DNA of 64,000 nucleotides from Acidimicrobiales bacterium (GTDB lineage: Bacteria > Actinomycetota > Acidimicrobiia > Acidimicrobiales > SKKL01): NCBI GenBank assembly GCA_034521975.1, contig JAXHLR010000006.1, forward strand, positions 434,001 through 498,000, read 5' to 3'. Each line of letters begins with the position of its first letter. The first letter of the stretch is position 1. This document shows, piece after piece, positions 1 through 64,000 of this stretch. The notes beneath the pieces were generated by a model. It saw nothing but the letters and a program-made list of their open reading frames with translations, was not told the DNA's origin and ran no database searches. Made by a program: the position numbers and the translations under genes.

Positions 1-798
1 CTGGCGATCTACTGGGGGAACCGCAACTGGCACCCGTTGCTCAGCGACACGGTGGCCCAGATGGCCGACGACGGCGTCGAGCGGGCGCTGGCCTTCGTGA
101 CCTCGGCCTACAGCTCGTACTCGGGATGCCGCCAGTACCGCGAGGACATCGAAGCGGCTCGAGCCGCGGTGGGTGAACGAGCGCCGTCGATCGACAAGAT
201 CCGCCAGTTCTGGAACCACCCGGGGTTCATCGAACCGTTCCGGAACGGGCTGCGAGCCGCGCTCGACACCCTGGAGCCCGAACGGCGGCGGCGGGCGCGG
301 GTGGTGTTCACCGCCCACTCGCTGCCGCTGTCCCTCGCCGCAACCAGCGACTACCAGGCCCAGCTGCACGACGCGGTCGCTCTCGTGGCCGACGATGTCG
401 CCCCCGATCTGGAGCGGGACCTGGTCTGGCAGTCCCGGAGCGGTCCTCCTCAGGTGCCATGGCTCGAGCCCGACATCAACGACCACCTGCGGTCGATCGT
501 CTCCGAAGGCGTCGACACGGCGGTCGTGGTCCCGATCGGATTCGTCTCCGATCACCAGGAGGTCGTCTTCGACCTCGACACCCAGGCGCGGGCCACCGCC
601 GACCAGTTGGGGATGCATCTCGTCCGCGTCCCGACGCCCGGCACCGACCCCACCTTCGTCGCCATGGTTCGTGAGCTGATCGTCGAGCACCTCGACCCCG
701 AAGCACCCCGCAGGGCGCTCGGGCCTCTCGGGGTCCGAGCCGCTCGCTGCGCGCCGGACTGCTGTCCGGCGCCACCGCGACAGCCGGATCGGCCATGA
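1..798 (+). CDS. hemH: Ferrochelatase, 3' part (5' end outside window)
   Basis: The reading frame is open from base 1, so only the last 265 residues are visible. Ferrochelatase (coproporphyrin ferrochelatase in Gram-positive lineages) inserts Fe2+ into the porphyrin at the end of haem synthesis. The fragment opens with the conserved YWGNRNW stretch, has the TAHSLP motif with the metal-handling His at fragment residue 106, and GFVSDHQEV carrying the second conserved acidic region. A Cys in SGCRQYRE (residue 43) and a C-terminal CAPDCC (residues 250, 254, 255) match the spacing of the four [2Fe-2S] ligands known in actinobacterial ferrochelatases. The next gene starts 37 bp downstream on the same strand. 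Function is well supported; which porphyrin it uses is inferred. Confidence 0.93.
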
Positions 799-835
799 TG
801 GCATCGCTCCTGCACGCAACCGGCGGAGGCCGACC

Positions 836-1246
836 ATGACCCGCATCGCAGTCGGAGTCGACGAGTCGCCCGGTGGGCACGCCGCGCTCGCCTGGGCACT
901 GGCCGAAGCCCGACGATGGGGGGCCACCCTCGAGATGGTGGTCGCCTGGTCCTACCTGGTCCAGCCGGTCGCGGAGTTCCAGCCGGACTTCGACGACGCC
1001 GCGGCGCGCGACCTGCTCGACACGATGCTGGCCGAGCACGACACCTCCGGCGTCGAGATCGAACCGGTCATCATCAACGAGCTCCCCGTCCAGGCCCTGC
1101 TCCACGTGGCCGAGGAGGCCGATCTCCTCGTCGTCGGCGCTCGCGGCCTCGGCGGGTTCGCCGGGCTACTGCTCGGGTCGGTCAGCCAGCAGGTCTCCAC
1201 CCACGCCCCGTGCCCGGTCGTGATCGTCCACCGCGCCCCGGACTGA
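836..1246 (+). CDS. Universal stress protein (UspA family)
   Basis: This is a 136-residue single-domain Usp protein. The N-terminus [14 protein letters not shown] is the first beta strand and phosphate loop, and VVGARGLGG followed by GLLLGS matches the ATP-binding G-x2-G-x9-G-S pattern near residues 102-116, so this is probably an ATP-binding member rather than a UspA-like non-binder. Usp proteins are cytoplasmic dimers linked to stress and dormancy; the specific role here is unknown. A GGCGGAGG ribosome-binding site sits about 7 nt before the ATG. It lies between hemH and an MFS exporter on the same strand. Confidence 0.9.
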
Positions 1247-1306
1247 GGCCGCCCGCGCGCTCAACTGGCCAGCCCGGCTCCTGCCGCCGGTAGACTCCTT
1301 CCTCCC

Positions 1307-2827
1307 GTGCCAGCTACGTCCACCCTCACTGCAGCCCGACAGCGCCTGCGGGGCCGTCTCGAGGCCAAGGGGAGCTACCAGCGCTGGGTGCTGTTCGCCG
1401 CTCTGGCGGGCATGTTCGCCACCTCGTTCCCCATCACCATCCTGTCGGTCTCGCTCACCGACATCGCCGACGAGTTCGGCACCTCCACCTCGGTGCTCAC
1501 CTGGGTGATCTCGGCTCCGATGCTGCTGTCGGCCCTCTCCCTGCCCATCCTCGGCAAGCTCGGCGACCTCCACGGCCACCGCAAGGTGTTCCTCATCGGC
1601 TTCACCATCGCCACCACGGTCGCCGCCGTCACCGCCCTGGCCTGGAACGCCACCAGCCTCATCGGCCTGCGATCGCTCGCCCAGATCGTCGGAGGAGCGA
1701 CCCAACCGACCTCGATGGCGCTGGTGATGCTGGTCTTCGCCCCCAAGGACAGGGTGAAGGCCATCGGCTACTGGTCGCTCGTCGCCGCCGGGGCCCCGGC
1801 CATCGGCCTCGCGGCCGGTGGCCCGCTGGTCGACCTCGTCGGCTGGCGGCTCATCTTCGTGCTCCAGGCGGGCCTGGCCGCGACCGCGCTGTGCTTCGCC
1901 GCGGTGATCCTGCCCGAGAGCGAGCCGAAGCAAGTCCGCTTCGACGTGCCCGGGGCGGCCGCGCTCACCGTGGTGGTGGGCTGTGCCATGTTGGCCATCG
2001 GCCAGGGCGGCACGTGGGGCCTCGACCACCCCGCCATCCTCGCCTCTCTCGCGCTGTTCCCGTTCGCCACCGTGGCGTTCGTGGCGATCGAGCGGCGCTC
2101 GGCGCACCCCCTGGTGCCGCTGGAGTTCCTCGGGCGGCGCAACTTCACCTTCACCCTGCTCACCAGCCTGTTCCTGGGCTCGGTGTACATGGGCGGGTTC
2201 GTGCTCTCCCCCATCGCCCTGCGCGAAGGGTTCGGCCTCACCGCGACCGCCACCGCAGCGATCATGCTCCTGCGCACCGGTGTCTTCTCGCTCTCCTCGC
2301 CCCTCGGGGGCCAGCTCGGCGCACGGGTCGGCACCAGACCGGGCGCGCTGATCGGTACGGGTTTCCTCGTGGTGGCCATGGGGGCGTTCATGTTCGGCAG
2401 CGGCCAGGCGCTGCTGCTGGTGTTCTGCGGGGCGCTGCTCGCCCAGGGACTCGGCAACGGGCTGGCACGGCCTCCGATCACCGCCGCGCTGGCCAACTCG
2501 GTGCCCGAGACCGATCTGGGACTCGCCACCTCGCTACAGCGGATGACCTACCAGATCGGCAACGCCTTCGGCATCGCGCTGCTCTCGGCGGTCTATGACG
2601 ACTCGGGCCGGGCCGAGGCCTTCGTCACCCCCTTCGGCGTCGGTGCTGCACTCGGCCTGGTGGCGATGCTCTTCGCCAGCTTCCTCATCCCCGACGAGCA
2701 CCACGAACCCCGCGAACCCGACGCCAGCGAGCCCAGCGAGTCCGGCGAGTCCGGCGAGTCCGGCGAGTCCGGCGACTCGGCACCAGCTCGGTCGGAGGCC
2801 CGGCCGGCACCCTCACCCTCGCGCTGA
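1307..2827 (+). CDS. MFS transporter, DHA2-like (14-TM drug:H+ antiporter family)
   Basis: This 506-residue membrane protein begins at a GTG ten bases after a TAGACT box. MFS motif A is visible as GKLGDLHGHRKV around residues 84-95, and the many hydrophobic segments and length fit the 14-helix DHA2 subfamily of proton-driven exporters. The last about 45 residues are a hydrophilic tail rich in Glu, Ser and Gly, built partly from SGE triplets, and are probably cytoplasmic and disordered. The stop overlaps the convergent downstream gene by 15 bp. Substrate cannot be told from sequence. Confidence 0.88.
   Translation: MPATSTLTAARQRLRGRLEAKGSYQRWVLFAALAGMFATSFPITILSVSLTDIADEFGTSTSVLTWVISAPMLLSALSLPILGKLGDLHGHRKVFLIGFTIATTVAAVTALAWNATSLIGLRSLAQIVGGATQPTSMALVMLVFAPKDRVKAIGYWSLVAAGAPAIGLAAGGPLVDLVGWRLIFVLQAGLAATALCFAAVILPESEPKQVRFDVPGAAALTVVVGCAMLAIGQGGTWGLDHPAILASLALFPFATVAFVAIERRSAHPLVPLEFLGRRNFTFTLLTSLFLGSVYMGGFVLSPIALREGFGLTATATAAIMLLRTGVFSLSSPLGGQLGARVGTRPGALIGTGFLVVAMGAFMFGSGQALLLVFCGALLAQGLGNGLARPPITAALANSVPETDLGLATSLQRMTYQIGNAFGIALLSAVYDDSGRAEAFVTPFGVGAALGLVAMLFASFLIPDEHHEPREPDASEPSESGESGESGESGDSAPARSEARPAPSPSR
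2738..2773 (+). repeat. 9-bp tandem repeat, 4 copies of GAGTCCGGC
   Basis: Four perfect head-to-tail copies of GAGTCCGGC lie at 2738-2773, with a diverged copy before (GAGCCCAGC) and a partial one after. They code for the ESG repeat in the C-terminal tail of the MFS transporter. The 9-bp unit keeps the frame, so copy-number change would lengthen or shorten the tail without breaking it. Confidence 0.9.
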
Positions 2828-3166
2828 ATGCGCGGCGTGCACCAGGGCGAGCTCGGCCGACCACGCCGCTGATCGGTCCTCGACCGCACGGCCCCGCTCC
2901 GCCGCCAGGCGGAAGAAACCGCCCCCGGGAAGTCCGCTCGACTGCCGCACCACCACGGCGGTGAGCAGACCCCGACCGGCCTCGTCCTCGCGGGTCGACA
3001 CCGAGCGCAGCACCGGAGCCAGGTCGGATTCGGCGAGCACACGCAGGTCCGGGTCGCGCTCGGCCAGGGCATCGAGCAGTTGTCCGTAGGTGATCGTCGT
3101 GCCCCGGCGGGCCACGCCGAGGAGGATGCCGGCCACCGCTTCCACCACATCGTCTGCCACGGTCAC
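2813..3166 (-). CDS. Hypothetical protein, 117 aa
   Basis: The gene starts at GTG and shares 15 bp of its 3' end with the convergent MFS gene. The N-terminal half ([15 protein letters not shown], then [19 protein letters not shown]) reads as alternating helices, followed by a short GLLTAVVV strand and a GGGFF turn. This resembles a small helical domain followed by a beta element, but I do not recognise the family. Codon usage is strongly G/C at third positions, as in the neighbouring genes, which supports it being real. No signal peptide or membrane segment is evident. Confidence 0.65.
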
Positions 3167-3195
3167 CGACGATAGGCCCCTCTATGGTTGGCACC

Positions 3196-3468
3196 ATGAG
3201 CGCCACCACGATCCTCGGGCACTCGATCGACCGGCGAGAGGACCCCGGTCCGCTCACCGGGTCCACCCCATTTCTGGCCGACCCCCTCGGCGTCAAGGGA
3301 ATCGGCGAGTCGGGCACCACCGGGTCGATCTCGGCGGTGTGGAACGCGGTCGTCGACGCGCTGGCTCCCTACGGCATCGACCACCTCGACCCGCCGTTCA
3401 CCCCCGAGAAGGTGTGGCGAGCGCTCCGCTCAGACCCTGATCATGGCCGCACGGCCCGACCGGCGTAG
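3196..3468 (+). pseudogene. Remnant of a molybdenum hydroxylase large subunit (CoxL/XdhB-like), internally deleted
   Basis: The 90-codon frame carries the typical N-terminus of xanthine dehydrogenase/CO dehydrogenase large subunits ([15 protein letters not shown], usual form G-x-x-x-RREDP-LLTG) joined directly to the typical C-terminus ([33 protein letters not shown]). Intact members have about 770-800 residues, so nearly the whole molybdopterin-binding body is missing between residues about 32 and 33, in frame. No small or medium subunit gene lies beside it. It also overlaps the convergent methyltransferase gene by 28 bp. An ATG at 3184 is in frame, but homologues usually start near MSATTILG. 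I read it as a decayed gene; a short expressed peptide cannot be excluded. Confidence 0.8.
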
Positions 3469-4055
3469 GTGTAGCTCATCGACTTGGGGCCGGCGATGTA
3501 GAAGTTGGCCAGGTGCTCGAGCTCGAATCCGGCGTCCTCGACCAGCGCGTCGATGGGCCGGTCGAGGTGGCAACCGCCGGCGATGCGCTGCTGGATGGGG
3601 TCGAGGCGCTCCTGCCAGCGGGCGACCTTGGGGTCGGGCGAGTGACCGTGCTCGAGGAAGTGCAGCTGGCCGCCGGGTCTCAACACGCGGATCATCTCGG
3701 TGAGTGCGAGCTCGACGTGGGGGATCGTGCACAACGTCCAGGTGGTGAACACCTCGTCGACGCTGGCGTCCTCCAGCGGGAGGTGCTCGCCGTCGAGGCC
3801 GATGAACTCGATCGGGACCGTCGCGTCGGCGACGCGCTTCGCGGCGAGTCGCCGCCCGACCTCCGACGGGTCGACGGCGTAGACCTTGGTGACCGCCGGC
3901 GGGTAGTGCGGTACGTTCAGGCCCGAGCCGAACCCGACCTCGAGGACCTCGCCGGACAGATCCTGGGCAACACGTGCACGGAGCTTGGCGAAGCCCTTGG
4001 TGCCGAGCACCTTGTCGATGACCCTCGGTACCACCTGTCGTTCGTAGAAGCCCAT
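3441..4055 (-). CDS. Class I SAM-dependent methyltransferase
   Basis: The 204-residue protein has methyltransferase motif [14 protein letters not shown], near residues 35-47, an acidic residue ending the next strand (KVYAVDPS) and the motif-III-like region [15 protein letters not shown] at about 125-139. This is the Methyltransf_11/UbiE-like layout of small-molecule methyltransferases; the substrate is unknown. The start is supported by TACCCT ending 7 nt before the ATG on the minus strand, an apparent leaderless promoter. Its 3' end overlaps the CoxL-like remnant. Confidence 0.88.
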
Positions 4056-4062
4056 GGGGCCC

Positions 4063-4068
4063 AGGGTA
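4063..4068 (-). promoter_or_regulatory. Probable -10 box of a leaderless promoter (TACCCT)
   Basis: On the minus strand TACCCT is followed by 7 nt and then the ATG of the methyltransferase at 4055. No Shine-Dalgarno sequence fits in the gap, so transcription most likely starts at or next to the start codon. A -35 element is not obvious. Confidence 0.45.
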
Positions 4069-4077
4069 CGGGCGATC

Positions 4078-4701
4078 TCAGTCCGAGGCGGGCGCGCGGT
4101 AGATGTCGCGGGTGACCTCGTCGACCAACTGGGTGCGCGGGGTCCACTCGAGCCGGCCGTCGGTCACCAGCTCGCGCACGGCGGGCACGGGATCGGGATC
4201 GGAGAAGAAGCGCTCATCGTCGTAGTCGGTGGGTCGGCCGGTGGCGTCGGCGGTCCACCACGACGCCTCGAGGGCGATGCCGTTGGGATCGGTGAAGTAG
4301 ATCGACCGCAGGACGCCATGGTCGACCACGTCGGTCACCTCGCAGTCGTGGGCCTTGAGACGGTGACGCAACCGGTCGAGTGCCTCCTCGTCGGCGAGAC
4401 CGAGCGCCAGGTGGTCGAACTGCGACGCCTGGGGGAACGGCACCCCGGCGGGCTTGGCGTAGGTGTCGACGGGCTGATCTCGGTACTCGAAGAACGCCAC
4501 GGTCATGCCCGGTGCGAACTCGAAGAAGTAGTGGCGGAACGAGTCGGTGGCCAGGGTCACGACCAAGCGGGCGCCGAGCACGCCGTGCCAGAACCGGGTG
4601 GTGGCATCCATGTCGGTGGTGATGAGCGCCAAGTGGTGCACACCTCGCCACTGCACCGGCGGGGTCTCGGGAGGTGAGCTGGTGGAACCGTTGGCAAGCA
4701 T
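4078..4701 (-). CDS. VOC-superfamily protein (glyoxalase/extradiol dioxygenase fold)
   Basis: The 207-residue protein has two paired beta-alpha-beta-beta-beta modules. Likely metal ligands are His in GVHHLALITTD (near residue 22), His in FDHLALGLAD (about 95) and Glu in GIALEASWW (about 152), the usual H-H-E set of metal-binding VOC enzymes. The family includes glyoxalases, dioxygenases and bleomycin-type resistance proteins, and the reaction here is unknown. I chose the ATG at 4701 over one at 4737 because TACGAT ends 7 nt before it, which fits a leaderless start. The methyltransferase lies 22 bp downstream on the same strand. Confidence 0.87.
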   Translation of the reverse strand: MLANGSTSSPPETPPVQWRGVHHLALITTDMDATTRFWHGVLGARLVVTLATDSFRHYFFEFAPGMTVAFFEYRDQPVDTYAKPAGVPFPQASQFDHLALGLADEEALDRLRHRLKAHDCEVTDVVDHGVLRSIYFTDPNGIALEASWWTADATGRPTDYDDERFFSDPDPVPAVRELVTDGRLEWTPRTQLVDEVTRDIYRAPASD

Positions 4702-4708
4702 GGCATCA

Positions 4709-4714
4709 ATCGTA
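4709..4714 (-). promoter_or_regulatory. Probable -10 box of a leaderless promoter (TACGAT)
   Basis: TACGAT on the minus strand is followed by 7 nt and the ATG at 4701 of the VOC protein gene. It decides between two in-frame starts, since the upstream ATG at 4737 would lie above the promoter. Confidence 0.45.
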
Positions 4715-4750
4715 CAAACCTGAACGAGCCTCGCCACCGCGAGGACTCGC

Positions 4751-4951
4751 TCACAGGGTGATGTCGAAGATCTGGATCAGGCCCACCACGATCAGGTAGA
4801 AGGCCACGACGTAGTTGAGGACCTTGGGAACCAACAAGATGACCACCCCCGCGATGACAGCGATGATCCCGGGAAGGGTGAGGTTCACCGTCACCTCGTT
4901 GATCTCCGCGGTCTCCTGGGCCAGCACGGCAAGGTTGGTCAGCATCGACAT
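4751..4951 (-). CDS. Small membrane protein, DUF3096 family
   Basis: This 66-residue protein has two hydrophobic helices, LPGIIAVIAGVVILLVP and LNYVVAFYLIVVGLIQIF, separated by a short K-containing turn. The pattern ii-G-vliL-vP-lLnyvVA-yLIvvG is that of DUF3096, a small inner-membrane family of unknown function. The start is set by a strong GAGGAGGG ribosome-binding site four bases before the ATG at 4951. A longer in-frame ORF upstream lacks any such signal. It stands alone between EF-G2 and the VOC gene. Confidence 0.82.
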   Translation of the reverse strand: MSMLTNLAVLAQETAEINEVTVNLTLPGIIAVIAGVVILLVPKVLNYVVAFYLIVVGLIQIFDITL

Positions 4952-5123
4952 GATGCCCTCCTCGGTTCGACACGGGTGAGGCCTTGAACCCTCCCCCGGA
5001 CCGCACCACCCCAAACACCAATGGCGGGACGGCGTCATCGGCGACCACCTCCGCCGCTACGCACCACAGCTGCTGCAGGAACCACCCGGCTCCGACGCCG
5101 GCCGATGACCGCCGAGAGGAGGC

Positions 5124-7175
5124 TCAGCTCCGGGGTTCGACGCGCTCGGCGAGGTTCGGGGGCATCACGTCGTACTGCACGTGGCGGGCGGTGAAGCGGC
5201 CCCTCGCCGCGGTGAGCGACCGGAGGTCGATGGCATAGCGGGTGAGCTCGGCGGTCGGCACCATCGCGGTGATGGCCACGCCGTTGGCACCCGCGGGTTC
5301 GGTGCCCGACACCCGTCCCCGGCGCGCCGAGAGATCGCCCATGACGTCGCCCTGCAGCTCGCCGGGCACGACCACGATGACCTCCGACACCGGTTCGAGC
5401 AGCACCGGTCCGGCCTGTTCCATCGCCGCCCGGAACCCCAGGCGACCCGCGGCCCGAAAGCTCATCTCCGACGAGTCGACCGCGTGGGCCTTGCCGTCGA
5501 CGCAGTGCACCCGCACGTCCACCACCGGGTACCCCTTCACCACACCGCCCTCGGCCATCGTGTCGGCGATGCCGCGCTCGACGGCGGGGATGAACTGACG
5601 CGGGATCGCACCGCCCACGATGCGGTCGACGAACTCGAAGCCCGAACCGCGCTCGGTGGGTTCGATCTCCACGTTCACCACGCCGAACTGCCCGTGGCCG
5701 CCCGACTGCTTCTTGTAGCGGCCCTCGGCAGCCGCGGGCGCGGTGATCGTCTCGCGGTAGGCCACCTGCACCGGTTCGGTGTCGACCCCGACACCGAACT
5801 TGCGGGCGAGCCGCTCGAGGGTGACCGACAGGTGGGTGTCGCCGGTGCCCCGGAGCAGGGTCTGGTGGGTCTCGTCGTCGTGGTCGAGCACCAGCACCGG
5901 GTCCTCCTGTCGTAGGCGGGCGATGGCACCGGCCAGCTTGTCCTCGTCGGCCTGGGTCCGGGGCGTGAGCGCCACCGAGTGGACCGGCTCGGGCCAGGCG
6001 ATCCCGGGCACCTGGACCGGCTGATCGCGAGGAGAGAGCGTGTCGTTGGTCTCGGTCCCGCTCAGCTTCGCGACCGCGGCGAGGTCGCCGGCGACGACCG
6101 CGGTGACCGGTTCCTGGTGGTCACCGCGAAGCAGGAACAGTCCATGGAGCCGCTCGTCGGTGCCGGTCCGGCGGTTCACGAGGTGGTCGTCGCTGCGGAT
6201 CGTCCCCGAGAGGACCTTGAACATCGAGATGATCCCCACGTAGGGATCGGCCACGGTCTTGAAGACGAAGGCGAGCGGGTGACCGCCAGGATCGGGGCTG
6301 ATCTCGACGGTGGTGTCCCCGGCCTCGACCGACACCTGTGGGCGATCGGCCGGCGACGGTGCGATCTCACAGAGGTAGTCGCACAGACGGTCGACACCGA
6401 TCAATTTGGTGGCCGACCCCTCGAGCACGGGGAACGCCGCACGCTCCACCATCTCGCGCATGAGCGTGCGCTCGAGCTCGCCGAGGGCGGGTTCATCGCC
6501 TTCGAGGAACCGTTCGAGCATGGTGTCGTCGCCGACGACGATCGCCTCGACCACCTCGTCGTGGACACGGTGTTCGACCTCGGCCAGCTCGTCGGGGACC
6601 GGGCTCTGCTGGGCCGATCCCTCGTCGTAGAGGTAGGCCGTCTCGGTCAGCACGTCGGCGACCCCGTGAAACGCCGACTCCTCCCCGATGGGAAGTTCCA
6701 GCGTCTCGATCCGATCGCCGAAGCGCTCCCGCAGCTCCGCCAAGGTCCGGTCGAACGATGCCCGCTCGCGGTCCAGCTTGTTGACAAAGACCATGCGGGG
6801 CACGTCGAGCTCGTCGCAGAGCCGCCACGCGTTGTCGGTACCGACCTGGATGCCGTCGACCGCGCTGACGACGATCACCGCGACGTCGGCCACCGCCAGT
6901 GCCGCCCTGACCTCGCCCTCGAAGTCGGGATCTCCCGGCGTGTCGATGATGTTGAGCTTGTATCCCTTCCAGTCGAACGGGACGACCGACAGGGCGAGCG
7001 AGATCCCGTGGGAGATCTCCTCGGCGTCGGTGTCGGCGAGGGTGGTTCCGTCCTCGACCCGACCGAGCCGGCCGATCAGCCCGGCACGCAGGGCCATGGC
7101 CTCGAGCAACGTCGTCTTGCCCGACGCACTGTGGCCGAGGAGGGCGACGTTGCGGATCCGATCGGTGCTGACCAT
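5124..7175 (-). CDS. fusA2: Elongation factor G-like protein EF-G2
   Basis: The 683-residue protein has the EF-G domain order: G domain (P-loop GHSASGKTT at residues 14-22, NKLDRE as G4), a beta-barrel domain II, and domains III-V including RYKKQSGGHGQFG. The G3 motif is DTPGDPDF, so the His that catalyses GTP hydrolysis in EF-G (DTPGHVDF) is replaced by Asp. This and the length match the actinobacterial EF-G2 paralogues, whose mycobacterial members bind GTP but show little or no ribosome-stimulated GTPase. It is therefore probably not the main translocase; its role is unsettled. A GGGAGACACG site precedes the ATG. The neighbours (DUF3096, pgi) give no functional hint. Confidence 0.88.
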   Translation of the reverse strand: MVSTDRIRNVALLGHSASGKTTLLEAMALRAGLIGRLGRVEDGTTLADTDAEEISHGISLALSVVPFDWKGYKLNIIDTPGDPDFEGEVRAALAVADVAVIVVSAVDGIQVGTDNAWRLCDELDVPRMVFVNKLDRERASFDRTLAELRERFGDRIETLELPIGEESAFHGVADVLTETAYLYDEGSAQQSPVPDELAEVEHRVHDEVVEAIVVGDDTMLERFLEGDEPALGELERTLMREMVERAAFPVLEGSATKLIGVDRLCDYLCEIAPSPADRPQVSVEAGDTTVEISPDPGGHPLAFVFKTVADPYVGIISMFKVLSGTIRSDDHLVNRRTGTDERLHGLFLLRGDHQEPVTAVVAGDLAAVAKLSGTETNDTLSPRDQPVQVPGIAWPEPVHSVALTPRTQADEDKLAGAIARLRQEDPVLVLDHDDETHQTLLRGTGDTHLSVTLERLARKFGVGVDTEPVQVAYRETITAPAAAEGRYKKQSGGHGQFGVVNVEIEPTERGSGFEFVDRIVGGAIPRQFIPAVERGIADTMAEGGVVKGYPVVDVRVHCVDGKAHAVDSSEMSFRAAGRLGFRAAMEQAGPVLLEPVSEVIVVVPGELQGDVMGDLSARRGRVSGTEPAGANGVAITAMVPTAELTRYAIDLRSLTAARGRFTARHVQYDVMPPNLAERVEPRS

Positions 7176-7238
7176 CGTGTCTCCCGGTTCTCCCGCTGGT
7201 CCGACCTATCTCATCTGCCGGACAGTACCGGAGCGCGT

Positions 7239-8900
7239 TCAGCTCTGCCCAGGGTCCGAAGGCCCTGACCGCCAGGGCGATCGCCGGTACCGCTCGACCA
7301 GGTTCGCGGTCGACGGATCGTGATCCGCGGGGGCCGAGCCCGATGGATCGAGCTCGGCGACGATGCGGTTGGCCAGCACCTTGCCCAGTTCGACACCCCA
7401 TTGATCGAAGGCGTTGATCCCCCAGATGGTCGCCTGGGTGAACACCTTGTGCTCGTAGAGCGCGATGAGCGCCCCCAGGGAGTAGGGCGACAGCTCGTCC
7501 AGGAGCAACGTGGTGGTGGGACGGTTGCCGTCGAACACCTTGTGGGGCACCAGGTGGTCGGGCACACCCTCGGCGCGCACCTCATCCGGTGTGCGTCCGA
7601 CGGCCAGGGCCTCGGTCTGGGCGAACAGGTTGGCCATGAGCAGATCGTGCTGGTGATCGAGGCCGTGGTTGGGGGTGACCACACCGATGAAGTCGGCCGG
7701 CACCACCTGGGTTCCCTGGTGCAGCAGCTGGAAGAAGGCGTGCTGTCCGTTGGTGCCGGGCTCGCCCCACACGACCGGACCCGTCGCCCACCGGACCGGC
7801 TCGCCGTCGAGGGTGATCGATTTGCCGTTGCTCTCCATCTCGAGCTGCTGCAGGTACGCGGGGAACCGGGCAAGCTCTTGCGCGTAGGGAAGGACCGCGT
7901 GGGTCGCCGCACCGAAGAAGTTCGTGTACCAGACCCCGAGGAGACCCATGAGCACGGGGAGGTTGCGCTCGAGAGGCGCGGTCCGGACGTGGTCGTCCAC
8001 CGCGCGGAAACCAGCCAGCAGATCCTGGAACCGTTCGGGGCCGACGGCGAGCATCAGCGACAAGCCGATGGCCGACTCGATCGAGTAGCGCCCCCCGACC
8101 CAGTCCCAGAACCCGAACATGTTGGCAGGATCGATGCCGAACGCTTCGACCTCGCCGGTGTTGGTCGAGACGGCGACGAAGTGCCGGGCCACCGCGTCCT
8201 CGCCCAGCGACTCGGTCAGCCAGGCCCGAGCGGTGCGGGCGTTGGTGAGGGTCTCGGCGGTGGTGAAGGTCTTGGAGGCGACGATGAAGAGGGTGGTGGC
8301 GGGGTCGAGGTCGCGGAGGGCCCAGTCGATGTCGGCACCATCGACGTTGGAGACGAATCGGTGGGTCCGACTCGGGTCGGTGCAGGTGCGCAGGGCTTCG
8401 GTGGCCATGGCCGGACCGAGGTCGGATCCGCCGATGCCGATGTTCACCACCGCCCGGATCGAGGCACCGGTCGCGCCCAGCCACTCGCCGGACCGCACGG
8501 CGATCGCGAAGCGAGCCATCTCGTCCAGGACGCGGTGCACGTCGGGCACCACGTCGTGGCCGTCGACGGTGACCGAGGTGTCGCGCGGCGCCCGCAGCGC
8601 CACGTGCAGCGCCGCCCGGTCCTCGGTGGCGTTGATGTGCTCCCCGGCGAACATGGCCTCGATCTGGCGGGGGACGCCTGCCCGTTCGGCCAGCGCCACG
8701 AGCAACCCGACGGTCTCGCCGGTCAACCGGTGCTTGCTGAGATCGGCGTGGAGGCCGGGGAGGTCGAGGGTGAGCTGGTCGAGCCGCCCCGGCTCGTGGA
8801 GCAGCTCGCGGAGGTGGCGGTGCTCGATCCGACGATGGTGGTCGACCAGGGCGGCCCATTCGGGTGTGTCGACGATCGGTGTGGGTCGGGAGCGCTCCAT
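7239..8900 (-). CDS. pgi: Glucose-6-phosphate isomerase
   Basis: This 553-residue enzyme interconverts glucose 6-phosphate and fructose 6-phosphate in glycolysis and gluconeogenesis. Full PGI signatures are present: [12 protein letters not shown] (about residues 149-160), the phosphate-loop region [31 protein letters not shown] (about 265-282) and the C-terminal GVELGKVLA. The length is normal for the long bacterial form. TAGGCT lies 9 nt before the ATG, suggesting a very short or absent leader. It lies 63 bp upstream of EF-G2 on the same strand and may be cotranscribed. Confidence 0.96.
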
Positions 8901-8982
8901 GGTGACGCGAGCCTACTGGAGGCCAACGGTCGCCCTGAGTGGGCCCACCCGCATGTTGCCAAACCTCGGTCGCCTCGGCGGC

Positions 8983-10182
8983 TCAGCTCCAGGTGACCTC
9001 GGCCGACCGCTCCGGCGCGTCGGGTTGATCGGGTTCGGTGTGGATCAGACGGGTGGCGATCACCGCGACCACGACGAGCAGGATCCCCACCGCGGTGAAT
9101 GCGGCGCCGAGCCCGTAGAGATCGGCCATGGTCCCGGCCCCGATGGAACCGATGAGGATCCCGAGACTCATCGACATGTTGAACACGCCCATGGTCGATC
9201 CCTGGCCGTAGTGCCGACCCTCCTCGGTGGCCAGCGCACCCAGCGTCGGCCAGACCACCGCCTCACCGATCCCCATCACCGCAAAGATCGCCACCAGGTA
9301 GACGAACTGACCGGCGTGGGGGATCGACAGCATCGCCCCGGCCATGATGCAGCTGCCGATCAGCACCAGCCTGCCGCGGTCGAACCGGTCGGCCAACCGC
9401 CCGAAGGGGGTCTGCAACGCGGCGTTGGTGAGGGTCCGGGTGGCGATCACGACGCCGATCTGTGACCCCGACGCATCCATGAACTCGTCCATCAGCAGCG
9501 GCAGGAACGCCATCGACGGGACCATCACCACCATGGTCGAGGCCCGGGCACTCATGATGCCGACGACCCGCGGACTGTGGATCATTGCCGTGAAGGTCTG
9601 CAGGAGCGGAGGGCGGTCGACGACCTTGCGCCCGTGGTCGGCGGGCAGCACGAAGCGGACGAGCAGCAGGGCGATGCCAGCCATGGCGCTCATCGCGTAG
9701 AACGCCGACTCCATCCCCAGCCCGTCGAGGAAGACGCCGCCGACGATCGGTCCCGAGCCGATGCCGGCGAAGAGCGCGACGTTGAGCTGGCCCATGAGCC
9801 GACCCTCCTCCCCGGCGGGCGCGAGGTCGGCGACATAGGACATCGCGATCGGGATGATCATGGCCGAGCCGACACCCTGCACGATGCGGATGAGCATCAG
9901 ATCCAGGACCGAGCTGGCCACAACGAACAGGAGGCCGGTGAGGGAGTAGACCGTCAGTCCGACAAGCATGAACCGTCGTCGCCCCCGCCGGTCGGACAGG
10001 CCACCGACGATCGGCTGGCAGATCCCACGGCTCACCGAGAAGCCGGCGACCATCAGACCGATCATCGTGCTCGACGCGCCGAGCTCCTCCGCGTAGAGCG
10101 GCATGATCGGGATGATGATGCCGAGGCCGAGCAGCGCGACGAACACCGTGGCCAGCAGCGTCAGGAGGATGCGACGGTCCAT
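8983..10182 (-). CDS. MFS transporter, DHA1-like (12 TM)
   Basis: The 399-residue transporter has about 12 hydrophobic segments and MFS motif A as GGLSDRRGRRRFMLVG near residues 60-75. A second A-like motif, GRLADRFDRGRLVLIG, occurs in the C-terminal half, as is usual for drug:H+ antiporters. I prefer the ATG at 10182 over TTG at 10188 because GAGAGGA is spaced correctly only for the ATG. It lies 57 bp downstream of a MarR-type regulator on the same strand, the classic arrangement for a regulated efflux pump, so the regulator probably controls it. Substrate unknown. Confidence 0.88.
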   Translation of the reverse strand: MDRRILLTLLATVFVALLGLGIIIPIMPLYAEELGASSTMIGLMVAGFSVSRGICQPIVGGLSDRRGRRRFMLVGLTVYSLTGLLFVVASSVLDLMLIRIVQGVGSAMIIPIAMSYVADLAPAGEEGRLMGQLNVALFAGIGSGPIVGGVFLDGLGMESAFYAMSAMAGIALLLVRFVLPADHGRKVVDRPPLLQTFTAMIHSPRVVGIMSARASTMVVMVPSMAFLPLLMDEFMDASGSQIGVVIATRTLTNAALQTPFGRLADRFDRGRLVLIGSCIMAGAMLSIPHAGQFVYLVAIFAVMGIGEAVVWPTLGALATEEGRHYGQGSTMGVFNMSMSLGILIGSIGAGTMADLYGLGAAFTAVGILLVVVAVIATRLIHTEPDQPDAPERSAEVTWS

Positions 10183-10239
10183 CAGCAATCCTCTCGATCG
10201 GAGGCTCGACCTGGGCCGTTTCCGACACCGATGGCGGTG

Positions 10240-10686
10240 CTAGCCACGTCCGTCATCGCCGGCCAGCGATTCCAACAGGGGCACCGCGGCGGCGATCGTC
10301 TGTCGCTGCGACGCGTCGAGTCGGGACAGACGCTCGGCCAGCCACGCGTTGCACCGGACCCGGCTCGCCTCGATCCACCGATCGCCCGCCTCGCTGACCT
10401 GGACACGACAGACCCGTCGATCCCGCTCCTCGGGCATGCGCTCCACCAAGCCGTGATCGACGAGGCTGGTCACGACGCGGCTCACCACCGCCCGTGACAG
10501 GCGTTCCTTCTCCGCCAGGGCACCCATGCTGATGGGCTGGTAGCGGTGGATGGCGCCCAGCACCGACAACTGGGTGGGCGTCAGGGAGGTCTCGGCCCCG
10601 CGCATCGCCCGACCGAGCGGCACCACACCGGCTCGCAGCAATGCCGCCAGCTCGAGCAACGCGTCCTCATCGGGTTCAACCTCCAT
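10240..10686 (-). CDS. MarR-family transcriptional regulator
   Basis: The 148-residue protein has the MarR winged helix-turn-helix: helices around MGALAEKERLSRAVVSRVV, then LVDHGLVER and the beta wing with ERDRRVCRVQVSEAG (about residues 55-110), flanked by dimerisation helices. MarR proteins are dimeric repressors that usually release DNA on binding phenolic or other small ligands. It precedes an MFS exporter gene, and an interrupted palindrome lies 19 bp upstream of its start, consistent with autoregulation and control of the pump. Confidence 0.9.
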   Translation of the reverse strand: MEVEPDEDALLELAALLRAGVVPLGRAMRGAETSLTPTQLSVLGAIHRYQPISMGALAEKERLSRAVVSRVVTSLVDHGLVERMPEERDRRVCRVQVSEAGDRWIEASRVRCNAWLAERLSRLDASQRQTIAAAVPLLESLAGDDGRG

Positions 10687-10705
10687 CGACCGGACGGTAT
10701 CGACC

Positions 10706-10728
10706 GATGCTTGACAAACACAAACATC
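10706..10728. promoter_or_regulatory. Candidate MarR operator (interrupted palindrome)
   Basis: The sequence GATGCTTG, a 7-nt spacer and CAAACATC form an inverted repeat of two 8-base arms with one mismatch, centred about 30 bp upstream of the marR start. A TTG...CAA core with AT-rich centre is typical of MarR-family operators, and this patch is notably AT-rich for the region. Assignment to this regulator is inference from position. Confidence 0.5.
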
Positions 10729-10804
10729 GTGGAGTCGACGGGCCGAGACAGTGCGCGGTGATCACCGGTAGCAAACCGCCCCGCCACCCGCCACGATGGG
10801 GGCG

Positions 10805-11173
10805 ATGCCGGTACAGATCAGCGCCCAGAGGTTCGATGAGTTGGTGGGCGAGGCGATCGACCTCATCCCCGCCGAGCTGGCCGAGAAGATGGACAACGTC
10901 GCCATCCTCACCGCCAAGCGACCACCGCCCGACCAGGCCCGCCGAGGCAGGACCTTGCTGGGTCTCTACCAGGGCGTGAGCCTCGACCGGCGATCGCCGG
11001 TGTCCTACACCTCGGTGCTTCCCGACCGCATCACCGTGTTCCGTGACGCGCACTGCCGCCTGGCCCGCGACGAGGACGACCTGCGTCTACGAGTCGCCCA
11101 CACGGTGGCCCACGAGATCGCCCACCACTTCGGGATCTCCGACGACCGCCTGCGCGAGCTCGGCGCGTACTGA
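10805..11173 (+). CDS. Minimal zincin-type metallopeptidase family protein
   Basis: The 122-residue protein has the HEIAHHFG zinc motif (HExxH) near residues 108-112, followed by DDRLRELGAY, and an N-terminus MPVQISAQRFDELVGEAIDLIP typical of small actinobacterial 'metallopeptidase family' proteins (DUF1025-like minimal zincins). Their proteolytic activity is unproven. The ATG at 10805 follows a GGGGGCG stretch and matches the usual N-terminus better than the ATG at 10796. It stands between the divergent marR and an SDR gene. Confidence 0.85.
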   Translation: MPVQISAQRFDELVGEAIDLIPAELAEKMDNVAILTAKRPPPDQARRGRTLLGLYQGVSLDRRSPVSYTSVLPDRITVFRDAHCRLARDEDDLRLRVAHTVAHEIAHHFGISDDRLRELGAY

Positions 11174-11217
11174 CACCTTTCCGCAACGCGGTCCGAACCC
11201 GCCACCCACAGCCCGCC

Positions 11218-11223
11218 TAGGGT
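11218..11223 (+). promoter_or_regulatory. Probable -10 box of a leaderless promoter (TAGGGT)
   Basis: TAGGGT is followed by exactly 6 nt and the ATG of the SDR gene at 11230; no ribosome-binding site fits between. Confidence 0.45.
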
Positions 11224-11229
11224 GCGTCC

Positions 11230-11982
11230 ATGGACTTGGGCATCGACGGCAAGCGCGCAGCGGTGGCGGGAGCCTCGGCGGGCCTCGGCTTCTCGACCGC
11301 CAAGGCACTGGCGGCTGCCGGTGTGCAGGTGGCCATCTGCGGACGCGACGAGCAACGGCTGCAGCGGGCCGCCGCCGAGCTCGGTGCGCTCGGCCCGACA
11401 CCGGTCGCCATCCCCGCCGACGTGAGCACCCCCGAGGGAGCGACCGCCTTCGTCGAGTCGGCCAACGCCGCGCTCGGCGGGATCGACATCCTGGTCCCCA
11501 ACGCCGGAGGGCCCCCACCGGGGACCTTCGCCTCCACCCCGATCGAGGCGTACGGGCCCGCCCTCGAGCTCAACCTGCTGTCCACCGTCGCCATGTGCCA
11601 GCGCGCGGTTCCGGCCATGCAGGAGCAGGGATGGGGTCGCGTGGTGGCCATCACCTCGGCCTCGGTGCGCCAGCCCATCCCCAACCTCATCCTGTCCAAC
11701 ACGGCCCGCGCCGGGGTGACCGGGTTCTTGAAGACCCTCGCCCTCGAGGTCGCCCCCGACGGGGTCACGGTCAACTCGGTCCAGCCCGGCCTGCACTTCA
11801 CCGACCGCATGCGCTCGCTCGGCGCCGACCCGGAGCAAGCCGCCGCAGGCATCCCGGTGCGCTCGGTCGGCGATCCCGACGACTTCGGCGCGGTCTGCGC
11901 CTTCATCTGCTCCCAGCACGCCCGGTTCATCACCGGCGCGGCGATCCCGGTCGATGGCGGCACCGTCCGGGGCCTGCAATAG
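11230..11982 (+). CDS. SDR-family oxidoreductase with atypical active site
   Basis: The 250-residue protein has a Rossmann nucleotide-binding motif (AGASAGLGFSTAK, residues 14-26), the NAG-type motif VPNAGG and a C-terminal FITGAAIPVDGG typical of short-chain dehydrogenases. The catalytic Tyr-x3-Lys is absent: ITSASVRQP is followed by NLILSNTARAG, so Tyr and Lys are replaced by Ser and Arg. A known subgroup of SDRs shares this replacement, and its chemistry is not well defined. The start sits 6 nt behind a TAGGGT box. The Dabb gene follows after 7 bp and is probably cotranscribed. Confidence 0.88.
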   Translation: MDLGIDGKRAAVAGASAGLGFSTAKALAAAGVQVAICGRDEQRLQRAAAELGALGPTPVAIPADVSTPEGATAFVESANAALGGIDILVPNAGGPPPGTFASTPIEAYGPALELNLLSTVAMCQRAVPAMQEQGWGRVVAITSASVRQPIPNLILSNTARAGVTGFLKTLALEVAPDGVTVNSVQPGLHFTDRMRSLGADPEQAAAGIPVRSVGDPDDFGAVCAFICSQHARFITGAAIPVDGGTVRGLQ

Positions 11983-11989
11983 TGCTGCC

Positions 11990-12283
11990 GTGATCAGGCA
12001 CTGCGTCACCTTCCGGTTCGTCGACGGCGCAACCGACGAGGCGATCGCCGCCTTCGAAGCGGGGCTGTCGGCCCTCCCTGCGGCGATCGACGACATCAAG
12101 GGCTACTGGTACGGGCGGGATCTCGGGCTCCGCGACACCAACGCCGACTTCGCCGTGATCGCGGACTTCGCCGACGAGGCCGGCTACCGGACCTATGCCG
12201 GCCACACCGCCCATCGGGCGGTGATCCGCGATCTGGCCGATCCCATCGTCGCCGAGCGCAACGCGGTGCAGTTCTCGTGGTGA
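11990..12283 (+). CDS. Dabb-family (stress-responsive A/B barrel) protein
   Basis: The 97-residue protein begins VIRHCVTFRFVDGATDEAI, the usual N-terminal strand of dimeric alpha/beta-barrel (Dabb) proteins, continues with a central YWYGRDLGL and ends around FADEAGYRTYAGHTAHRAV. Dabb proteins form homodimeric barrels; members include stress proteins and cyclases such as olivetolic acid cyclase. The GTG at 11990 is chosen because it directly precedes the conserved strand and follows the SDR stop by 7 bp. Function here is unknown. Confidence 0.85.
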   Translation: MIRHCVTFRFVDGATDEAIAAFEAGLSALPAAIDDIKGYWYGRDLGLRDTNADFAVIADFADEAGYRTYAGHTAHRAVIRDLADPIVAERNAVQFSW

Positions 12284-12344
12284 GCGGTTCGCCGCAGCGG
12301 TCAGGGTCCCCCTCGTTGTCACACCCCTCGGGTACAACTGGACC

Positions 12345-13259
12345 ATGAACCTCGACGCCCCGGCCACCGGAGCTGCGCCCGATCCCGGCGACGACACGAT
12401 GGCCGCCGACGCCGCGCTGTTCGAGATCGAGGGGCCAACGGTCTCCACGCCACGGCACCTGTCGCCGTCGTCGGCCACGCTGTTCGCACAGTGCCCCCGA
12501 CGCTGGCGGTACCGCTACATCGACAAGCTGCCCGAACCGGTGGGAGAGGACGCCCTCATCGGGACCTTCGCCCACCGGGTGCTCGAGCTGTTGCTGGCCG
12601 AGCCTCCCCGCCGCCGTACGACCGAGCGCGCTCGCTCCATCGCCCGCACGGTGTGGCCCGAGACCGCTCGTCACCCCGACTTCGCCCACCTCGGCCTCGA
12701 TGAGGCCGCCTCCCGCGCCTTTCGGTGGAAGGGATGGAGCGCCATCGAAGGCCTCTGGGCGGTCGAGGATCCCACCACCGTCGAGGTCGCCGCCACCGAG
12801 CACCGGGTGCGGGCCGAGGTCGGTGGCGTCCCGTTCCTCGGCGTGATCGACCGCCTCGATCGCTGCGACGACGGGCTGGTGGTGACCGACTACAAGTCGG
12901 GCCGACCACCGTCGCGCCGGTTCGAAGCCGACAAGCTCACCCAGGTCCTGCTCTACGCGGCGGCGGTCGCCACCGAGGGCGAGGCGCCCGTGCGGGCTCG
13001 ACTCGTCTACCTCGGGTCGAGGTCGCTCGAGACCCCGGCGACCGACCACGCGGTGGCCGACGCGGTCACCGCGCTTCGGGCGACGTGGGACCAGCTGTGC
13101 GAGGCGGTCCGCACCGACACCTTCGATCCCGAGCCCGGCCCGCTGTGCGGCTGGTGTCCCCACGTGGCCCGGTGCCCGGAGGGCCTGGCCGAGATCCAGC
13201 GTCGCCACGACGAGGGTCGACTTCGATCCGACGCCCCTGGTGCGGCGCTGGTCGCCTGA
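12345..13259 (+). CDS. RecB/Cas4-like PD-(D/E)xK nuclease with Fe-S cysteines
   Basis: The 304-residue protein is a stand-alone member of the RecB/AddB-C/Cas4 exonuclease family. LSPSSATLFAQCPRRWRYRY carries the first Cys (about residue 50). H in FAHRVLELL, D in FLGVIDRLDR and D/K in VVTDYKSGRP form the nuclease core. CGWCPHVARC adds three Cys at about 268, 271 and 277. One early and three late Cys are the pattern of the [4Fe-4S] cluster of AddB and Cas4. There is no helicase domain and no cas gene nearby, so a general single-strand exonuclease role in repair is more likely than CRISPR adaptation. Confidence 0.88.
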   Translation: MNLDAPATGAAPDPGDDTMAADAALFEIEGPTVSTPRHLSPSSATLFAQCPRRWRYRYIDKLPEPVGEDALIGTFAHRVLELLLAEPPRRRTTERARSIARTVWPETARHPDFAHLGLDEAASRAFRWKGWSAIEGLWAVEDPTTVEVAATEHRVRAEVGGVPFLGVIDRLDRCDDGLVVTDYKSGRPPSRRFEADKLTQVLLYAAAVATEGEAPVRARLVYLGSRSLETPATDHAVADAVTALRATWDQLCEAVRTDTFDPEPGPLCGWCPHVARCPEGLAEIQRRHDEGRLRSDAPGAALVA

Positions 13260-13383
13260 CCCCGGCGGGGACCTCAGGATTCCACGCCGCACGCTCTCGC
13301 ACCGTCCACAGACCCGCCCCTGTGCCGATGCTCGCAACGCTGCGAGTGCCTGGTCGGGCCCGCGGTCTGCGACGATACTGGTC

Positions 13384-13983
13384 ATGACCATCGGTGATCG
13401 CTTCGAGGAGGTCCTCGCCGCGGCCAAGCGCGGCGAGGACCACGCCTTCGAGGTGATCTACCGCGATCTGGCACCCCTGGTGCTCGCCTACCTCCGGTCG
13501 AACGGCGCCCGCGAACCCGAGGATCTCACCAGCGAGGTGTTCGTGGCCGTGGTGCGCAACGTGACCCGGTTCGACGGCGAGGAGATCGCGTTCCGGTCAT
13601 GGGTGCTCACCATCGCCCACCGGCGCCTCATCGACTCGTTCCGGCACCGTTCACGGCGCCCGGAGGATCCGGCCCTGCCCGATGACGTGCAGGCGCAGAT
13701 GCCCCCCGACCCCGCCACCGCCGAGACCGAGGCGCTCGACCACTTGGCCACCGCGGATCTCGGCGATGCCCTGAGCGCGCTCACGGCCGATCAACGGGCG
13801 GTCATCACCTTGCGCATTCTTGCCGATGTACCGATCAAGGAGGTGGCCGACATCCTCGGCAAACCCGAGACCTCGATCAAGAGCCTGCAACACCGGGCGC
13901 TCGCCAGCTTGGCCCGCCACCTCCGCTCGGCCGAGGACAGTGTCGATACCGGCCAGTATCCTCAGAGCGACCGGGGGCGATGA
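13384..13983 (+). CDS. RNA polymerase sigma factor, ECF (sigma-70 family)
   Basis: The 199-residue protein has region 2 (FEVIYRDLAPLVLAYLRSNGA, then PEDLTSEVFVAVVRNV and FRSWVLTIAHRRLIDSFR, about residues 20-90) and region 4 (LSALTADQRAVITLRI, VPIKEVADILGKPETSIKSL, about 130-175). The start is set at ATG 13384; the frame extends upstream but without conserved sequence or a ribosome-binding site. ECF factors direct polymerase to small stimulus-specific regulons and are usually held by an anti-sigma factor. The next gene, 7 bp downstream, encodes a single-pass membrane protein in the expected position for that partner. Confidence 0.9.
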   Translation: MTIGDRFEEVLAAAKRGEDHAFEVIYRDLAPLVLAYLRSNGAREPEDLTSEVFVAVVRNVTRFDGEEIAFRSWVLTIAHRRLIDSFRHRSRRPEDPALPDDVQAQMPPDPATAETEALDHLATADLGDALSALTADQRAVITLRILADVPIKEVADILGKPETSIKSLQHRALASLARHLRSAEDSVDTGQYPQSDRGR

Positions 13984-13990
13984 CTAGGAC

Positions 13991-14806
13991 ATGACCGAGA
14001 CCAGCGGCGCGCAGCCCCCCGAGGGCCACGACGACCTGACCAGCGAGCTTGCTCAGCTGGTCGGCGACGCCGATCTGGCTCGACGCGCGCTTGAAGGGCT
14101 GCGCAGCGACCTCATCGCTCCCCTCGATCCCGCGCTCACCGAACAGCACCTTGCCGCGATGTCGGCGGCGGCGCCCCAGGCGGATGAGCCGGCCGCCGAG
14201 GTCGTCGACCTGCGTTCGAGGCGGGTCCGGCGGGCGACCGTCGGCACCGTCGTCGGGTTGATCGCCATCGGCTCCACGGGCGGGTTGGCCGCTGCCGGAC
14301 ACCTGCCCCCGGTGATCCAGGACCCGCTGAGTCGGGTCGCTGGCGTGGTCTCCATCGACCTTCCCCGCTCCACACCCGACGCCACCATCGTGGTACCCCG
14401 AACCCCGGGCACAACGGGCGACACACCCGGCGCCACCGTCGACGCGCCGGGCACCAGCAACGGCTCGCCCAGCGACACCGCACCCGGCCAAACCGGTAAC
14501 ACCCCCAGCGACACCGCACCCGGCCAAAGCAGCGACACGCCAGGCGACACCGCACCCGGCCAGGGCGGGTCACCCGTGCAGGCGCCCGGGGTGACACCAC
14601 CGGGCCAGGGCGGTGACACCCCCAGCGACACCGCACCCGGCCAAACCGGTAACACCCCCAGCGACACCGCACCCGGCCAAACCGGCGACACCCCCGGCGA
14701 CACCCCCGGCGACACCGCACCCGGCCAGGGCGGGTCACCCGTGCAGGCGCCCGGGGTGACACCACCGGGCCAGGGCGGCCAGGGCCAGGGCGGGTCACCC
14801 GGCTGA
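13991..14806 (+). CDS. Single-pass membrane protein with extracytoplasmic PGQ repeats, putative anti-sigma partner
   Basis: The 271-residue protein has an N-terminal acidic helical domain (about 1-75), one hydrophobic segment (VGTVVGLIAIGSTGGLAAAG, about 84-103) and a long low-complexity tail made of SDTAPGQTGNTP and GGSPVQAPGVTPPGQ units. Position right after an ECF sigma gene suggests a regulator or anti-sigma factor, but there is no HxxxCxxC zinc motif, so this is inference. The Pro/Gly/Thr/Gln tail would lie outside the membrane and may span the wall. The tail is encoded by long direct repeats and is prone to length change. Confidence 0.72.
   Translation: MTETSGAQPPEGHDDLTSELAQLVGDADLARRALEGLRSDLIAPLDPALTEQHLAAMSAAAPQADEPAAEVVDLRSRRVRRATVGTVVGLIAIGSTGGLAAAGHLPPVIQDPLSRVAGVVSIDLPRSTPDATIVVPRTPGTTGDTPGATVDAPGTSNGSPSDTAPGQTGNTPSDTAPGQSSDTPGDTAPGQGGSPVQAPGVTPPGQGGDTPSDTAPGQTGNTPSDTAPGQTGDTPGDTPGDTAPGQGGSPVQAPGVTPPGQGGQGQGGSPG
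14468..14778 (+). repeat. Two interleaved long direct repeats in the tail of the putative anti-sigma gene
   Basis: A 61-bp exact repeat occurs at 14468-14528 and 14621-14681 (offset 153 bp), and a 71-bp exact repeat at 14543-14613 and 14708-14778 (offset 165 bp). Both offsets are multiples of three, so recombination between copies keeps the frame. The near-perfect copies imply recent duplication or ongoing homogenisation. Confidence 0.9.
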
Positions 14807-15097
14807 GATTTCTCGCTCCGGGGCGTATCTCCACTTCCCGCTGGAGCGATCACGATTACAGAGCCCGCGGGAGCGGGATCGAGATCTCTGGATCTCTCGG
14901 CTGGACAGGTTTCGACACCCTCGCCGCCTGTTTGCACCGGTTCCGCCGCCGGATCCGGCCGAGATCACCGGGGGTTCGGTACACGTGGCGTACCGAACCC
15001 CCGGAAGTCTTCTTCGGCCCGTGCGCCGTCCCGGTGGGAGCGAGACCGCCCTTGTGCGCGGGTACGGTGTCGGGACGATGCAACAGAGTGAGTTCTT
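14807..15097. other. 291-bp intergenic region with a perfect hairpin
   Basis: No coding sequence is convincing here. The main structure is the 15-bp-arm hairpin at 14968-15004. A short frame at 15078-15110 (ATG, MQQSEFLCTN, TGA) overlaps the GTG start of the M48 gene in another register and lies 9 nt behind TACGGT; it could be a leader peptide but the evidence is thin. Confidence 0.5.
14968..15004. promoter_or_regulatory. Perfect inverted repeat, 15-bp arms, 7-nt loop
   Basis: CCGGGGGTTCGGTAC and its exact reverse complement flank the loop ACGTGGC. The structure lies 94 bp before the M48 peptidase start and 162 bp after the repeat-protein stop. There is no clear T tract, so it is either a T-less actinobacterial terminator of the sigma operon or a protein-binding operator for the M48 gene. 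Confidence 0.7.
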
Positions 15098-16195
15098 GTG
15101 TACGAACTGATCGCCCGTAACCGCCGGATGAGCTGGCTGCTCCTCGTCGGCAGCTTCCTCCTGCTCGTCCTCGTCGCGGGCGCGATCAGCTTGAGCCTCC
15201 GGGCGGGTGTGGCGGGGGTCGTCATCGGGGTCGTCATCGCCGCGGCCATGACCTTCGGCGCCTACTGGAAGTCCGACACCGTCGCCCTGGCGGCCACCAG
15301 GGCCCAACCGGCGTCGGTCGACGAGTACCCGAGACTCCACAACCTGGTCGAGGGCATGGCGCTGGCGGCGGGAATCCCCAAGCCCCGCGTCTACGTCGTC
15401 CACGACCCGGCTCCCAACGCCTTTGCCACCGGTCGCGATCACGAGCACGCGGCCATCGCCGTCACCACCGGACTGCTCGAACACCTCACCCGGACCGAGC
15501 TCGAGGGCGTCATCGCCCACGAGCTGGCCCACGTGCGCAACTATGACATCCGGGTCACCACGATCGCGGTGGCCACCGCCGGCGCCATCGCCATCATCTG
15601 CGACCTGTTCTGGCGACTCCTGTGGTTCGGCGGGGGCCGGAGCCGCAGCAGCAACTCGGGCGGAAGCCCCATCGCGCTCATCGGCATCATCGCGGTGGTC
15701 ATCCTCGCCCCCATGGCGGCGGCGCTCATCCGGTCCGCGGTCAGTCGACGCCGCGAGGCCCTGGCCGACGCCACCGCGGTCGAGCTGACGCGGTACCCCA
15801 CCGGGCTCCGCCAGGCCCTCGAGAAGCTGGCGTCGAACACTGCGGTGGTACATCACGCCTCCCACGCCACCGCGCACCTCTGGATCGAGTCTCCGCTCGA
15901 CACCGAGAAGGGCCATGAACAAGCCAGGCTCAACGGCCTGTTCAACACCCACCCACCCATCTCCGAGCGGATCGACACGCTCCGTGAGCTCGAGGGGCTT
16001 CCCCCGTGGGAGGGCCCCGAACGACCGTCGCAGCCGGCAGCACCGCCGCCACCTCCTGCGTCGCCACCAGCCGGATCCCACCAGCACGGCGTCGCCCCGC
16101 AGGGACGAGGGTGGTACCCCGACCCCTCCGGCGACCGGAGCCAGGTGCGCTACTGGGACGGTCGAGGTTGGACCACCTGGGTGAAATCCCGCTGA
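15098..16195 (+). CDS. M48-family zinc metallopeptidase (HtpX-like) with C-terminal DUF2510
   Basis: The 365-residue membrane protease starts at GTG. Two N-terminal hydrophobic helices (about 14-35 and 38-60) precede the catalytic region, with the zinc motif HELAH at about residues 141-145. A third hydrophobic stretch follows, then REALADATAVELT, which supplies the usual Glu ligand, and DTEKGHEQARLNGLFNTHPPISER typical of M48B. The end, GWYPDPSGDRSQVRYWDGRGWT, is a DUF2510 motif found on actinobacterial membrane proteins. HtpX-like proteases act in membrane protein quality control; the substrate here is unknown. mutM follows 6 bp downstream. Confidence 0.92.
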   Translation: MYELIARNRRMSWLLLVGSFLLLVLVAGAISLSLRAGVAGVVIGVVIAAAMTFGAYWKSDTVALAATRAQPASVDEYPRLHNLVEGMALAAGIPKPRVYVVHDPAPNAFATGRDHEHAAIAVTTGLLEHLTRTELEGVIAHELAHVRNYDIRVTTIAVATAGAIAIICDLFWRLLWFGGGRSRSSNSGGSPIALIGIIAVVILAPMAAALIRSAVSRRREALADATAVELTRYPTGLRQALEKLASNTAVVHHASHATAHLWIESPLDTEKGHEQARLNGLFNTHPPISERIDTLRELEGLPPWEGPERPSQPAAPPPPPASPPAGSHQHGVAPQGRGWYPDPSGDRSQVRYWDGRGWTTWVKSR

Positions 16196-16201
16196 GGCCC
16201 C

Positions 16202-17005
16202 ATGCCAGAGCTCCCCGAGGTCGAGACGATCCGGCGCCAACTCGGCCCTGCCATCCTCGGTCGCACGATCCGTGCCAGTGGCTCACACCCGTCGGCCAAG
16301 TTCGCTCCCGCCACCGGCGCGGTGGGGGCCACCGTGACCTCGGTGCGCCGGCGCGGCAAGTACCTGTTGATCGGGCTCGAGGACGAGCGCGAGCTGGTGA
16401 TCCACCTGGGCATGACCGGGCGGCTCCAGCTCCGGGCCGACACCCTCGACGTCGCGGCACCTCACCTCCGGGCCTGGTGGGACCTCGGCGACCGGACCCT
16501 CGACCTGCACGACATCCGACGGTTCGGTCGCGTGGCGCTGGTACCCACCGGCCACCACCACACCCTTCCCACCCTGGCCGACCTCGGTCCCGAGCCCTTC
16601 AGCGACGACTTCACGCCCGCCTCGCTGTGGAGCGCGCTGCGGGCCAGCAGGACCAGGGTCAAGACGAACCTGCTCAGCCAGCGGCCGGTGGCCGGTGTCG
16701 GCAACATCTACGCCGACGAAGCGCTCTGGAGAGCAGCGATCAACCCGGCCAGCCGGCGGGTCAGCCGCGCCGCCGCCGCCCGATTGCACGAGGCGGTGGT
16801 CGCGGTGCTGCACGCGGCCGTCGAGCACGGGGGCACCACGTTTCGCGACTACCGGAGCTTCGACGGCGCGACGGGGTCGAACCAGCTGCACCTCGACTGC
16901 TACGGACGCGCCGGCGAGCCGTGCCGCCGCTGCGACGAGCCGCTGGTGCGTCGAACCCTCGATGGCCGCAGCACCACGTGGTGTCGAACGTGCCAGGCCC
17001 GGTGA
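16202..17005 (+). CDS. mutM: Formamidopyrimidine-DNA glycosylase (Fpg/Nei family)
   Basis: The 267-residue enzyme excises oxidised purines such as 8-oxoguanine and cuts the abasic site. The N-terminus MPELPEVE provides the catalytic Pro and Glu after Met removal; RRGKYLL carries the conserved Lys of the beta-elimination pocket; RPVAGVGNIYADEALW is the helix-two-turn-helix DNA-binding region. The C-terminal zinc finger is complete (C-x-x-C in GEPCRRCDEP and WCRTCQAR). It is 6 bp behind the M48 gene. Fpg and Nei subtypes cannot be separated firmly by eye; the start and finger favour Fpg. Confidence 0.93.
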   Translation: MPELPEVETIRRQLGPAILGRTIRASGSHPSAKFAPATGAVGATVTSVRRRGKYLLIGLEDERELVIHLGMTGRLQLRADTLDVAAPHLRAWWDLGDRTLDLHDIRRFGRVALVPTGHHHTLPTLADLGPEPFSDDFTPASLWSALRASRTRVKTNLLSQRPVAGVGNIYADEALWRAAINPASRRVSRAAAARLHEAVVAVLHAAVEHGGTTFRDYRSFDGATGSNQLHLDCYGRAGEPCRRCDEPLVRRTLDGRSTTWCRTCQAR

Positions 17006-17065
17006 ACAGGGTCCGCTCCCGCCAGTGCCGACACCGGCACGAGGCCCGACCAGTGCGATGATGTC

Positions 17066-19663
17066 GTGGTGGCCGACCCGGGAACCCCACCACCTGACCT
17101 GCACCGGCCCGTCGCCATCGACGGCTTCGACGAAATGCAGGACGGCACCGGTGAGCTGAGGGACCACTGGCGCTACGTCATGGGCTCGCTGCGGATGCTC
17201 GGTCGAGCCGAGCTCATCGAGCGCCAGAGCGAAGTGGCCCACGTGCTGCGTCAGGACGGAGCCATCCACCACGAGAACGCACCGGGTGGTGCCACCGCTT
17301 CCGGGGGACTCGACCTGATCCCCTTGCTGGTGTCCAGCGACGACTGGGCCACCGTCGAAGCCGGGCTGGTGCAGCGGGCCGAGCTGTTGGACCTCGTCCT
17401 CGAGGATCTCTACGGCGCCCAGGACCTGATCCGCCAGGGGGTCATACCCGTCGAGGTGGTCCACCGCAGCCCCGGGTATCTGCGTCCGGTCGTCGGCAGC
17501 ACCCCACTCGGCGAGCACCGGCTCGTCCACTACGGCGCCGACCTCGCCCGACGCGACGACGGCCGGTTCATCGTGCTGGCCGACCACACCCGGGTCCCCG
17601 CCGGCCTGGGCGACACGCTCGAGCACCGGTTGGTGCTGTCGCGGGTCCTGCCCAGCCTGTTCCGCGACGCCCACGTCCACCGACTGGCCCACTTCTTCCG
17701 CGGCGTGCGGCGCGCCGTCGACGCGCTCAACCCCGGCGAACGCGGGGGTCCGGGGATCGTCATCCTCACCCCCGGCCCGGAAGCCCCCGACTACTTCGAG
17801 CACAGCTACCTGGCGAGCTACCTCGGCTACCCACTGGTCGAGCCGGGCGACCTCACCGTGCGCAGGGGGCGGGTGTGGCTCCGGTCGCTGGCCGGGCTCC
17901 AGCAGGTCGACGTCATACTGCGCTGGGTCAGCGACGAGCTCAGCGATCCCCTGGAGCTGCTGCCGGGTACCGGAACCGGTGTGCCCGGGCTCGTCGAAGC
18001 TGCCCGCCGCGGTTCGGTGGCCATCGCCAACCCCATCGGTGCGGCCGTCATCGAGAGTCCGGGGCTGTTGCCGTTCCTCCCCGCCGCGAGCGAGCACCTG
18101 CTCGGAGCTCCCTTGTTGCTCGACTCGGTCGACACCTGGTGGTGCGGCAACCCGGCCCACCTGCAGCTGGTGCTCGACGAGATCGGATCCATGGTCCTGC
18201 AGCCGATCGATCAGGTCTCGCCGACCATCACCTCGGGAGCGATGCTCGCGGGGGCCGCGCTCGACGACACGGTGCGCCAGGTCAGGTCCGACCCGCAGCG
18301 GTGGGTCGCCCAACGTCTGCCTGCCGGTGGGTGGACGCCGACACTGATCGGCGACCAGATCGAAAGCCTGCCGTACTCGATGCGAACACACCTGGTCGCC
18401 CGAGAAGGCTCCTATGTCGCCCTGCCCGGCGGGTCGGCCCGGGTGCCGGCTCCCGGGATCCCGATCAAGGTGCCGCACCCGAGCCAACCACCCTCGACCA
18501 TCACGGCCAAGGACCTGTGGGTGCTGGCATCGGAGCCCGAACGGCCCGGCACCAGTTTGTTGAGCGATGCGGGCACCGATGCCGGTGGTGGCCCGCTGGT
18601 GCTGCCGACACCGCCCACGATCGCCGGTTCGCTCCCGAGCCGGGTGGCCGAGAACCTGTACTGGTTCGGCCGCTACAGCGAACGGGCCGAACAGGCGATC
18701 CGCTGGGCCCGGGCGGTGATGACCCGCATCATCGACGCCACCGACCAGGGAGAGGTCACCGGAACGTGGCTGCCGGACCTGCTCGACGCGCTGCGCCGGT
18801 CGACGGGCGCGGGCCAGGCGGGCGGATCGGCTCACGAGCCGGCGATGATCGACGACCCCACCGTCGACGTGCTCGATGCGCTCTACCCGCCCGATGGTCG
18901 ACAGGGCGTCGTTGGGGCCGTCAGGAGCCTGAGCAGCGCGGCGCTCACCGTCCGTGAGCTGCTCTCGGACGACACCTGGCAGGTGGTCGACGCGATGCAG
19001 GACGAAATCGACCTGATGCTGCGCCAGCGCCCAACCACCGCCGCCGCCGCACAGCAGGGGCTGTCCCACCTGCTCACCTCGCTGTTCGCGTTGAACGGGC
19101 TGGCCGCCGAGAGCACCGTCAGGGACCCGGTGTGGTTGTTCCTCGACGCGGGTCAACGCCTCGAACGGGCCCAACTGCTGGTCTCGACATCGCGAGCGAC
19201 CCTCATCGCCATTCGCGACATCGACGCCGACGCCTTGGTCTATGAGTCCGTGCTGGTCGCCAACGACAGTCTCATCACCTACCGCCGCCGCTACCGCTCG
19301 CGGCTCCGCATCGGTTCGGTGCTCGAGCTGCTGATCGGCGATCCGAGCAACCCCCGCAGCCTCATCTACCAGGTCGAGCGCCTGGCCGAGCATGCCGCCA
19401 ACCTGCCAGCGGAGGACGAGTCCGGGACACCGACCGAGGTCGCGCAGCAGGTGGCCGCCCTGGCCGACATCCTCCATGACGCCGATCTGGCCTCGATCGC
19501 CTACCGGGTCGACGGCTCGCGACGCAGCGGGCTCGACGAGCTCCTGGGACGCACCAGTGGGGAGCTCACCTCCCTCGGCGAGGCGCTCGGCCGCCACTTC
19601 CTTCACGTCGAGCCGCCCCGCACCCTCGGCACGCTCACCCGCACGGGAACCTCCAGCCCGTGA
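17066..19663 (+). CDS. Fused circularly permuted ATP-grasp (type 2) and alpha-E domain protein
   Basis: The 865-residue protein joins two usually separate proteins. Residues about 20-500 form a circularly permuted ATP-grasp domain (EDLYGAQDLIRQGVIP, PGPEAPDYFEHSYLASYLGYPLVE, TLIGDQIESLPYSMRTHLVAR). From about 520 to 850 comes the all-helical alpha-E (DUF403) domain, starting LPSRVAENLYWFGRYSERAE. In many bacteria these two plus a transglutaminase-like protein form a conserved operon thought to make or attach a peptide through ATP-dependent amide bonds; the product is unknown. The start is GTG at 17066, with a second GTG immediately after. The stop overlaps the next start by 4 bp (GTGA), so translation is coupled. 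Confidence 0.9.
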   Translation: MVADPGTPPPDLHRPVAIDGFDEMQDGTGELRDHWRYVMGSLRMLGRAELIERQSEVAHVLRQDGAIHHENAPGGATASGGLDLIPLLVSSDDWATVEAGLVQRAELLDLVLEDLYGAQDLIRQGVIPVEVVHRSPGYLRPVVGSTPLGEHRLVHYGADLARRDDGRFIVLADHTRVPAGLGDTLEHRLVLSRVLPSLFRDAHVHRLAHFFRGVRRAVDALNPGERGGPGIVILTPGPEAPDYFEHSYLASYLGYPLVEPGDLTVRRGRVWLRSLAGLQQVDVILRWVSDELSDPLELLPGTGTGVPGLVEAARRGSVAIANPIGAAVIESPGLLPFLPAASEHLLGAPLLLDSVDTWWCGNPAHLQLVLDEIGSMVLQPIDQVSPTITSGAMLAGAALDDTVRQVRSDPQRWVAQRLPAGGWTPTLIGDQIESLPYSMRTHLVAREGSYVALPGGSARVPAPGIPIKVPHPSQPPSTITAKDLWVLASEPERPGTSLLSDAGTDAGGGPLVLPTPPTIAGSLPSRVAENLYWFGRYSERAEQAIRWARAVMTRIIDATDQGEVTGTWLPDLLDALRRSTGAGQAGGSAHEPAMIDDPTVDVLDALYPPDGRQGVVGAVRSLSSAALTVRELLSDDTWQVVDAMQDEIDLMLRQRPTTAAAAQQGLSHLLTSLFALNGLAAESTVRDPVWLFLDAGQRLERAQLLVSTSRATLIAIRDIDADALVYESVLVANDSLITYRRRYRSRLRIGSVLELLIGDPSNPRSLIYQVERLAEHAANLPAEDESGTPTEVAQQVAALADILHDADLASIAYRVDGSRRSGLDELLGRTSGELTSLGEALGRHFLHVEPPRTLGTLTRTGTSSP

Positions 19664-20541
19664 AGCATCAGGTGACCCACCGCACCTCGTACCGGTACGA
19701 CAAGCCGGTCTCGCTCGGCTACAACCTGGCACGGCTCACCCCCCGCACCTACCCCGGCCAGGTCTGCCACGACTCGCGGACCGAGATCGATCCCGTCCCC
19801 GACGATCTCTCCACCCGGACCGACACGTTCGGCAACGAGATCACCTGGTTCAGCATCGAGCGTCCGCACGATCACCTCGAGGTCACCGCCGTCAGCGAGG
19901 TCACCGTCGAGGGCGAGCCGGCTGCGCTGCTGCTCGCCGCCTCCCAGCGCTGGGACGAGGTGCGCGAGACCCTCCGCGGCAACAACGCTCCCGACGTCCT
20001 CGAGGCACGGCCCTACGTGCTCCCCTCCCCGCTGGTGCCGGTGATCGACGGACTCGACACCTTCGCCGCCGAGTCGTTTCCTCCCGACCGGCCACTCGTC
20101 GACGCGGTGGTCGACCTCATGAGCCGTGTCCACCGCGAGTTCACCTACGACCCGGGGTTCACGTCGGTGGCGACCCCGCTGGCCGACGTGCTCACCCACC
20201 GCCGTGGCGTGTGCCAGGACTTCGCCCACCTGGCGATCGCCTGCCTCAGGAGCCAGGGCCTGGCCGCCCGGTACGTGAGCGGCTACCTCGAGACCCGGCC
20301 GCCGCCGGGGAAGGAACGGCTCGAGGGTGCCGACGCGAGCCACGCCTGGTTCTCGGTGTTCGTGCCCGCCGTGGGCTGGATCGATCTCGACCCCACCAAC
20401 GACCAGGCCGTCGGGGAACGCCACATCACCCTCGGATGGGGACGGGACTACCGCGACGTCGCACCCCTGGTGGGCGTGCTCTACGGGTCCGGTGCCGGAC
20501 AGCGCCTCGACGTCGCCGTCGACGTGGTCCCGTCGACATGA
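19660..20541 (+). CDS. Transglutaminase-like cysteine protease family protein
   Basis: The 293-residue protein has the bacterial transglutaminase N-terminal beta domain (MKHQVTHRTSYRYDKPVSLGYN) and a core with RRGVCQDFAHLAIACLRSQG (catalytic Cys near residue 185), ASHAWFSVFVPAVGWIDLDPTN (His and Asp). This completes the Cys-His-Asp triad. In this operon type the protein is predicted to cleave or form peptide amide bonds together with the ATP-grasp/alpha-E partner. It overlaps both neighbours by 4 bp (GTGA upstream, ATGA downstream). No signal peptide is seen, so it likely acts in the cytoplasm. Confidence 0.92.
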   Translation: MKHQVTHRTSYRYDKPVSLGYNLARLTPRTYPGQVCHDSRTEIDPVPDDLSTRTDTFGNEITWFSIERPHDHLEVTAVSEVTVEGEPAALLLAASQRWDEVRETLRGNNAPDVLEARPYVLPSPLVPVIDGLDTFAAESFPPDRPLVDAVVDLMSRVHREFTYDPGFTSVATPLADVLTHRRGVCQDFAHLAIACLRSQGLAARYVSGYLETRPPPGKERLEGADASHAWFSVFVPAVGWIDLDPTNDQAVGERHITLGWGRDYRDVAPLVGVLYGSGAGQRLDVAVDVVPST

Positions 20542-21182
20542 CCGCGCCACCACCCGCGCCGTGGCTGTCCGCCCGCCTGCAGATCCACGACCGCCGGTGC
20601 CTGGTCGTCGGTGGCGGTCCGGTGGCGGCCCGGCGGGCCCGGCGACTCCTCGATGCAGGAGCGGCGGTCACCGTCGTCGCCCCCGACCTCAGCGAGTCGA
20701 TGCGCGAACTACCGGTCGACGCGGTCGAGCGGCCCTATCGCTCCGGCGACCTCGACGACGTGGTCCTCGTGGTGACCGCCGCCGGGAGCGAGGCGGTCGA
20801 CCGCCGAGTGGTCGACGATGCCGTGGGGGCAGGGATACTGGTCAACGACGCCACCGACCCGTCACGAAGCACCGTGGTGTTCCCCGCCGAGGCGGTGGTG
20901 GGTCCGGTCACGGTGTCGGTCGACACCGGGGGCCGGAGCCCGGCGTTCGCCTCCTGGCTCCGGCGCCGGATCGAGGACGATCTCGGCGACGGGATCGATG
21001 AGGTGGTCGCGCTGCTGGCATCGGCGCGCGACGAGCTGCGGGCCGCGGGTCGACCGACCGAGCACCCGGGCTGGACCGCAGCGCTCGACGGCGGCCTGAT
21101 CGAGCTGGTCCGCGACGGCCGGTCCGATGACGCTCGACGGTTGCTGCACGAGGCGCTCGGGATGGATCGACCCGGGCGGTGA
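20538..21182 (+). CDS. Precorrin-2 dehydrogenase / sirohydrochlorin ferrochelatase-like protein (CysG N-terminal/SirC family)
   Basis: The 214-residue protein begins LQIHDRRCLVVGGGPVAARRARRLL, the Rossmann motif of the siroheme synthase NAD-binding domain, and contains VNDATDPSRSTVVFPA and VTVSVDTGGRSPAFASWLRRRIE, both hallmarks of CysG-B/Met8p/SirC. It should oxidise precorrin-2 to sirohydrochlorin with NAD+; chelatase activity varies in the family. A separate CbiX-like chelatase is encoded at 57.4 kb, so iron insertion may be done there. The start overlaps the transglutaminase stop (ATGA), placing it in the ATP-grasp operon without an evident functional reason. Confidence 0.9.
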   Translation: MTAPPPAPWLSARLQIHDRRCLVVGGGPVAARRARRLLDAGAAVTVVAPDLSESMRELPVDAVERPYRSGDLDDVVLVVTAAGSEAVDRRVVDDAVGAGILVNDATDPSRSTVVFPAEAVVGPVTVSVDTGGRSPAFASWLRRRIEDDLGDGIDEVVALLASARDELRAAGRPTEHPGWTAALDGGLIELVRDGRSDDARRLLHEALGMDRPGR

Positions 21183-21198
21183 GGCGGCTTCGACCGGA

Positions 21199-22326
21199 TC
21201 ACCGGTTCGACAACAGCGCCTCGGGAGCGACATGGGACCGGTCGAGGGCTTCGGCCACCGCGGCGTTGGTCACGCTGCCGTCGTGGACGTTGCAGCCGGC
21301 AGCCAACGACGGATCGGCCTCGACCGCCGCCGCGGGACCGAGCCTGGCCAACTCGACGATGTAGGGCAGGGTCGCGTTGGTCAGCGCATGGGTGGAGGTG
21401 TTGGGCACGGCACCAGGGATGTTGCCGACCGCGTAGTGCAGCACCCCGTGCTGCTCGTAGACGGGATCGGCGTGGGTGGTCTCGCGGGCGGTCTCGATGC
21501 AGCCGCCCTGGTCGATGGCGACGTCGACGATCACCGACCTGGGCTTCATCTGGCGGACCATGTCCTCGGTCACCACCGTCGGGGCCCGTCCACCAGCCAC
21601 GAGCACCGCGCCGATGACCAGATCGGCCTCCGCCAGGGACCGCTCGACCGCCCCACGGTTCGAGGCGAGGGTGGTGATCCGGCCCTTGTGGATCTGATCG
21701 ACGAAGCGCAGGCGGTCGAGATCCTTGTCGAAGAGGTGGACCTCGGCCTCGATTCCGGCGGCGAGCCATGCCGCGTTCCACCCCACGTTGCCCGCGCCGA
21801 GCACCACGACCCGGGCGGGCCGGACGCCTGGCACCCCGCCGAGGAGCACCCCCCGACCACCGTGGTGTCGCTCGAGGTGATGGGCTCCGATCTGGACCGA
21901 CATCCGACCGGCCACCTCGCTCATGGGTGCGAGCAGCGGCAGTGCGCCGGAGCCCAGTTGCACGGTCTCGTAGGCGAAGCCGGTGACCCGACGTTCGATG
22001 AGGGCATCGGCCACGTCCGGATAGGCAGCCAGGTGGAGGTAGGTGAAGAGGGTGAGTCCCGGTCGGAGGTGCCGCACCTCCTCGGGCTGGGGTTCCTTCA
22101 CCTTGCAGACCAGGTCGGCCCGCTCCCACACCTCGTCGGTTCCGACCACCTCGGCCCCAGCGGCCCGGTACTCCTCGTCGCCGATGCTCGATCCGTCGCC
22201 TGCGCCGCTCTCGACGACCACGGACAACCCGACCGAGGTCGCCTCGCGCACCCCGTCCGGAGTCATCGCCACCCGGTTCTCCTCGATCTTGACCTCGCGG
22301 GGAACACCGATCGTGCGCGTCGTCAT
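21199..22326 (-). CDS. ald: Alanine dehydrogenase
   Basis: The 375-residue enzyme reversibly deaminates L-alanine to pyruvate with NAD+. The N-terminus IGVPREVKIEENRVAMTPDGV is the substrate-domain signature, LFTYLHLAAYPD contains the catalytic His, and VVLGAGNVGWNAAWLAAG is the NAD-binding loop; EQHGVLHYAVGNIPGAVPNTST follows as in all Ald. The start ATG at 22326 is the homologue-consistent one; it overlaps the stop of the HTTM gene (ATGA), so the two are coupled. Confidence 0.95.
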   Translation of the reverse strand: MTTRTIGVPREVKIEENRVAMTPDGVREATSVGLSVVVESGAGDGSSIGDEEYRAAGAEVVGTDEVWERADLVCKVKEPQPEEVRHLRPGLTLFTYLHLAAYPDVADALIERRVTGFAYETVQLGSGALPLLAPMSEVAGRMSVQIGAHHLERHHGGRGVLLGGVPGVRPARVVVLGAGNVGWNAAWLAAGIEAEVHLFDKDLDRLRFVDQIHKGRITTLASNRGAVERSLAEADLVIGAVLVAGGRAPTVVTEDMVRQMKPRSVIVDVAIDQGGCIETARETTHADPVYEQHGVLHYAVGNIPGAVPNTSTHALTNATLPYIVELARLGPAAAVEADPSLAAGCNVHDGSVTNAAVAEALDRSHVAPEALLSNR

Positions 22327-23270
22327 CGCGCCAGGATCCCACGGCCAACGCTCCGGGCGCGCCACCGCGCGGGGATCGACTCGACGGCCACGAAGCAGGC
22401 GAACCCGACCCCGAGCAGCTGGTAGGGAAACAGGATCCCCATGACCGCGAGCACGCCGAGATGGAAGACCCAGGCGGCGACGACCCACGCCATCCGCACA
22501 CGCCCTCCGAGGAGCGCGACTGGGGCCAGGAGCTCCACGGCGAGGCTCAGCGCCGCCATCGGCGCGAACACCCAGGCGTGGCGCAGCGCCACGATCCCGA
22601 TGGGCGACCCGCGGTCGCCCACCAGCTCCTTCCGCAAGGCGTCGTGGGCGACCAGGTTCCGGAGAGCGTCCCCATCGGCCCACCCGACACCCGATGCCCG
22701 CAGCTTCGCCCAACCGGCCAACACGTAGGCGACGACGACCACCACGACCATCAGCTGGGCGGGCCAGCCGTAGCGGGTGCTCGGCGCCGGTGGCGACACC
22801 CCGCCTGAGCGGCCGCGTCGCCGGTTGTCGAGCGACCACGCGTCCGACGCCGGCGCGACCGCCAGGATCCCCAGGTGCAGTACCAGCAGGTTCTCGGTGT
22901 GGAACACCTGGCCCCAGGAGTTGCGGTAGCTCAGCACCAGCAGCACCCCCAGCGCGAACACGGGGCCACTCACCCGCCACCGCCAACCGGCAACCGACGC
23001 CATCCCGGCAGCGAGGGTCGTGGCGAGCACGATGATGGCCACCGGCGGCGATACCGGCCCGGCGAGGAGGACCAGCGGCCCGACCGGGTCGAACCGGCCG
23101 GGCGCGGCGTCAGACAGCCGAGCGATGTCGACCAGGTGCGGGAACCGAACGACCAGGTAGGCGAGGGCGAAACCGGTGACGAGCACTCGGAGGGTCGCGA
23201 GTCGCTCGGGTACGGCCACGGTGAGGAGCCCTCCCGGAGTCGCCAGGCTCACCGGGGCTCCACCGGACAT
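22323..23270 (-). CDS. HTTM-domain-like multi-pass membrane protein
   Basis: The 315-residue protein has about six to eight hydrophobic helices. Two stretches, LVVRFPHLVDIARLSD near the first helix and YRNSWGQVFHTENLLVLHLGILAV in the middle, match the HTTM family (horizontally transferred transmembrane domain), which also includes the membrane part of vitamin-K-dependent gamma-carboxylase. The gamma-carboxylase catalytic region is not present. The start overlaps the upstream small exported-protein gene by 22 bp, and its end overlaps ald by 4 bp. Function is unknown; the pairing with a FPLSTYPMF protein recurs in actinobacteria and suggests a joint role. Confidence 0.78.
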   Translation of the reverse strand: MSGGAPVSLATPGGLLTVAVPERLATLRVLVTGFALAYLVVRFPHLVDIARLSDAAPGRFDPVGPLVLLAGPVSPPVAIIVLATTLAAGMASVAGWRWRVSGPVFALGVLLVLSYRNSWGQVFHTENLLVLHLGILAVAPASDAWSLDNRRRGRSGGVSPPAPSTRYGWPAQLMVVVVVVAYVLAGWAKLRASGVGWADGDALRNLVAHDALRKELVGDRGSPIGIVALRHAWVFAPMAALSLAVELLAPVALLGGRVRMAWVVAAWVFHLGVLAVMGILFPYQLLGVGFACFVAVESIPARWRARSVGRGILAR

Positions 23271-23701
23271 GTGGTGTGCAGGACGATCCGAAGGGGTTCA
23301 GCCGAGCCGGCCAGGGTGGCGGACGCGTCGTGGGTCTCGGTGACGACCTCGATCGCAACCACCCGCTCGGAGGAGACCGATGCGCCGGACGACGCGGCCA
23401 CCCTCGACGCCACCTCCTCGCACCACCGGTCGGTGTCCTCCTCCGCGACCGCGATTCTGGCGGTGCGGACGGCGAGGATCGCCTCGTCGGCCCCGGCCAG
23501 CAGATACGGCGACAGCCGGACCCGGCCACCGGCGTCGGTGACACCGACCGCGGTCGTGACCGAGGTGACCGAACCCCGGTCGAAGGCGAACATCGGGTAG
23601 GTCGACAGGGGGAACCCATCGCGAGGCGGGTCGATGACCGCCGGGGCGACCATCGCGGCGACGAGGACCGCGGCGAGCGCTCGTGGACCCCAGCGGTTCA
23701 T
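23249..23701 (-). CDS. Small exported or membrane-anchored protein with FPLSTYPMF motif
   Basis: The 150-residue protein starts MNRWGPRALAAVLVAAMVAPAV, a signal peptide or anchor, followed by FPLSTYPMFAFDR, a motif I associate with genes next to HTTM membrane proteins. The rest is a mixed alpha/beta domain with two Cys (in DRWCEEV and HTTCPVE) that could pair outside the cell. It is the first gene of a likely four-base/22-base overlapping string with HTTM and ald. TAACCT ends 6 nt before its ATG, so its mRNA appears leaderless. Confidence 0.72.
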   Translation of the reverse strand: MNRWGPRALAAVLVAAMVAPAVIDPPRDGFPLSTYPMFAFDRGSVTSVTTAVGVTDAGGRVRLSPYLLAGADEAILAVRTARIAVAEEDTDRWCEEVASRVAASSGASVSSERVVAIEVVTETHDASATLAGSAEPLRIVLHTTCPVEPR

Positions 23702-23707
23702 GAGCCG

Positions 23708-23729
23708 AGGTTAGACAGACGCCTAGGGT
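23708..23729. promoter_or_regulatory. Divergent leaderless promoter pair in a 35-bp intergenic gap
   Basis: TAACCT (minus strand, 23708-23713) ends 6 nt before the ATG at 23701, and TAGGGT (plus strand, 23724-23729) ends 7 nt before the ATG at 23737. The two -10 boxes are only 10 bp apart, so polymerases bound in opposite directions would compete, coupling expression of the two flanking operons. Confidence 0.5.
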
Positions 23730-23736
23730 CATGGTC

Positions 23737-24951
23737 ATGTCTCCCCCACGCGTGCATCACCGCCTGCTCGGTGCCCTGGCGTCGTGGGCGGTGCTGGCGA
23801 CGGTCGTGCGGGTGGTGGTCGCCCTGCCCGAGCACTGTCCGGTGGTGAGCGCCGACACGCTCATGGACGGCGCGGTCGCCGCGGTCGAGTGGCTGGACCG
23901 CAACCAGCTCGACGATGGTCGGTGGCTGTACCGCTACGACGCGAACAACGACGAGGTCATCGACGACTACAACACCGTCCGTCACGCGGGGGTGGTCATG
24001 TCGCTGTACCAGGCGGCCGGCTTCGAGATCGACGGCGCTCTGGAGCTGGCCGACGCGGGGACCGAGTATGCGCTCGACCACCTGGTACGCCACGACGACT
24101 GGGCCGCCTTCGAGCCGTCCTCCAACCGGGTCACCACCGGCGCCTCGGCACTGCTGGTCGCCGGCCTCGCCGAACGACGCCTGCACACTGGCGATGACCG
24201 CTACGACGATGCGATGCGCGACCTGAGCCGGTTCCTCGTCGCCCACGTCGAGCCGTCGGGGGCGGTGGTCGAGTCCTGGGATCGCCGTCGCCGGGAACCC
24301 CGCCATGGGCTGCACTCGCCCTTCTTCACCGGTGAGGTCTACTGGGCACTGGCGTCGATGCACCTCCTCTTCCCCGACGAGGGCTGGGACGAACCCGCGC
24401 TCCGTGTCGGGAGCTACATCGCCACCGAGCGGGACGAGGCCGAAGGTTGGTGGCCTGAGCTCCCCGACCACTGGGCGGCGTACGGGATGTGGGTGGTGAC
24501 GAGATGGCCCGACCGTCCCGACCCCGACCGACCCTTGCCCGATGTCCAGGTGCCCTATGTCGAGCGCCAGGCCGGGCTCGGATCGATCCAGACCCGCTAC
24601 GAGTCCCAACGGGTCGACACCTGGCCCCGCTATCTCCTGCGAGGTCGCCGCACCCTCGGGGCCGGGCTCGGCACGGTGGGAGAGCAGCTGATCGGGCTCT
24701 GGCAGGTGGCGACCAGCGACGAACGTCTCGATCACCTGGCCGACCCGATCGCCGAGCGGGCGCGCTGTGTGGCGGGGATGCTGGCCGATCGCCAGGTCAG
24801 CCCCGAGGAGGCGAAGGACTACCCTCGCCCCGATCTGGCACGCGGCGCGTGGTTCCAGTTCGGGTTCACCCAGATGGACGACCAGCAACACGCGCTGTCG
24901 GCGCTGTTGCTCACCCTCTCAATCGTCGACGCCGAGGAGACACGCCCGTGA
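23737..24951 (+). CDS. Predicted alpha/alpha-toroid protein, exported or membrane-anchored
   Basis: The 404-residue protein has an N-terminal hydrophobic segment (LLGALASWAVLATVVRVVVAL, about 9-29) and then repeated helix pairs punctuated by WLDRNQLDDGRWLYRYDAN, DDYNTVRHAGVVMSLYQA, GASALLVAGLAERRLH, FFTGEVYWALASMHLLFP and GAWFQFGFTQMDDQQHALSALLL. This Trp/Gly/Asp-rich pattern is that of six-hairpin or alpha/alpha-toroid folds (glycosidases, epimerases, terpene cyclases). I cannot assign an enzyme. ATG 23737 is favoured over ATG 23731 because it lies 7 nt behind TAGGGT. The stop overlaps the next gene (GTGA). Confidence 0.72.
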   Translation: MSPPRVHHRLLGALASWAVLATVVRVVVALPEHCPVVSADTLMDGAVAAVEWLDRNQLDDGRWLYRYDANNDEVIDDYNTVRHAGVVMSLYQAAGFEIDGALELADAGTEYALDHLVRHDDWAAFEPSSNRVTTGASALLVAGLAERRLHTGDDRYDDAMRDLSRFLVAHVEPSGAVVESWDRRRREPRHGLHSPFFTGEVYWALASMHLLFPDEGWDEPALRVGSYIATERDEAEGWWPELPDHWAAYGMWVVTRWPDRPDPDRPLPDVQVPYVERQAGLGSIQTRYESQRVDTWPRYLLRGRRTLGAGLGTVGEQLIGLWQVATSDERLDHLADPIAERARCVAGMLADRQVSPEEAKDYPRPDLARGAWFQFGFTQMDDQQHALSALLLTLSIVDAEETRP

Positions 24952-25523
24952 ACGGACCTGGCTGGCTGGCCGCCGTGGCCATCGTGACCACCGTCAATCC
25001 TGAGCGGGTCGCCAGGGTGGCCGGAGGCCTGGCCATGACCTCGCGGCCCACCGGTGGCCCACCAGCACGGGTGGCGGCGCTCGGTGCGGGGATCGCCGCG
25101 ACGTTGTTCGTGGTGCTGGCAGCGATCGCATCCCCCCTGCTCGAGGCCATCGACGTGAGCGCTCCGACGGCGATGGTGGCGGTCGGACTGGTCCTCATGG
25201 GCACCGGGGTCAAGGACCTCTTCGTCGGCCCACCGACGGCGGAGCCGGCGATGGACGCCTGGAAGGCTGCGCTGGTGCCGGTCGCTGTCCCCGCCGTGGC
25301 CCGGCCTCAGGTCGGCTTGCTGGCCGTGGCCGCCGGCGCGAGCTATGGGATGGCACCGGTCGTCGCCGGGTCGGTGGCGATGGTGATCGGCGTGGGTGCG
25401 GCGACCGCGGTCGGCGGTGCCGGTGTACGAGGCCGCCTCATGCGGTGGCTCGGGCTCGTCGGGCTGGTGGTCACCGTCGTGGCTGGAGCGACCTTCGCGG
25501 TGGAAGGCGTGTTCTCGGTGTGA
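24948..25523 (+). CDS. Multi-pass membrane protein, possibly MarC/LysE-like
   Basis: The 191-residue protein starts at GTG overlapping the toroid gene stop. It has about six hydrophobic helices; the first reads GWLAAVAIVTTVNPERVARVAG, recalling the NP motif near the start of MarC and LysE-type transporters, and glycine-rich helices follow (GLVLMGTGVKDLF, VVAGSVAMVIGVGAATAVGGAG). The family assignment is tentative. Tight coupling to the toroid-like protein suggests that it helps place, export or supply that protein. Confidence 0.68.
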   Translation: MNGPGWLAAVAIVTTVNPERVARVAGGLAMTSRPTGGPPARVAALGAGIAATLFVVLAAIASPLLEAIDVSAPTAMVAVGLVLMGTGVKDLFVGPPTAEPAMDAWKAALVPVAVPAVARPQVGLLAVAAGASYGMAPVVAGSVAMVIGVGAATAVGGAGVRGRLMRWLGLVGLVVTVVAGATFAVEGVFSV

Positions 25524-25536
25524 CCCGGGTGGGTGA

Positions 25537-25815
25537 TCAGCTGGCCTTGGCAGCCCGGAACGCCCGGGCCAGCATGGGGCTCGCAGGGTCGACCGCGCTG
25601 AGCGACACGCGCGGCTCGGGTTGGGTGCGCTCGTCGGTCAGGGTCCAGCCGGCGGGCACGCTGAGCCGATCGGCATGGGTGTCGCAGAGATCGTGACCGA
25701 TCGCACGCCGGTCGTCGGCGAGGTCACCGATCCAGGCCGCCAACTGCGACGGCGCGTACGCGAAGGTCGCAGTCGCTGGTTCGGTACAACCCGGTCGTGA
25801 GCACACCCGTGACAT
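25537..25815 (-). CDS. DUF3499 family protein
   Basis: The 92-residue protein begins MSRVCSRPGCTEPATATFAY and contains AIGHDLCDTHADRLSVPAGW, the two halves of DUF3499, an actinobacterial family with four conserved Cys/His (C5, C10, C44, H47 by my count) that probably bind zinc. Function is unknown. TAGCGT ends 6 nt before the ATG, indicating a leaderless start. It converges on the membrane protein gene with 13 bp between them. Confidence 0.9.
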   Translation of the reverse strand: MSRVCSRPGCTEPATATFAYAPSQLAAWIGDLADDRRAIGHDLCDTHADRLSVPAGWTLTDERTQPEPRVSLSAVDPASPMLARAFRAAKAS

Positions 25816-25821
25816 GGGCCC

Positions 25822-25827
25822 ACGCTA
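25822..25827 (-). promoter_or_regulatory. Probable -10 box of a leaderless promoter (TAGCGT)
   Basis: On the minus strand TAGCGT is followed by 6 nt (GGGCCC) and the ATG of the DUF3499 gene at 25815. The box sits between that gene and the stop of the nucleoside hydrolase gene. Confidence 0.45.
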
Positions 25828-26793
25828 GCGACCCGGGGGTCCCGAACGGGGGATGGCAGACCGATCGACGAGGTGACGCCACACCAGGTCGAGGACACCG
25901 GGCGCATCGACCCCGGTGGCCACCGCGATGGGTGGTGGCGCATCGACCTCGCCGGCCGGTCTGGTGGCACCCGCTTCGTGTCCTTCGGCCACGACCCGCA
26001 CCCGGTGGTGCTCGGTGCAGAAGAGATCCGGTCGCAGCAGGTAGGCGATGGTCGCCACGTCGTGGCACTGGATCCCGTCGACTCGTTCGGCGGCGACGTG
26101 ATACCGGTGATAGAGCTGGGACGTGCGGGCGACGAGCCGCGCGGCGGGCGTGTCGACCTCGGCCAGACGGTCGAGCCAGTCGCGGTCGGCGAGCAGCTGA
26201 CGGGTCACATCCAATCCGATCAGGGTGAGCGGGAGGCCGGCGGCCAGGACGCGGGCGGCGGCATGTGGGTCGCTGTGCAGGTTGGCCTCGGCCGCCGCGG
26301 TGACGTTCCCACCGCAGTTCCATGCTCCCCCCATCACCACCACTTGGCGGACCGAGTCCGCCAAGCCAGGGGCATGGTCGAGCGCGATGGCCAGGTTGGT
26401 GAGCGGCCCGATGGCGACGATGGTGACCTCACCGGGGTTGGACGTCACGGTGTCGGCCAGGAGCTCGGCGGCGGGACGACCGGGTGCGGATCGCCTCGAT
26501 GGCCCTGGTAGGTCCGTGTCGCCAAGGCCGTCGTCACCGTGGACCTTCGTCGCCTCAGCACCGCGAGATCGCACGAGGGGACGCTCGGCACCGGGAACGA
26601 CCGGGATGCCCGGCACGCCCAGCGTGTCGAGGATGCGCTGGGCGTTCGCGGTGGTGACGTCGAGACGGTGGTTGCCATAGGAGGTGGTGAGGGCGAGCAC
26701 CTCGATCTCGGGGGCTGCGAGCGCGACGGCGATGGCCATGGCGTCGTCGATGCCGGGGTCGGTGTCGACGACGACCCGGTGGGCGACGGTCAC
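25825..26793 (-). CDS. Nucleoside hydrolase (inosine-uridine preferring family)
   Basis: The 322-residue enzyme hydrolyses ribonucleosides to base and ribose for salvage. VVVDTDPGIDDAMAIAVAL (residues 7-25) is the Ca2+-binding Asp cluster of the family, VHGDDGLG and VVMGGAWNCGGNVTAAAEANLHSDPHAA carry further ribose- and calcium-contacting residues, and GIQCHDVATIAYLLRP contains the active-site His. The start is GTG and overlaps the stop of the upstream gene by 4 bp (GTGA). Substrate preference cannot be read from sequence. Confidence 0.94.
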   Translation of the reverse strand: MTVAHRVVVDTDPGIDDAMAIAVALAAPEIEVLALTTSYGNHRLDVTTANAQRILDTLGVPGIPVVPGAERPLVRSRGAEATKVHGDDGLGDTDLPGPSRRSAPGRPAAELLADTVTSNPGEVTIVAIGPLTNLAIALDHAPGLADSVRQVVVMGGAWNCGGNVTAAAEANLHSDPHAAARVLAAGLPLTLIGLDVTRQLLADRDWLDRLAEVDTPAARLVARTSQLYHRYHVAAERVDGIQCHDVATIAYLLRPDLFCTEHHRVRVVAEGHEAGATRPAGEVDAPPPIAVATGVDAPGVLDLVWRHLVDRSAIPRSGPPGR

Positions 26794-27167
26794 GAGCCGG
26801 GAAGGGCCCGTGCCGAGCCTCCCGAGTCCCCTCCGGCGGAGGACTGGCGCGCCGCAGCTTCTCGAGCCGCGCCCTGAGGGGTGGTGGCACCGCTGGCCGA
26901 GTCGCGGCTCGCCTCTTCCCGCCGGACGTTTCGCTCGGCTTCGGCCGGGAGCGGGACGGGGGTCTGAAGACCGACGAGGTCGAAGGGGCCGGCGGTGAAG
27001 CTACGGGTGTTGGCCTTGTCGATCAGGTTGACGGTGCCGTCGGCGAGGGCCTTGACCTCGTGGACGCGGAACCAGCCGTCGTGTCGCGAGGCATCCTTGG
27101 CCACGACGTCGCCAACCTTGATGTCGCGAGCGCGCATCTGGACGATGTGAACGTGCCATCGTGGCAT
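26790..27167 (-). CDS. Hypothetical protein, 125 aa, SH3-like N-terminal domain
   Basis: The N-terminal half (MRARDIKVGDVVAKDASRHDGWFRVHEVK, GTVNLIDKANTRSFTAGPFDLVGLQ) reads as a compact all-beta domain resembling small SH3- or KOW-like barrels; the C-terminal 50 residues are Ala/Ser/Gly/Arg-rich and likely disordered. I do not recognise the family. The ATG at 27167 is chosen because GGGGAGGTGA lies 7 nt upstream; a second Met ten codons later has no such site. It is coupled by GTGA to the nucleoside hydrolase gene. Confidence 0.7.
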   Translation of the reverse strand: MPRWHVHIVQMRARDIKVGDVVAKDASRHDGWFRVHEVKALADGTVNLIDKANTRSFTAGPFDLVGLQTPVPLPAEAERNVRREEASRDSASGATTPQGAAREAAARQSSAGGDSGGSARALPGS

Positions 27168-27304
27168 CGCCAGCTCACCTCCCCGGCGGGGTCGACGTGT
27201 GGATCCTCTCCAATCGGCAGGACTCCCCAGGACCGTAGCGGCCCTACTGCCGCCACCGCTCGCCCCATCCTCCCCGCCCCCCACCTTCCCACCCCTGCCC
27301 CGCG

Positions 27305-27344
27305 CCACTCGGGGTCGATTCGACGTCGATTCGACCCCGAGTGG
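27305..27344. promoter_or_regulatory. Composite palindrome: 14-bp inverted arms around a tandem 11-mer
   Basis: CCACTCGGGGTCGA at 27305-27318 and its exact reverse complement at 27331-27344 enclose 12 nt. Inside, GTCGATTCGAC occurs twice in direct tandem (27314-27324, 27325-27335), and each copy is itself a near-palindrome. The element is in the 271-bp gap between a leftward and a rightward gene, where operators are expected, 95 bp before the start at 27439. Confidence 0.75.
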
Positions 27345-27438
27345 TGGGTGAGTGTCAGAGGGGGTTGGGAGGATGGGGAGGCCTCGACAGCCGGGCTGAT
27401 GGCGTCCTTGAGATCTCGGGTCCCCGGGAGTACCCACC

Positions 27439-28122
27439 ATGTCCGAGCCGACCGCTCACCAGCTCAACGGGTTGCTCAGCCAACAGAACCTGTTCATCAG
27501 GATGGCCAGCGGTCTCGATCGTCGCACCCGGTTGCAGTTGCAGATCGCCTGCGAGGAGCGACTCGCCGCCATCCGCTCGATCGACGACCAACTCGACCAT
27601 CTCGCCACGAAGCGGCGCCAGCTCGTCAGCGAGCTGAGCCAGGCCCGCGACGACCTGTGGCCCGTCATCCCCTGGAAGAAGGGCCGACGCCCTCCAGACT
27701 TCGACGAGGATCCGCTCCCGCCCGTGGTCGAAGAACCGATCTGGCTCTTCGGGCGCACCCTGCGGTCGGTCTGCATCACCATCTTGCACCGCCACGGCGA
27801 GCTCCCGCTGCGCGACCTTCACGCGCTCCTCCATCACTACGGATTCGCCCTCGTCACCAAGTACCCGGTCCGAGTGCTCAGCGACGCCATGGGCTACGAG
27901 TGCGAACAGGGCCGAGCCGTGCGGGTGCGTCGAGGCGTCTACCGCGCCGCAGCGGGGTACCGTCCGCGACCGGGCCGGTTCGGTGCCGAGCCGCTCGGAC
28001 CGCGACCCCAGCCAGCGCCACCTACCGCCAGCGACCCTGAACCCGTCACCGCCCACCCGACCTGGTCAGCCCCCGACGAGCACCCTCCGGGCCCGTCGAC
28101 CGGTACCGAGGACGGGACTGGC
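27439..28122 (+). CDS. Winged-helix protein without its own stop codon before gcvP
   Basis: The frame starts at ATG 27439 and codes for a coiled N-terminal helix (LQLQIACEERLAAIRSI, LDHLATKRRQLVSELSQ, about 30-75) and a winged-helix-like domain (TLRSVCITILHRHGELPLR, LHHYGFALVTKYPVRVLSDA, RVRRGVYRAA, about 108-175), then a Pro-rich tail. The composition is coding-like to about 28.05 kb. No stop occurs before the convergent gcvP; the frame stays open, exactly antisense to gcvP codons, until 30657. The end given here is therefore arbitrary. Either the gene lost its stop or a frameshift near 28.0 kb hides it (the third plus frame has TGA at 28038). Function unknown, probably DNA-binding. Confidence 0.5.
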
Positions 28123-30980
<2,858 letters not shown>

Positions 30981-30984
<4 letters not shown>

Positions 30985-32141
30985 CGGCCCTCCTGAAAGA
31001 TCTGTGCCGAGCTGGGACGGTGGTAGCGGCGGGTGACGAAGGGCAACTCGGTGACCACCATCGAGAGCTCCTTGCCCCGTTCGACCGCCACGAGCTCCAT
31101 GTCGGGTCGGGCCAGCGGTGGCGGAACGTATCCCATGGCGATCGGACCGCCGAAGGTGGGGCCGTAGCCGCCGCTGGTGATCCGGCCGACCACATCGCCG
31201 GTCGTCGGGTCCGCCACGTCGGCTCCCGCCCGCACCGGCCTGCGCCCATCGATGCAGAAGCCGACCCGCAGCCTGGGCGGCATGTCGTCGAGCTGCGCGT
31301 GCACCACATCGGCACCGGGGAATCCACCTTCGGACCGCCGCCTCCCGGCGATGGTCCAGGTGAGGCCGGCCTCAACAGGGGTCGTCGTCTCGTCGAGGTC
31401 GTTGCCATAGAGACACAGCCCGGCTTCGAGTCGAAGCGAGTCACGAGCCGCGAGCCCCGCGAGCTCCACGCCGCCTCGGCCCGCCAGCAAGGCACGAGCG
31501 ACAGCGGTTGCCTCGTCGCCCGGCACGTGCAGCTCGAGTCCGTCCTCGCCGGTGTAACCAGAACGGCTCACCCGGCAGTCGACCCCGGCCACCTCGAACA
31601 CCCCGATGTCCATGAACCCGAGCGCCTCGACCCCCGGAGCCAGGGCGGCGACCGCTCGCACCGCCTCGGGGCCCTGTACGGCCAGCAAGGCCAGGTCGGA
31701 TCGCTCGATCACCTCGATGCCGTCCGGCTCGAGCGATGATCGCAGCACCTCGAGGTCGATCTCGCGCCGGGAGGCGTTGAGGACCAGGGTGAGGTAGTCG
31801 CCGGTGGCGGCGATCATGAGATCATCGACCACGCCGCCCGACGCGTTGGTGATCATGGTGTAGCGCTGCCTGCCGGGTGACAGCCCCACCACGTCGGCCG
31901 GCACCAGCGACTCGAGCGCGGTGGCGGCATCGCCGAGGGATGCTCCGTGCACCTCGACCACCGCCATGTGGCTGACATCGAACAGCGACGCCGCCTCGCG
32001 GGTGTGGAAGTGCTCGGCCACCGGGCCCGGGTCGTAGCGCACCGGCAGGTTCCATCCGGCGAAGTCGACCATTCGGCCGTTGCGCTCGCGGTGCAGGTCG
32101 AACAGCGGGGTCCGGCGCAGTGACACTGGCGGATCGCTCAT
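30981..32141 (-). CDS. gcvT: Aminomethyltransferase, T protein of glycine cleavage
   Basis: The 386-residue protein transfers the methylene group from the lipoyl arm of H protein to tetrahydrofolate, releasing ammonia. Signatures include [59 protein letters not shown] and [23 protein letters not shown] with the catalytic Asp. The ATG at 32141 is chosen because GAGAGGA precedes it and it matches the family N-terminus; a frame extension to 32180 has no such support. It lies 49 nt below the end of the glycine riboswitch. Confidence 0.96.
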
Positions 32142-32189
32142 GGCGAAGGTCCTCTCGACGGGCTCGGGATGATCCGGCACGGTGCCGGG

Positions 32190-32390
32190 CTTCCCCCTCT
32201 GTCACGGGACCTGAGAGCTTCGCTACCGACCGGGGCCGGTCGCTTTCACCGTCGGTGAGCCCGACCGGTGCTGCTGGCTGGGCTGCTTTCCAGAGTTGCC
32301 CCACCCCCACGGTCCTGGTGCCTGAGAGATTCCGGGGAGGTTGCTCCTTCGGCGCCCCGACCCATCGGGCCGGGGACTCTCCCGTGGTGG
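32190..32390 (-). promoter_or_regulatory. Tandem glycine riboswitch upstream of gcvTP
   Basis: Reading the minus strand from about 32390, the first aptamer shows CGGGAGAGTCCC, CGCCGAAGGAGCAA and the invariant CTCTCAGG (32328-32321). The second begins near 32296 with CTCTGGAAAGCAGCC, then CACCGACGGTGAAAGC, CGAAGCTCTCAGG (CTCTCAGG at 32217-32210) and GACAGAGGGG. This is the classical two-aptamer glycine sensor that turns on glycine cleavage when glycine is abundant. A GC-rich hairpin (CCGGCAC and GTGCCGG, 32174-32188) follows before the gcvT ribosome-binding site and may be part of the expression platform. Confidence 0.93.
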
Positions 32391-32456
32391 TGCATCGGCG
32401 CCGCCCACCCTAGCCGAGGCCGCCACCTCGACCGATGCGCAGGTCACGCCGGCGGC

Positions 32457-33656
32457 TCAGCCGCCGGTGGTCGACCAGTGCCAGGGCTCGGACGGAAGGT
32501 TGCGGAAGCCGTACTGGGCGGCGTTGGCCGCCAGCCACTGGAACCCGGCATGGCCCCGGGAGGTGATCGACCGCCCGTTGGCCACGAAGTCGATGGCGAG
32601 ACCCCGCTCGTGCAACGAGCTGCCCGGCCGGGCCGTGGGGGGACGGCAGCGGCTGGGCGACATCTCATAGACCGCGTAGTTCGAGCTTCCGCAGTGCGCG
32701 CGCCGCAGCGAGATCTGCTGCGCGCTGTCCCGGTAGCCCCCACCGGTGAGGGTGATGCCGTCGGCCGCCGCCGCCTCCAGCATGGCGCCGAGCTGACCGG
32801 CGATCTGGGCGTTGACCGTGATGCCTCCGACCCTCACCAGCTCGATCGACCCGTGGCCGGGTACGTTGGCCGGGCCCCGCCGAGCCGACGCCCTCTCGAG
32901 CGCCGCCTGGAGCTCGGCCTGGCGCCGACGTTCGCGCTCGGCCAGCTCGGTGGTGATGGCATCCTCGGCTTCATCGAGGCGTCGCTGTTCCTGGAGCATC
33001 TCGTCGAGTCGCATCTGTGCCTGAGCGGCAACGGCAGCCTGGTCGTCACGGGCCTCGGCCACCGAGCCGAGCCGACGCTCGACCTCGGCGCGAGCCTCTT
33101 CGGCGCGTTGCTTGGCCGTCTCGGCGGTCTGGGTCTGGATCTCTCGGTCTTCGACTGCGGCCCGGTACCGCTCGAGCACATCGGCCTGGTTCGAGGCGCT
33201 CATCTCCAGCAGGGCCTGACGCTCGGGCGCGGTGCTGAGATCGCCGGTGAGCACGATGGTGAGGTTGTCCTGCTCGGGCGGGCTCACGTAGGCGTCGACG
33301 GCCATGCGCGCCATCGTGTCGCGCAACTCCTCGACCCGGGCCTGGGCAGCAGCCTCGGCCTCCTGTGCCTCGGCCACCCGCTCCTCGGCCGCGGCCACCG
33401 CCCGCTGGGCATCTTCGAGGTGGGCCTCCTCGGCCCGGACGTTGGCCTCGAGCGCGCCCAGCGCGTCGAGCACCTCGTCGGTCTCGGCCTCGGCGACGTC
33501 GACCTCGGCCGCAGCGGCCGCTTGCTCCTCGCGGAGTCGCTCGCGCTCGGCCCGGAGATCGTCGTCGGACTGCGCCTCGGCCGCGACCGAAGAGGCCAAC
33601 ATGAGCCCGGCCAACACCAGCGCCACCCATCGACGTGCTCGTGTCCGGCTGACCAT
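32457..33656 (-). CDS. Exported M15-family D,D-peptidase with coiled-coil domain (VanY/D-Ala-D-Ala carboxypeptidase-like)
   Basis: The 399-residue protein has a signal peptide (RRWVALVLAGLMLASSVAAEA), then a long coiled coil (about 30-250, rich in EERVAEAQEAEAAAQARVEEL-type heptads) and a C-terminal M15B zinc domain. The zinc motif SLHERGLAIDF (SxHxxGxAxD) and EPWHWS (the late His) are intact. It should trim D-Ala from peptidoglycan peptides or act as an L,D/D,D-endopeptidase outside the membrane; the coiled coil recalls wall hydrolases controlled by FtsEX-type partners. ATG 33656 follows AGGAGGGG; a GTG at 33677 lacks a site and spoils the signal peptide. Confidence 0.9.
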   Translation of the reverse strand: MVSRTRARRWVALVLAGLMLASSVAAEAQSDDDLRAERERLREEQAAAAAEVDVAEAETDEVLDALGALEANVRAEEAHLEDAQRAVAAAEERVAEAQEAEAAAQARVEELRDTMARMAVDAYVSPPEQDNLTIVLTGDLSTAPERQALLEMSASNQADVLERYRAAVEDREIQTQTAETAKQRAEEARAEVERRLGSVAEARDDQAAVAAQAQMRLDEMLQEQRRLDEAEDAITTELAERERRRQAELQAALERASARRGPANVPGHGSIELVRVGGITVNAQIAGQLGAMLEAAAADGITLTGGGYRDSAQQISLRRAHCGSSNYAVYEMSPSRCRPPTARPGSSLHERGLAIDFVANGRSITSRGHAGFQWLAANAAQYGFRNLPSEPWHWSTTGG

Positions 33657-33758
33657 GCCCCTCCTGTGAGGCGTCACCTTGCGCCCAGCGGTTCCGTCAT
33701 CAAACCGTAACGAACCTAGCAGGTTCGGCGCTGGGGGCGGGATCCGGCCCCGACGTCG

Positions 33759-34409
33759 TCAGTCGCTGGAGGCCAGACCAGCGGGGCACGACACCCCGGT
33801 TCCACCCAGGCCGCAGTAGCCGAACGGGTTCTTGTCGAGGTACTGCTGGTGGAACGGCTCGGCGTAGTAGAACCGCCCCGCCCGGGCGATCTCGGTGGTG
33901 ATCGAGCCGTAGCCGGCGGCGGCCAGCTCCCGTGCGAACCCGTCGCGGCTCGCTTCGGCCACCGCTCGTTGCGCCTCGTCGGCCCAGTAGATGCCCGACC
34001 GGTACTGGGTGCCGACGTCGTTTCCCTGGCGCATGCCCTGGGTCGGGTCGTGGGCCTCCCAGAACGTCCGCAGGATCGACTCGTAGCTGATGATCTCGGG
34101 ATCGAAGACCACCAGCACCGCCTCGGTGTGGCCGGTGCGCCCCGAGCACACCTCCTCGTAGGTGGGATTGGGCGTGTGTCCCCCGGCGTAGCCGACGGCG
34201 GTGGTGTACACGCCCGGCAACTGCCAGAACACCCGCTCGGCACCCCAGAAGCAGCCCATGGCGACGACCGCCTGCTCGCTCCCCTCGGGGAACGGCGGCA
34301 CCAGCGGTGTCCCGAGCACGGTGTGGCGCTCGGGCACCGGCATCGGCTCGTCGCGGCCGGCCAGGGCATCCTCGGGGGACGGGATCTCCAGGGACTTGTG
34401 ACCGAACAC
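33759..34409 (-). CDS. msrA: Peptide methionine sulfoxide reductase A
   Basis: The 216-residue enzyme reduces Met-(S)-sulfoxide in damaged proteins. The active site [11 protein letters not shown] is near residues 55-65, with [27 protein letters not shown] following as in all MsrA, and further Cys in FGYCGLGG and VSCPAG near the end that can act as resolving cysteines. The start GTG at 34409 ([19 protein letters not shown]) agrees with actinobacterial MsrA and has GAGGAGG eight bases upstream; an earlier start at 34439 does not. Confidence 0.96.
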
Positions 34410-34508
34410 GGGGCGCCTCCTCGGATGGACTCTCGCCACCAGGGTAGAGGCGGACCGGCCGAGTGAAGTCGGTCGGGTCCAGGGCGTCGGGATCCCACCA
34501 GATCTCGG

Positions 34509-34759
34509 TCACGTCGTCGGCTCCGCCAGGTGCACCCCTTGGAAGAAGCGTCCCCAGTGGTCGTACTGGCGGGCGAAGCCGCGCACGTCGAGCCCGGTGA
34601 GTCCCGACATCACCCACTCGGGGCGGTACTCCTGGCGACATCGAACTCGATCCCCCGCTCCACCAGCTCCTGCACGAACGCGTTGGTCACGACGACCACG
34701 ACCACCGCTGGCCAGTACCGACGAAGCATCGACGCCGCTGCGGGATCACCCTCGCCCAT
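34509..34759 (-). pseudogene. Possible frameshifted small gene, family not recognised
   Basis: This 400-bp gap between msrA and an SDR gene holds two short, well-formed minus-strand peptides in different registers. The first starts at ATG 34759 (MLRRYWPAVVVVVVTNAFVQ) and stops at 34610. A one-base shift near 34637 continues into RQEYRPEWVMSGLTG, FARQYDHWGRFFQG and a stop at 34509. Joined, they would make one protein of about 83 residues, so I suspect a frameshifted gene. A GTG at 34512 overlaps the second stop and opens [19 protein letters not shown], which runs into msrA out of frame and may be a further remnant. Confidence 0.35.
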
Positions 34760-34809
34760 GTTGCTTGCCCCCTTGGTGGCCGGTCCCAGGTCACCTCATC
34801 GGCGATCGC

Positions 34810-35721
34810 TCAGCGCTCCCTCGGTGGGGGGAGCGCCGTGCCCGCCTCCTCGACCAGCTTGGGCACCACATCGGTCAGCTCGGCGGGCTCCCAGCGAGCT
34901 TCCTTGTCCTCGCCCGGGCCACGCTGCCAGCCGATGGCGACGTTCACCCGACCGCCACCGACGATGAACACCTGTCCGGAGATGCCGGTGGCCTCGGTCG
35001 AACCCAACCAGGTCACCAGGGGCGCCACGTTGTCGGGTGAGCGGGGGTCCCACTCGCCTTCGCCGGCGGCGGCCATCCGGCCGCCACCCAGGTTCTCGGT
35101 CATGCGGGTGCGCGCGCCCGGAGCGATGGCGTTCACCCTCACCCCGTAACGAGCGAGCTCCTTGGCGGCGATGATCGACAGACTGGCGATGCCGGACTTG
35201 GCCGCGCCGTAGTTGCCCTGCCCGGGGTTGGCGAAGAGCCCGGAGGTGGACGAGGTGTTGATGACACTGGCATCGAAGGTCTCGCCCGCCTTGGCCTTCT
35301 CCCGCCAGTAGGCAGCAGCCCAGCGCATGGGCGAGAACGTGCCTTTGAGGTGGACCGCGATCACCGCGTCCCACTCCTCCTCGGTCATGTTGAACAGCAT
35401 GCGATCCCGGAGGATGCCGGCGTTGTTCACGAGGATGTCGAGGCTGCCGTAGGTCTCGATCGCCAGGTTGACCATGCGCTGGGCGCCCTCCCAGTCGGCG
35501 ACGCTGTCGGTGTTGGCCACCGCCTCGCCTCCCAGGGCAGCGATCTCGTCGACCACCTGCTGGGCGGGACCGACGTCGGATCCGCTGCCGTCGACCGCGC
35601 CACCGATGTCGTTGACCACCACCTTCGCGCCCTGCCGGGCCAGCTCGAGGGCGTGACCCCGGCCGATGCCCCGCCCCGCTCCGGTGACGATGGCCACCCG
35701 TCCGTCGCAGATCCCGCTCAT
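34810..35721 (-). CDS. SDR-family dehydrogenase, HSD17B4/3-hydroxyacyl-CoA dehydrogenase-like
   Basis: The 303-residue protein has [16 protein letters not shown] (residues 13-28), [15 protein letters not shown], and the catalytic NTSSTSGLF then NYGAAKSG (Ser, Tyr-x3-Lys). The motif set [22 protein letters not shown] is that of the dehydrogenase domain of peroxisomal-type multifunctional enzyme 2, so it likely oxidises a 3-hydroxyacyl-CoA or steroid intermediate. Its start overlaps the stop of the acyl-CoA ligase gene (ATGA), and it forms part of the lipid-degradation run 34.8-38.9 kb. Confidence 0.9.
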
Positions 35722-37319
35722 GTGCTCGTCTCCTGTCGGTCGGCCGCAGCCGTTCGGTACTCGTCTCGAAGCATTCGCTTGTAGAGCTTGCCATTGTCGT
35801 GGCGGGGCAGCTCAGGGCGGAAGTCGACCTGGCGGGGGCACTTGAAGTGCGCCAGGTTGGCCCGGCAGTGCTCGACCAGCTCGGTGGCGAGCGCATCGCT
35901 TGGCTCGATCCCCGGCTGGGGTTCGATGACGGCCACCACCCGCTCGCCCCACTCGGGGTCGGGAACACCGATCACCGCGGCGTCGCCGACCGACGGGTGC
36001 CCGAGCAGCACCTCCTCGACCTCGGCCGGATAGACGTTCACCCCGCCCGAGATGATGAGGTTGGCGCTGCGGTCGGTGAGGAACAGGTAGCCGTCCTCGT
36101 CCAGGTAGCCGACATCGCCCAGGGTGTAGTGGTCCCCCCGGTAGCTGCTCTCGGTCTTGGCCTCGTCCTTGAAGTAGCTGAACCGGGCGGCGGGCGCCTT
36201 CAGGTACACAGTGCCGATCTCGCCGGGAGCGCAGTCGTTGCCGTCCGCGTCGAGGATGCGGACGTGGTCGTCGGTGGGTGGCTTTCCGACGGTGCCGGGC
36301 TTGGTGAGCCACTCCTCGCTGCTGACCGCCGTGCCCGCTCCTTCGGTGGCGGCGTAGTACTCGTGGATGATCGGGCCCACCCAGTCGATCATCGCCTTCT
36401 TCGCGCTCACCGGACACGGCGCCGCGCCGTGGATGATGTAGTGCAACGACGAGATGTCGTAGCGCTCCCTGGTCTCGGCGGGGAGCGAGAGCAACCGGTG
36501 GAACATGGTGGGGACCATGTGGGTGTGGGTGATCCGGTGGGCCTCGATGAGCCGGAGGGTCTCCTCACCGCCCCATCCGTCCATGAGCACCACACCCGCT
36601 CCCGACATCAGTGGGACCGTGAGTGAGAACGCCAGGGGCGCGGCGTGGTAGAGCGGTCCGGTGCACAGGTGCACCGACTCCCCCGCCCGGTAGGCGGCGG
36701 TCGCCGCGGTGGTGGCCGTGGTGCGGGCCTGGGCGGCCCGGTCGCGGTTGACCCCTTTGGGCCGGCCGGTGGTGCCCGAGGTGTAGAGCATGTTGCCCCC
36801 CGGCACGGGATCGTCGATGTCGGTGCCGTCCTCGGCCGCGATCGTGGTGTCGTAGTCGTCGAAGCCGTCGATGTCGCCACCGACCGCGAGCAACACGGTG
36901 GCATCCGGCGCCTGACGGGCCACCTCCGTTGCGGTCTCGGCGAACCGCGCGTCGGCGACGAGGGCCTTGGCCTCGCAATCTCTGAGGATGTACGCGGCCT
37001 CGTCGGCGGTGAGGTGCCAGTTGATGGGAGTGAGGCGGATGCCGCTGCGCTGGGCCGCTGCCACCACCTCGGGGAACTCCGGCCGGTTGGCACACATCAG
37101 CGCAGCGCCGTCGCCGGCTTGGAGCCCACGGGCCCGCAGCACCCGCGCGAGCCGGTTGGCGTTGGCGTTCAGCTCGGCGAAGGAGCGGTCGCCGTGCTCG
37201 GAGACGATGGCCGCGATGTCGGGCTGGCGTTCCGCCCAGTAGGCGAGGGCCATTCCCGACCCGATCGCCGCCATGAACCGCTCACGCTCGGGGTTCGGGG
37301 CATCAGCGGTGTCGGTCAT
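35718..37319 (-). CDS. AMP-dependent acyl-CoA synthetase (FadD-like)
   Basis: The 533-residue ligase activates a carboxylic acid as acyl-AMP and transfers it to CoA. The P-loop [15 protein letters not shown] (about residues 155-170), [44 protein letters not shown] and the C-terminal catalytic Lys region [11 protein letters not shown] are all present. AGGAGG lies 8 nt before ATG 37319. It is coupled to the SDR gene downstream and to DUF35/thiolase genes upstream, as in actinobacterial lipid or steroid side-chain catabolism. The acid substrate is unknown. Confidence 0.93.
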
Positions 37320-37322
37320 CAG

Positions 37323-37733
37323 CTAGACCTCCTGGTCGACCGGGGTGAACATGGGGAGCTTGCGGCCGTCGGACAGGTCGTGCCAGGTCACCCGCACGGC
37401 CATGCCACAGACGACGTCGTCGGGGTGGCAGCCGACCACGTTGCTCATGATCCGCACGCCTTCGGGCAGGTCGATGAGCGCCACGGCGTAGGGGCCGTCG
37501 TCGGGATCGCGCCCGGGGCCGGTCTTGTGCTGGACGCTCACGGCATAGACGGTTCCGTCGCCGCTGGCCTCGCGCCACTCGACACCGGGTTCGAGGGTGT
37601 CGGGGGCGACCTCACGGGGATACCAGAACGGTGTGCCGGTGGCGGTGCTGTAGGGGAGCATCAACCGCTCGTCGCGGGTGGCGTCCCAGAACGGCGTGCC
37701 GTGGTCGCTCTCGGGTGGCTCCATCAGCTTCAC
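37323..37733 (-). CDS. DUF35/OB-fold acyl-CoA-associated protein with degenerate zinc ribbon
   Basis: The 136-residue protein matches DUF35 (ChsH2-type OB-fold proteins that pair with thiolases or hydratases): GTPFWDATRDERLMLPYS, GTVYAVSVQHKTGPGRDP, PYAVALIDLPEGVRIMSNVVG, GMAVRVTWHDLSDG. The usual rubredoxin-like knuckles are missing; where C-x-x-C and C-P are expected the sequence reads LPYSTATGTPFWYPREVAP, without Cys. The gene starts at GTG overlapping the thiolase stop (GTGA), the normal partner arrangement. Zinc binding is therefore unlikely, but OB-fold complex formation remains plausible. Confidence 0.88.
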   Translation of the reverse strand: MKLMEPPESDHGTPFWDATRDERLMLPYSTATGTPFWYPREVAPDTLEPGVEWREASGDGTVYAVSVQHKTGPGRDPDDGPYAVALIDLPEGVRIMSNVVGCHPDDVVCGMAVRVTWHDLSDGRKLPMFTPVDQEV

Positions 37734-38947
37734 AGGGTTGCCTCCGTTCCGAGGACGAGCGTTCCCATCGTGGACAGCAGGCCACCCGAGCCGTGGGCGA
37801 CCGCGACCGCGGGATCGTCGAGCTGACGCGGCCCGAGCTCGCCGCGGAGCTGGCGGACCGCCTCGACGATGAGGAACATGCCGTACATGCCGGGATGGGT
37901 GTAGGACAGCCCGCCGCCGTTGGTGTTCATGGCGAGTCGCCCGCCGCCGGGGCCGAGTTTGCCGTCCTCGACGAAGGCGCCGCCTTCGCCCTTGGCACAG
38001 AACCCGAGATCCTCGAGGTGTAGCAGCGCGGTGATGGTGAACGAGTCGTATCCCATCAACAGATCGACGTCGTCGGGTTTCATGCCGGCCATGGCGAAGG
38101 CGTTGGGACCCGAGATCGCACCTGCGGTGGTGGTGAGGTCGGGCATCTGGCTGATCATCGAGTGGTCGCCGCAGCTGGCCGCCCCGAGCAGGTAGACCGG
38201 CGGCTTGGCGAGGTCGGCGGCCCGCTCGGCCGAGACCATGACGAAGGCCCCAGCCCCGTCGGTGACCAGGCAGCAGTCGAGCAGGTGCAGCGGCGATGCC
38301 TGCATGGGCGAGTCGAGCACGTCGTCGATGGTGATCGGGTCCTGGAACCGGGCGCTGGGATTCATCGACGCCCACCGCCGGGTGTCGACCGCGATCTGGG
38401 CGAGCTGTTCGGAGGTGGTGCCGAACTCGTACATGTGACGGCTGGCGGCCAAGGCGTAGGCCCCCATGGGGGTGCGCAACCCGTAGGGCAGCTCCCACTC
38501 GGCGCCGGGGTTCGGCCCGCCCATGCCCCCGGGAGGGCCACCACGACCGGCGCTGCCACCGCGGTCGGCTCCACCGGCGGCCATGCGCTGGCGCATCCGT
38601 TCGCGGGCACCCCTCGGCGTCGACGCGTACACCCCGATGACCACCTCGCACAGGCCGGCGGCGATGGCCGCGGCCGCGTGCTCGACGTGGAGCTCGTAGC
38701 TCGATCCACCGACCTGGGTGCCGTCGAGATAGCGGGGGTGGATCCCCAGGTACTCGGCGAGGCCGGCGGGTGCGCCGGCGCAGGCGATGCCGTCGACGTC
38801 GTCGACGGTCAGCCCGGCGTCGTCGAGCGCGGCCTTGACCATCCTGGCTTCGAGCGCCCGGCCGTGGTCGTCGAGCACACCCGTCGGTGACGCTGCGTCA
38901 CAGACGCCCACGATGGCGGCGGCCCCGCGCAGGGTCCGGTCGTTCAC
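37730..38947 (-). CDS. Thiolase-family protein (SCP-x/lipid-transfer type)
   Basis: The 405-residue protein follows the SCP2-type thiolase layout: GAAAIVGVCDAASPTGV, a mid-region MGAYALAASRHMYEFGTTSEQLA, LLDCCLVTDGAGAFVMVSAE, MNTNGGGLSYTHPGMYGM and AVAHGSGGLLSTMGTLVLG at the end. Such proteins work with DUF35 partners in thiolysis or aldol cleavage of acyl-CoA side chains. A Gly-rich insertion (GGADRGGSAGRGGPPGG, about residues 125-145) is unusual. The GTG start at 38947 lies 6 nt behind GGGGGGACC; upstream in-frame sequence has no family similarity. Confidence 0.88.
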   Translation of the reverse strand: MNDRTLRGAAAIVGVCDAASPTGVLDDHGRALEARMVKAALDDAGLTVDDVDGIACAGAPAGLAEYLGIHPRYLDGTQVGGSSYELHVEHAAAAIAAGLCEVVIGVYASTPRGARERMRQRMAAGGADRGGSAGRGGPPGGMGGPNPGAEWELPYGLRTPMGAYALAASRHMYEFGTTSEQLAQIAVDTRRWASMNPSARFQDPITIDDVLDSPMQASPLHLLDCCLVTDGAGAFVMVSAERAADLAKPPVYLLGAASCGDHSMISQMPDLTTTAGAISGPNAFAMAGMKPDDVDLLMGYDSFTITALLHLEDLGFCAKGEGGAFVEDGKLGPGGGRLAMNTNGGGLSYTHPGMYGMFLIVEAVRQLRGELGPRQLDDPAVAVAHGSGGLLSTMGTLVLGTEATL

Positions 38948-39116
38948 GGTGTTGGTCCCCCCTAGCTTGTCCCCCCTGGGTGCCTGAGCGCACCGTTCAG
39001 GCGTGGCGCCCACACTAGGACATCGGAGCCGTCAGGCACGAAACGCCACCTCGAGGGGGCGATGCCGACATGGCACCATCATCGCCGGGTCGAGCAGCGA
39101 TCGCACCGCAGGCCCA

Positions 39117-40403
39117 TCAGGATGCGGTGAAGGCGTGCTCCACGGAGGGGACGGTCCGCTCGAAGCCACGGGCGGCGATGAGGTCGCGGTGTGCGACCGG
39201 TACCCGCGAGGCGACCAGCGAACCCGGGAACCGCTGCTGGCGATCGCGGAGGATGGTCAGCGAGTCGTTGTAGAACCCGCGGCTGGCGGCGATGCGGTCC
39301 TCGGTGTCGGCCAGCTCGCGCCGGAGTCGGGCGAACGACTGGTCGGCGGTGAGCTCGGGTGCGTCCTCGGCAACCGCGAGGATCGTTCGCAGGGCCCGGG
39401 TCTGGGCCTCGGCCTCGTCGCTCAGCGCCTCGGCTTCGTCGCCGGGATCGGCCTCCGCCGACGCGATGCGGGCCTCGGTCACCCCCACGACGCTGCGCTG
39501 CTCGTGGGCCGCGTGGGCAGCGACGCAGTTCGACAGCGCGGGGATCAGGTCGTGGCGCCGTCGAAGCTGGACGTCGACGAGGCTCCACGCACGCTCGGCG
39601 CCCTGGGCGACCAGGCGGAGGCGGTTGTAGGTCGTGATGACCCAGGCGATGACGAGCAGAACGAACCCGGCGACCAGACCAGGCACCCAGGCGACCGGGT
39701 CGGTGGGAGCGTCGGGCCGGACCAGCGTGGCGACCCCGATGGCCATGGCCGTCATGGCGACGAGCACGGTTACCGCCACCCCGATGGTCAGCCACCGGAC
39801 GTGGGACTCCTCGCTGCGGGTGGAGACCATCACCTTGTTCGAAAGGACCGGGACCAAGCGCTCCTCGTCGAGCACGCACTCCCCCACGACGAACAGATCG
39901 TCGCCGTAGCCGACCACGTTCTCGGTCTCGCGGTAGCGTCCGGTGGCACCCGACCCAGCCGAGAGGATCCGGCCGAGGATGCCACTGGCCTCCTGGCTGC
40001 GGAAGATCTCGGAGTGGACCTGCCGGGGCACCACGCTCGCGTCGCGGAGACGGACCGCAGCGGCGCCGGTGTCGTCCACGACCTCGAACTCGTCGAGTCC
40101 GTCCTCGCGGGTCTCGATGGTGTGCCACTGCGTGTAGGTCTCGGTACGGGTCCGACCTTTGCTGTCGGTGACCGTGCGGGTGTGGCGGCGCTCCTCCTCC
40201 AGGGTGTACTCCCACCACACCGATGCGGTGCCGGTGCGGCGACTGGTCAGTGCCCTGGCGGTCCATGCCCGACCCTTCACCAGGTTGAGGCCGGCGAACA
40301 GGGCCGCCGCGGGCGTGGTCGCACGGTCGGCGTACTTGCGACGTCGGCGGTCCAGCAGCCACGCGACGATCGCCGCCACCGCGGCAACACCCAGCGCGAT
40401 CAT
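39117..40403 (-). CDS. GIDE-LemA fusion membrane protein
   Basis: The 428-residue protein joins two families. The N-terminal half has a TM helix (MIALGVAAVAAIVAWLL) and the GIDE domain (related to the MULAN/MAPL E3 ligase membrane domain): VKGRAWTARAL, WYEYTLEEER-like WWEYTLEEER, VLRDASVVPR-like VRLRDASVVPR, NVVGYGDDLFVVGE, then two TM helices near 205-227 and 240-262. The C-terminal half is LemA-like: NRLRLVAQGAERAWSLVDVQLRRRHDLIPAL, then long helices ending FYNDSLTILRDRQQRFPG. No RING domain is present. Role unknown, probably membrane-associated scaffolding or stress-related. Its start overlaps the enoyl-CoA hydratase stop by one base (TGATG). Confidence 0.87.
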   Translation of the reverse strand: MIALGVAAVAAIVAWLLDRRRRKYADRATTPAAALFAGLNLVKGRAWTARALTSRRTGTASVWWEYTLEEERRHTRTVTDSKGRTRTETYTQWHTIETREDGLDEFEVVDDTGAAAVRLRDASVVPRQVHSEIFRSQEASGILGRILSAGSGATGRYRETENVVGYGDDLFVVGECVLDEERLVPVLSNKVMVSTRSEESHVRWLTIGVAVTVLVAMTAMAIGVATLVRPDAPTDPVAWVPGLVAGFVLLVIAWVITTYNRLRLVAQGAERAWSLVDVQLRRRHDLIPALSNCVAAHAAHEQRSVVGVTEARIASAEADPGDEAEALSDEAEAQTRALRTILAVAEDAPELTADQSFARLRRELADTEDRIAASRGFYNDSLTILRDRQQRFPGSLVASRVPVAHRDLIAARGFERTVPSVEHAFTAS

Positions 40404-41209
40404 CAACGGCCCCGGAACTCGGGAGCGCGCTTCTCGGCGAAGGCGGCCTGGCCCTCCTTGTAGTCCTCGGACCGGAAGCAGGCCTCGACCATGGCGTGCA
40501 CCCGGTCGAGGTCGCGGCGGCCGGGTTCGCGCTGGGCCTCGCGGATGCCGACCTTGCAGGCAGCGACGGTGAGTGGCGCGTTGGCACAGATGGCTGCGGC
40601 CAGGTCCATGACCTCGTCGCGCAGCCGGTCGACGGGCACGACCCGGTTGACCAGGCCCATGTGGTGCGCTTCGTCGGCGTTGTAGCGCCGGGCCGAGAAC
40701 AGCAGCTCGGCGGTGTTGGGCGCCCCGATGAGGCGGACCAGCGGTTCGATGCTCCAGTACTGGTAGCCGAGCCCGAGTCGGGCGGCGGGGACGGCGAACC
40801 AGGCGTCGTCGGCCGCGATGCGGATGTCGGCGTTGAGCGAGGTCACCAGCCCGCCACCGATGCAGTAGCCACGAATCATGGCGATGATCGGCTTCTCGAG
40901 CGCCTGCCATGCCCGGCCCGCCTCGGCGAAGGTCTCGTCGTAGGCGGCACGGGCCTCGGGGGAGGTGCGCTGGTCGCCGAACTCGGAGATGTCTGCCCCG
41001 GACACGAAGGCCTTGTCGCCCGCGCCGGTCAGCACCACGACCCGCACCTCGGCGGTGCCCTGGAGCCACCGGAGGAGCCCGGGCAGGGCGTGGCGCATCT
41101 CCGCCGACAGGGCGTTGTGCTTGGCCGGGTTGTTGAAGGTGACCGTGGCGACACCGTCGTCGACCTCGCAGAGGAGCATGTCGGTGCCGGTGTCGTGGGT
41201 GGTGCTCAT
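40403..41209 (-). CDS. Enoyl-CoA hydratase/isomerase family protein
   Basis: The 268-residue crotonase-fold protein has PAKHNALSAEM and KAFVSGADISEFGDQ (first oxyanion-hole strand), RGYCIGGGLVTSLNADIRIA (second oxyanion loop) and FAVPAARLGLGYQYW, followed by ELLFSARRYNADEAHHMGLVNRVVP. The hydratase Glu is not clearly placed, so isomerase or other crotonase chemistry is possible. The start overlaps the CoA-transferase stop (ATGA), which implies that this gene was evolved downstream of a once intact CoA-transferase. Confidence 0.92.
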   Translation of the reverse strand: MSTTHDTGTDMLLCEVDDGVATVTFNNPAKHNALSAEMRHALPGLLRWLQGTAEVRVVVLTGAGDKAFVSGADISEFGDQRTSPEARAAYDETFAEAGRAWQALEKPIIAMIRGYCIGGGLVTSLNADIRIAADDAWFAVPAARLGLGYQYWSIEPLVRLIGAPNTAELLFSARRYNADEAHHMGLVNRVVPVDRLRDEVMDLAAAICANAPLTVAACKVGIREAQREPGRRDLDRVHAMVEACFRSEDYKEGQAAFAEKRAPEFRGR

Positions 41210-42118
41210 TCGGTCGGGGCTCCTTCGAGGTGGTCGCGGGCGAGGCCGAGCTCGGCGAGGATCTCGTCGGTGTGCTCGCCGGGGTCTGGGGTGTGGCGGC
41301 GAACGGTACGCCCCTGGCCGTCGGGGCCGGTCATGGTCACCGGGTGGCGGACCAGGTCGAGCCGACCGAGGCCAGGATGGTCGACCGGCGCGGTCATGGC
41401 CAGGTGCTGCACCTGAGGGTCGGCGAAGGTCTGGTCGATGGTGTAGACCGGGCCCGGCGGGCACGCCGGCGTCGGCGAAGGCGTCGACCCACTCGGCGGT
41501 GGCGCGGGTGCGGAGTCGGTCGGCGATGATCCCGTTCAGCTCGCCCCGGTGCTCGTGGCGCTTCGCCGCCGAGTCGAAGCGCTCGTCGTCGACCAGCTCG
41601 GGGCGTCCGATCGTCTCGCAGAACCGGGTCCAGAGTCGGCCCGACGGACCGGCCACGTTGAGGTGTCCGTCGGCGGTCTCGAAGCACCCCATCGGCATCA
41701 TCGTCGGGTGGTGGTTGCCCTCCTGGGCGGGCACCTCGCCGTCGATGGTCCAGCGGGCGGCCTGGAAGTCCATGACCACCCGCCGGTTGCGGGCGTGGAC
41801 GGTGTCCCAGCCGAAGCCGAGCCGAGCCTTGACCCCGGGGCGCATGTTCTCCACGAGCACATCCGCGGTGTCGACCAAGCGCATCAGCACGTCGTAGCCC
41901 GCGTCGGACTTGAGGTCGAGGGCGATCGAGCGCTTGTTGCGGTGACCGTTCTGCTCGTCCGAACCCCGCCGCGGCCCGCCGGCACCCACCTGAGCGCCGG
42001 TGGGCGCGTCGACGCGAACGACGTCGGCTCCCCAGTCGGCGAGCTGGCGGACGCAGGTGGGTCCGGCCCTGGCCACCGTGAGGTCGATCACCCGGATGTC
42101 GTCGAGCGGCAATCCCAC
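41206..42118 (-). pseudogene. Type III CoA-transferase (CaiB/BaiF), frameshifted and internally deleted
   Basis: The N-terminus is normal (DDIRVIDLTVARAGPTCVRQLADWGADVVRVD, NKRSIALDLKSDAGYDVLMRLV, ADVLVENMRPGVKARLG), but after NRRVVMD it jumps to FQAARWTIDGEVPAQEGNHHP, so about 80-90 residues are gone, including the region of the catalytic Asp (Asp169 in formyl-CoA transferase). A second lesion, one extra base in the run at about 41449-41461, shifts the frame after ADAGVPAGP; the original frame resumes with VYTIDQTFADPQVQHLAMTAP and ends at 41206. Intact members have about 390-400 residues. Both defects make activity unlikely. Confidence 0.88.
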
Positions 42119-42165
42119 GGGCGACCCCGTTCTCCTCTTCTGCTTCCTGACCCTGGCCGGCCCGC

Positions 42166-42996
42166 CTACGCCTGGGGGATGCCGCGGCTGGCGTTGATCT
42201 GGCCGCCGTCGGTCGTGATCACCTCGCCGACGGTGTAGGCCCCGGCTCGCGAGCTGAGAAAGACCACCAGTCCGGTGATGTCCTCGGGGGTGCCGACCCG
42301 GCCACGCGGGTTGCCGCGACCGATGAGGTCCCAGTCGGTGCCCTCGACGTCGCCGCCGGTGCCGACGCCGGTCGACAGCATCCAGGTGGGGTATGGGCCC
42401 GGGGCGATGGCGTTGACGTTGACGTTGCGGCCCGTGAGGTGTGCGGCGAGGTGGCGGGTGAGGTGGTGCACCGCGGCCTTGGACGTGCTGTAGGAGAAGG
42501 TGTCCCAGGCGGGAGCGGTGAGCCCGTCGACCGAGCCGATGTTGATGACCCGGGACGGATCATCGGATGTGGCGTTCTTCTCGAGCATCGGCAGGAGGCG
42601 CTGGGTGAGGAAGAACACGCCCTTGACGTTGGTGTCCATGACCTTGTCCCAGCCGTTCTCGGGGAACTCGTCGAGGGTGGCACCCCACGACGCACCTGCG
42701 TTGTTGACGAGGATGTCGATGGTGTCGGTCTGCTCCTTCAGCGCCGCGGTGAGCCCGTCGATGCCCTCGAGCTTGGACAGGTCTGCCGGGATCGACACGC
42801 AGGTGCCGCCGTACTCGTTCTGCAGGCGTTCGGCGGTGGCGTTGCACACGTCGGCCTTGCGTGAGCTGATGTAGACGGTCACCCCGTTGGCGAGGAGCCC
42901 GGCGGCGATCATCTCACCGATCCCGCGCGAGCCCCCGGTGACGAGGGCGGTCTTGCCGGCGATGTTGAACAGCTCATCGATCTTGAGATTGGCCAT
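42166..42996 (-). CDS. SDR-family oxidoreductase
   Basis: The 276-residue protein has TGGSRGIGEMIAAGLL (residues 20-35), NNAGASWGA, and the catalytic Ser in NIGSVDGL with Tyr-x3-Lys in FSYSTSKAAVHHL, ending VITTDGGQINASRG. It is a classical FabG-like SDR, and the family-specific pattern (APGPYPTWMLSTGVG) is found in dehydrogenases of lipid and terpenoid catabolism. TAGTGT ends 6 nt before the ATG, indicating a leaderless start. It heads the leftward lipid-catabolism run. Confidence 0.92.
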   Translation of the reverse strand: MANLKIDELFNIAGKTALVTGGSRGIGEMIAAGLLANGVTVYISSRKADVCNATAERLQNEYGGTCVSIPADLSKLEGIDGLTAALKEQTDTIDILVNNAGASWGATLDEFPENGWDKVMDTNVKGVFFLTQRLLPMLEKNATSDDPSRVINIGSVDGLTAPAWDTFSYSTSKAAVHHLTRHLAAHLTGRNVNVNAIAPGPYPTWMLSTGVGTGGDVEGTDWDLIGRGNPRGRVGTPEDITGLVVFLSSRAGAYTVGEVITTDGGQINASRGIPQA

Positions 42997-43002
42997 GGGC
43001 CG

Positions 43003-43008
43003 ACACTA
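43003..43008 (-). promoter_or_regulatory. Probable -10 box of a leaderless promoter (TAGTGT)
   Basis: TAGTGT on the minus strand is followed by 6 nt and the ATG at 42996 of the SDR gene. The rightward acyl-CoA ligase gene starts 80 bp away on the other strand. Confidence 0.45.
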
Positions 43009-43087
43009 CGGCACCGGATCGTACGACCGCACGAGCCATGGTCGGCGGGTGGCCTTCTCCTCGCCCCAGGGCGGCCATGATGGGGAG

Positions 43088-44587
43088 ATGGCCGAGCCGA
43101 CACACTGGTCCCGCCACCTTCCCGACGGCGTCGACCCGGCGTCGGTCGACCTGCTCGCCCGGGTCAGCCTGCCCGCCGCGTGGGTGGCGAACTGGCGGGC
43201 GGCATCCGACCGGGCGGTGCTGCGCGACGTCGACGGCACGTGGACGACGGCAGGCGAGTTGCTGGGCCGTACCGAGGAGGTTGCCGGGAGGTTGGCAGCA
43301 GCCGGGCTGGTGCCAGGCGACCGGGTGCTGATCTCGGGCTCGTCGTCGGTGGCGCTGGTCGTCGCCCATTGCGCCGCGCTGCGGATGGGCCTGATCGTCG
43401 TTCCCGTGAACTCGGCCTACTCCGAGCGCGAGGTCGGGGCGATCGTGGGCGACGCGCGACCGCGGGGGGCGCTGGTCGACCGTCCCGAGATGCAGATGTG
43501 GATGGGCGAGCTCGGCGTCGAGGTGGTCACCGGGGTCGACGTCGACCTGCCCGAGGGACCCCCACCGGTGCTCGACGCCGTCGCCTCGAGCGACCCGGCG
43601 CTGCTCCCCTACACCTCGGGCACGACCGGACGCCCGAAGGGGGCGCTGCTGTCACATGGCAACCTGCTGGCCAGCGCCGAGGCGATCCTGATCGCGTGGC
43701 GTTGGACTGCCGACGACCGGCTGATCCTCTGCCTGCCGCTGTTCCACATGCACGGTCTCGGCGTTGGCATCCACGGCACCCTCCTCGCCGGGGCCTCGGC
43801 GCTCCTCGAGGAGCGATTCGACGTCGAATCGGTGCTGGGCGCCGCCGAATCGGCGGGGGCGACCATGTTCTTCGGGGTGCCGACGATGTACACCCGCCTG
43901 GCCGAGGCCGATGGCGCCGAGCGGCTCGGCAACCTGCGCCTGTGCGTATCGGGGTCGGCGCCGCTCAGCCCCGAGATGCATCGCCGCATCGAGGAGCGGT
44001 GCGGCCAGCGGATCCTCGAGCGATACGGCATGACCGAGACGGTGATGCTGGTGTCGAACCCCTACGACGGCGAGCGGCGGGCGGGGGCGGTCGGGTTCCC
44101 GTTCCCCGGGGTCGAGCTGCGCCGTGCCCCCGGAACCCACGAGATCGAGGTGCGGGGGCCCAACGTGTTCGCCGGCTACTTCGAGCGAGTCGACGCCACC
44201 GCCGAGTCGTTCACCGACGACGGGTGGTTCCGCACCGGCGACATCGGGGCGGTCGATGACGACGGCTACGTGTCGATCGTGGGGCGAGCCAAGGAGCTGA
44301 TCATCTCGGGTGGCTACAACATCTACCCGCGCGAGATCGAGGACCTGTTGCGGGCCCAGCCGGGCGTGATCGACGCCGCGGTGGTCGGCACACCGTCGGA
44401 GGAGTGGGGAGAGGTGGTGACCGCCTACCTCGAGGGACCGGCCGACCTCGATGTCGACGCGGTGGTGTCGGCCGCGGCGGCCGAGCTCGCCCCCTACAAG
44501 AAGCCCCGCATCGTCCACCGGGTCGACGCCCTCCCCCGCAACGCCATGGGCAAGGTCGTCCGCGCCGACCTGACCGCTCCCTCCTGA
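43088..44587 (+). CDS. Acyl-CoA synthetase, MatB/malonyl-CoA synthetase-like
   Basis: The 499-residue adenylating enzyme has [21 protein letters not shown] (about residues 175-195), LCLPLFHMHGLGVGIHGTLLAGA, LERYGMTETVMLVSNPYDGERRAGAVGFPFPGVELR and the hinge and C-terminal region GYVSIVGRAKELIISGGYNIYPREIED with the catalytic Lys in RNAMGKVVRADL. The combination HMHGLGVG and LERYGMTET is typical of malonyl/methylmalonyl-CoA synthetases. Substrate specificity is inferred. It is divergent from the SDR gene and followed by a strong hairpin. Confidence 0.9.
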   Translation: MAEPTHWSRHLPDGVDPASVDLLARVSLPAAWVANWRAASDRAVLRDVDGTWTTAGELLGRTEEVAGRLAAAGLVPGDRVLISGSSSVALVVAHCAALRMGLIVVPVNSAYSEREVGAIVGDARPRGALVDRPEMQMWMGELGVEVVTGVDVDLPEGPPPVLDAVASSDPALLPYTSGTTGRPKGALLSHGNLLASAEAILIAWRWTADDRLILCLPLFHMHGLGVGIHGTLLAGASALLEERFDVESVLGAAESAGATMFFGVPTMYTRLAEADGAERLGNLRLCVSGSAPLSPEMHRRIEERCGQRILERYGMTETVMLVSNPYDGERRAGAVGFPFPGVELRRAPGTHEIEVRGPNVFAGYFERVDATAESFTDDGWFRTGDIGAVDDDGYVSIVGRAKELIISGGYNIYPREIEDLLRAQPGVIDAAVVGTPSEEWGEVVTAYLEGPADLDVDAVVSAAAAELAPYKKPRIVHRVDALPRNAMGKVVRADLTAPS

Positions 44588-44606
44588 CCCACTCGCCCGC
44601 CGAAAC

Positions 44607-44645
44607 TGCGCGGATCCGTCGCGCTGAGCGCGACGGATCCGCGCA
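44607..44645. terminator. Perfect 17-bp-arm hairpin, probable terminator
   Basis: The left arm TGCGCGGATCCGTCGCG and its exact reverse complement enclose the loop CTGAG (one more C-G pair can close inside it). It lies 19 bp after the stop of the acyl-CoA ligase gene. There is no T tract, as is common for actinobacterial intrinsic terminators. Confidence 0.75.
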
Positions 44646-44729
44646 AGAACATCGGCGGCATCACGACTCGGAGGCCGCTACAGGTCGAGGCGACCTCCAC
44701 GATCTCGGTCTTGGGTCGCAGGGGCGTCC

Positions 44730-44735
44730 TAGGGT
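44730..44735 (+). promoter_or_regulatory. Probable -10 box (TAGGGT) of a leaderless transcript beginning at a leader ORF
   Basis: TAGGGT is followed by 6 nt and an ATG at 44742 that opens an 8-codon frame, not the methyltransferase itself. It lies downstream of the hairpin at 44607-44645, so it should start a new transcript. Confidence 0.5.
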
Positions 44736-44741
44736 GCAGCC

Positions 44742-44768
44742 ATGACCGCCCACGGGCACTCGGCGTGA
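44742..44768 (+). CDS. Leader peptide ORF, 8 codons, coupled to the methyltransferase
   Basis: The frame MTAHGHSA ends in a TGA that shares its A with the ATG of the methyltransferase (TGATG). Its own ATG lies 6 nt behind TAGGGT and so would be read from a leaderless mRNA. Such an arrangement would load ribosomes without a Shine-Dalgarno site and hand them on by termination-reinitiation. Two His codons in eight are notable, but no attenuator hairpin is evident. A chance ORF remains possible. Confidence 0.45.
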   Translation: MTAHGHSA

Positions 44769-45388
44769 TGGACGAATCGCCCGACGCCGGGATGGTCGAG
44801 CGCGACCTTGCCGACTACTACGACCAGGAGGCGGCCGATCGGGCCGAACGCGAGCTGGGCGGGCGCCGCATCGAGGCCCGCACCCGTTTTCTCGCGATCC
44901 TGTCACCGTCGTTCAGTCTCCTCGAGGTCGGACCGGGAGCCGGGCGCGACTCGGGCGCGTTCGTCGAAGCGGGTATCGGCGTGGTCGGGGTCGACCTCTC
45001 CCACGAGCAGTCCCGCCACGCCTCCATGTCGGGGGCACGGCCGGTGGTGGCGACCGTCCGACGGATGCCCTTCGCCGACGGCACCTTCGACGCCCTCTGG
45101 ACCATGAGCACGTTGATGCACGTGCCCGACTCGGCGATCGAGCTCGCCCTCGCCGAGCTGCGGCGGGTCCTGTCCCCCGGCGCCCTCGCCGCCATCGGCG
45201 TCTGGGGCGGCCCCGACATCGAAGGAGCGGGCGACAAGGACACCTACGACCCTCCCCGCCTGTTCAGCCGTCGCTCCGATGCCAGGTGGGAGACGCTGCT
45301 CGCCGCACTCGGCACGGTGGAGCAGTTCGAGAACTGGCATCCCGACACCGACGACTTCTGGTACCAGTTCGCCATCGTTCGCCGCTGA
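44768..45388 (+). CDS. Class I SAM-dependent methyltransferase
   Basis: The 206-residue protein has motif I as SLLEVGPGAGRDSGAF (about residues 49-64), VVGVDLSHEQ with the acidic residue that binds the ribose, and MPFADGTFDALWTMSTLMHVPD with ELRRVLSPGALAAIGVWGG as motifs II-III. This is the Methyltransf_11 architecture; the substrate is unknown. No ribosome-binding site precedes the ATG; it overlaps the stop of an 8-codon leader ORF. It converges on the PemK-type toxin gene. Confidence 0.88.
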   Translation: MDESPDAGMVERDLADYYDQEAADRAERELGGRRIEARTRFLAILSPSFSLLEVGPGAGRDSGAFVEAGIGVVGVDLSHEQSRHASMSGARPVVATVRRMPFADGTFDALWTMSTLMHVPDSAIELALAELRRVLSPGALAAIGVWGGPDIEGAGDKDTYDPPRLFSRRSDARWETLLAALGTVEQFENWHPDTDDFWYQFAIVRR

Positions 45389-45431
45389 CCGACCGCCGGC
45401 GTCGAGCCGCACCCGGTGGTTGTCGAGCAGG

Positions 45432-45770
45432 TCAGTGGTTGAGCAGGGTCCGCACGATGCGGGAGACCTCCCTGCTGGCTCCGCCATCGACCACGCCCAG
45501 CTGGTGGAGGAGTCGCCGCCGGTTGATCGACCGGAGCAGCTCGCACTGAACGTAGCTGACCGCGTCGAGCCCGGTGGCTGTGTCGGGCTCGACCTCGACG
45601 TGGAGCGAGAGGCCACGAGGCGTCGACGAGAGCGGGCACACGATGACGAACGGGAAGTTCGCACCGAAGGTGGCGGGTGGGCCCAGCACCATCGCCGGTC
45701 GGTGGTGGGCGGGCTTGCCCGGGAACGGATCGCCGAAGTCGACGAGCCACAGGTCGTCAGGTGACGCCAT
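45432..45770 (-). CDS. PemK/MazF-like type II toxin
   Basis: The 112-residue protein matches the PemK/MazF fold: DDLWLVDFGDPFPGKPAHHRPAMVLGP (strands S1-S2 with the conserved PG..RP.lV), FVIVCPLSSTPRGLSLHVEVEP, and VSYVQCELLRSINRRRLLHQLG. Such toxins are sequence-specific mRNA endoribonucleases. Its start overlaps the upstream antitoxin gene by 14 bp. The family also includes inactive relatives, so toxicity is inferred from context. Confidence 0.9.
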   Translation of the reverse strand: MASPDDLWLVDFGDPFPGKPAHHRPAMVLGPPATFGANFPFVIVCPLSSTPRGLSLHVEVEPDTATGLDAVSYVQCELLRSINRRRLLHQLGVVDGGASREVSRIVRTLLNH

Positions 45771-45993
45771 CGCGCACGTCGGTGCCCTCGGCCTCGGCGA
45801 GGTAGGCCGCCCACGCGTCCGGATCCTCTCGAAGCGCTGTCATCTCCGCGACCACCCTGGTCGCGAACTGCTGACGGCGCAGCGCCTCAGCTGCGTCGCG
45901 GACGGTGTCCATCAGCGTGGAGCCACGGGCGGCGCTCATCTCGAGCAACTGGGCATGGGTCTTGGCGTCGACCCTGATCGTCGTGCTTGCCAC
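45757..45993 (-). CDS. Antitoxin of the PemK/MazF pair (ribbon-helix-helix type)
   Basis: The 78-residue protein opens with MASTTIRVDAKTHAQLLEMSAARGSTLMD, a ribbon (TIRVD) and helix-helix DNA-binding unit, followed by an acidic C-terminal tail (DPDAWAAYLAEAEGTD) that would wrap the toxin. It starts at GTG 45993, 6 nt behind TAGACT. The antitoxin-first order with a 14-bp overlap is standard and implies that the pair is autoregulated through the ribbon-helix-helix domain. Confidence 0.87.
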   Translation of the reverse strand: MASTTIRVDAKTHAQLLEMSAARGSTLMDTVRDAAEALRRQQFATRVVAEMTALREDPDAWAAYLAEAEGTDVRDGVT

Positions 45994-46399
45994 GACCTCA
46001 GTCTACATCCTGTCGACCAGAAATCTACGTGCCCGGGTCACCTCGACTGGCGCCAACCGGCGTCGGATTCGCTACTTGGAGCACACCGCTGCGTCCTTCG
46101 GCACCGCAACCCAGTGGATCTTCGCTGTGGACACCCAGGACGCCGAGTACGTGGCCCACGTCGATTGCGACCTGGGGAGCCCCGAGGTGCTCCCACCTGG
46201 TGTGAGGCCGACCGCCGGTGAGCCCTCCTGTTGGCGATCTCGTGCCGGGGTTCCGGTCGCTTCCTCGGCGAAGCGCTCCTCGGCCTCCACCACCATCGTC
46301 GCAGCATCGCGCGTCGGCCCCGCCCCTGACACCACGACACCATCGGTGTCTGGTCGAACTCGGTTGACACTCGCGTCGACGCGCCAACACAGTGCCTCG
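45994..46399. other. 406-bp region without a confident gene
   Basis: Apart from the antitoxin promoter I see no supported gene. Both strands hold open frames with partly protein-like text (for example PDTDGVVVSGAGPTRDAATM on the minus strand, AVDTQDAEYVAHVDCDLGSP on the plus strand), but none has a start signal or a recognisable family. The first part is less GC-rich than its surroundings. It may be decayed coding sequence between the toxin-antitoxin pair and a shortened acetyltransferase. Confidence 0.4.
46000..46005 (-). promoter_or_regulatory. Probable -10 box of a leaderless promoter (TAGACT) for the toxin-antitoxin operon
   Basis: TAGACT on the minus strand is followed by 6 nt and the GTG start of the antitoxin gene at 45993. 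An operator for the antitoxin would be expected overlapping it; no clear palindrome is seen. Confidence 0.45.
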
Positions 46400-46771
46400 A
46401 TGCGCCTCCCGGATGTACCCATCGAGACAGAGCGCCTGGTGCTGCGTCCGTGGGAGGACGACGACATGCCCGTCGGCAGCACCGGGCTGCACGACCGCAA
46501 GGGCCCCGGCGGCCTCGAGATCGGCTACTGGATCCACGTCGACCATGTCCGCAAGGGGTTCGCCTCCGAAGCGGTCGCTGCGCTCGCCGACGCCGCGCTC
46601 ACGCTCGCTGACATCGAGCGCGTCTACATCTGCCACGACGCGGAGAACCACGCGAGCGCCGGCGTGCCCGCGAGCGTGGGCTTCGTGCGTCGGGCCGATC
46701 GGTCCGCACCGGTGAAGGCGCCGTCGGAGACCGGGACGCAGTGGGTGTGGGAGCTCCGCCGCCCGGGCTGA
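46400..46771 (+). CDS. GNAT acetyltransferase (RimJ/RimL type), apparently missing a central segment
   Basis: The 123-residue frame starts with the typical N-terminus of RimL-like GNATs (PIETERLVLRPWEDDDMP) and then goes directly to VGSTGLHDRKGPGGLEIGYWIH, VRKGFASEAVAALADAAL (acetyl-CoA loop), VYICHDAENHASAGVPASVGFV. Intact relatives have about 170-190 residues; some 55-65 residues between the first helix and strand 4 are missing, in frame. The acetyl-CoA-binding half is intact, but the acceptor side is gone, so I suspect a non-functional gene. No promoter or ribosome-binding site is obvious. Confidence 0.72.
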   Translation: MRLPDVPIETERLVLRPWEDDDMPVGSTGLHDRKGPGGLEIGYWIHVDHVRKGFASEAVAALADAALTLADIERVYICHDAENHASAGVPASVGFVRRADRSAPVKAPSETGTQWVWELRRPG

Positions 46772-46781
46772 CTCTCTCTCC

Positions 46782-48365
46782 CTACACCGCCTCGACGACC
46801 CGGTCGCGGCCAGCCCGCTTCGCCTCGTACATCGCGGCGTCGGCCCGCCGGATGAGGTCCTCGTCGGTCTCGGCGTGATCAGGCATGGCGGCGACACCCA
46901 CCGAGATGGTGATGCCACGTCCGCCCAGCGCGTTGGAAAGCTCCAGCGCCGACACCGCCTCGCGCCACACCTCGGCGCGTTGTCGTGCCACCTCGGGTGG
47001 CACGCCCGGCAGGAGCACGACGAACTCATCTCCCCCGTAGCGACACACCGCATCCTCGTCGCGCACCTGACCGGTCAGCAGCAACGCCACCTCGCCCAGG
47101 ACCCGATCGCCCGCCTCGTGACCGAGGGCATCGTTGACGGACTTGAAGTGGTCGACGTCGACGATGGCGAGCGAGATCGACTCACCGCTGCGCGTGCACC
47201 GTCGCGCCTCGCGCCGAAGGGTCTCGCCGAGGTAGCGACGGTTGAACAGGCCGGTGAGCGGATCGCGCACCGTCTGCTCCCGGAGGTGTTCCTGCAGCTC
47301 CTCGATCTCGGCCATGCGCTGCTGCAACGCCTCGTTGGCGGCGCGCAGGCGCTCCTCAGCCTCCCGCCGGGTCTCCACCTCGTGCTGGGTCTGGGCGAAG
47401 GCACTGGCGTTGCTCAGCGCGATCGCCGCATAGATGGCGAAGGACTGGGCGAGGCGGGCGTGCTCTTCGGTGTAGAAGTCGACCTGGTAGGAGTCGAGGG
47501 TGAACATGCCCAGGCACTCGTTGCCGAGCACGAGCGGCACGCCCATCCAGCCTCGGACGCCCGACATCTCGTGCTCGACGGCAGGGAAGTCCTGATACGG
47601 GTGATCGCCCTGGATGTCGTCGATGATGACCGGCTCGACGCGACGGACCACCTCGGCGTTGGGGTTGGCCGAACCGGTGATTGCGAACCCCATGCCACCG
47701 AAGGTGGTCCAGTCGATCCCGACCCCGGCGACGATCACGGCCTGGTCGCCGCGCAGCTCCTGGACCGAGGCGGTGTCGTAGGGGACAACGCGTCGCAGCT
47801 CCTTCAGGATGGCCGGGAGGACCTCATCCACCTTCAGGGTCGAGGTCACCACCTGCCCTGCCCGGATGAGGCCCTGTTCCTGCTCGAGCGCGGCACGCTC
47901 GGCCTCCAGCGCCGAGGCGTGCGTGCAGGCCACCGCCACGATCTCGGCGAACACCTCGACCAACCCGGCGAGGTGTTCGGCCGCCGCTCCGGCGGCCGTC
48001 GGCACGACGACGCCGAGCGACCCGATCGAGCGGTCGGCGATGCTCACCGGTTGGGCGACCACGGTCCCCTTCGCTCCCCACGGTGCGGCATCGAGCGCAA
48101 TCGGCTCCCCCCGCCGCACCATGGCGTCGAGGTCGACAGGCGCGCCTTGCTCCCAGATCCCCCTGCCGACCTGCAGCGGTGGATCGCCACGACCTCCCAG
48201 GGTCACGCTGAGATGGCCGTGACCTGCCCCGCACCCCGCGGTCAGCTGGACGAGGATGTCCCCGAGGATCTCGCGTGTCGGGCGATCGGTCCCCAGCAGC
48301 GACACCGCCGCCTTGAGATGCCAACTCTCGGAATCTGGGCGATGAAGCCCGTCCTCAGGGATCAA
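46782..48365 (-). CDS. Diguanylate cyclase with two GAF domains
   Basis: The 527-residue cytoplasmic protein has a weak N-terminal GAF-like domain (about 15-165), a second GAF (about 180-335, with VVPYDTASVQELRG, RGWMGVPLVLGNECLGMFTLDSYQ), a coiled linker (REAEERLRAANEALQQRMAE) and a GGDEF domain (DPLTGLFNRRYL to RADAAMYEAKRAGRDRV, about 365-525). The catalytic motif is CRYGGDEFVVLL and an RxxD inhibitory site (RDED) lies five residues upstream. It should make c-di-GMP under ligand or redox control by the GAF units. The start is TTG at 48365 with GAGGAGG nearby; longer in-frame sequence overlaps the divergent neighbour. Confidence 0.9.
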   Translation of the reverse strand: MIPEDGLHRPDSESWHLKAAVSLLGTDRPTREILGDILVQLTAGCGAGHGHLSVTLGGRGDPPLQVGRGIWEQGAPVDLDAMVRRGEPIALDAAPWGAKGTVVAQPVSIADRSIGSLGVVVPTAAGAAAEHLAGLVEVFAEIVAVACTHASALEAERAALEQEQGLIRAGQVVTSTLKVDEVLPAILKELRRVVPYDTASVQELRGDQAVIVAGVGIDWTTFGGMGFAITGSANPNAEVVRRVEPVIIDDIQGDHPYQDFPAVEHEMSGVRGWMGVPLVLGNECLGMFTLDSYQVDFYTEEHARLAQSFAIYAAIALSNASAFAQTQHEVETRREAEERLRAANEALQQRMAEIEELQEHLREQTVRDPLTGLFNRRYLGETLRREARRCTRSGESISLAIVDVDHFKSVNDALGHEAGDRVLGEVALLLTGQVRDEDAVCRYGGDEFVVLLPGVPPEVARQRAEVWREAVSALELSNALGGRGITISVGVAAMPDHAETDEDLIRRADAAMYEAKRAGRDRVVEAV

Positions 48366-48495
48366 CCCCGTCCTCCTCGGCTGCTGCTGCGACGATATCC
48401 GCCCGAGGACCGGGTGCGCCCGCTCAGGTGAGCATCCACACCGCGTCGCGAGAACACGCGGCGGAGTGGGACGGACGTGCCAAGATCGACCCCGC

Positions 48496-49137
48496 ATGAC
48501 CACCACCGCCTGGGTCCTCGCCGGGGCCGCCGCCCTGTTCGCCGCCACCGACTGGATGGGCGTTGCCACCAGCCGCAGGGCGCTGCGGCGCCTCGCCAAA
48601 CCGGCAACGCTCACACTGTTGGTCGGCGTGGCGGTCACCCTCGATCCCGTCGACCCCACCATCCGTGCCTGGATGGTGGTGGGTCTGTGCTTCTCGCTGG
48701 TCGGCGACGTGGCCCTGATGCTGCCCGAGCGCTGGTTCGTCGTGGGCCTGGGAGCGTTCCTCCTCGGACACGTCGCCTATGTGGTCGCCATGGTGCTCGC
48801 CCCCACCTCGGCACCCGGGCTGGCGATCGGTGCCCTGTTGGTGGCGGTGGCCGGTGCGCTCGTGGGGCGTCGCATCGTGGCCGCGGTGCGGACAGGACAG
48901 CACCCCGAGCTCGGCGCACCGGTGATCGCCTACATCCTCGTGATCTCGGCCATGGTGATCGCCGCCCTCGGCACCACCGCCACCGCGGCCATCATCGGGG
49001 CCCTGTTGTTCTACGCCTCCGACGCCACCCTGGCCTGGAACCGCTTCGTGGAGCCCCTCCGGCACGGACCGCTGGCGGTGATGATCACCTACCACCTGGG
49101 CCAAGCGGGGCTGGTCGCCTGGTTGGTCACCGGCTGA
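48496..49137 (+). CDS. YhhN-family (lysoplasmalogenase-like) membrane protein
   Basis: The 213-residue protein has about eight hydrophobic helices and the YhhN/TMEM86 motifs: KPATLTLLVGVAV near residue 35, VVGLCFSLVGDVALMLP near 60-75, GAFLLGHVAYVVA, and ALLFYASDATLAWNRFV near 180. Conserved Asp residues in GDVALML and SDATLAWNR form the putative active site. Animal and some bacterial members hydrolyse the vinyl-ether bond of lysoplasmalogens; in this bacterium the substrate is unproven. It is divergent from the GGDEF gene. Confidence 0.9.
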   Translation: MTTTAWVLAGAAALFAATDWMGVATSRRALRRLAKPATLTLLVGVAVTLDPVDPTIRAWMVVGLCFSLVGDVALMLPERWFVVGLGAFLLGHVAYVVAMVLAPTSAPGLAIGALLVAVAGALVGRRIVAAVRTGQHPELGAPVIAYILVISAMVIAALGTTATAAIIGALLFYASDATLAWNRFVEPLRHGPLAVMITYHLGQAGLVAWLVTG

Positions 49138-49211
49138 GGAGGTCGAGGGTCGTCCAGCCCCGACCGGCGCGCCATGATGGAGCCGACGAGCACGCAACGG
49201 GGGGACAACAC

Positions 49212-50593
49212 ATGGAAGACGAGGCCGGCGCGGTACCGATCGCATCCGCGACCTCGGGAGCGGTGCGGGGCACCGACGAGGGCATCGCGGTGTTCAAGGG
49301 GATCCCCTACGGCACCGCGGAGCGCTTCATGGCGCCGACCCCTCCGAAGCCCTGGAGCGGCACGCGCGACGCGCTCGGGTTCGGGAACCGCTCGCCACAG
49401 GCCGACGACGTTGGCGCCGCGCTCGGCGGGCCCGCCGATCCCGCTCCGATGTCGGAAGACTGCCTGGCGCTGAACGTCTGGACGCCGGGTCTCGACGCCG
49501 GGAGACGGCCGGTCATGGTGTGGTTCCACGGCGGCGGCTTCAGCTCGCTGTCGGGCTCGTCGCCCATGTACGACGGAGTCAGCCTCTGCCAGCGGGGCGA
49601 CGTGGTGGTCGTGACGCTCAATCACCGGCTCAACCTGTTCGGGTTCTGCTACCTGGCCGAGCTGGGAGGTGAGCGCTTCGCCGATTCGGGCAATGCGGGC
49701 ATGCTCGACCTCGTGCTGGCGCTGCGCTGGGTGCGCGACAACATCGCAACCTTCGGCGGTGACCCCGACAACGTGACCGTGTTCGGCGAATCGGGGGGTG
49801 GCGCCAAGGTCAGCGTGCTGATGGGCATGCCCGAGGCCGAGGGCCTGTTCCATCGGGCCATCGTGCAGAGCGGCGTGCACCTCCACGCCCAGAGCCCCGA
49901 ACAGGCCACCGCCAACGCCACCAAGCTGATGGAGCAGCTCGACCTCGCGCCCGACCAGGTCGACCAGCTCACGACGATGCCGTTCGAACACCTCACCGAG
50001 GCACTTGCCCGCCTCGCGCCCCGCACCTGGGGTGAGGTGGCGTTCAACCCCGTGGCCGATGGTGTGAACCTCCCCCGCTCCCCGTGGCTCCCCGACGCCC
50101 CCGAGTGCTCGGCCCAGGTCCCGATGATCATCTCGTCGACCCGCACCGAGACCACTCGGAGCTGTTCTGGCTGATCACCAGCGACATCTACTCGCGCATG
50201 CCCGGCTGGACCCAGGCCGACCGCAAGGCCGATCAGGGTGGGGCACCCGTATGGGTGTGCGAGGTGCACTGGGACTCACCGGTGCAGGGCGGCAAGTGGG
50301 GGGCGCCTCACACCGTCGACATCCCGCTGGTGTTCGACAACGTCGCCAAGGTGAAGTCCTTCGCCAAGGACACACCGGAGGCTCGCGAGGTGGCGGCGCA
50401 GATGTCGCAGGCTTGGATCGCGTTCGCCCGCGCCGGCGACCCCAACCACGCCGGCATCCCCGACCGGCCGTCCTACCGAACCGGCCAGCCGGTGACGATG
50501 CTCTTCGACCTGCCGCCTCGCGTCGAAGCGGGTTGGCGAGCCGCCGAGCGCGAGGTTCTCGCCCCGCTTCCCCTCCGGCAGACGAACCGCTGA
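49212..50593 (+). pseudogene. Type-B carboxylesterase, frameshifted with an internal deletion
   Basis: From ATG 49212 (with GGGGGGAC upstream) the protein is normal through SEDCLALNVWTPG, FHGGGF (oxyanion hole), NVTVFGESGGGAKVSVLM (catalytic Ser in GESGG) and MIISSTRTETT (probable catalytic Glu), then stops at 50174. The other register picks up at about 50154 with ELFWLITSDIYSRMP, VHWDSPVQGGKWGAPHTVDIPLVF (catalytic His) and runs to 50593. Besides the frame change, about 60-80 residues normal between Glu and the SD(I) helix are missing. All triad residues survive but in separate frames. Confidence 0.87.
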
Positions 50594-50629
50594 CGAGCCG
50601 GGGCCCTGGGGGAGCGGGGCCGATCGGGA

Positions 50630-51637
50630 TCAGTCGACGACGGGCAGGCGCAGGTTCGGCGCGGCGCCCAGGTCGAGCGGGGAGGGTCCGTCGACCTTGA
50701 GGCGGTACCACCCGGTGGCCGCGACCATGGCCGCGTTGTCGGTGCACATCGACCGGCTCGGCACATAGGCCTGGAACCCGTCGTCCACGCACGCCGACAG
50801 CAGCCGCTCCCGCAGCTGCGAGTTGGCGGCGACACCACCGCCGAGGCCGAGGCTCTTGGCCCCCACGTCGTGGCCCGCTCGCTGCACCTTGGCGACCAAG
50901 GTGTCGACCATCGCCGCCTGGAAGGAGGCGGCGATGTCGGCGGTGGGGGTGTCGGGGTGCTTGCGCACGTGGTTGACCACCGCGGTCTTGATGCCGCTGA
51001 ACGAGAAGTCGTAGCCGTTGTCGATCATCGGACGGGTGAACGCCACCGCTTCGGGATCGCCCTCCATGGCGAGCGAATCGATCGCGGGACCACCCGGATA
51101 ACCGAGCCCCAGGAAACGGGCGACCTTGTCGAAGGCCTCGCCTGCCGCATCGTCGAGCGTCTCGCCGAGCACGTGGTAGCGCCCGTGGTCCTCCCAGTGC
51201 ACCAACATCGTGTGACCGCCCGACACCATCAACACCACCGAGGGCAGCTCGAGATCGGGCTCCTCGAGGAACGCCGCATGCAAGTGGGCCTCGAGGTGGT
51301 TGACCGCCACGAACGGCACGTCCCACACCAGGGCGAGCGACTTCGCCGTGCTGACCCCGACCAGCAGCGCGCCGACCAGGCCCGGTCCGTAGGTGGCCGC
51401 AACGGCATCGAGCTCGTCGGGTTCGAGACCGGCAGACAGCATCGCCTCGGCCACCACGGGGGTGAGCAGCTCGACGTGGGCGCGGCTGGCGATCTCGGGC
51501 ACGACTCCACCGAAGCGGGCGTGCAGGTCGACCTGGCTGGACACCACCGACGACAGCACCTCGCGTCCGTCGACCACGACTGCCGCCGCGGTCTCGTCGC
51601 AGGAGGTCTCGATCCCGAGCACCACCGAACCGTTCAC
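50630..51637 (-). CDS. tsaD: tRNA N6-adenosine threonylcarbamoyltransferase
   Basis: The 335-residue Kae1/TsaD protein transfers the threonylcarbamoyl group to A37 of ANN-decoding tRNAs with TsaB and TsaE. VLGIETSCDETAAAVV opens the ASKHA fold, VNHLEAHLHAAF holds the metal-binding His pair, and YDFSFSGIKTAVV, GLGGGVAANSQLRE and CTDNAAMVAATGWYRL follow as usual. The GTG start overlaps the rimI stop (GTGA), so it is the last gene of the tsaE-tsaB-rimI-tsaD string. Confidence 0.96.
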   Translation of the reverse strand: MNGSVVLGIETSCDETAAAVVVDGREVLSSVVSSQVDLHARFGGVVPEIASRAHVELLTPVVAEAMLSAGLEPDELDAVAATYGPGLVGALLVGVSTAKSLALVWDVPFVAVNHLEAHLHAAFLEEPDLELPSVVLMVSGGHTMLVHWEDHGRYHVLGETLDDAAGEAFDKVARFLGLGYPGGPAIDSLAMEGDPEAVAFTRPMIDNGYDFSFSGIKTAVVNHVRKHPDTPTADIAASFQAAMVDTLVAKVQRAGHDVGAKSLGLGGGVAANSQLRERLLSACVDDGFQAYVPSRSMCTDNAAMVAATGWYRLKVDGPSPLDLGAAPNLRLPVVD

Positions 51638-52242
51638 CGACGTGTACCTCCCTGCGAGCCCGGGTGCGGGGTCCGCACCTGATCGACCAGCGGCGCACCG
51701 ACGAGCGCGGCTTCGATGCGATCGAGGCGTTCGCGTTGCTCCGGCGCGTCGAGGTGATGGGCCCACATGATGGTGGCGTCCTCCCCGGTCTCGGCGTAGT
51801 AGCCGGCTCGCACCCCCGCCTCGTGGAAACCGAAGCGCCGATAGAGACGCTGGGCGGGGTCGTTGGTGGCGCGCACCTCGAGGGTCATCGAGGCGAGCCC
51901 GCGATCGATCGCAGCGCGCACCAGCACCAGCATGAGCCGGGTCCCGACACCATGACGATGCCAGGCCGGGTCGACCGCGACGGTGGTGACGTGGCCCTCG
52001 CCGGCCACCACGGTGAAGCCGCCGTGTCCGACGACCTCGCGTCCGACCCGGGCCACGACATAGACCCGTCGGTGCTCGGCCTGGTTCAACTCACCGTGGT
52101 AGAGGCCCATGCTCCAGGGCCGCGGGTACACCTGCTGATCGATTCGCATCACCGCCCGCAGGTGGCGGCGCCGCATGGGCACGACCTTGACCACACGGGT
52201 GGCGGAGACCGGGGTGGGGACATCGGCCCGGTCGAGGCTCAC
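51634..52242 (-). CDS. rimI: Ribosomal protein S18-alanine N-acetyltransferase-like GNAT
   Basis: The 202-residue protein contains the RimI-type GNAT: MRRRHLRAVMRIDQQVYPRPWS, GHVTTVAVDPAWHRHGVGTRLM (acetyl-CoA motif A), ASMTLEVRATNDPAQRLYRRFGFHEAG. It is about 50 residues longer than usual RimI, with a 23-residue N-terminal lead and a charged C-terminal extension after MWAHHLDAP. I take GTG 52242 because it overlaps the tsaB stop (GTGA). Its place between tsaB and tsaD is conserved in many bacteria. The acetyl acceptor is inferred from family and context. Confidence 0.9.
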   Translation of the reverse strand: MSLDRADVPTPVSATRVVKVVPMRRRHLRAVMRIDQQVYPRPWSMGLYHGELNQAEHRRVYVVARVGREVVGHGGFTVVAGEGHVTTVAVDPAWHRHGVGTRLMLVLVRAAIDRGLASMTLEVRATNDPAQRLYRRFGFHEAGVRAGYYAETGEDATIMWAHHLDAPEQRERLDRIEAALVGAPLVDQVRTPHPGSQGGTRR

Positions 52243-52937
52243 GCGCTGTCCCTCGTCGTCCAGTTGATCTCGGCATCGGGTGGACGCAGGTACAAGGGCT
52301 GCAACTCCCACGGGTTCACCCACTCCTCGCGTAGCGCCTGGGCGTGCGCGAGCTGCACCAGCGATCGCGCCGAGGGGTAGGCGACGTCGCTGCTGGCCAG
52401 CTCGACCTTGCTGAGACCCGAGAACATATCCTGATACCGCAGCGGCCCGTCTCCCACGAGGAGGCACTCCTCGCCCCGTGCGATGATCTCCGACGCCAGA
52501 TCGTCCGGCGAGCCGAGCTCGGGATCGCCGAGGCGCTGCACCCCGCCGGGCACCTGCCGGTAGAACGCGTAGTAGAGCTCGCCCCGGCGCGCGTCGAGCG
52601 ATGACACGATCAACCGGCTCGAGAAGCGGACCGCGAAGGCCACCAGGTCGAGACTGTTCACCCCGATCATCGGCACCCGCAGCCCGTGGGCCAGCGCCTT
52701 GGCCGACGCGATGCCGACCCGGAGCCCGGTGAAGAGTCCAGGACCGAGGTCGACCGCCACCACGCTGATCTCGGACAGTTCGATCCGGGCCTGACGCCGA
52801 ATGAAGTCGATCGCCGGTGTGAGGGTCTCGGCGTGACGCTTGCCCCGCGACGAGTGGGCCGAGGCGAGCACCCCCTCGTGGCCACCGATGGCGCACCCCA
52901 CCTGCTGGGTGGCGGTGTCGATGCCGAGGATGAGCAT
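52239..52937 (-). CDS. tsaB: t6A biosynthesis protein TsaB
   Basis: The 232-residue ASKHA-fold protein has MLILGIDTATQQVGCAI at the N-terminus and VVAVDLGPGLFTGLRVGIASAKALAHG (about residues 60-86), the TsaB signature. TsaB is a catalytically inactive paralogue of TsaD that forms its dimer platform and recruits TsaE. The start shares one base with the tsaE stop (TGATG). A C-terminal extension around LQPLYLRPPDAEINW is usual for the family. Confidence 0.94.
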   Translation of the reverse strand: MLILGIDTATQQVGCAIGGHEGVLASAHSSRGKRHAETLTPAIDFIRRQARIELSEISVVAVDLGPGLFTGLRVGIASAKALAHGLRVPMIGVNSLDLVAFAVRFSSRLIVSSLDARRGELYYAFYRQVPGGVQRLGDPELGSPDDLASEIIARGEECLLVGDGPLRYQDMFSGLSKVELASSDVAYPSARSLVQLAHAQALREEWVNPWELQPLYLRPPDAEINWTTRDSA

Positions 52938-53446
52938 CAGTGGGCTCCGGCGTCGGTGTCGGACTCGACGAGCCACGGTTGCAGCGCGGTGGCCAACGCT
53001 CGTTGACGGGCCGCCCACCGGCTGCCGACCAGGCGCATCTCGATCATGCGGTCGTCGTCGCTGTCGCCCAGCGTGATCCGCAGCTCGAGGAGGTCGGGTG
53101 GCAGTGCCGGCAGGATGGCGTCGCCCCACTCGATGAGGGTGACGGCCTCGTCGTCGTCGAGCAACTCGGCCAGACCCACGTCGTGGATCTCGGCGGTGGC
53201 GTCGAAGCGGTAGACATCGAGGTGGTTCAGGCGCAACCGGCCCTCGTACTGGCGGGCGAGGGTGAAGGTGGGGCTGGTGATCTGGTCGTCGATCCCGAGA
53301 CCGAGGCCGAACCCTTGGGCGAAGGCGGTCTTGCCCGCCCCGAGGTCGCCGGCCAGCACGATCAGGTCACCACCTTGGGTCAGCTGGGCGAGCGCGCCGG
53401 CAACTGCCCTGGTCGCGTCGACGGAGTCGGTGCGGAGGGCGAGCAT
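52937..53446 (-). CDS. tsaE: t6A biosynthesis ATPase TsaE
   Basis: The 169-residue P-loop ATPase has the Walker A LAGDLGAGKTAFAQGFG (about residues 33-49), SPTFTLARQYEG, and LIEWGDAILPALPPDLLELRI, the YjeE/TsaE signature. TsaE resets the TsaBD complex for repeated threonylcarbamoyl transfer. Two GTG codons sit just before the chosen ATG, so the true start may be up to two codons earlier. It begins the tsaE-tsaB-rimI-tsaD run. Confidence 0.94.
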   Translation of the reverse strand: MLALRTDSVDATRAVAGALAQLTQGGDLIVLAGDLGAGKTAFAQGFGLGLGIDDQITSPTFTLARQYEGRLRLNHLDVYRFDATAEIHDVGLAELLDDDEAVTLIEWGDAILPALPPDLLELRITLGDSDDDRMIEMRLVGSRWAARQRALATALQPWLVESDTDAGAH

Positions 53447-53538
53447 CACCACGCGGGCGCCTCGGTGGCGCGAAGAGCGGATCGGTCGGTCGCCAACACG
53501 CTGAGATCCTACCGGCATCTCCGCGACGTCCAGCCAGG

Positions 53539-54420
53539 TCAGCGCTCCAGCAACGACCGGATCGCATCGGCGACCACCGTGGTCGCGAGCTGGCGCACCG
53601 CTTGCGGATTGACCTCGACCAGTCCGGTGGCGGCCACGACCATCGCATCGCCGTCGGATTGTGAGTGGGCGGGACGCATCGACCGGGCCAGGCCGTCGTG
53701 TGCCCCTTGGGCGGCGAGATGGCACGACACCTTGTCGAGACGGGCGTTGGTGGCCACCACGCCAATGGTGGTGTTCGCCAGCCCGCCAGGAGGACCACCA
53801 GCGGCGTCGCCGAGCCAACCTGCGACCTCCAGCTCGGCCGGCTCCACACCCGGTGCTGTACCGTCATCGGGGGAGCCGAGGGCGTTGACCGCCACGAGCG
53901 ACGCCACCACGAGGTCACCGTGGCGACGAGCGGCGCCGCACAACCCGCCGGGCGCGGAGCCGTCCCACCCCTGCCACTTGCCGAACGTCGCGCCGGTGCC
54001 CGCTCCGACCGCACCCATGGCGACCTCGCCCTGGGTCGCGACGTCGCACGCCTGGCTGCCCGCGTCGGCGTCGGGACGCACCGACCCGTCGCCGACCATC
54101 AGGTCGAACAGGCCCATGGAGACGACGATCGGTACCGGTCCGGCCGGGGTCGGGAACCCTCGCCCTCGCTGCTCGAGCCATGTCATCACGCCATCGGCCG
54201 CGGCCAGGCCGAAGGCCGAGCCACCGGTGAGCACAACAGCGTCGAGCCGGTCGACCAGGCGTCCCGGCTCCAGCAGGGCGAACTCGCGGGTGGCGGGGGC
54301 ACCACCTCGCACCTCCCCCGAGGCGACGGTGCCGGGTGGGAACAGCGCCACAGTGCAACCGGTGCGGGCCTCGGGTGCGGTCCAGTGCCCGACTGCGACC
54401 CCATCGATGCCGGTGATCAT
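53539..54420 (-). CDS. P1-family peptidase (DmpA-like N-terminal-nucleophile aminopeptidase)
   Basis: The 293-residue protein matches the S58/DmpA family: ITGIDGVAVGHWTAPEARTGCTVALFP, VVLTGGSAFGLAAADGVMTWLE, GAVGAGTGATFGKWQG and GLANTTIGVVATNARLDK. In DmpA the precursor cuts itself in this last motif and a Ser/Thr becomes the nucleophile; here NTTIGVVATNA supplies it. It should release N-terminal amino acids or cleave small amides. ATG 54420 fits the family start; GTG 54432 is an alternative that overlaps the alr stop. It lies directly after alr. Confidence 0.9.
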   Translation of the reverse strand: MITGIDGVAVGHWTAPEARTGCTVALFPPGTVASGEVRGGAPATREFALLEPGRLVDRLDAVVLTGGSAFGLAAADGVMTWLEQRGRGFPTPAGPVPIVVSMGLFDLMVGDGSVRPDADAGSQACDVATQGEVAMGAVGAGTGATFGKWQGWDGSAPGGLCGAARRHGDLVVASLVAVNALGSPDDGTAPGVEPAELEVAGWLGDAAGGPPGGLANTTIGVVATNARLDKVSCHLAAQGAHDGLARSMRPAHSQSDGDAMVVAATGLVEVNPQAVRQLATTVVADAIRSLLER

Positions 54421-54425
54421 CGGGC

Positions 54426-55535
54426 TCAGCACCCCGTCCAGCGACGCTCGACCCTGGGGCCGACGCCGCACACGACCTCGTAGCCGATCGTGTCGAGCCG
54501 GCCCGCCACCGCCTCGGCGGTGATGCGCTCAGGGCCCTGGCTCCCGATGAGGACGGCCTCGTCACCCGCCGCCACCTCGACGTCGCCACAGTCGACCATG
54601 AGCTGATCCATGGTGATGGTGCCCACGATCGGACACCGATGGCCACCGAGCAGCACCTCGCCGCCCAGACGATGGAGGTCGCGCCGGACACCGTCGGCGT
54701 AGCCGATGGCGACGGTGGCGACCACGGTCGGGACGTCGAAGCGATGACGCAGCCCGTAGGACAGGGCGTCGCCCGCCGGCACGACCTTGACCTGGGTGAC
54801 CCGGGCCGACAGCGACATCGCGGGATGCAACGGTGCGTGGCCGGCCAGCTCGGGCGACGGCGAGATGCCGTAGATGGCGATGCCGCACCGAACCAGGTCG
54901 AACCGCGACGCGGGATGGGCGATGGCGCCGGCCGAGTTGGCGGCATGGCGCAACCGGGGTGAGATCCCCGCCGCTTCCAGCTGCTCGAGCGCACCCTGGT
55001 ACCGATCGAGCTGCACGGCGGTGAAGTCGTGGTCGGGCTCGTCGGCCACGGCCAGGTGGGTCCAGAGCGCCTCGAGTTCGAGGCCGGGGGCATCGATCAC
55101 ACGCTGGGCGAGCGGGACCACCGCACTCGGATCGACGCCGACGCGGTGCATGCCGGTGTCGACCTTCAGGTGGACACCGACCGGGCGGGCCTGCGACGCG
55201 GCCGCGGCTGCGGCCCGGACGCCCGGCTCGCTGAACAGGGTCACCTGCAGCCCCAGGTCGGCGGCGTGGGAGAGCAGGTTCGGGTCGGGTTCGGACAGGA
55301 CCAGGATGGGGACCTCGAGCCCACCGGCTCGCAGCGCTTCCCCCTCCCCGACGTGGGCCACCGCCAACCAGGTGGCACCGGCATCGACCGCGGCGCGCGC
55401 GACGGGCACCGCGCCGTGGCCGTAGCCGTCGGCCTTGACCACCGCGCACACCTCGGCGGGCGCGACCATCTCGACGAGGGCCGCCACGTTGCCCTTGACG
55501 GCGTCGAGATCGATCGTTGCCCAGGCGCTGGCCAT
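54426..55535 (-). CDS. alr: Alanine racemase
   Basis: The 369-residue PLP enzyme makes D-alanine for peptidoglycan. CAVVKADGYGHGAV (Lys near residue 34) is the PLP site, TMDQLMVDCGD contains residues near the catalytic Tyr-bearing domain, and LKVDTGMHRVG and HAANSAGA are the usual barrel motifs. It starts 2 bp after the CBS gene stop and runs into the P1 peptidase gene. Confidence 0.95.
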   Translation of the reverse strand: MASAWATIDLDAVKGNVAALVEMVAPAEVCAVVKADGYGHGAVPVARAAVDAGATWLAVAHVGEGEALRAGGLEVPILVLSEPDPNLLSHAADLGLQVTLFSEPGVRAAAAAASQARPVGVHLKVDTGMHRVGVDPSAVVPLAQRVIDAPGLELEALWTHLAVADEPDHDFTAVQLDRYQGALEQLEAAGISPRLRHAANSAGAIAHPASRFDLVRCGIAIYGISPSPELAGHAPLHPAMSLSARVTQVKVVPAGDALSYGLRHRFDVPTVVATVAIGYADGVRRDLHRLGGEVLLGGHRCPIVGTITMDQLMVDCGDVEVAAGDEAVLIGSQGPERITAEAVAGRLDTIGYEVVCGVGPRVERRWTGC

Positions 55536-55537
55536 GG

Positions 55538-55999
55538 TCAGCGGTCGGAGAGCATGCCCCGGAGGACGTCGACCCGCGACACGATGCCGACCAGGCGTCC
55601 CGAGTCGACCACGGGGAGTCTCGAGACCCGTTCGTCGTGCATGATCGTCGCCGCATCCTCGACGGTGGCGTCGGCCTCGACAGTGATCGCCGGGTGGGAC
55701 ATGACGTCGTCGACCTTGGAGCCGAGCGCCTTGTCCAGGTCGTCGTCGAAGTGCCGGGACTTGATCTCGAACGAAGCACCGAGGATCGCCACCACGGTGG
55801 GAAAGTGCAGACGGCTCTGCTTGACGATCAGGTCGCCGGTGGTGATCACGCCCACGACCGCGCCGTCGTCGTCGACGACGGGGGCGCCGTCGACCCCGTG
55901 GTCGACGAGCGCGTGCATCGCCTCGCTGACGTCGTCCGCGGCCCGAAAGGACAACACGTCGGTGGTCATGACGTCGCGAACGACAAGGTTGGCGGGCAT
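55538..55999 (-). CDS. CBS-pair domain protein
   Basis: The 153-residue protein consists of two CBS motifs: VVRDVMTTDVLSFRAADDVSEAMHAL (residues about 5-30) with VDGAPVVDDDGAVVGVITTGDLI, and VDDVMSHPAITVEADATVEDAATIM with VSRLPVVDSGRLVGIVSRVDVLRGM. CBS pairs bind adenosine nucleotides and act as energy sensors. No fused effector is present. ATG 55999 has GGAGTGAC just upstream and lies one base after the nnrD/nnrE stop. Confidence 0.93.
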   Translation of the reverse strand: MPANLVVRDVMTTDVLSFRAADDVSEAMHALVDHGVDGAPVVDDDGAVVGVITTGDLIVKQSRLHFPTVVAILGASFEIKSRHFDDDLDKALGSKVDDVMSHPAITVEADATVEDAATIMHDERVSRLPVVDSGRLVGIVSRVDVLRGMLSDR

Positions 56000-56000
56000 G

Positions 56001-57362
56001 TCACTCCTGGATCAGTCGGTCGAACACGGCGGGCAGGCGGTCGGGGAGGTCGCCGGCCACCAGCCCGTGAGCAGAGCCTAGGGCGCCGGCCAGGCCGTGC
56101 AGGTGCGCACCGACCGCGGCGGCGGTGAACGGCTCGACGCCCGAGGCCATGAGCGCGCCGATCACCCCGGCGAGCACGTCGCCGGTGCCGGCGGTGGCCA
56201 GCCGGGCGTCGCCGCTGGCGCTGGCCAGCACCTCACCGTCGGGATGGGCCACGAGGGTCACGGGACCCTTGAGCGCCACGATGGCACCGGTGGCCGTGGC
56301 GAGGGAGCGGGCCGACTCGAAGCGGTCGGCACCGGGACGCCCGCCGGCGAGGCGTGCGAACTCGCCGTCGTGAGGGGTGAGCACGGTGGCGGCGGTGCGG
56401 CGTGTGAGCACCGACGCCGGATCGTTGCCGAGCGCGGCGAGCCCGTCCCCGTCGACCAGGACCGGAACCGGTGCCTCGGCGACGACCCGGGCCGCCTCGG
56501 CGAGGGTGACCTCGCTGCGCCCGAGTCCGGGGCCGACGACCAGCGCGGAGAAGCGTTCGAGATCGTCGAGCACCCGAACCGCCCAGCCGCGGTCGGCGAG
56601 CTCGATGCCGACCGCCTCGACCGGCCGACCGGGGTCGTCGCCGACACCAGGCGAGGAGAGTCGCACGTAGCCGGCACCGGTGCGCTGTGCTCCGCGAGCG
56701 GTGAGGTGTGCGGCCCCGGTCATACCCGGCGAGCCGGCGATGACCCACACGGCGTGCTTCCACTTGTGGGCGGTGGGTGCCCGCGGCGGAAGGACCCGGG
56801 CGACATCGTCGTCGGTGAGCAACCAGGCCCGGGCCGAGCTGGTGTCGAGCCCGATGTCGGCGACCTCGGTGGGCCCCGCCCACGATCGGCCCGGTTCCAG
56901 CACCAGTCCCGGCTTGAGCGCGGCGAAGGTGATCGTCCGGTCGGCGACGAGCACCCCGTCGCCGACCTCGCCGGTGAGCCCGTCGAGCCCAGAGGGGAGG
57001 TCGACCGCCAGGACGGGGATCTCCGGGTCGACCGCGGGGGCGACGAAGCCCGGTCGGGCCCCGGTGCCGAGCACCGCATCGACGACCAGGTCGACACCGT
57101 CGAGGTGGTCGGGAAGCTCGTCCAGGTCGTGGACCTGCACCCGCACTCCCCGCCGCTCCAGGCGTCGGGCAGCGTCGCGGCCGTCGGCGCCGTTGTTGCC
57201 CGGACCGGCCAGCACCGCCACCCGACGGCCGTACCCCCCGCCGAGCATGGCCAGCGCGACCGTTGCGGTGGCCGCACCCGCCCGACCGATCAGGACCTCG
57301 ACCGGCTCGGGTGCGGCGGCGTCGACCTCGCCCATCTCGGCAGGCGTGACGATGGGGATCAT
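56001..57362 (-). CDS. nnrD: Bifunctional NAD(P)H-hydrate epimerase / ADP-dependent dehydratase
   Basis: The 453-residue protein repairs hydrated NADH and NADPH. The N-terminal YjeF epimerase domain (about 1-200) has VLAGPGNNGADGRDAARRL and VDLVVDAVLGTG; the C-terminal ribokinase-like dehydratase domain (about 215-445) has ALVVGPGLGRS, VLTPHDGEFARLAGG and ATAGTGDVLAGVIGAL. Both activities look intact (nnrE and nnrD fused). The start overlaps the cbiX stop (ATGA). Confidence 0.94.
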   Translation of the reverse strand: MIPIVTPAEMGEVDAAAPEPVEVLIGRAGAATATVALAMLGGGYGRRVAVLAGPGNNGADGRDAARRLERRGVRVQVHDLDELPDHLDGVDLVVDAVLGTGARPGFVAPAVDPEIPVLAVDLPSGLDGLTGEVGDGVLVADRTITFAALKPGLVLEPGRSWAGPTEVADIGLDTSSARAWLLTDDDVARVLPPRAPTAHKWKHAVWVIAGSPGMTGAAHLTARGAQRTGAGYVRLSSPGVGDDPGRPVEAVGIELADRGWAVRVLDDLERFSALVVGPGLGRSEVTLAEAARVVAEAPVPVLVDGDGLAALGNDPASVLTRRTAATVLTPHDGEFARLAGGRPGADRFESARSLATATGAIVALKGPVTLVAHPDGEVLASASGDARLATAGTGDVLAGVIGALMASGVEPFTAAAVGAHLHGLAGALGSAHGLVAGDLPDRLPAVFDRLIQE

Positions 57363-57754
57363 CGCTCGTCACCGCCACCGGCTGTTGCTCCCCTCGCCCG
57401 ATCGATCGCGAGGTCGACCAGGCGATCGTCGATCCCCAGGTGGTCGGCCAGGACGATCTCCACCCCGTGATGGCGGTCGCCGGCGTCGTCCAGGATCTGG
57501 GGGAGATCGCGAAGGGTGTGGTTGCCGACGTGGAGGAAGTACGGCACCAACACGACGGTCGTCGCACCCGATGCCACCGCCTCGTCGATCGCATCGGGGA
57601 TCGACGGCTCAGTGATCTCGAGGTAGGCCGGGCGGATCGCGGCTTCCTCACCCACCCGGTCGGCGATCGCCGCACAGATCTGGCCGTGGGCCTCGACCAG
57701 GGCAGGGTTCCGGCTGCCGTGCGCGATCACCAGCCAGACGGTCGTGGCCGTCAC
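57359..57754 (-). CDS. CbiX-like sirohydrochlorin chelatase
   Basis: The 131-residue protein is a short (CbiX-S-like) chelatase. VWLVIAHGSRNPALVEAH carries the metal-binding His of the HGS motif, VRPAYLEIT-like IRPAYLEITEPSIPDAI the acidic residues, and VVLVPYFLHVGNHTLRDLP the second His. Such proteins put Fe2+ or Co2+ (or Ni2+) into sirohydrochlorin. Together with the precorrin-2 dehydrogenase at 20.5 kb this gives the last two steps of siroheme, although the genes are 37 kb apart. Starts at GTG. Confidence 0.88.
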   Translation of the reverse strand: MTATTVWLVIAHGSRNPALVEAHGQICAAIADRVGEEAAIRPAYLEITEPSIPDAIDEAVASGATTVVLVPYFLHVGNHTLRDLPQILDDAGDRHHGVEIVLADHLGIDDRLVDLAIDRARGATAGGGDER

Positions 57755-57764
57755 GATCCCACCC

Positions 57765-58133
57765 TCACAGCGCGATCGCGGTGGCCTGGGCCATCAGCTC
57801 GGTGTGGGACAGCGACAACCGCCACTCGTGGACACCGCGATCGGAGGCCAGCTCGTGGGCCCGACCGTGCAGCTGCAGCGCCGGCTGCCCGGATTCCTCG
57901 TCGCGTGTGACCTCGATGCTGCGGAGCTCCATCGCCCCCAGCCCGACACCGAGGGCTTTCATCACCGCCTCCTTGGCTGCGAACCGGACGGCGAGCCGCG
58001 GGGCGGGATCCTGCTGGCGGTGGGCGTAGGCACGCTCGGCCTCGGTGAACAGCCGGTCGACCATGGAGGGGGTGCGCGCGATCACCTCGCGGAACCGCGG
58101 CACCTCGACCAGGTCGATCCCGAGGCCGATCAC
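57765..58133 (-). CDS. acpS: Holo-[acyl-carrier-protein] synthase
   Basis: The 122-residue phosphopantetheinyl transferase activates acyl-carrier protein. IGLGIDLVEVPRFREVI (Mg2+-binding Asp at 7) and AVRFAAKEAVMKALGVGLG (Glu-Ala-x-x-Lys helix) are the family signatures, and LSLSHTELMAQATAIAL ends it. Starts at GTG with GAGGAGC upstream, 10 bp after the GlmS-like gene. Confidence 0.95.
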   Translation of the reverse strand: MIGLGIDLVEVPRFREVIARTPSMVDRLFTEAERAYAHRQQDPAPRLAVRFAAKEAVMKALGVGLGAMELRSIEVTRDEESGQPALQLHGRAHELASDRGVHEWRLSLSHTELMAQATAIAL

Positions 58134-58143
58134 TCGCAGCTCC

Positions 58144-61100
58144 TCATCGGTCTGAACGCCACCTGTCGGCCAGCGTCTGGATCGGTGCGGTGAGCAGGTC
58201 GAGCACCGACACCTCGGCGAGCACGTCGTCGCGGAACACGGGCTCGGTCTCCATCACGGCGTTGCGCAGGGCCGGATAGCGCCCCCGGTAGGCCGACATC
58301 ACCGTACGGGCGCTGGTGGCCGGCAGGTGCTCGGCCAACCGGACGTGCAACAGGGTCACGCCCGTGGCCACGTTTCCCTTCACCTCCGGCACGAGGACCG
58401 TGATCCGTCCGTCGGACCGCCCGAGGTTGACGAACACCTCACGCTCGCGCGCGACCTGGTGCTTGGTGCCGCGCAGCACCGGATCGCGCTCGGTGCGCGA
58501 GGGGATGTCGGCCGCGATGCCGCCCTTGTCGAGCACCGTCGCGGTGACGAGATCATCGTCGCTGTCGAGGCGACCCTCGATCGCGTACCGCGTGTACCCG
58601 GCGACCTCGACGACGGCCGGATCGAGCCCCGCGAGAGTTCGGAGGGTCTTGTAGCTGAGCCGGTCGCGGCCGGTGCCGGCGTCGAGGACCGCCCGCACGA
58701 GCGGCACCTCGAGCAGCGACTCGTCGGAGCGGGAGATGCCGACGGTGACGGTCTTGGCCTGGTGCTTGATGGCATCGACCGGTCGGGTGAGCTCCTCGAT
58801 CGCCCGGGTCAGCGCGTCGGTCAGGTCCTCGATCACCACCCCTGGAGCCCCGACCTTGCCGTGCTCGAGCTCGAAGGCTTCCAGGGGCACCATGCCGAGC
58901 GCGAAGCGGAGCAGGCTCGACAGCCGCACCGCCGTGCTGGATTCGAGGTGACCGTTGTAGTCGCCGGCGCGGAGGCCGTCGAAGTACTGCTGGGCGTTGA
59001 CGCCGATCGCGGAGCGGAGCTCGGTGAGCACCTCCTCGGCGTCTCGTCCGGGCGCCACCGAAGCCTCGATGCTGGCCCGGATCTCGCGCAGCGGTAGCGC
59101 CTGGGCGTCGATCGCCAGCGCGGCCTCGTATCCGAAGAGGTGACCGGCCATGGCCGACAACACGAACCCGAGCTCCGGGTGCACCGCGGGGACCGGGATG
59201 ACCTCGTAGGCCGCGCTGTAGCGAGCCTCGCCCTCGGACGCGATGACGATCGGGGTTGCCTTGTGCGCCCGATAGATCGACACCTCCTTGGCGACGTCGT
59301 TCGCGGTCGACCCGCTGAGACCGGCGGCGCACACCAGCACCATCGGTTCGGCCGACAGGTCGATGTGCTTCTTGTCCTCGGTGGCGTCCCAGGAGATCGA
59401 CTTGTAGCAGAGCTCGGACAGCTTGATCCGCAGCTCGCGGGCGGCGATGAGGTTGTTGCCGTTGCCGACGATGGCCCACGAGCGCCGACTCGGTGCGAAG
59501 CGTCGGGCGGCGCGGGCGATGATGTCGCGCTGGGCCAGCGTGGCCTCCATGGCCGTCGGCAGGTCACGGAGCGCGGACAGCAGCTCCTGTCGGGACCGGC
59601 CGTCGGAGCCGAACCCCGCCGCGTCGACGATGGCGAAGGCCAGGAGGAACCCGGCGGCGACCTGCGCGTAGAAGGCCTTGGTGGAGGCGACGCTCATCTC
59701 GATGTCGCGTCCGTCGGAGGTGTACAGGACGCCGTCGGACTTGTCGGTGAGATCGCTGCCACGGCGGTTGACGATCGAGATCACCCGCGCCCCACGCCCC
59801 CGCACCAGGTCGACGGTTCGATTGGTGTCGGTGGTGGTGCCCGACTGGCTGATCGCCACGACGAGGGTGTCGGACATGTCGGGTCGCAGCCCGAACCCCG
59901 ACAGCTCGGTGGCGGGCAGGGCCTCGATGCGCAACGACGAGTCCGAGGCGAGCGAACCAAGCGCGGTGGCCATGCTCTGACCGGCGACTGCTGCTGTGCC
60001 CTGGCCGATCACCACCACCCGGCTGATCCGACCCGCGGCCAGATCGTCGCGTACCGATTGGGGGACGCTGGACGGGCCCAGGTGGACGCCGAGGCGCCCA
60101 TCCTCTCCCACCAGGAGCTTGCCCCGGAGCGTGGTCCGGAACGAGGTGGGTGCTTCGGTGAGCTCCTTGAGCAGGAAGTGCGGGTGATCGCCACGGTCGA
60201 TGTCGCGCGTGGTGATGGACGGGCGGGCCAGATCCTCGGCACCCACCGGCAAGGGGGTGCCGTCGTATGCCCACCGCTGGATCGCCTCGAGGGTGCCGGC
60301 GCCGCCACGATCGAGCACGACGATCTGGCCGCGGGTCGCCACCGCGTTGTCGAGATCGGCAGGCGTGTCGCCGTCGAGGCGCAGGTAGCGGTCGGCGTGC
60401 TCGACCACCCCGTAGGGCTCGCTGGCCACCACGTAGGCGTCGTCGGTCAACCCGACATAGAGGGCCTGTCCACTTCCGCGCAGGGCAAGGCACAACCGGT
60501 CGGTGTCGGTGGTGGTGCTCGCGGCGACCGCGACCGAACCGTCGAGCGCCGCCACGGTCGACCGGAAGGCGTCCCCGAGCTCGGCCCCCGAGCGCAGGTG
60601 ACGAGCCAGCAGGACGGGGATGACCTTGGCGTCGGTGGTGATCTCGGGGGCGATGTGGAGCCCTTCGTCGGCCTTGAGGTCCGCGTAGTTGTCGACATCG
60701 CCGTTGAGGACCGCGGTGGCGAGGTCGGCCCCCTGGTCCCCGATCTCGAGCGAGTCGAGCGGGTGGGCGTTCGACTGGGAGATGATCCCCACGCTGGCCC
60801 AGCGAGTGTGACCCAGGACCAGCACCTCGGACTCGTCGGAGGTCACCGCCAGGCGCAGCAGCTCGTCGGAGCGCAGGGCATCGCGCAGCTCCCGGGTGTT
60901 GTCGCCCAGCTGGCCGATCTCGGCCGCGGCCTTGTAGACGAAGGTCACCGTGTCGGGTCCGACGCGGACCGCGCCCGAGCGGAACAGCTCGTCGGAGTCC
61001 CGGGCTCCGAGCAGTGACCGCACGGCGGGATCGTCGAAATCGAGACCGTGGCCGGCAACCACGACCTGGAGACCGGCCGAGTCACGGCCCCGCACCTCGA

Positions 61101-61590
61101 GACGGTCGAGCGCGGACAACGCCTGCTGGATCGCCCAATAGGCACGAGTGGCTCCCATCGAGGACACCGAGGCCGCCAGATCGAGGATCTCGACCGCCGA
61201 CCGGACGCGGTCGCGGCGAAGCGACCACGCCGCGTCCTTGACCCGAACCACTGCCTGGTTGAACGCCTCGAGCCGGTCACCAGCAACGATCTCACCGGCG
61301 TCGAGCCGGGTGTCGAGGGTGGCGAAGGCCTCGAGCATCTGGTCGAGGGTGTCGGTCAGCGATGCCCGCAGCCCGGGATCGGAGAGCAGCAAGCGGGCCC
61401 CGACCGGTCCGCGCAGGAGACGATCGGCATCCTCGAGGTCCTCGGCGGCAACGAGGAGATCATCGAGCATCGAGGTGTCGGCTGCTCGTGCAAGCGCGGC
61501 GGCGGCGCGCGCTACCGGAGCTGCCACCAGACCGGCCTCGGGTACCGCTCGCTGCGGTCTGCGCCCGAGCACGGCGATGATTCCACACAT
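58144..61590 (-). CDS. Oversized GlmS-like protein: split Ntn-glutaminase domain, two SIS domains, C-terminal extension
   Basis: The 1148-residue protein resembles glucosamine-6-phosphate synthase (about 610 residues) with two additions. The start MCGIIAVLGRR gives the catalytic Cys2, but about 140 mainly helical residues follow before the strand ALDRLEVRGRDSAGLQV (near 167) that normally sits at residue 25. Then come GHTRWASVGIISQSNAHPLDS (about 262) and LNGDVDNYADLK. SIS domains lie at about 465-640 (SQSGTTTDTN, VASTKAFYAQVA) and 690-835 (GNGNNLIAARELRIKLSELCY, EDKKHIDLSAEP). A further 280-300 residues of mixed alpha/beta sequence end it. Next to glmM, it probably supplies glucosamine 6-phosphate, but a regulatory variant is possible. 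AGGAGATC precedes the ATG. Confidence 0.85.
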   Translation of the reverse strand: MCGIIAVLGRRPQRAVPEAGLVAAPVARAAAALARAADTSMLDDLLVAAEDLEDADRLLRGPVGARLLLSDPGLRASLTDTLDQMLEAFATLDTRLDAGEIVAGDRLEAFNQAVVRVKDAAWSLRRDRVRSAVEILDLAASVSSMGATRAYWAIQQALSALDRLEVRGRDSAGLQVVVAGHGLDFDDPAVRSLLGARDSDELFRSGAVRVGPDTVTFVYKAAAEIGQLGDNTRELRDALRSDELLRLAVTSDESEVLVLGHTRWASVGIISQSNAHPLDSLEIGDQGADLATAVLNGDVDNYADLKADEGLHIAPEITTDAKVIPVLLARHLRSGAELGDAFRSTVAALDGSVAVAASTTTDTDRLCLALRGSGQALYVGLTDDAYVVASEPYGVVEHADRYLRLDGDTPADLDNAVATRGQIVVLDRGGAGTLEAIQRWAYDGTPLPVGAEDLARPSITTRDIDRGDHPHFLLKELTEAPTSFRTTLRGKLLVGEDGRLGVHLGPSSVPQSVRDDLAAGRISRVVVIGQGTAAVAGQSMATALGSLASDSSLRIEALPATELSGFGLRPDMSDTLVVAISQSGTTTDTNRTVDLVRGRGARVISIVNRRGSDLTDKSDGVLYTSDGRDIEMSVASTKAFYAQVAAGFLLAFAIVDAAGFGSDGRSRQELLSALRDLPTAMEATLAQRDIIARAARRFAPSRRSWAIVGNGNNLIAARELRIKLSELCYKSISWDATEDKKHIDLSAEPMVLVCAAGLSGSTANDVAKEVSIYRAHKATPIVIASEGEARYSAAYEVIPVPAVHPELGFVLSAMAGHLFGYEAALAIDAQALPLREIRASIEASVAPGRDAEEVLTELRSAIGVNAQQYFDGLRAGDYNGHLESSTAVRLSSLLRFALGMVPLEAFELEHGKVGAPGVVIEDLTDALTRAIEELTRPVDAIKHQAKTVTVGISRSDESLLEVPLVRAVLDAGTGRDRLSYKTLRTLAGLDPAVVEVAGYTRYAIEGRLDSDDDLVTATVLDKGGIAADIPSRTERDPVLRGTKHQVAREREVFVNLGRSDGRITVLVPEVKGNVATGVTLLHVRLAEHLPATSARTVMSAYRGRYPALRNAVMETEPVFRDDVLAEVSVLDLLTAPIQTLADRWRSDR

Positions 61591-61632
61591 GCTGGATCTC
61601 CTGTTGTGGGCCGGCCCGCTCCAGGGAGCAGT

Positions 61633-63003
61633 CTAGGTCCCGGAGACCGCCAGCTTGCTCGCAGCCTGCTCGACGGATGCCACCAGCTCCGCCGCCGCGG
61701 CGCTCGCTGCCGATTCGTCCTCGGCCTCGACCATCACCCGCACCAGCGGTTCGGTCCCACTGGGGCGCACGAGCACGCGCCCCCGCTCGCCCAGGTCACG
61801 CTCGACCCTGTCGACCACATCGGACATCTCGCCGATCACCGCCGCGGGCCGGGTGGCGACCCGAACGTTCTGCAACACCTGGGGGAAGCGGGTCATCGCC
61901 GTGGCGGCAAGCTCGCTGAGCGGCCGTCCGGCCCGAGAGACCAGATCGAGCAACTGGACGGAGGTGAGCAGACCGTCACCGGTGCTGGCCAGATCCCGGA
62001 AGATGATGTGACCCGATTGCTCCCCTCCCAACTGCCAGCCGCCGCGCTCGAGTGCTTCGAGGACGTAGCGGTCGCCGACCTGGGTCTCGACCACCCCGAT
62101 GCCGCGCTCGGCCATGGCCAGGCGGAACCCGAGGTTGGTCATCACGGTGACGACCACGGTGTCGTCGGCGAGCACACCTCGTTGGTGACGATCGATGGCG
62201 CACAGGGCGATGATCTGGTCTCCGTCGACGAGGGCGCCCGCGTCGTCGACGGCCAGGACACGGTCGGCGTCGCCGTCGAAGGCAAGCCCGAGGTCGGCGC
62301 CGTGGGCGACCACCGCGGCCTGGAGATCCTCGGGATGGGTGGAGCCGCAATCGTGGTTGATGTTGCGACCATCGGGTCGATCGTGGAGGACCTCGACGGT
62401 GGCTCCGAGGCGTCGGAGCACCGGCGGTGCGTGCTCGGAGGCTGCACCGTTCGCGCAGTCGACGACGACGTTGATGCCCTCGAGCCGGCGCCCCTCGATC
62501 GAGGCGTCGAGCGAATCGGCCCACCGACCGACCGCGCCGACCGCCGGCCGGATCGACCCCACCTTGGTCCCGACGGGAGGGGAAGCGTCAGCGGGCTCAC
62601 CGAGCAGGATACGGTCGAGCTCGGTCTCGAGACGTTCCTCGTCACCCGCCCCGAGCTTGATTCCCCCGGCGCCGAAGAGCTTGACCCCATTGTCGGCATA
62701 GGGGTTGTGGGAGGCGGAGATGACCGCTCCGGGTACCCCGTCGTTGGCACAGACCCATGCCACCGCCGGCGTGGGAACCACCCCGAGCACCTCGACGTCG
62801 ACCCCCTCGGCGGCCAAGCCAGCCGCCAGCGAGGCCTCGATCAACGGGCCGGACCGGCGGGTGTCACGACCCACGACCACCGTGCCGACACGAGCGGCAT
62901 CGAGGACGCGCGCCGCTGCCCGCCCGAAGGCGAGCACGAGTTCGGGAGTGAGCTCGGTGTTGGCCACACCGCGCACTCCGTCGGTTCCGAAGCGAAGCGT
63001 CAT
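61633..63003 (-). CDS. glmM: Phosphoglucosamine mutase
   Basis: The 456-residue enzyme converts glucosamine 6-phosphate to the 1-phosphate for UDP-GlcNAc synthesis. MTLRFGTDGVRGVANTELTPE is the N-terminus, GAVISASHNPYADNG has the phosphorylated Ser near residue 104, LAFDGDADRVLAVD is the Mg2+ loop near 245, GGEQSGHIIF the sugar loop, and LVRPSGTEPLVRVMVE the phosphate-binding loop. It lies between rpsI and the GlmS-like gene, the order common in actinobacteria. Confidence 0.97.
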   Translation of the reverse strand: MTLRFGTDGVRGVANTELTPELVLAFGRAAARVLDAARVGTVVVGRDTRRSGPLIEASLAAGLAAEGVDVEVLGVVPTPAVAWVCANDGVPGAVISASHNPYADNGVKLFGAGGIKLGAGDEERLETELDRILLGEPADASPPVGTKVGSIRPAVGAVGRWADSLDASIEGRRLEGINVVVDCANGAASEHAPPVLRRLGATVEVLHDRPDGRNINHDCGSTHPEDLQAAVVAHGADLGLAFDGDADRVLAVDDAGALVDGDQIIALCAIDRHQRGVLADDTVVVTVMTNLGFRLAMAERGIGVVETQVGDRYVLEALERGGWQLGGEQSGHIIFRDLASTGDGLLTSVQLLDLVSRAGRPLSELAATAMTRFPQVLQNVRVATRPAAVIGEMSDVVDRVERDLGERGRVLVRPSGTEPLVRVMVEAEDESAASAAAAELVASVEQAASKLAVSGT

Positions 63004-63067
63004 CGATGCCCCCGGCACGCTGGCGTAGCGTCGCCGGCGCCCCGTGGTGGCGCCGGTCGTGCGGTGT

Positions 63068-63460
63068 TCAGCGCTTGGAGTACTGCGGAGCCTTGCGCGA
63101 CTTCTTGAGGCCGTACTTCTTGGATTCCTTCTTGCGAGCGTCGCGAGTGAGGAACCCGGCCTTCTTGAGCAGGGGGCGAAGCTCGTCGTCGAGCTCGACC
63201 AGTGCCCGGGAGATCCCCATGCGCATCGCACCCGCCTGGCCCGACGGGCCACCGCCGTGGAGCGTGGCGTCGACGTCGTAGACCTCGGCGGTCTCGGTCA
63301 GCTTCAACGGCTCGGTGAAGATCATGCGGTGGGTCTCGGTCGGGAAGTACTCCTCGACCGGATGACCGTTGGCGGTGATGACACCGGTGCCGGGACGCAG
63401 GCGCACACGTGCGACGGCCTGCTTGCGGCGACCGGTGGTCTGGACGAGGGGTGCTGGCAT
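63068..63460 (-). CDS. rpsI: 30S ribosomal protein S9
   Basis: The 130-residue protein has [19 protein letters not shown] at the N-terminus, [20 protein letters not shown] in the middle and the invariant basic tail [25 protein letters not shown]-type ending [12 protein letters not shown], whose last Arg reaches the P-site tRNA. The start ATG 63460 has GAGGTCC upstream and follows rplM by 25 bp. Confidence 0.97.
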
Positions 63461-63485
63461 GTCGAGAGGACCTCTTGGTGCTGGA

Positions 63486-63935
63486 TCAGCTGGCGCGGCG
63501 TGCGCCGTCGATGACGAGGGGCTGAGGGTTCTGGGCGGCGTGGGGATGGGTCGGTCCGGCGTAGACCTTGAGCTTCTTGAGCATCTGGCGGCCGAGGCGG
63601 GTCTTGGGCAACATGCCGCGGACGGTGCGACGAACCGCGTCCTCGGGCTTGCGCTTGAGCGCTTCGCCATAGCTGACCGACTTGATCCCGCCCGGGTAGC
63701 CGCTGTGGCGCCAGACCTGCTTGCGGTCGGCCTTGTTGGAGGTGAGGACGACCTTGTCGGCGTTGACGATGATGACGTGGTCGCCGGTGTCGACGTGCGG
63801 GGCGAAGGTCGGCTTGTGCTTGCCGCGCAGGATGCGGGCGACCTCGGTGGCGAGGCGGCCGAGCACCAGGCCCTCGGCGTCGACGACGTGCCAGGTGCGC
63901 TCGATGTCGGTTGGGCGGGGGGTGAACGTAGGCAC
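63486..63935 (-). CDS. rplM: 50S ribosomal protein L13
   Basis: The 149-residue protein has [45 protein letters not shown] and [31 protein letters not shown], the standard L13 signatures. It starts at GTG with GGACAG upstream and is cotranscribed with rpsI, as in nearly all bacteria. The promoter should lie at or beyond the right edge of the window. Confidence 0.97.
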
Positions 63936-63980
63936 GCGTGCTGTCCTGTTCGGTGGTGATCGACTGGCGAACGGTGGCGA

Positions 63981-63998
63981 CCCGATCGACGAATCGGG
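63981..63998. promoter_or_regulatory. Short stem-loop upstream of rplM
   Basis: CCCGAT, six bases, then ATCGGG form a small hairpin 46 bp upstream of the rplM start. It may belong to an L13 autoregulatory leader or to the end of the preceding gene; the window ends too soon to decide. Confidence 0.35.
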
Positions 63999-64000
63999 GC

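Follow-up and report, generated by a model that had tools for sequence, protein, structure and literature searches.

GlmS is the enzyme that supplies cell-wall synthesis with its first aminosugar, and how it is controlled has long been studied. The window considered here, the whole stretch of 64,000 nucleotides of Acidimicrobiales DNA that was analysed, raises the question of what a bacterium does with a GlmS that seems to be a nearly double-size version of this universal aminosugar enzyme. The open reading frame at 58144..61590, which has an ATG start (MCGII...), is real and encodes 1148 residues in a single frame, about 540 more than ordinary GlmS, most of them in three blocks. We put a probability of about 0.7 on the reading that this long form is the organism's only glucosamine-6-phosphate synthase, carrying out ordinary chemistry within a housing of controlling modules. 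An artefact of assembly or gene fusion has next to no probability and is refuted by relatives in many genomes, since 56 full-length, single-frame long sequences could be aligned, 50–69% identical to the window protein.

All features described here lie on the minus strand. The protein begins, as the preliminary description had it, with Met-Cys-Gly and an N-terminal cysteine nucleophile; this segment (residues 1–10, 61561..61590) comprises the initiator methionine, Cys2 and the first strand of the Ntn glutaminase, the cysteine is invariant in all 64 long rows, and the fold matches 1xff. Directly behind this strand comes insertion 1 (residues 11–150, 61141..61560), placed by alignment and model, which is mostly absent from ordinary GlmS. 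A helical insertion of about 140 residues after the Cys2 strand had been claimed, and it is borne out: residues 8–138 and 144–152 have no counterpart in 21 ordinary GlmS rows (19 distinct genomes, from the order and the class), AlphaFold2 predicts helices at 19–39, 42–59, 61–70, 72–97 and 104–139, and each of the 56 full-length long rows in the alignment, the window protein among them, carries the insertion, with a length of 117–166 residues (median 140). The rest of the glutaminase domain (residues 151–459, 60214..61140), with 1xff_A aligned over model residues 2..459, carries the remaining signature motifs at 163–173 and 261–277, in agreement with the first account. Within it lies insertion 2, smaller extra segments at about residues 187–251 (60838..61032), of which 187–219 and 237–251 are absent from the 21 ordinary rows; relative to the same rows there is a further small extra segment at 409–421.

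The isomerase core (residues 465–828, 59107..60198) was described as two SIS domains. Pfam detects a single one, at 523–651, while the double-SIS unit as a whole is recovered by the NCBIfam glmS model (245–826) and by structural matches to 1moq, 2v4m and 7dnr. Beyond it the earlier picture of a single large C-terminal extension holds for the excess itself and fails for its arrangement. The catalytic C-tail of GlmS, which ends K-S/T-V-T-V-E in the ordinary enzyme and forms the C-terminus there, is internal in the long form, at residues 934–951 of 1148 (58738..58791). It ends RPVDAIKHQAKTVTVG, HQAKTVTVG is present in 64/64 long rows, and residue 608 of 1jxa and 1moq falls at model positions 951 and 952 in the structural alignments. 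The excess is thus divided into an insertion of about 105 residues (insertion 3, 829–933, 58792..59106), helical according to models and alignment, between the isomerase and the C-tail, and an extension of about 197 residues (952–1148, 58147..58737), predicted from models and fold search to be a PAS/GAF-like sheet with helices. This internal C-tail is a more telling anomaly than those first reported. The likeness of insertion 3 to NiSOD and FAT (Z about 7) is that of one generic helical bundle to another and is uninformative.

The AlphaFold2 model of the whole protein (pLDDT 87.9, pTM 0.78) has an intact GlmS core of Ntn glutaminase plus double-SIS fold. The predicted glutaminase domain superimposes on E. 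coli 1xff with Z 31.6 and 1.5 Å over 235/238 residues, Cys2 lying within the Ntn fold notwithstanding the insertion, and the isomerase part on 1moq with Z 34.6 and 2.5 Å over 355/366 residues. Model confidence is lowest at the C-tail, where residues 945–954 fall below 50. In E. coli numbering, C1, R26, R73, W74, H86, N98, G99 and D123 are kept in 64/64 long rows. This bears on the proposal, raised by the position of insertion 1 in the loop that follows the strand bearing the nucleophile, that the insertion disables or gates the glutaminase, which would then need free ammonia or a partner protein. The complete retention of C1, R73, W74, H86, N98, G99 and D123, together with a predicted Ntn fold intact to 1.5 Å, makes such a dependence very improbable. 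Nothing pointing to a partner came to light in the neighbour scan, which covered the window's own genes.

On the isomerase side Q348, S349, E481, K485, E488, H504 and K603 (K946 in the long form) are likewise kept in 64/64 rows, with S347 in 63 and T302 and T352 in 62. A second set of 18 long rows, 14 of them new, keeps the same residues except that S347 is threonine in 7. We presume that the GFAT-1 numbering corresponds to K485, E488, H504 and K603. A study of human GFAT-1 reports that the equivalents of the isomerase catalytic residues have been conserved between E. coli and human (PMC7000685). Fructose-6-phosphate residues are largely kept; the preliminary description had named their loss, together with a normal glmS elsewhere, as evidence against its own reading, and neither was seen.

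Several pocket residues are nevertheless altered: T76 to S, S303 to A and Y28 to R in every long row, and G505-P506 to I-D, K487 to S and H77 to V/I/M or another residue in nearly all. Since the pocket changes in concert (S303A, G505-P506 to I-D, K487S, Y28R), we considered that another sugar phosphate might be aminated or the site used differently. These changes are fixed or nearly so in the long rows and absent from the 21 ordinary rows, yet no long row departs from the catalytic lysines, glutamate and histidine or from Q348 and S349 at the phosphate site, and the protein is the only GlmS candidate, adjoins glmM and replaces ordinary glmS; altered chemistry is accordingly unlikely.

Compared with ordinary GlmS and GFAT (E. 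coli GlmS 1jxa, 1xff and 1moq; human GFAT-1 6r4e), the long form has the same domain order, folds, catalytic residues, C-tail with its Schiff-base lysine, and gene neighbourhood. It differs in the internal C-tail, the roughly 540 extra residues, its separate branch and a concerted set of substitutions (T76S, H77V/I, S303A, K487S, G505-P506 to I-D, Y28R, E608G). In the tree, from which one copy lacking the Cys motif was left out, the long-form rows make up one branch separate from ordinary GlmS. NagB-II and AgaS-type SIS enzymes, which are not known to have a glutaminase domain, share the SIS fold with it and give weak NCBIfam matches.

The placement next to glmM had suggested that this is the sole GlmS, and three observations support that view: no other glmS was found, the two forms are near-exclusive in occurrence, and the locus is shared. 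In the organism's own genome, which is 98.7% complete, no ordinary glmS was found, the sole other match covering model positions 1–221, the glutaminase part only. A survey for the same architecture, as had been proposed, placed the long form in 94 of 148 genomes of the order and ordinary glmS over the curated cut-off in 51, and the two lists share no genome. In one genome the long form is accompanied by an ordinary copy that has a frameshift and scores under the cut-off, and three of the 148 are in neither list. At class level some match occurs in 234/247 genomes and both architectures are represented. The long form also extends beyond the order: two further phyla, by record title Planctomycetota and Acidobacteriota, have it in 37/246 and 13/297 genomes. 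Ordinary glmS over the cut-off is absent from 24/25 long-form genomes there, the 25th having a copy that begins MSG in place of MCG and lacks the lysine of the C-tail. All of 8/8 control genomes that lack the long form have an ordinary glmS. By gene content, then, the long form appears to stand in for ordinary glmS in many related bacteria.

Directly upstream is glmM (phosphoglucosamine mutase, 61633..63003; TIGR01455, 512 bits, over cut-off); its listed reading frame extends to 63252, but the model match begins at residue 88 and Met84 is the likely start. Scanning with the window's own genes as the only queries identified further conserved neighbours, which we take to be homologues of rpsI (63068..63457, start estimated) and rplM (63486..63935) on the glmM side and of acpS (57765..58133, directly downstream), nnr-type NAD(P)HX repair (56001..57362) and alr, alanine racemase (54426..55535). 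Ordinary glmS loci have the same rplM-rpsI-glmM-glmS order in 13/13 examined.

What the extra modules do is best approached through the C-terminal extension. The C-terminal 320 residues folded alone reach pLDDT 93.8. The best fold match aligns residues 963–1148 with 7jsr_A 174–360, the N-terminal PAS-type segment of L-GDH180 from M. smegmatis (Z 9.1, 4.2 Å, 158 residues), a Z only slightly above the level reached by models without relatives. Most of the matches ranking next, at Z 6.5–7.8, are to chains with a GAF, PAS-like or helical-bundle fold. The GAF domains (Lcd1 5w10; PtsP 3ci6 and 3trc; fRMsr 3rfb) resemble the sheet region in general fold over 80–95 residues at Z 7.2–7.8, within the range of chance likeness and with no sequence match. 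Foldseek gave no match to the C-terminal region at E 0.001, a profile search of PDB sequences with the 320-residue region had no hit at an E value of 10 or below, and Pfam gave nothing consistent among the C-terminal 320 residues of 34 members (DUF7124 in 5/34, best E 0.0011). Weak matches of the C-terminal profile in two further genomes were set aside as chance, the proteins being presumably methylmalonyl-CoA-mutase-like. HHalign of the extension against the isolated L-GDH180 segment scored 20.9 (P 0.02), compared with 16.1 for the reversed segment, and one of 100 column shuffles scored as high; comparison with profiles of long glutamate dehydrogenases gave P 0.14 against 38 sequences and P 0.41 against 10. 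The extension as modelled looks PAS/GAF-like and nearest to the regulatory module of large glutamate dehydrogenase, and homology to that module is at best suggestive from these scores. L-GDH180 is a different enzyme; its description proposes the ACT-like and PAS-type modules beside its catalytic core as possible metabolic sensors (PMC8175468).

From the computed architecture, residue conservation, sole occurrence, locus and single branch we infer catalysis and use of the channel by the long form. Cys2 would hydrolyse glutamine as in ordinary GlmS, the ammonia would reach the isomerase site through a channel gated by W264, and K946, E726, K723 and H742 would convert fructose-6-phosphate to glucosamine-6-phosphate, which GlmM, encoded by the neighbouring gene, takes as its substrate. 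The C-tail, which shuts the sugar site and forms part of the channel lining, is a free end in ordinary GlmS; in the long form it would be a tethered lid, held at one end by the helical insertion 829–933 and at the other by the PAS/GAF-like domain 952–1148, with insertion 1 as a second helical module after the strand that bears the nucleophile. These modules may control assembly and lid closure, with a metabolite probably bound to the C-terminal domain. It was suggested at the outset that the insertion is an allosteric or partner-binding module, which is plausible; ligand control through the C-terminal domain is a conjecture from the models that we hold at somewhat less than even odds.

The modules of a functional GlmS could instead be purely structural, holding the C-tail and making a larger or stabler oligomer with no ligand control. 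Conservation along the protein is lowest in insertion 1 (mean column identity 0.36–0.51 per 20-residue block over residues 21–120), as expected of a packing surface, and Pfam recognises no known sensor domain. Against this, the extension is better conserved (0.56–0.75 per block over 961–1140) and is modelled as a PAS/GAF-like sheet whose nearest folds include GAF and PAS-type chains; we regard purely structural modules as possible, though the less probable alternative. Returning to the reading with controlling modules, it may be taken further, tentatively and with more doubt than belief, to a distinct large-subunit GlmS class of Acidimicrobiia and at least Planctomycetota and Acidobacteriota. 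In this class a sensor-like C-terminal domain would pull on the tethered C-tail lid and so control aminosugar entry inside the enzyme, where other bacteria use outside regulators of GlmS, and in part of the Planctomycetota the protein would be a precursor whose N-terminal segment is cut to free the nucleophile.

The long-form GlmS is a new version of a known enzyme, and a literature search, with subscription journals and preprints mostly outside its reach, found no description of it. Because tags at either the N- or the C-terminus of human GFAT-1 are reported to hinder activity (PMC7000685), a protein family with about 200 residues behind the C-tail and about 140 behind the nucleophile strand, apparently the only GlmS of its hosts, is a natural case in which to test how a GlmS can control the closing of its lid and the channelling of ammonia. 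The NCBIfam glmS model (TIGR01135) matches residues 245–826 of the window protein at 223.6 bits, the curated cut-off being 418.05. Annotation by that cut-off could call long-form genomes glmS-less, since none of the 13 examined passes it.

The long-form glmS lies on the minus strand at 58144–61590 and encodes 1148 residues starting MCGII; the ORF upstream of it is glmM, over its own NCBIfam cut-off. Residues 245–826 are matched by the NCBIfam glmS model at 4.6e-66 and 223.6 bits, a score far under the curated cut-off of 418.05. An alignment with 21 ordinary GlmS rows, drawn from 19 distinct genomes of the order and class, leaves residues 8–138, 144–152, 187–219, 237–251, 409–421, 838–944 and 951–1148 as extra segments, the third main gap being drawn slightly too far by the automatic alignment, so that it runs into the C-tail. 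Ordinary copies terminate ...PRNLAKTVTVE or ...PRNLAKSVTVE, and the sequence RPVDAIKHQAKTVTVG at 936–951 is this same C-tail, internal in the long form. Consistent with this, the last residue (608) of 1jxa and of 1moq is reached at model residues 951 and 952, respectively, in structural alignments. The preliminary description had spoken of one large C-terminal extension; a true extension is indeed present (952–1148), but it does not form a single block with what precedes it, namely an insertion (insertion 3, 829–933) and the internal C-tail (934–951).

The whole protein was modelled with AlphaFold2 from 56 aligned long forms, giving a mean pLDDT of 87.9 and a pTM of 0.78, with pLDDT below 50 over at least three consecutive residues only at 945–954, within the C-tail. 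Insertion 1 (residues 11–150) forms five helices in the model, and the predicted Ntn fold closes around it, since 235 of the 238 residues of the E. coli glutaminase domain 1xff align with model residues 2–459 (Z 31.6, 1.5 Å). Insertion 3 is also predicted to be helical. Of the 366 residues of 1moq, 355 align with the isomerase part (Z 34.6, 2.5 Å), and the whole model superposes on 1jxa at 6.1 Å over 597 of 608 residues; the placement of the domains in the long form therefore probably differs from that in 1jxa.

The suggestion that this is the sole GlmS of its genome (98.71% complete) was supported: no other GlmS was found there, the one other match to the glmS model covering positions 1–221 only. 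The best glmU match in the same genome (G000:C5:222361–223419) covers positions 2–345 of 452 in an open frame of 379 codons and falls just below the cut-off (359 vs 367 bits), which is also missed in 5 of 14 control genomes; the C-terminal end of this gene may be missing or broken.

Both the long protein and the glmS model were used to search the same 148 genomes of the order, the long form being counted where the best match had E <1e-100 (next genome, 6e-43). It is present in 94, in some as fragments at contig ends, and ordinary glmS exceeds the cut-off in 51; none of the 148 is in both lists. Three genomes (G038, G057 and G104) are in neither list. G104 has fragments of ordinary glmS, and neither the long form nor an over-cut-off ordinary glmS was found in G038 (1.8 Mb, 98% complete); two genomes of the same genus, G087 and G120, have the long form. 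G003 carries the long form together with an ordinary glmS in two pieces under the cut-off (402 and 242 bits). This second gene (L153, G003:C29, 1353–3042) is readable only across a frameshift, which could reflect assembly error, contamination or decay. One family, f30, is mixed, with ordinary genes in G032 and G116 and long genes in G081 and G146.

The two forms share a locus. The order rplM-rpsI-glmM-glmS, that of the long gene, was found at all 13 ordinary-type loci fetched (8 of the order's 51 and 5 of the class). In a scan that sought the window's own genes only, glmM lay upstream at 69 of 80 long-form loci on named genome contigs; seven of the other 11 start less than 800 bases from the end of a contig, and the neighbourhood is missing at four (L075, L085, L098 and L101). 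Two MAG records titled Bifidobacterium breve (L092 and L105) carry an Acidimicrobiia-type long glmS, L092 with typical neighbours, and are probably misnamed.

The search was extended beyond the order with A2, a profile built on the last 320 residues. In the window's phylum it matched 32 of 396 genomes (31 after dropping a spurious match in G619), nine lying outside the class; the phylum of G719 gave 13 matches among 297 genomes, and that of G716 gave 37 among 246. The names Acidobacteriota (G719, L098) and Planctomycetota (G716, L075) are record titles, which can mislead, since L035, L058, L059 and L083, titled Acidobacteria, have an Acidimicrobiia-type neighbourhood and place in the tree. Ordinary glmS was sought in 25 of the 50 positive genomes of these two phyla, and in 24 of the 25 no copy exceeded the cut-off. 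The 25th, G1052, has an over-cut-off copy that starts MSGIV and has EPRNLERFFPE near its end, and thus lacks both the nucleophile Cys and the C-tail lysine. This gene (L284, G1052:C184, 161–2008, minus strand) is of ordinary size with Ser replacing the Cys, and its sequence points to a probable pseudo-enzyme or altered enzyme. No glmS-model match over the cut-off occurs in any of 13 genomes behind named long-form contigs, and ordinary glmS was present in all eight control genomes without the long form.

For individual residues we use what we take to be the E. coli GlmS numbering. All 64 long rows of a first set (56 of the full-length alignment A1, window protein included, and 8 others) keep C1, R26, R73, W74, H86, N98, G99, D123, Q348, S349, S401, E481, K485, E488, H504, A602, K603 and T606; S347 is kept in 63, and T302 and T352 in 62. 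A second set, four of whose genes also belong to the first, comprises the window protein and 14 and 3 rows from the phyla of G716 and G719, respectively; all 18 rows keep C1, R26, R73, W74, H86, N98, G99, D123, T302, Q348, S349, T352, S401, E481, K485, E488, H504 and K603, with S347 replaced by T in seven. The human GFAT-1 equivalents of K485, E488, H504 and K603, by our own matching, are described as conserved catalytic residues in PMC7000685. Every long row of both sets differs from ordinary GlmS by T76S, S303A, Y28R, N600H, L601Q and E608G; nearly always changed as well are K487 (to S/A), G505-P506 (to I/V-D/N), Y25 (to V/I/T) and H77 (to V/I/M in the first set and V/Q/S/N in the second). 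GFAT-1 Tyr32 and Tyr35, corresponding by our numbering to Y25 and Y28, are reported to hold the C-loop (PMC7000685). In our reading, these substitutions reflect coordinated remodelling of the surroundings of the C-tail rather than decay.

In a quick tree of 600 core columns from 35 long and 19 ordinary proteins, one branch parts long from ordinary (SH-aLRT 100). The window protein falls within a set of 22 long rows (support 99) in which Acidimicrobiia are mixed with the phyla of G719 and G716; the remaining 13, save L190, belong to the latter, and the deep branching within the long side is partly unresolved. The tree suggests, without proof, that the long form moved between phyla, replacing the ordinary gene in place.

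The near-exclusive occurrence, shared locus, conserved catalytic set and intact predicted fold together argue that the window protein is very likely the working GlmS, and the extra modules, being kept across phyla, probably do something. In ordinary GlmS the C-tail acts as a lid over the sugar site and also lines the ammonia channel; its fixation at both ends to extra domains would therefore offer direct coupling of those domains to catalysis. A metabolite-sensing role for the C-terminal domain is a conjecture from its fold. The long form is best placed outside the TIGR01135 equivalog, as a sister branch that appears to work like GlmS, because on testing it fell below the cut-off and its C-tail was not C-terminal. 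No description of a long-form GlmS was found in the part of the literature that was searched.

Nine of 22 long-form loci checked have no start codon before the catalytic Cys codon: L262, L263, L264, L265, L268, L269, L274 and L275 (phylum of G716) and L190 (G785), although in L268, L269 and L274 a start one or two codons upstream is possible. Five of the nine share an upstream GT(I/L)V(F/L).P followed by seven residues and CG(I/L), and L269 and L190 have a looser pattern. Given the absent start codon and the shared pattern, the nucleophile in such loci may have to be released by removal of an N-terminal segment, as happens in PurF.

Folded on their own, the last 320 residues gave a pLDDT of 93.8, and a Foldseek search of the PDB with this model yielded no match at E 0.001. 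The top-ranked fold match in a second look was 7jsr_A residues 174–360, from the large glutamate dehydrogenase (GDH) of M. smegmatis, against model residues 135–320, or protein 963–1148 (Z 9.1, 4.2 Å, 158 residues), followed at Z 6.5–7.8 by chains of GAF and PAS type, which match the sheet part, and by helical bundles, which match insertion 3. The PAS-type module of this dehydrogenase is the nearest fold to the extension. In that enzyme, ACT-like and PAS-type modules next to the catalytic core have been put forward as possible sensors of metabolism (PMC8175468). Profile comparison of the extension gave P 0.41 with 10 large GDHs and 0.14 with 38. With the N-terminal part alone, isolated from 32 of the 38, it gave P 0.02; in this last test one of 100 column-shuffled controls scored as high, and the reversed segment reached 16.1 vs 20.9. 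We regard the relation to large GDH as a lead only. The own genome also encodes a large glutamate dehydrogenase, at G000:C6:46864–48345 in an open frame of 1708 codons.
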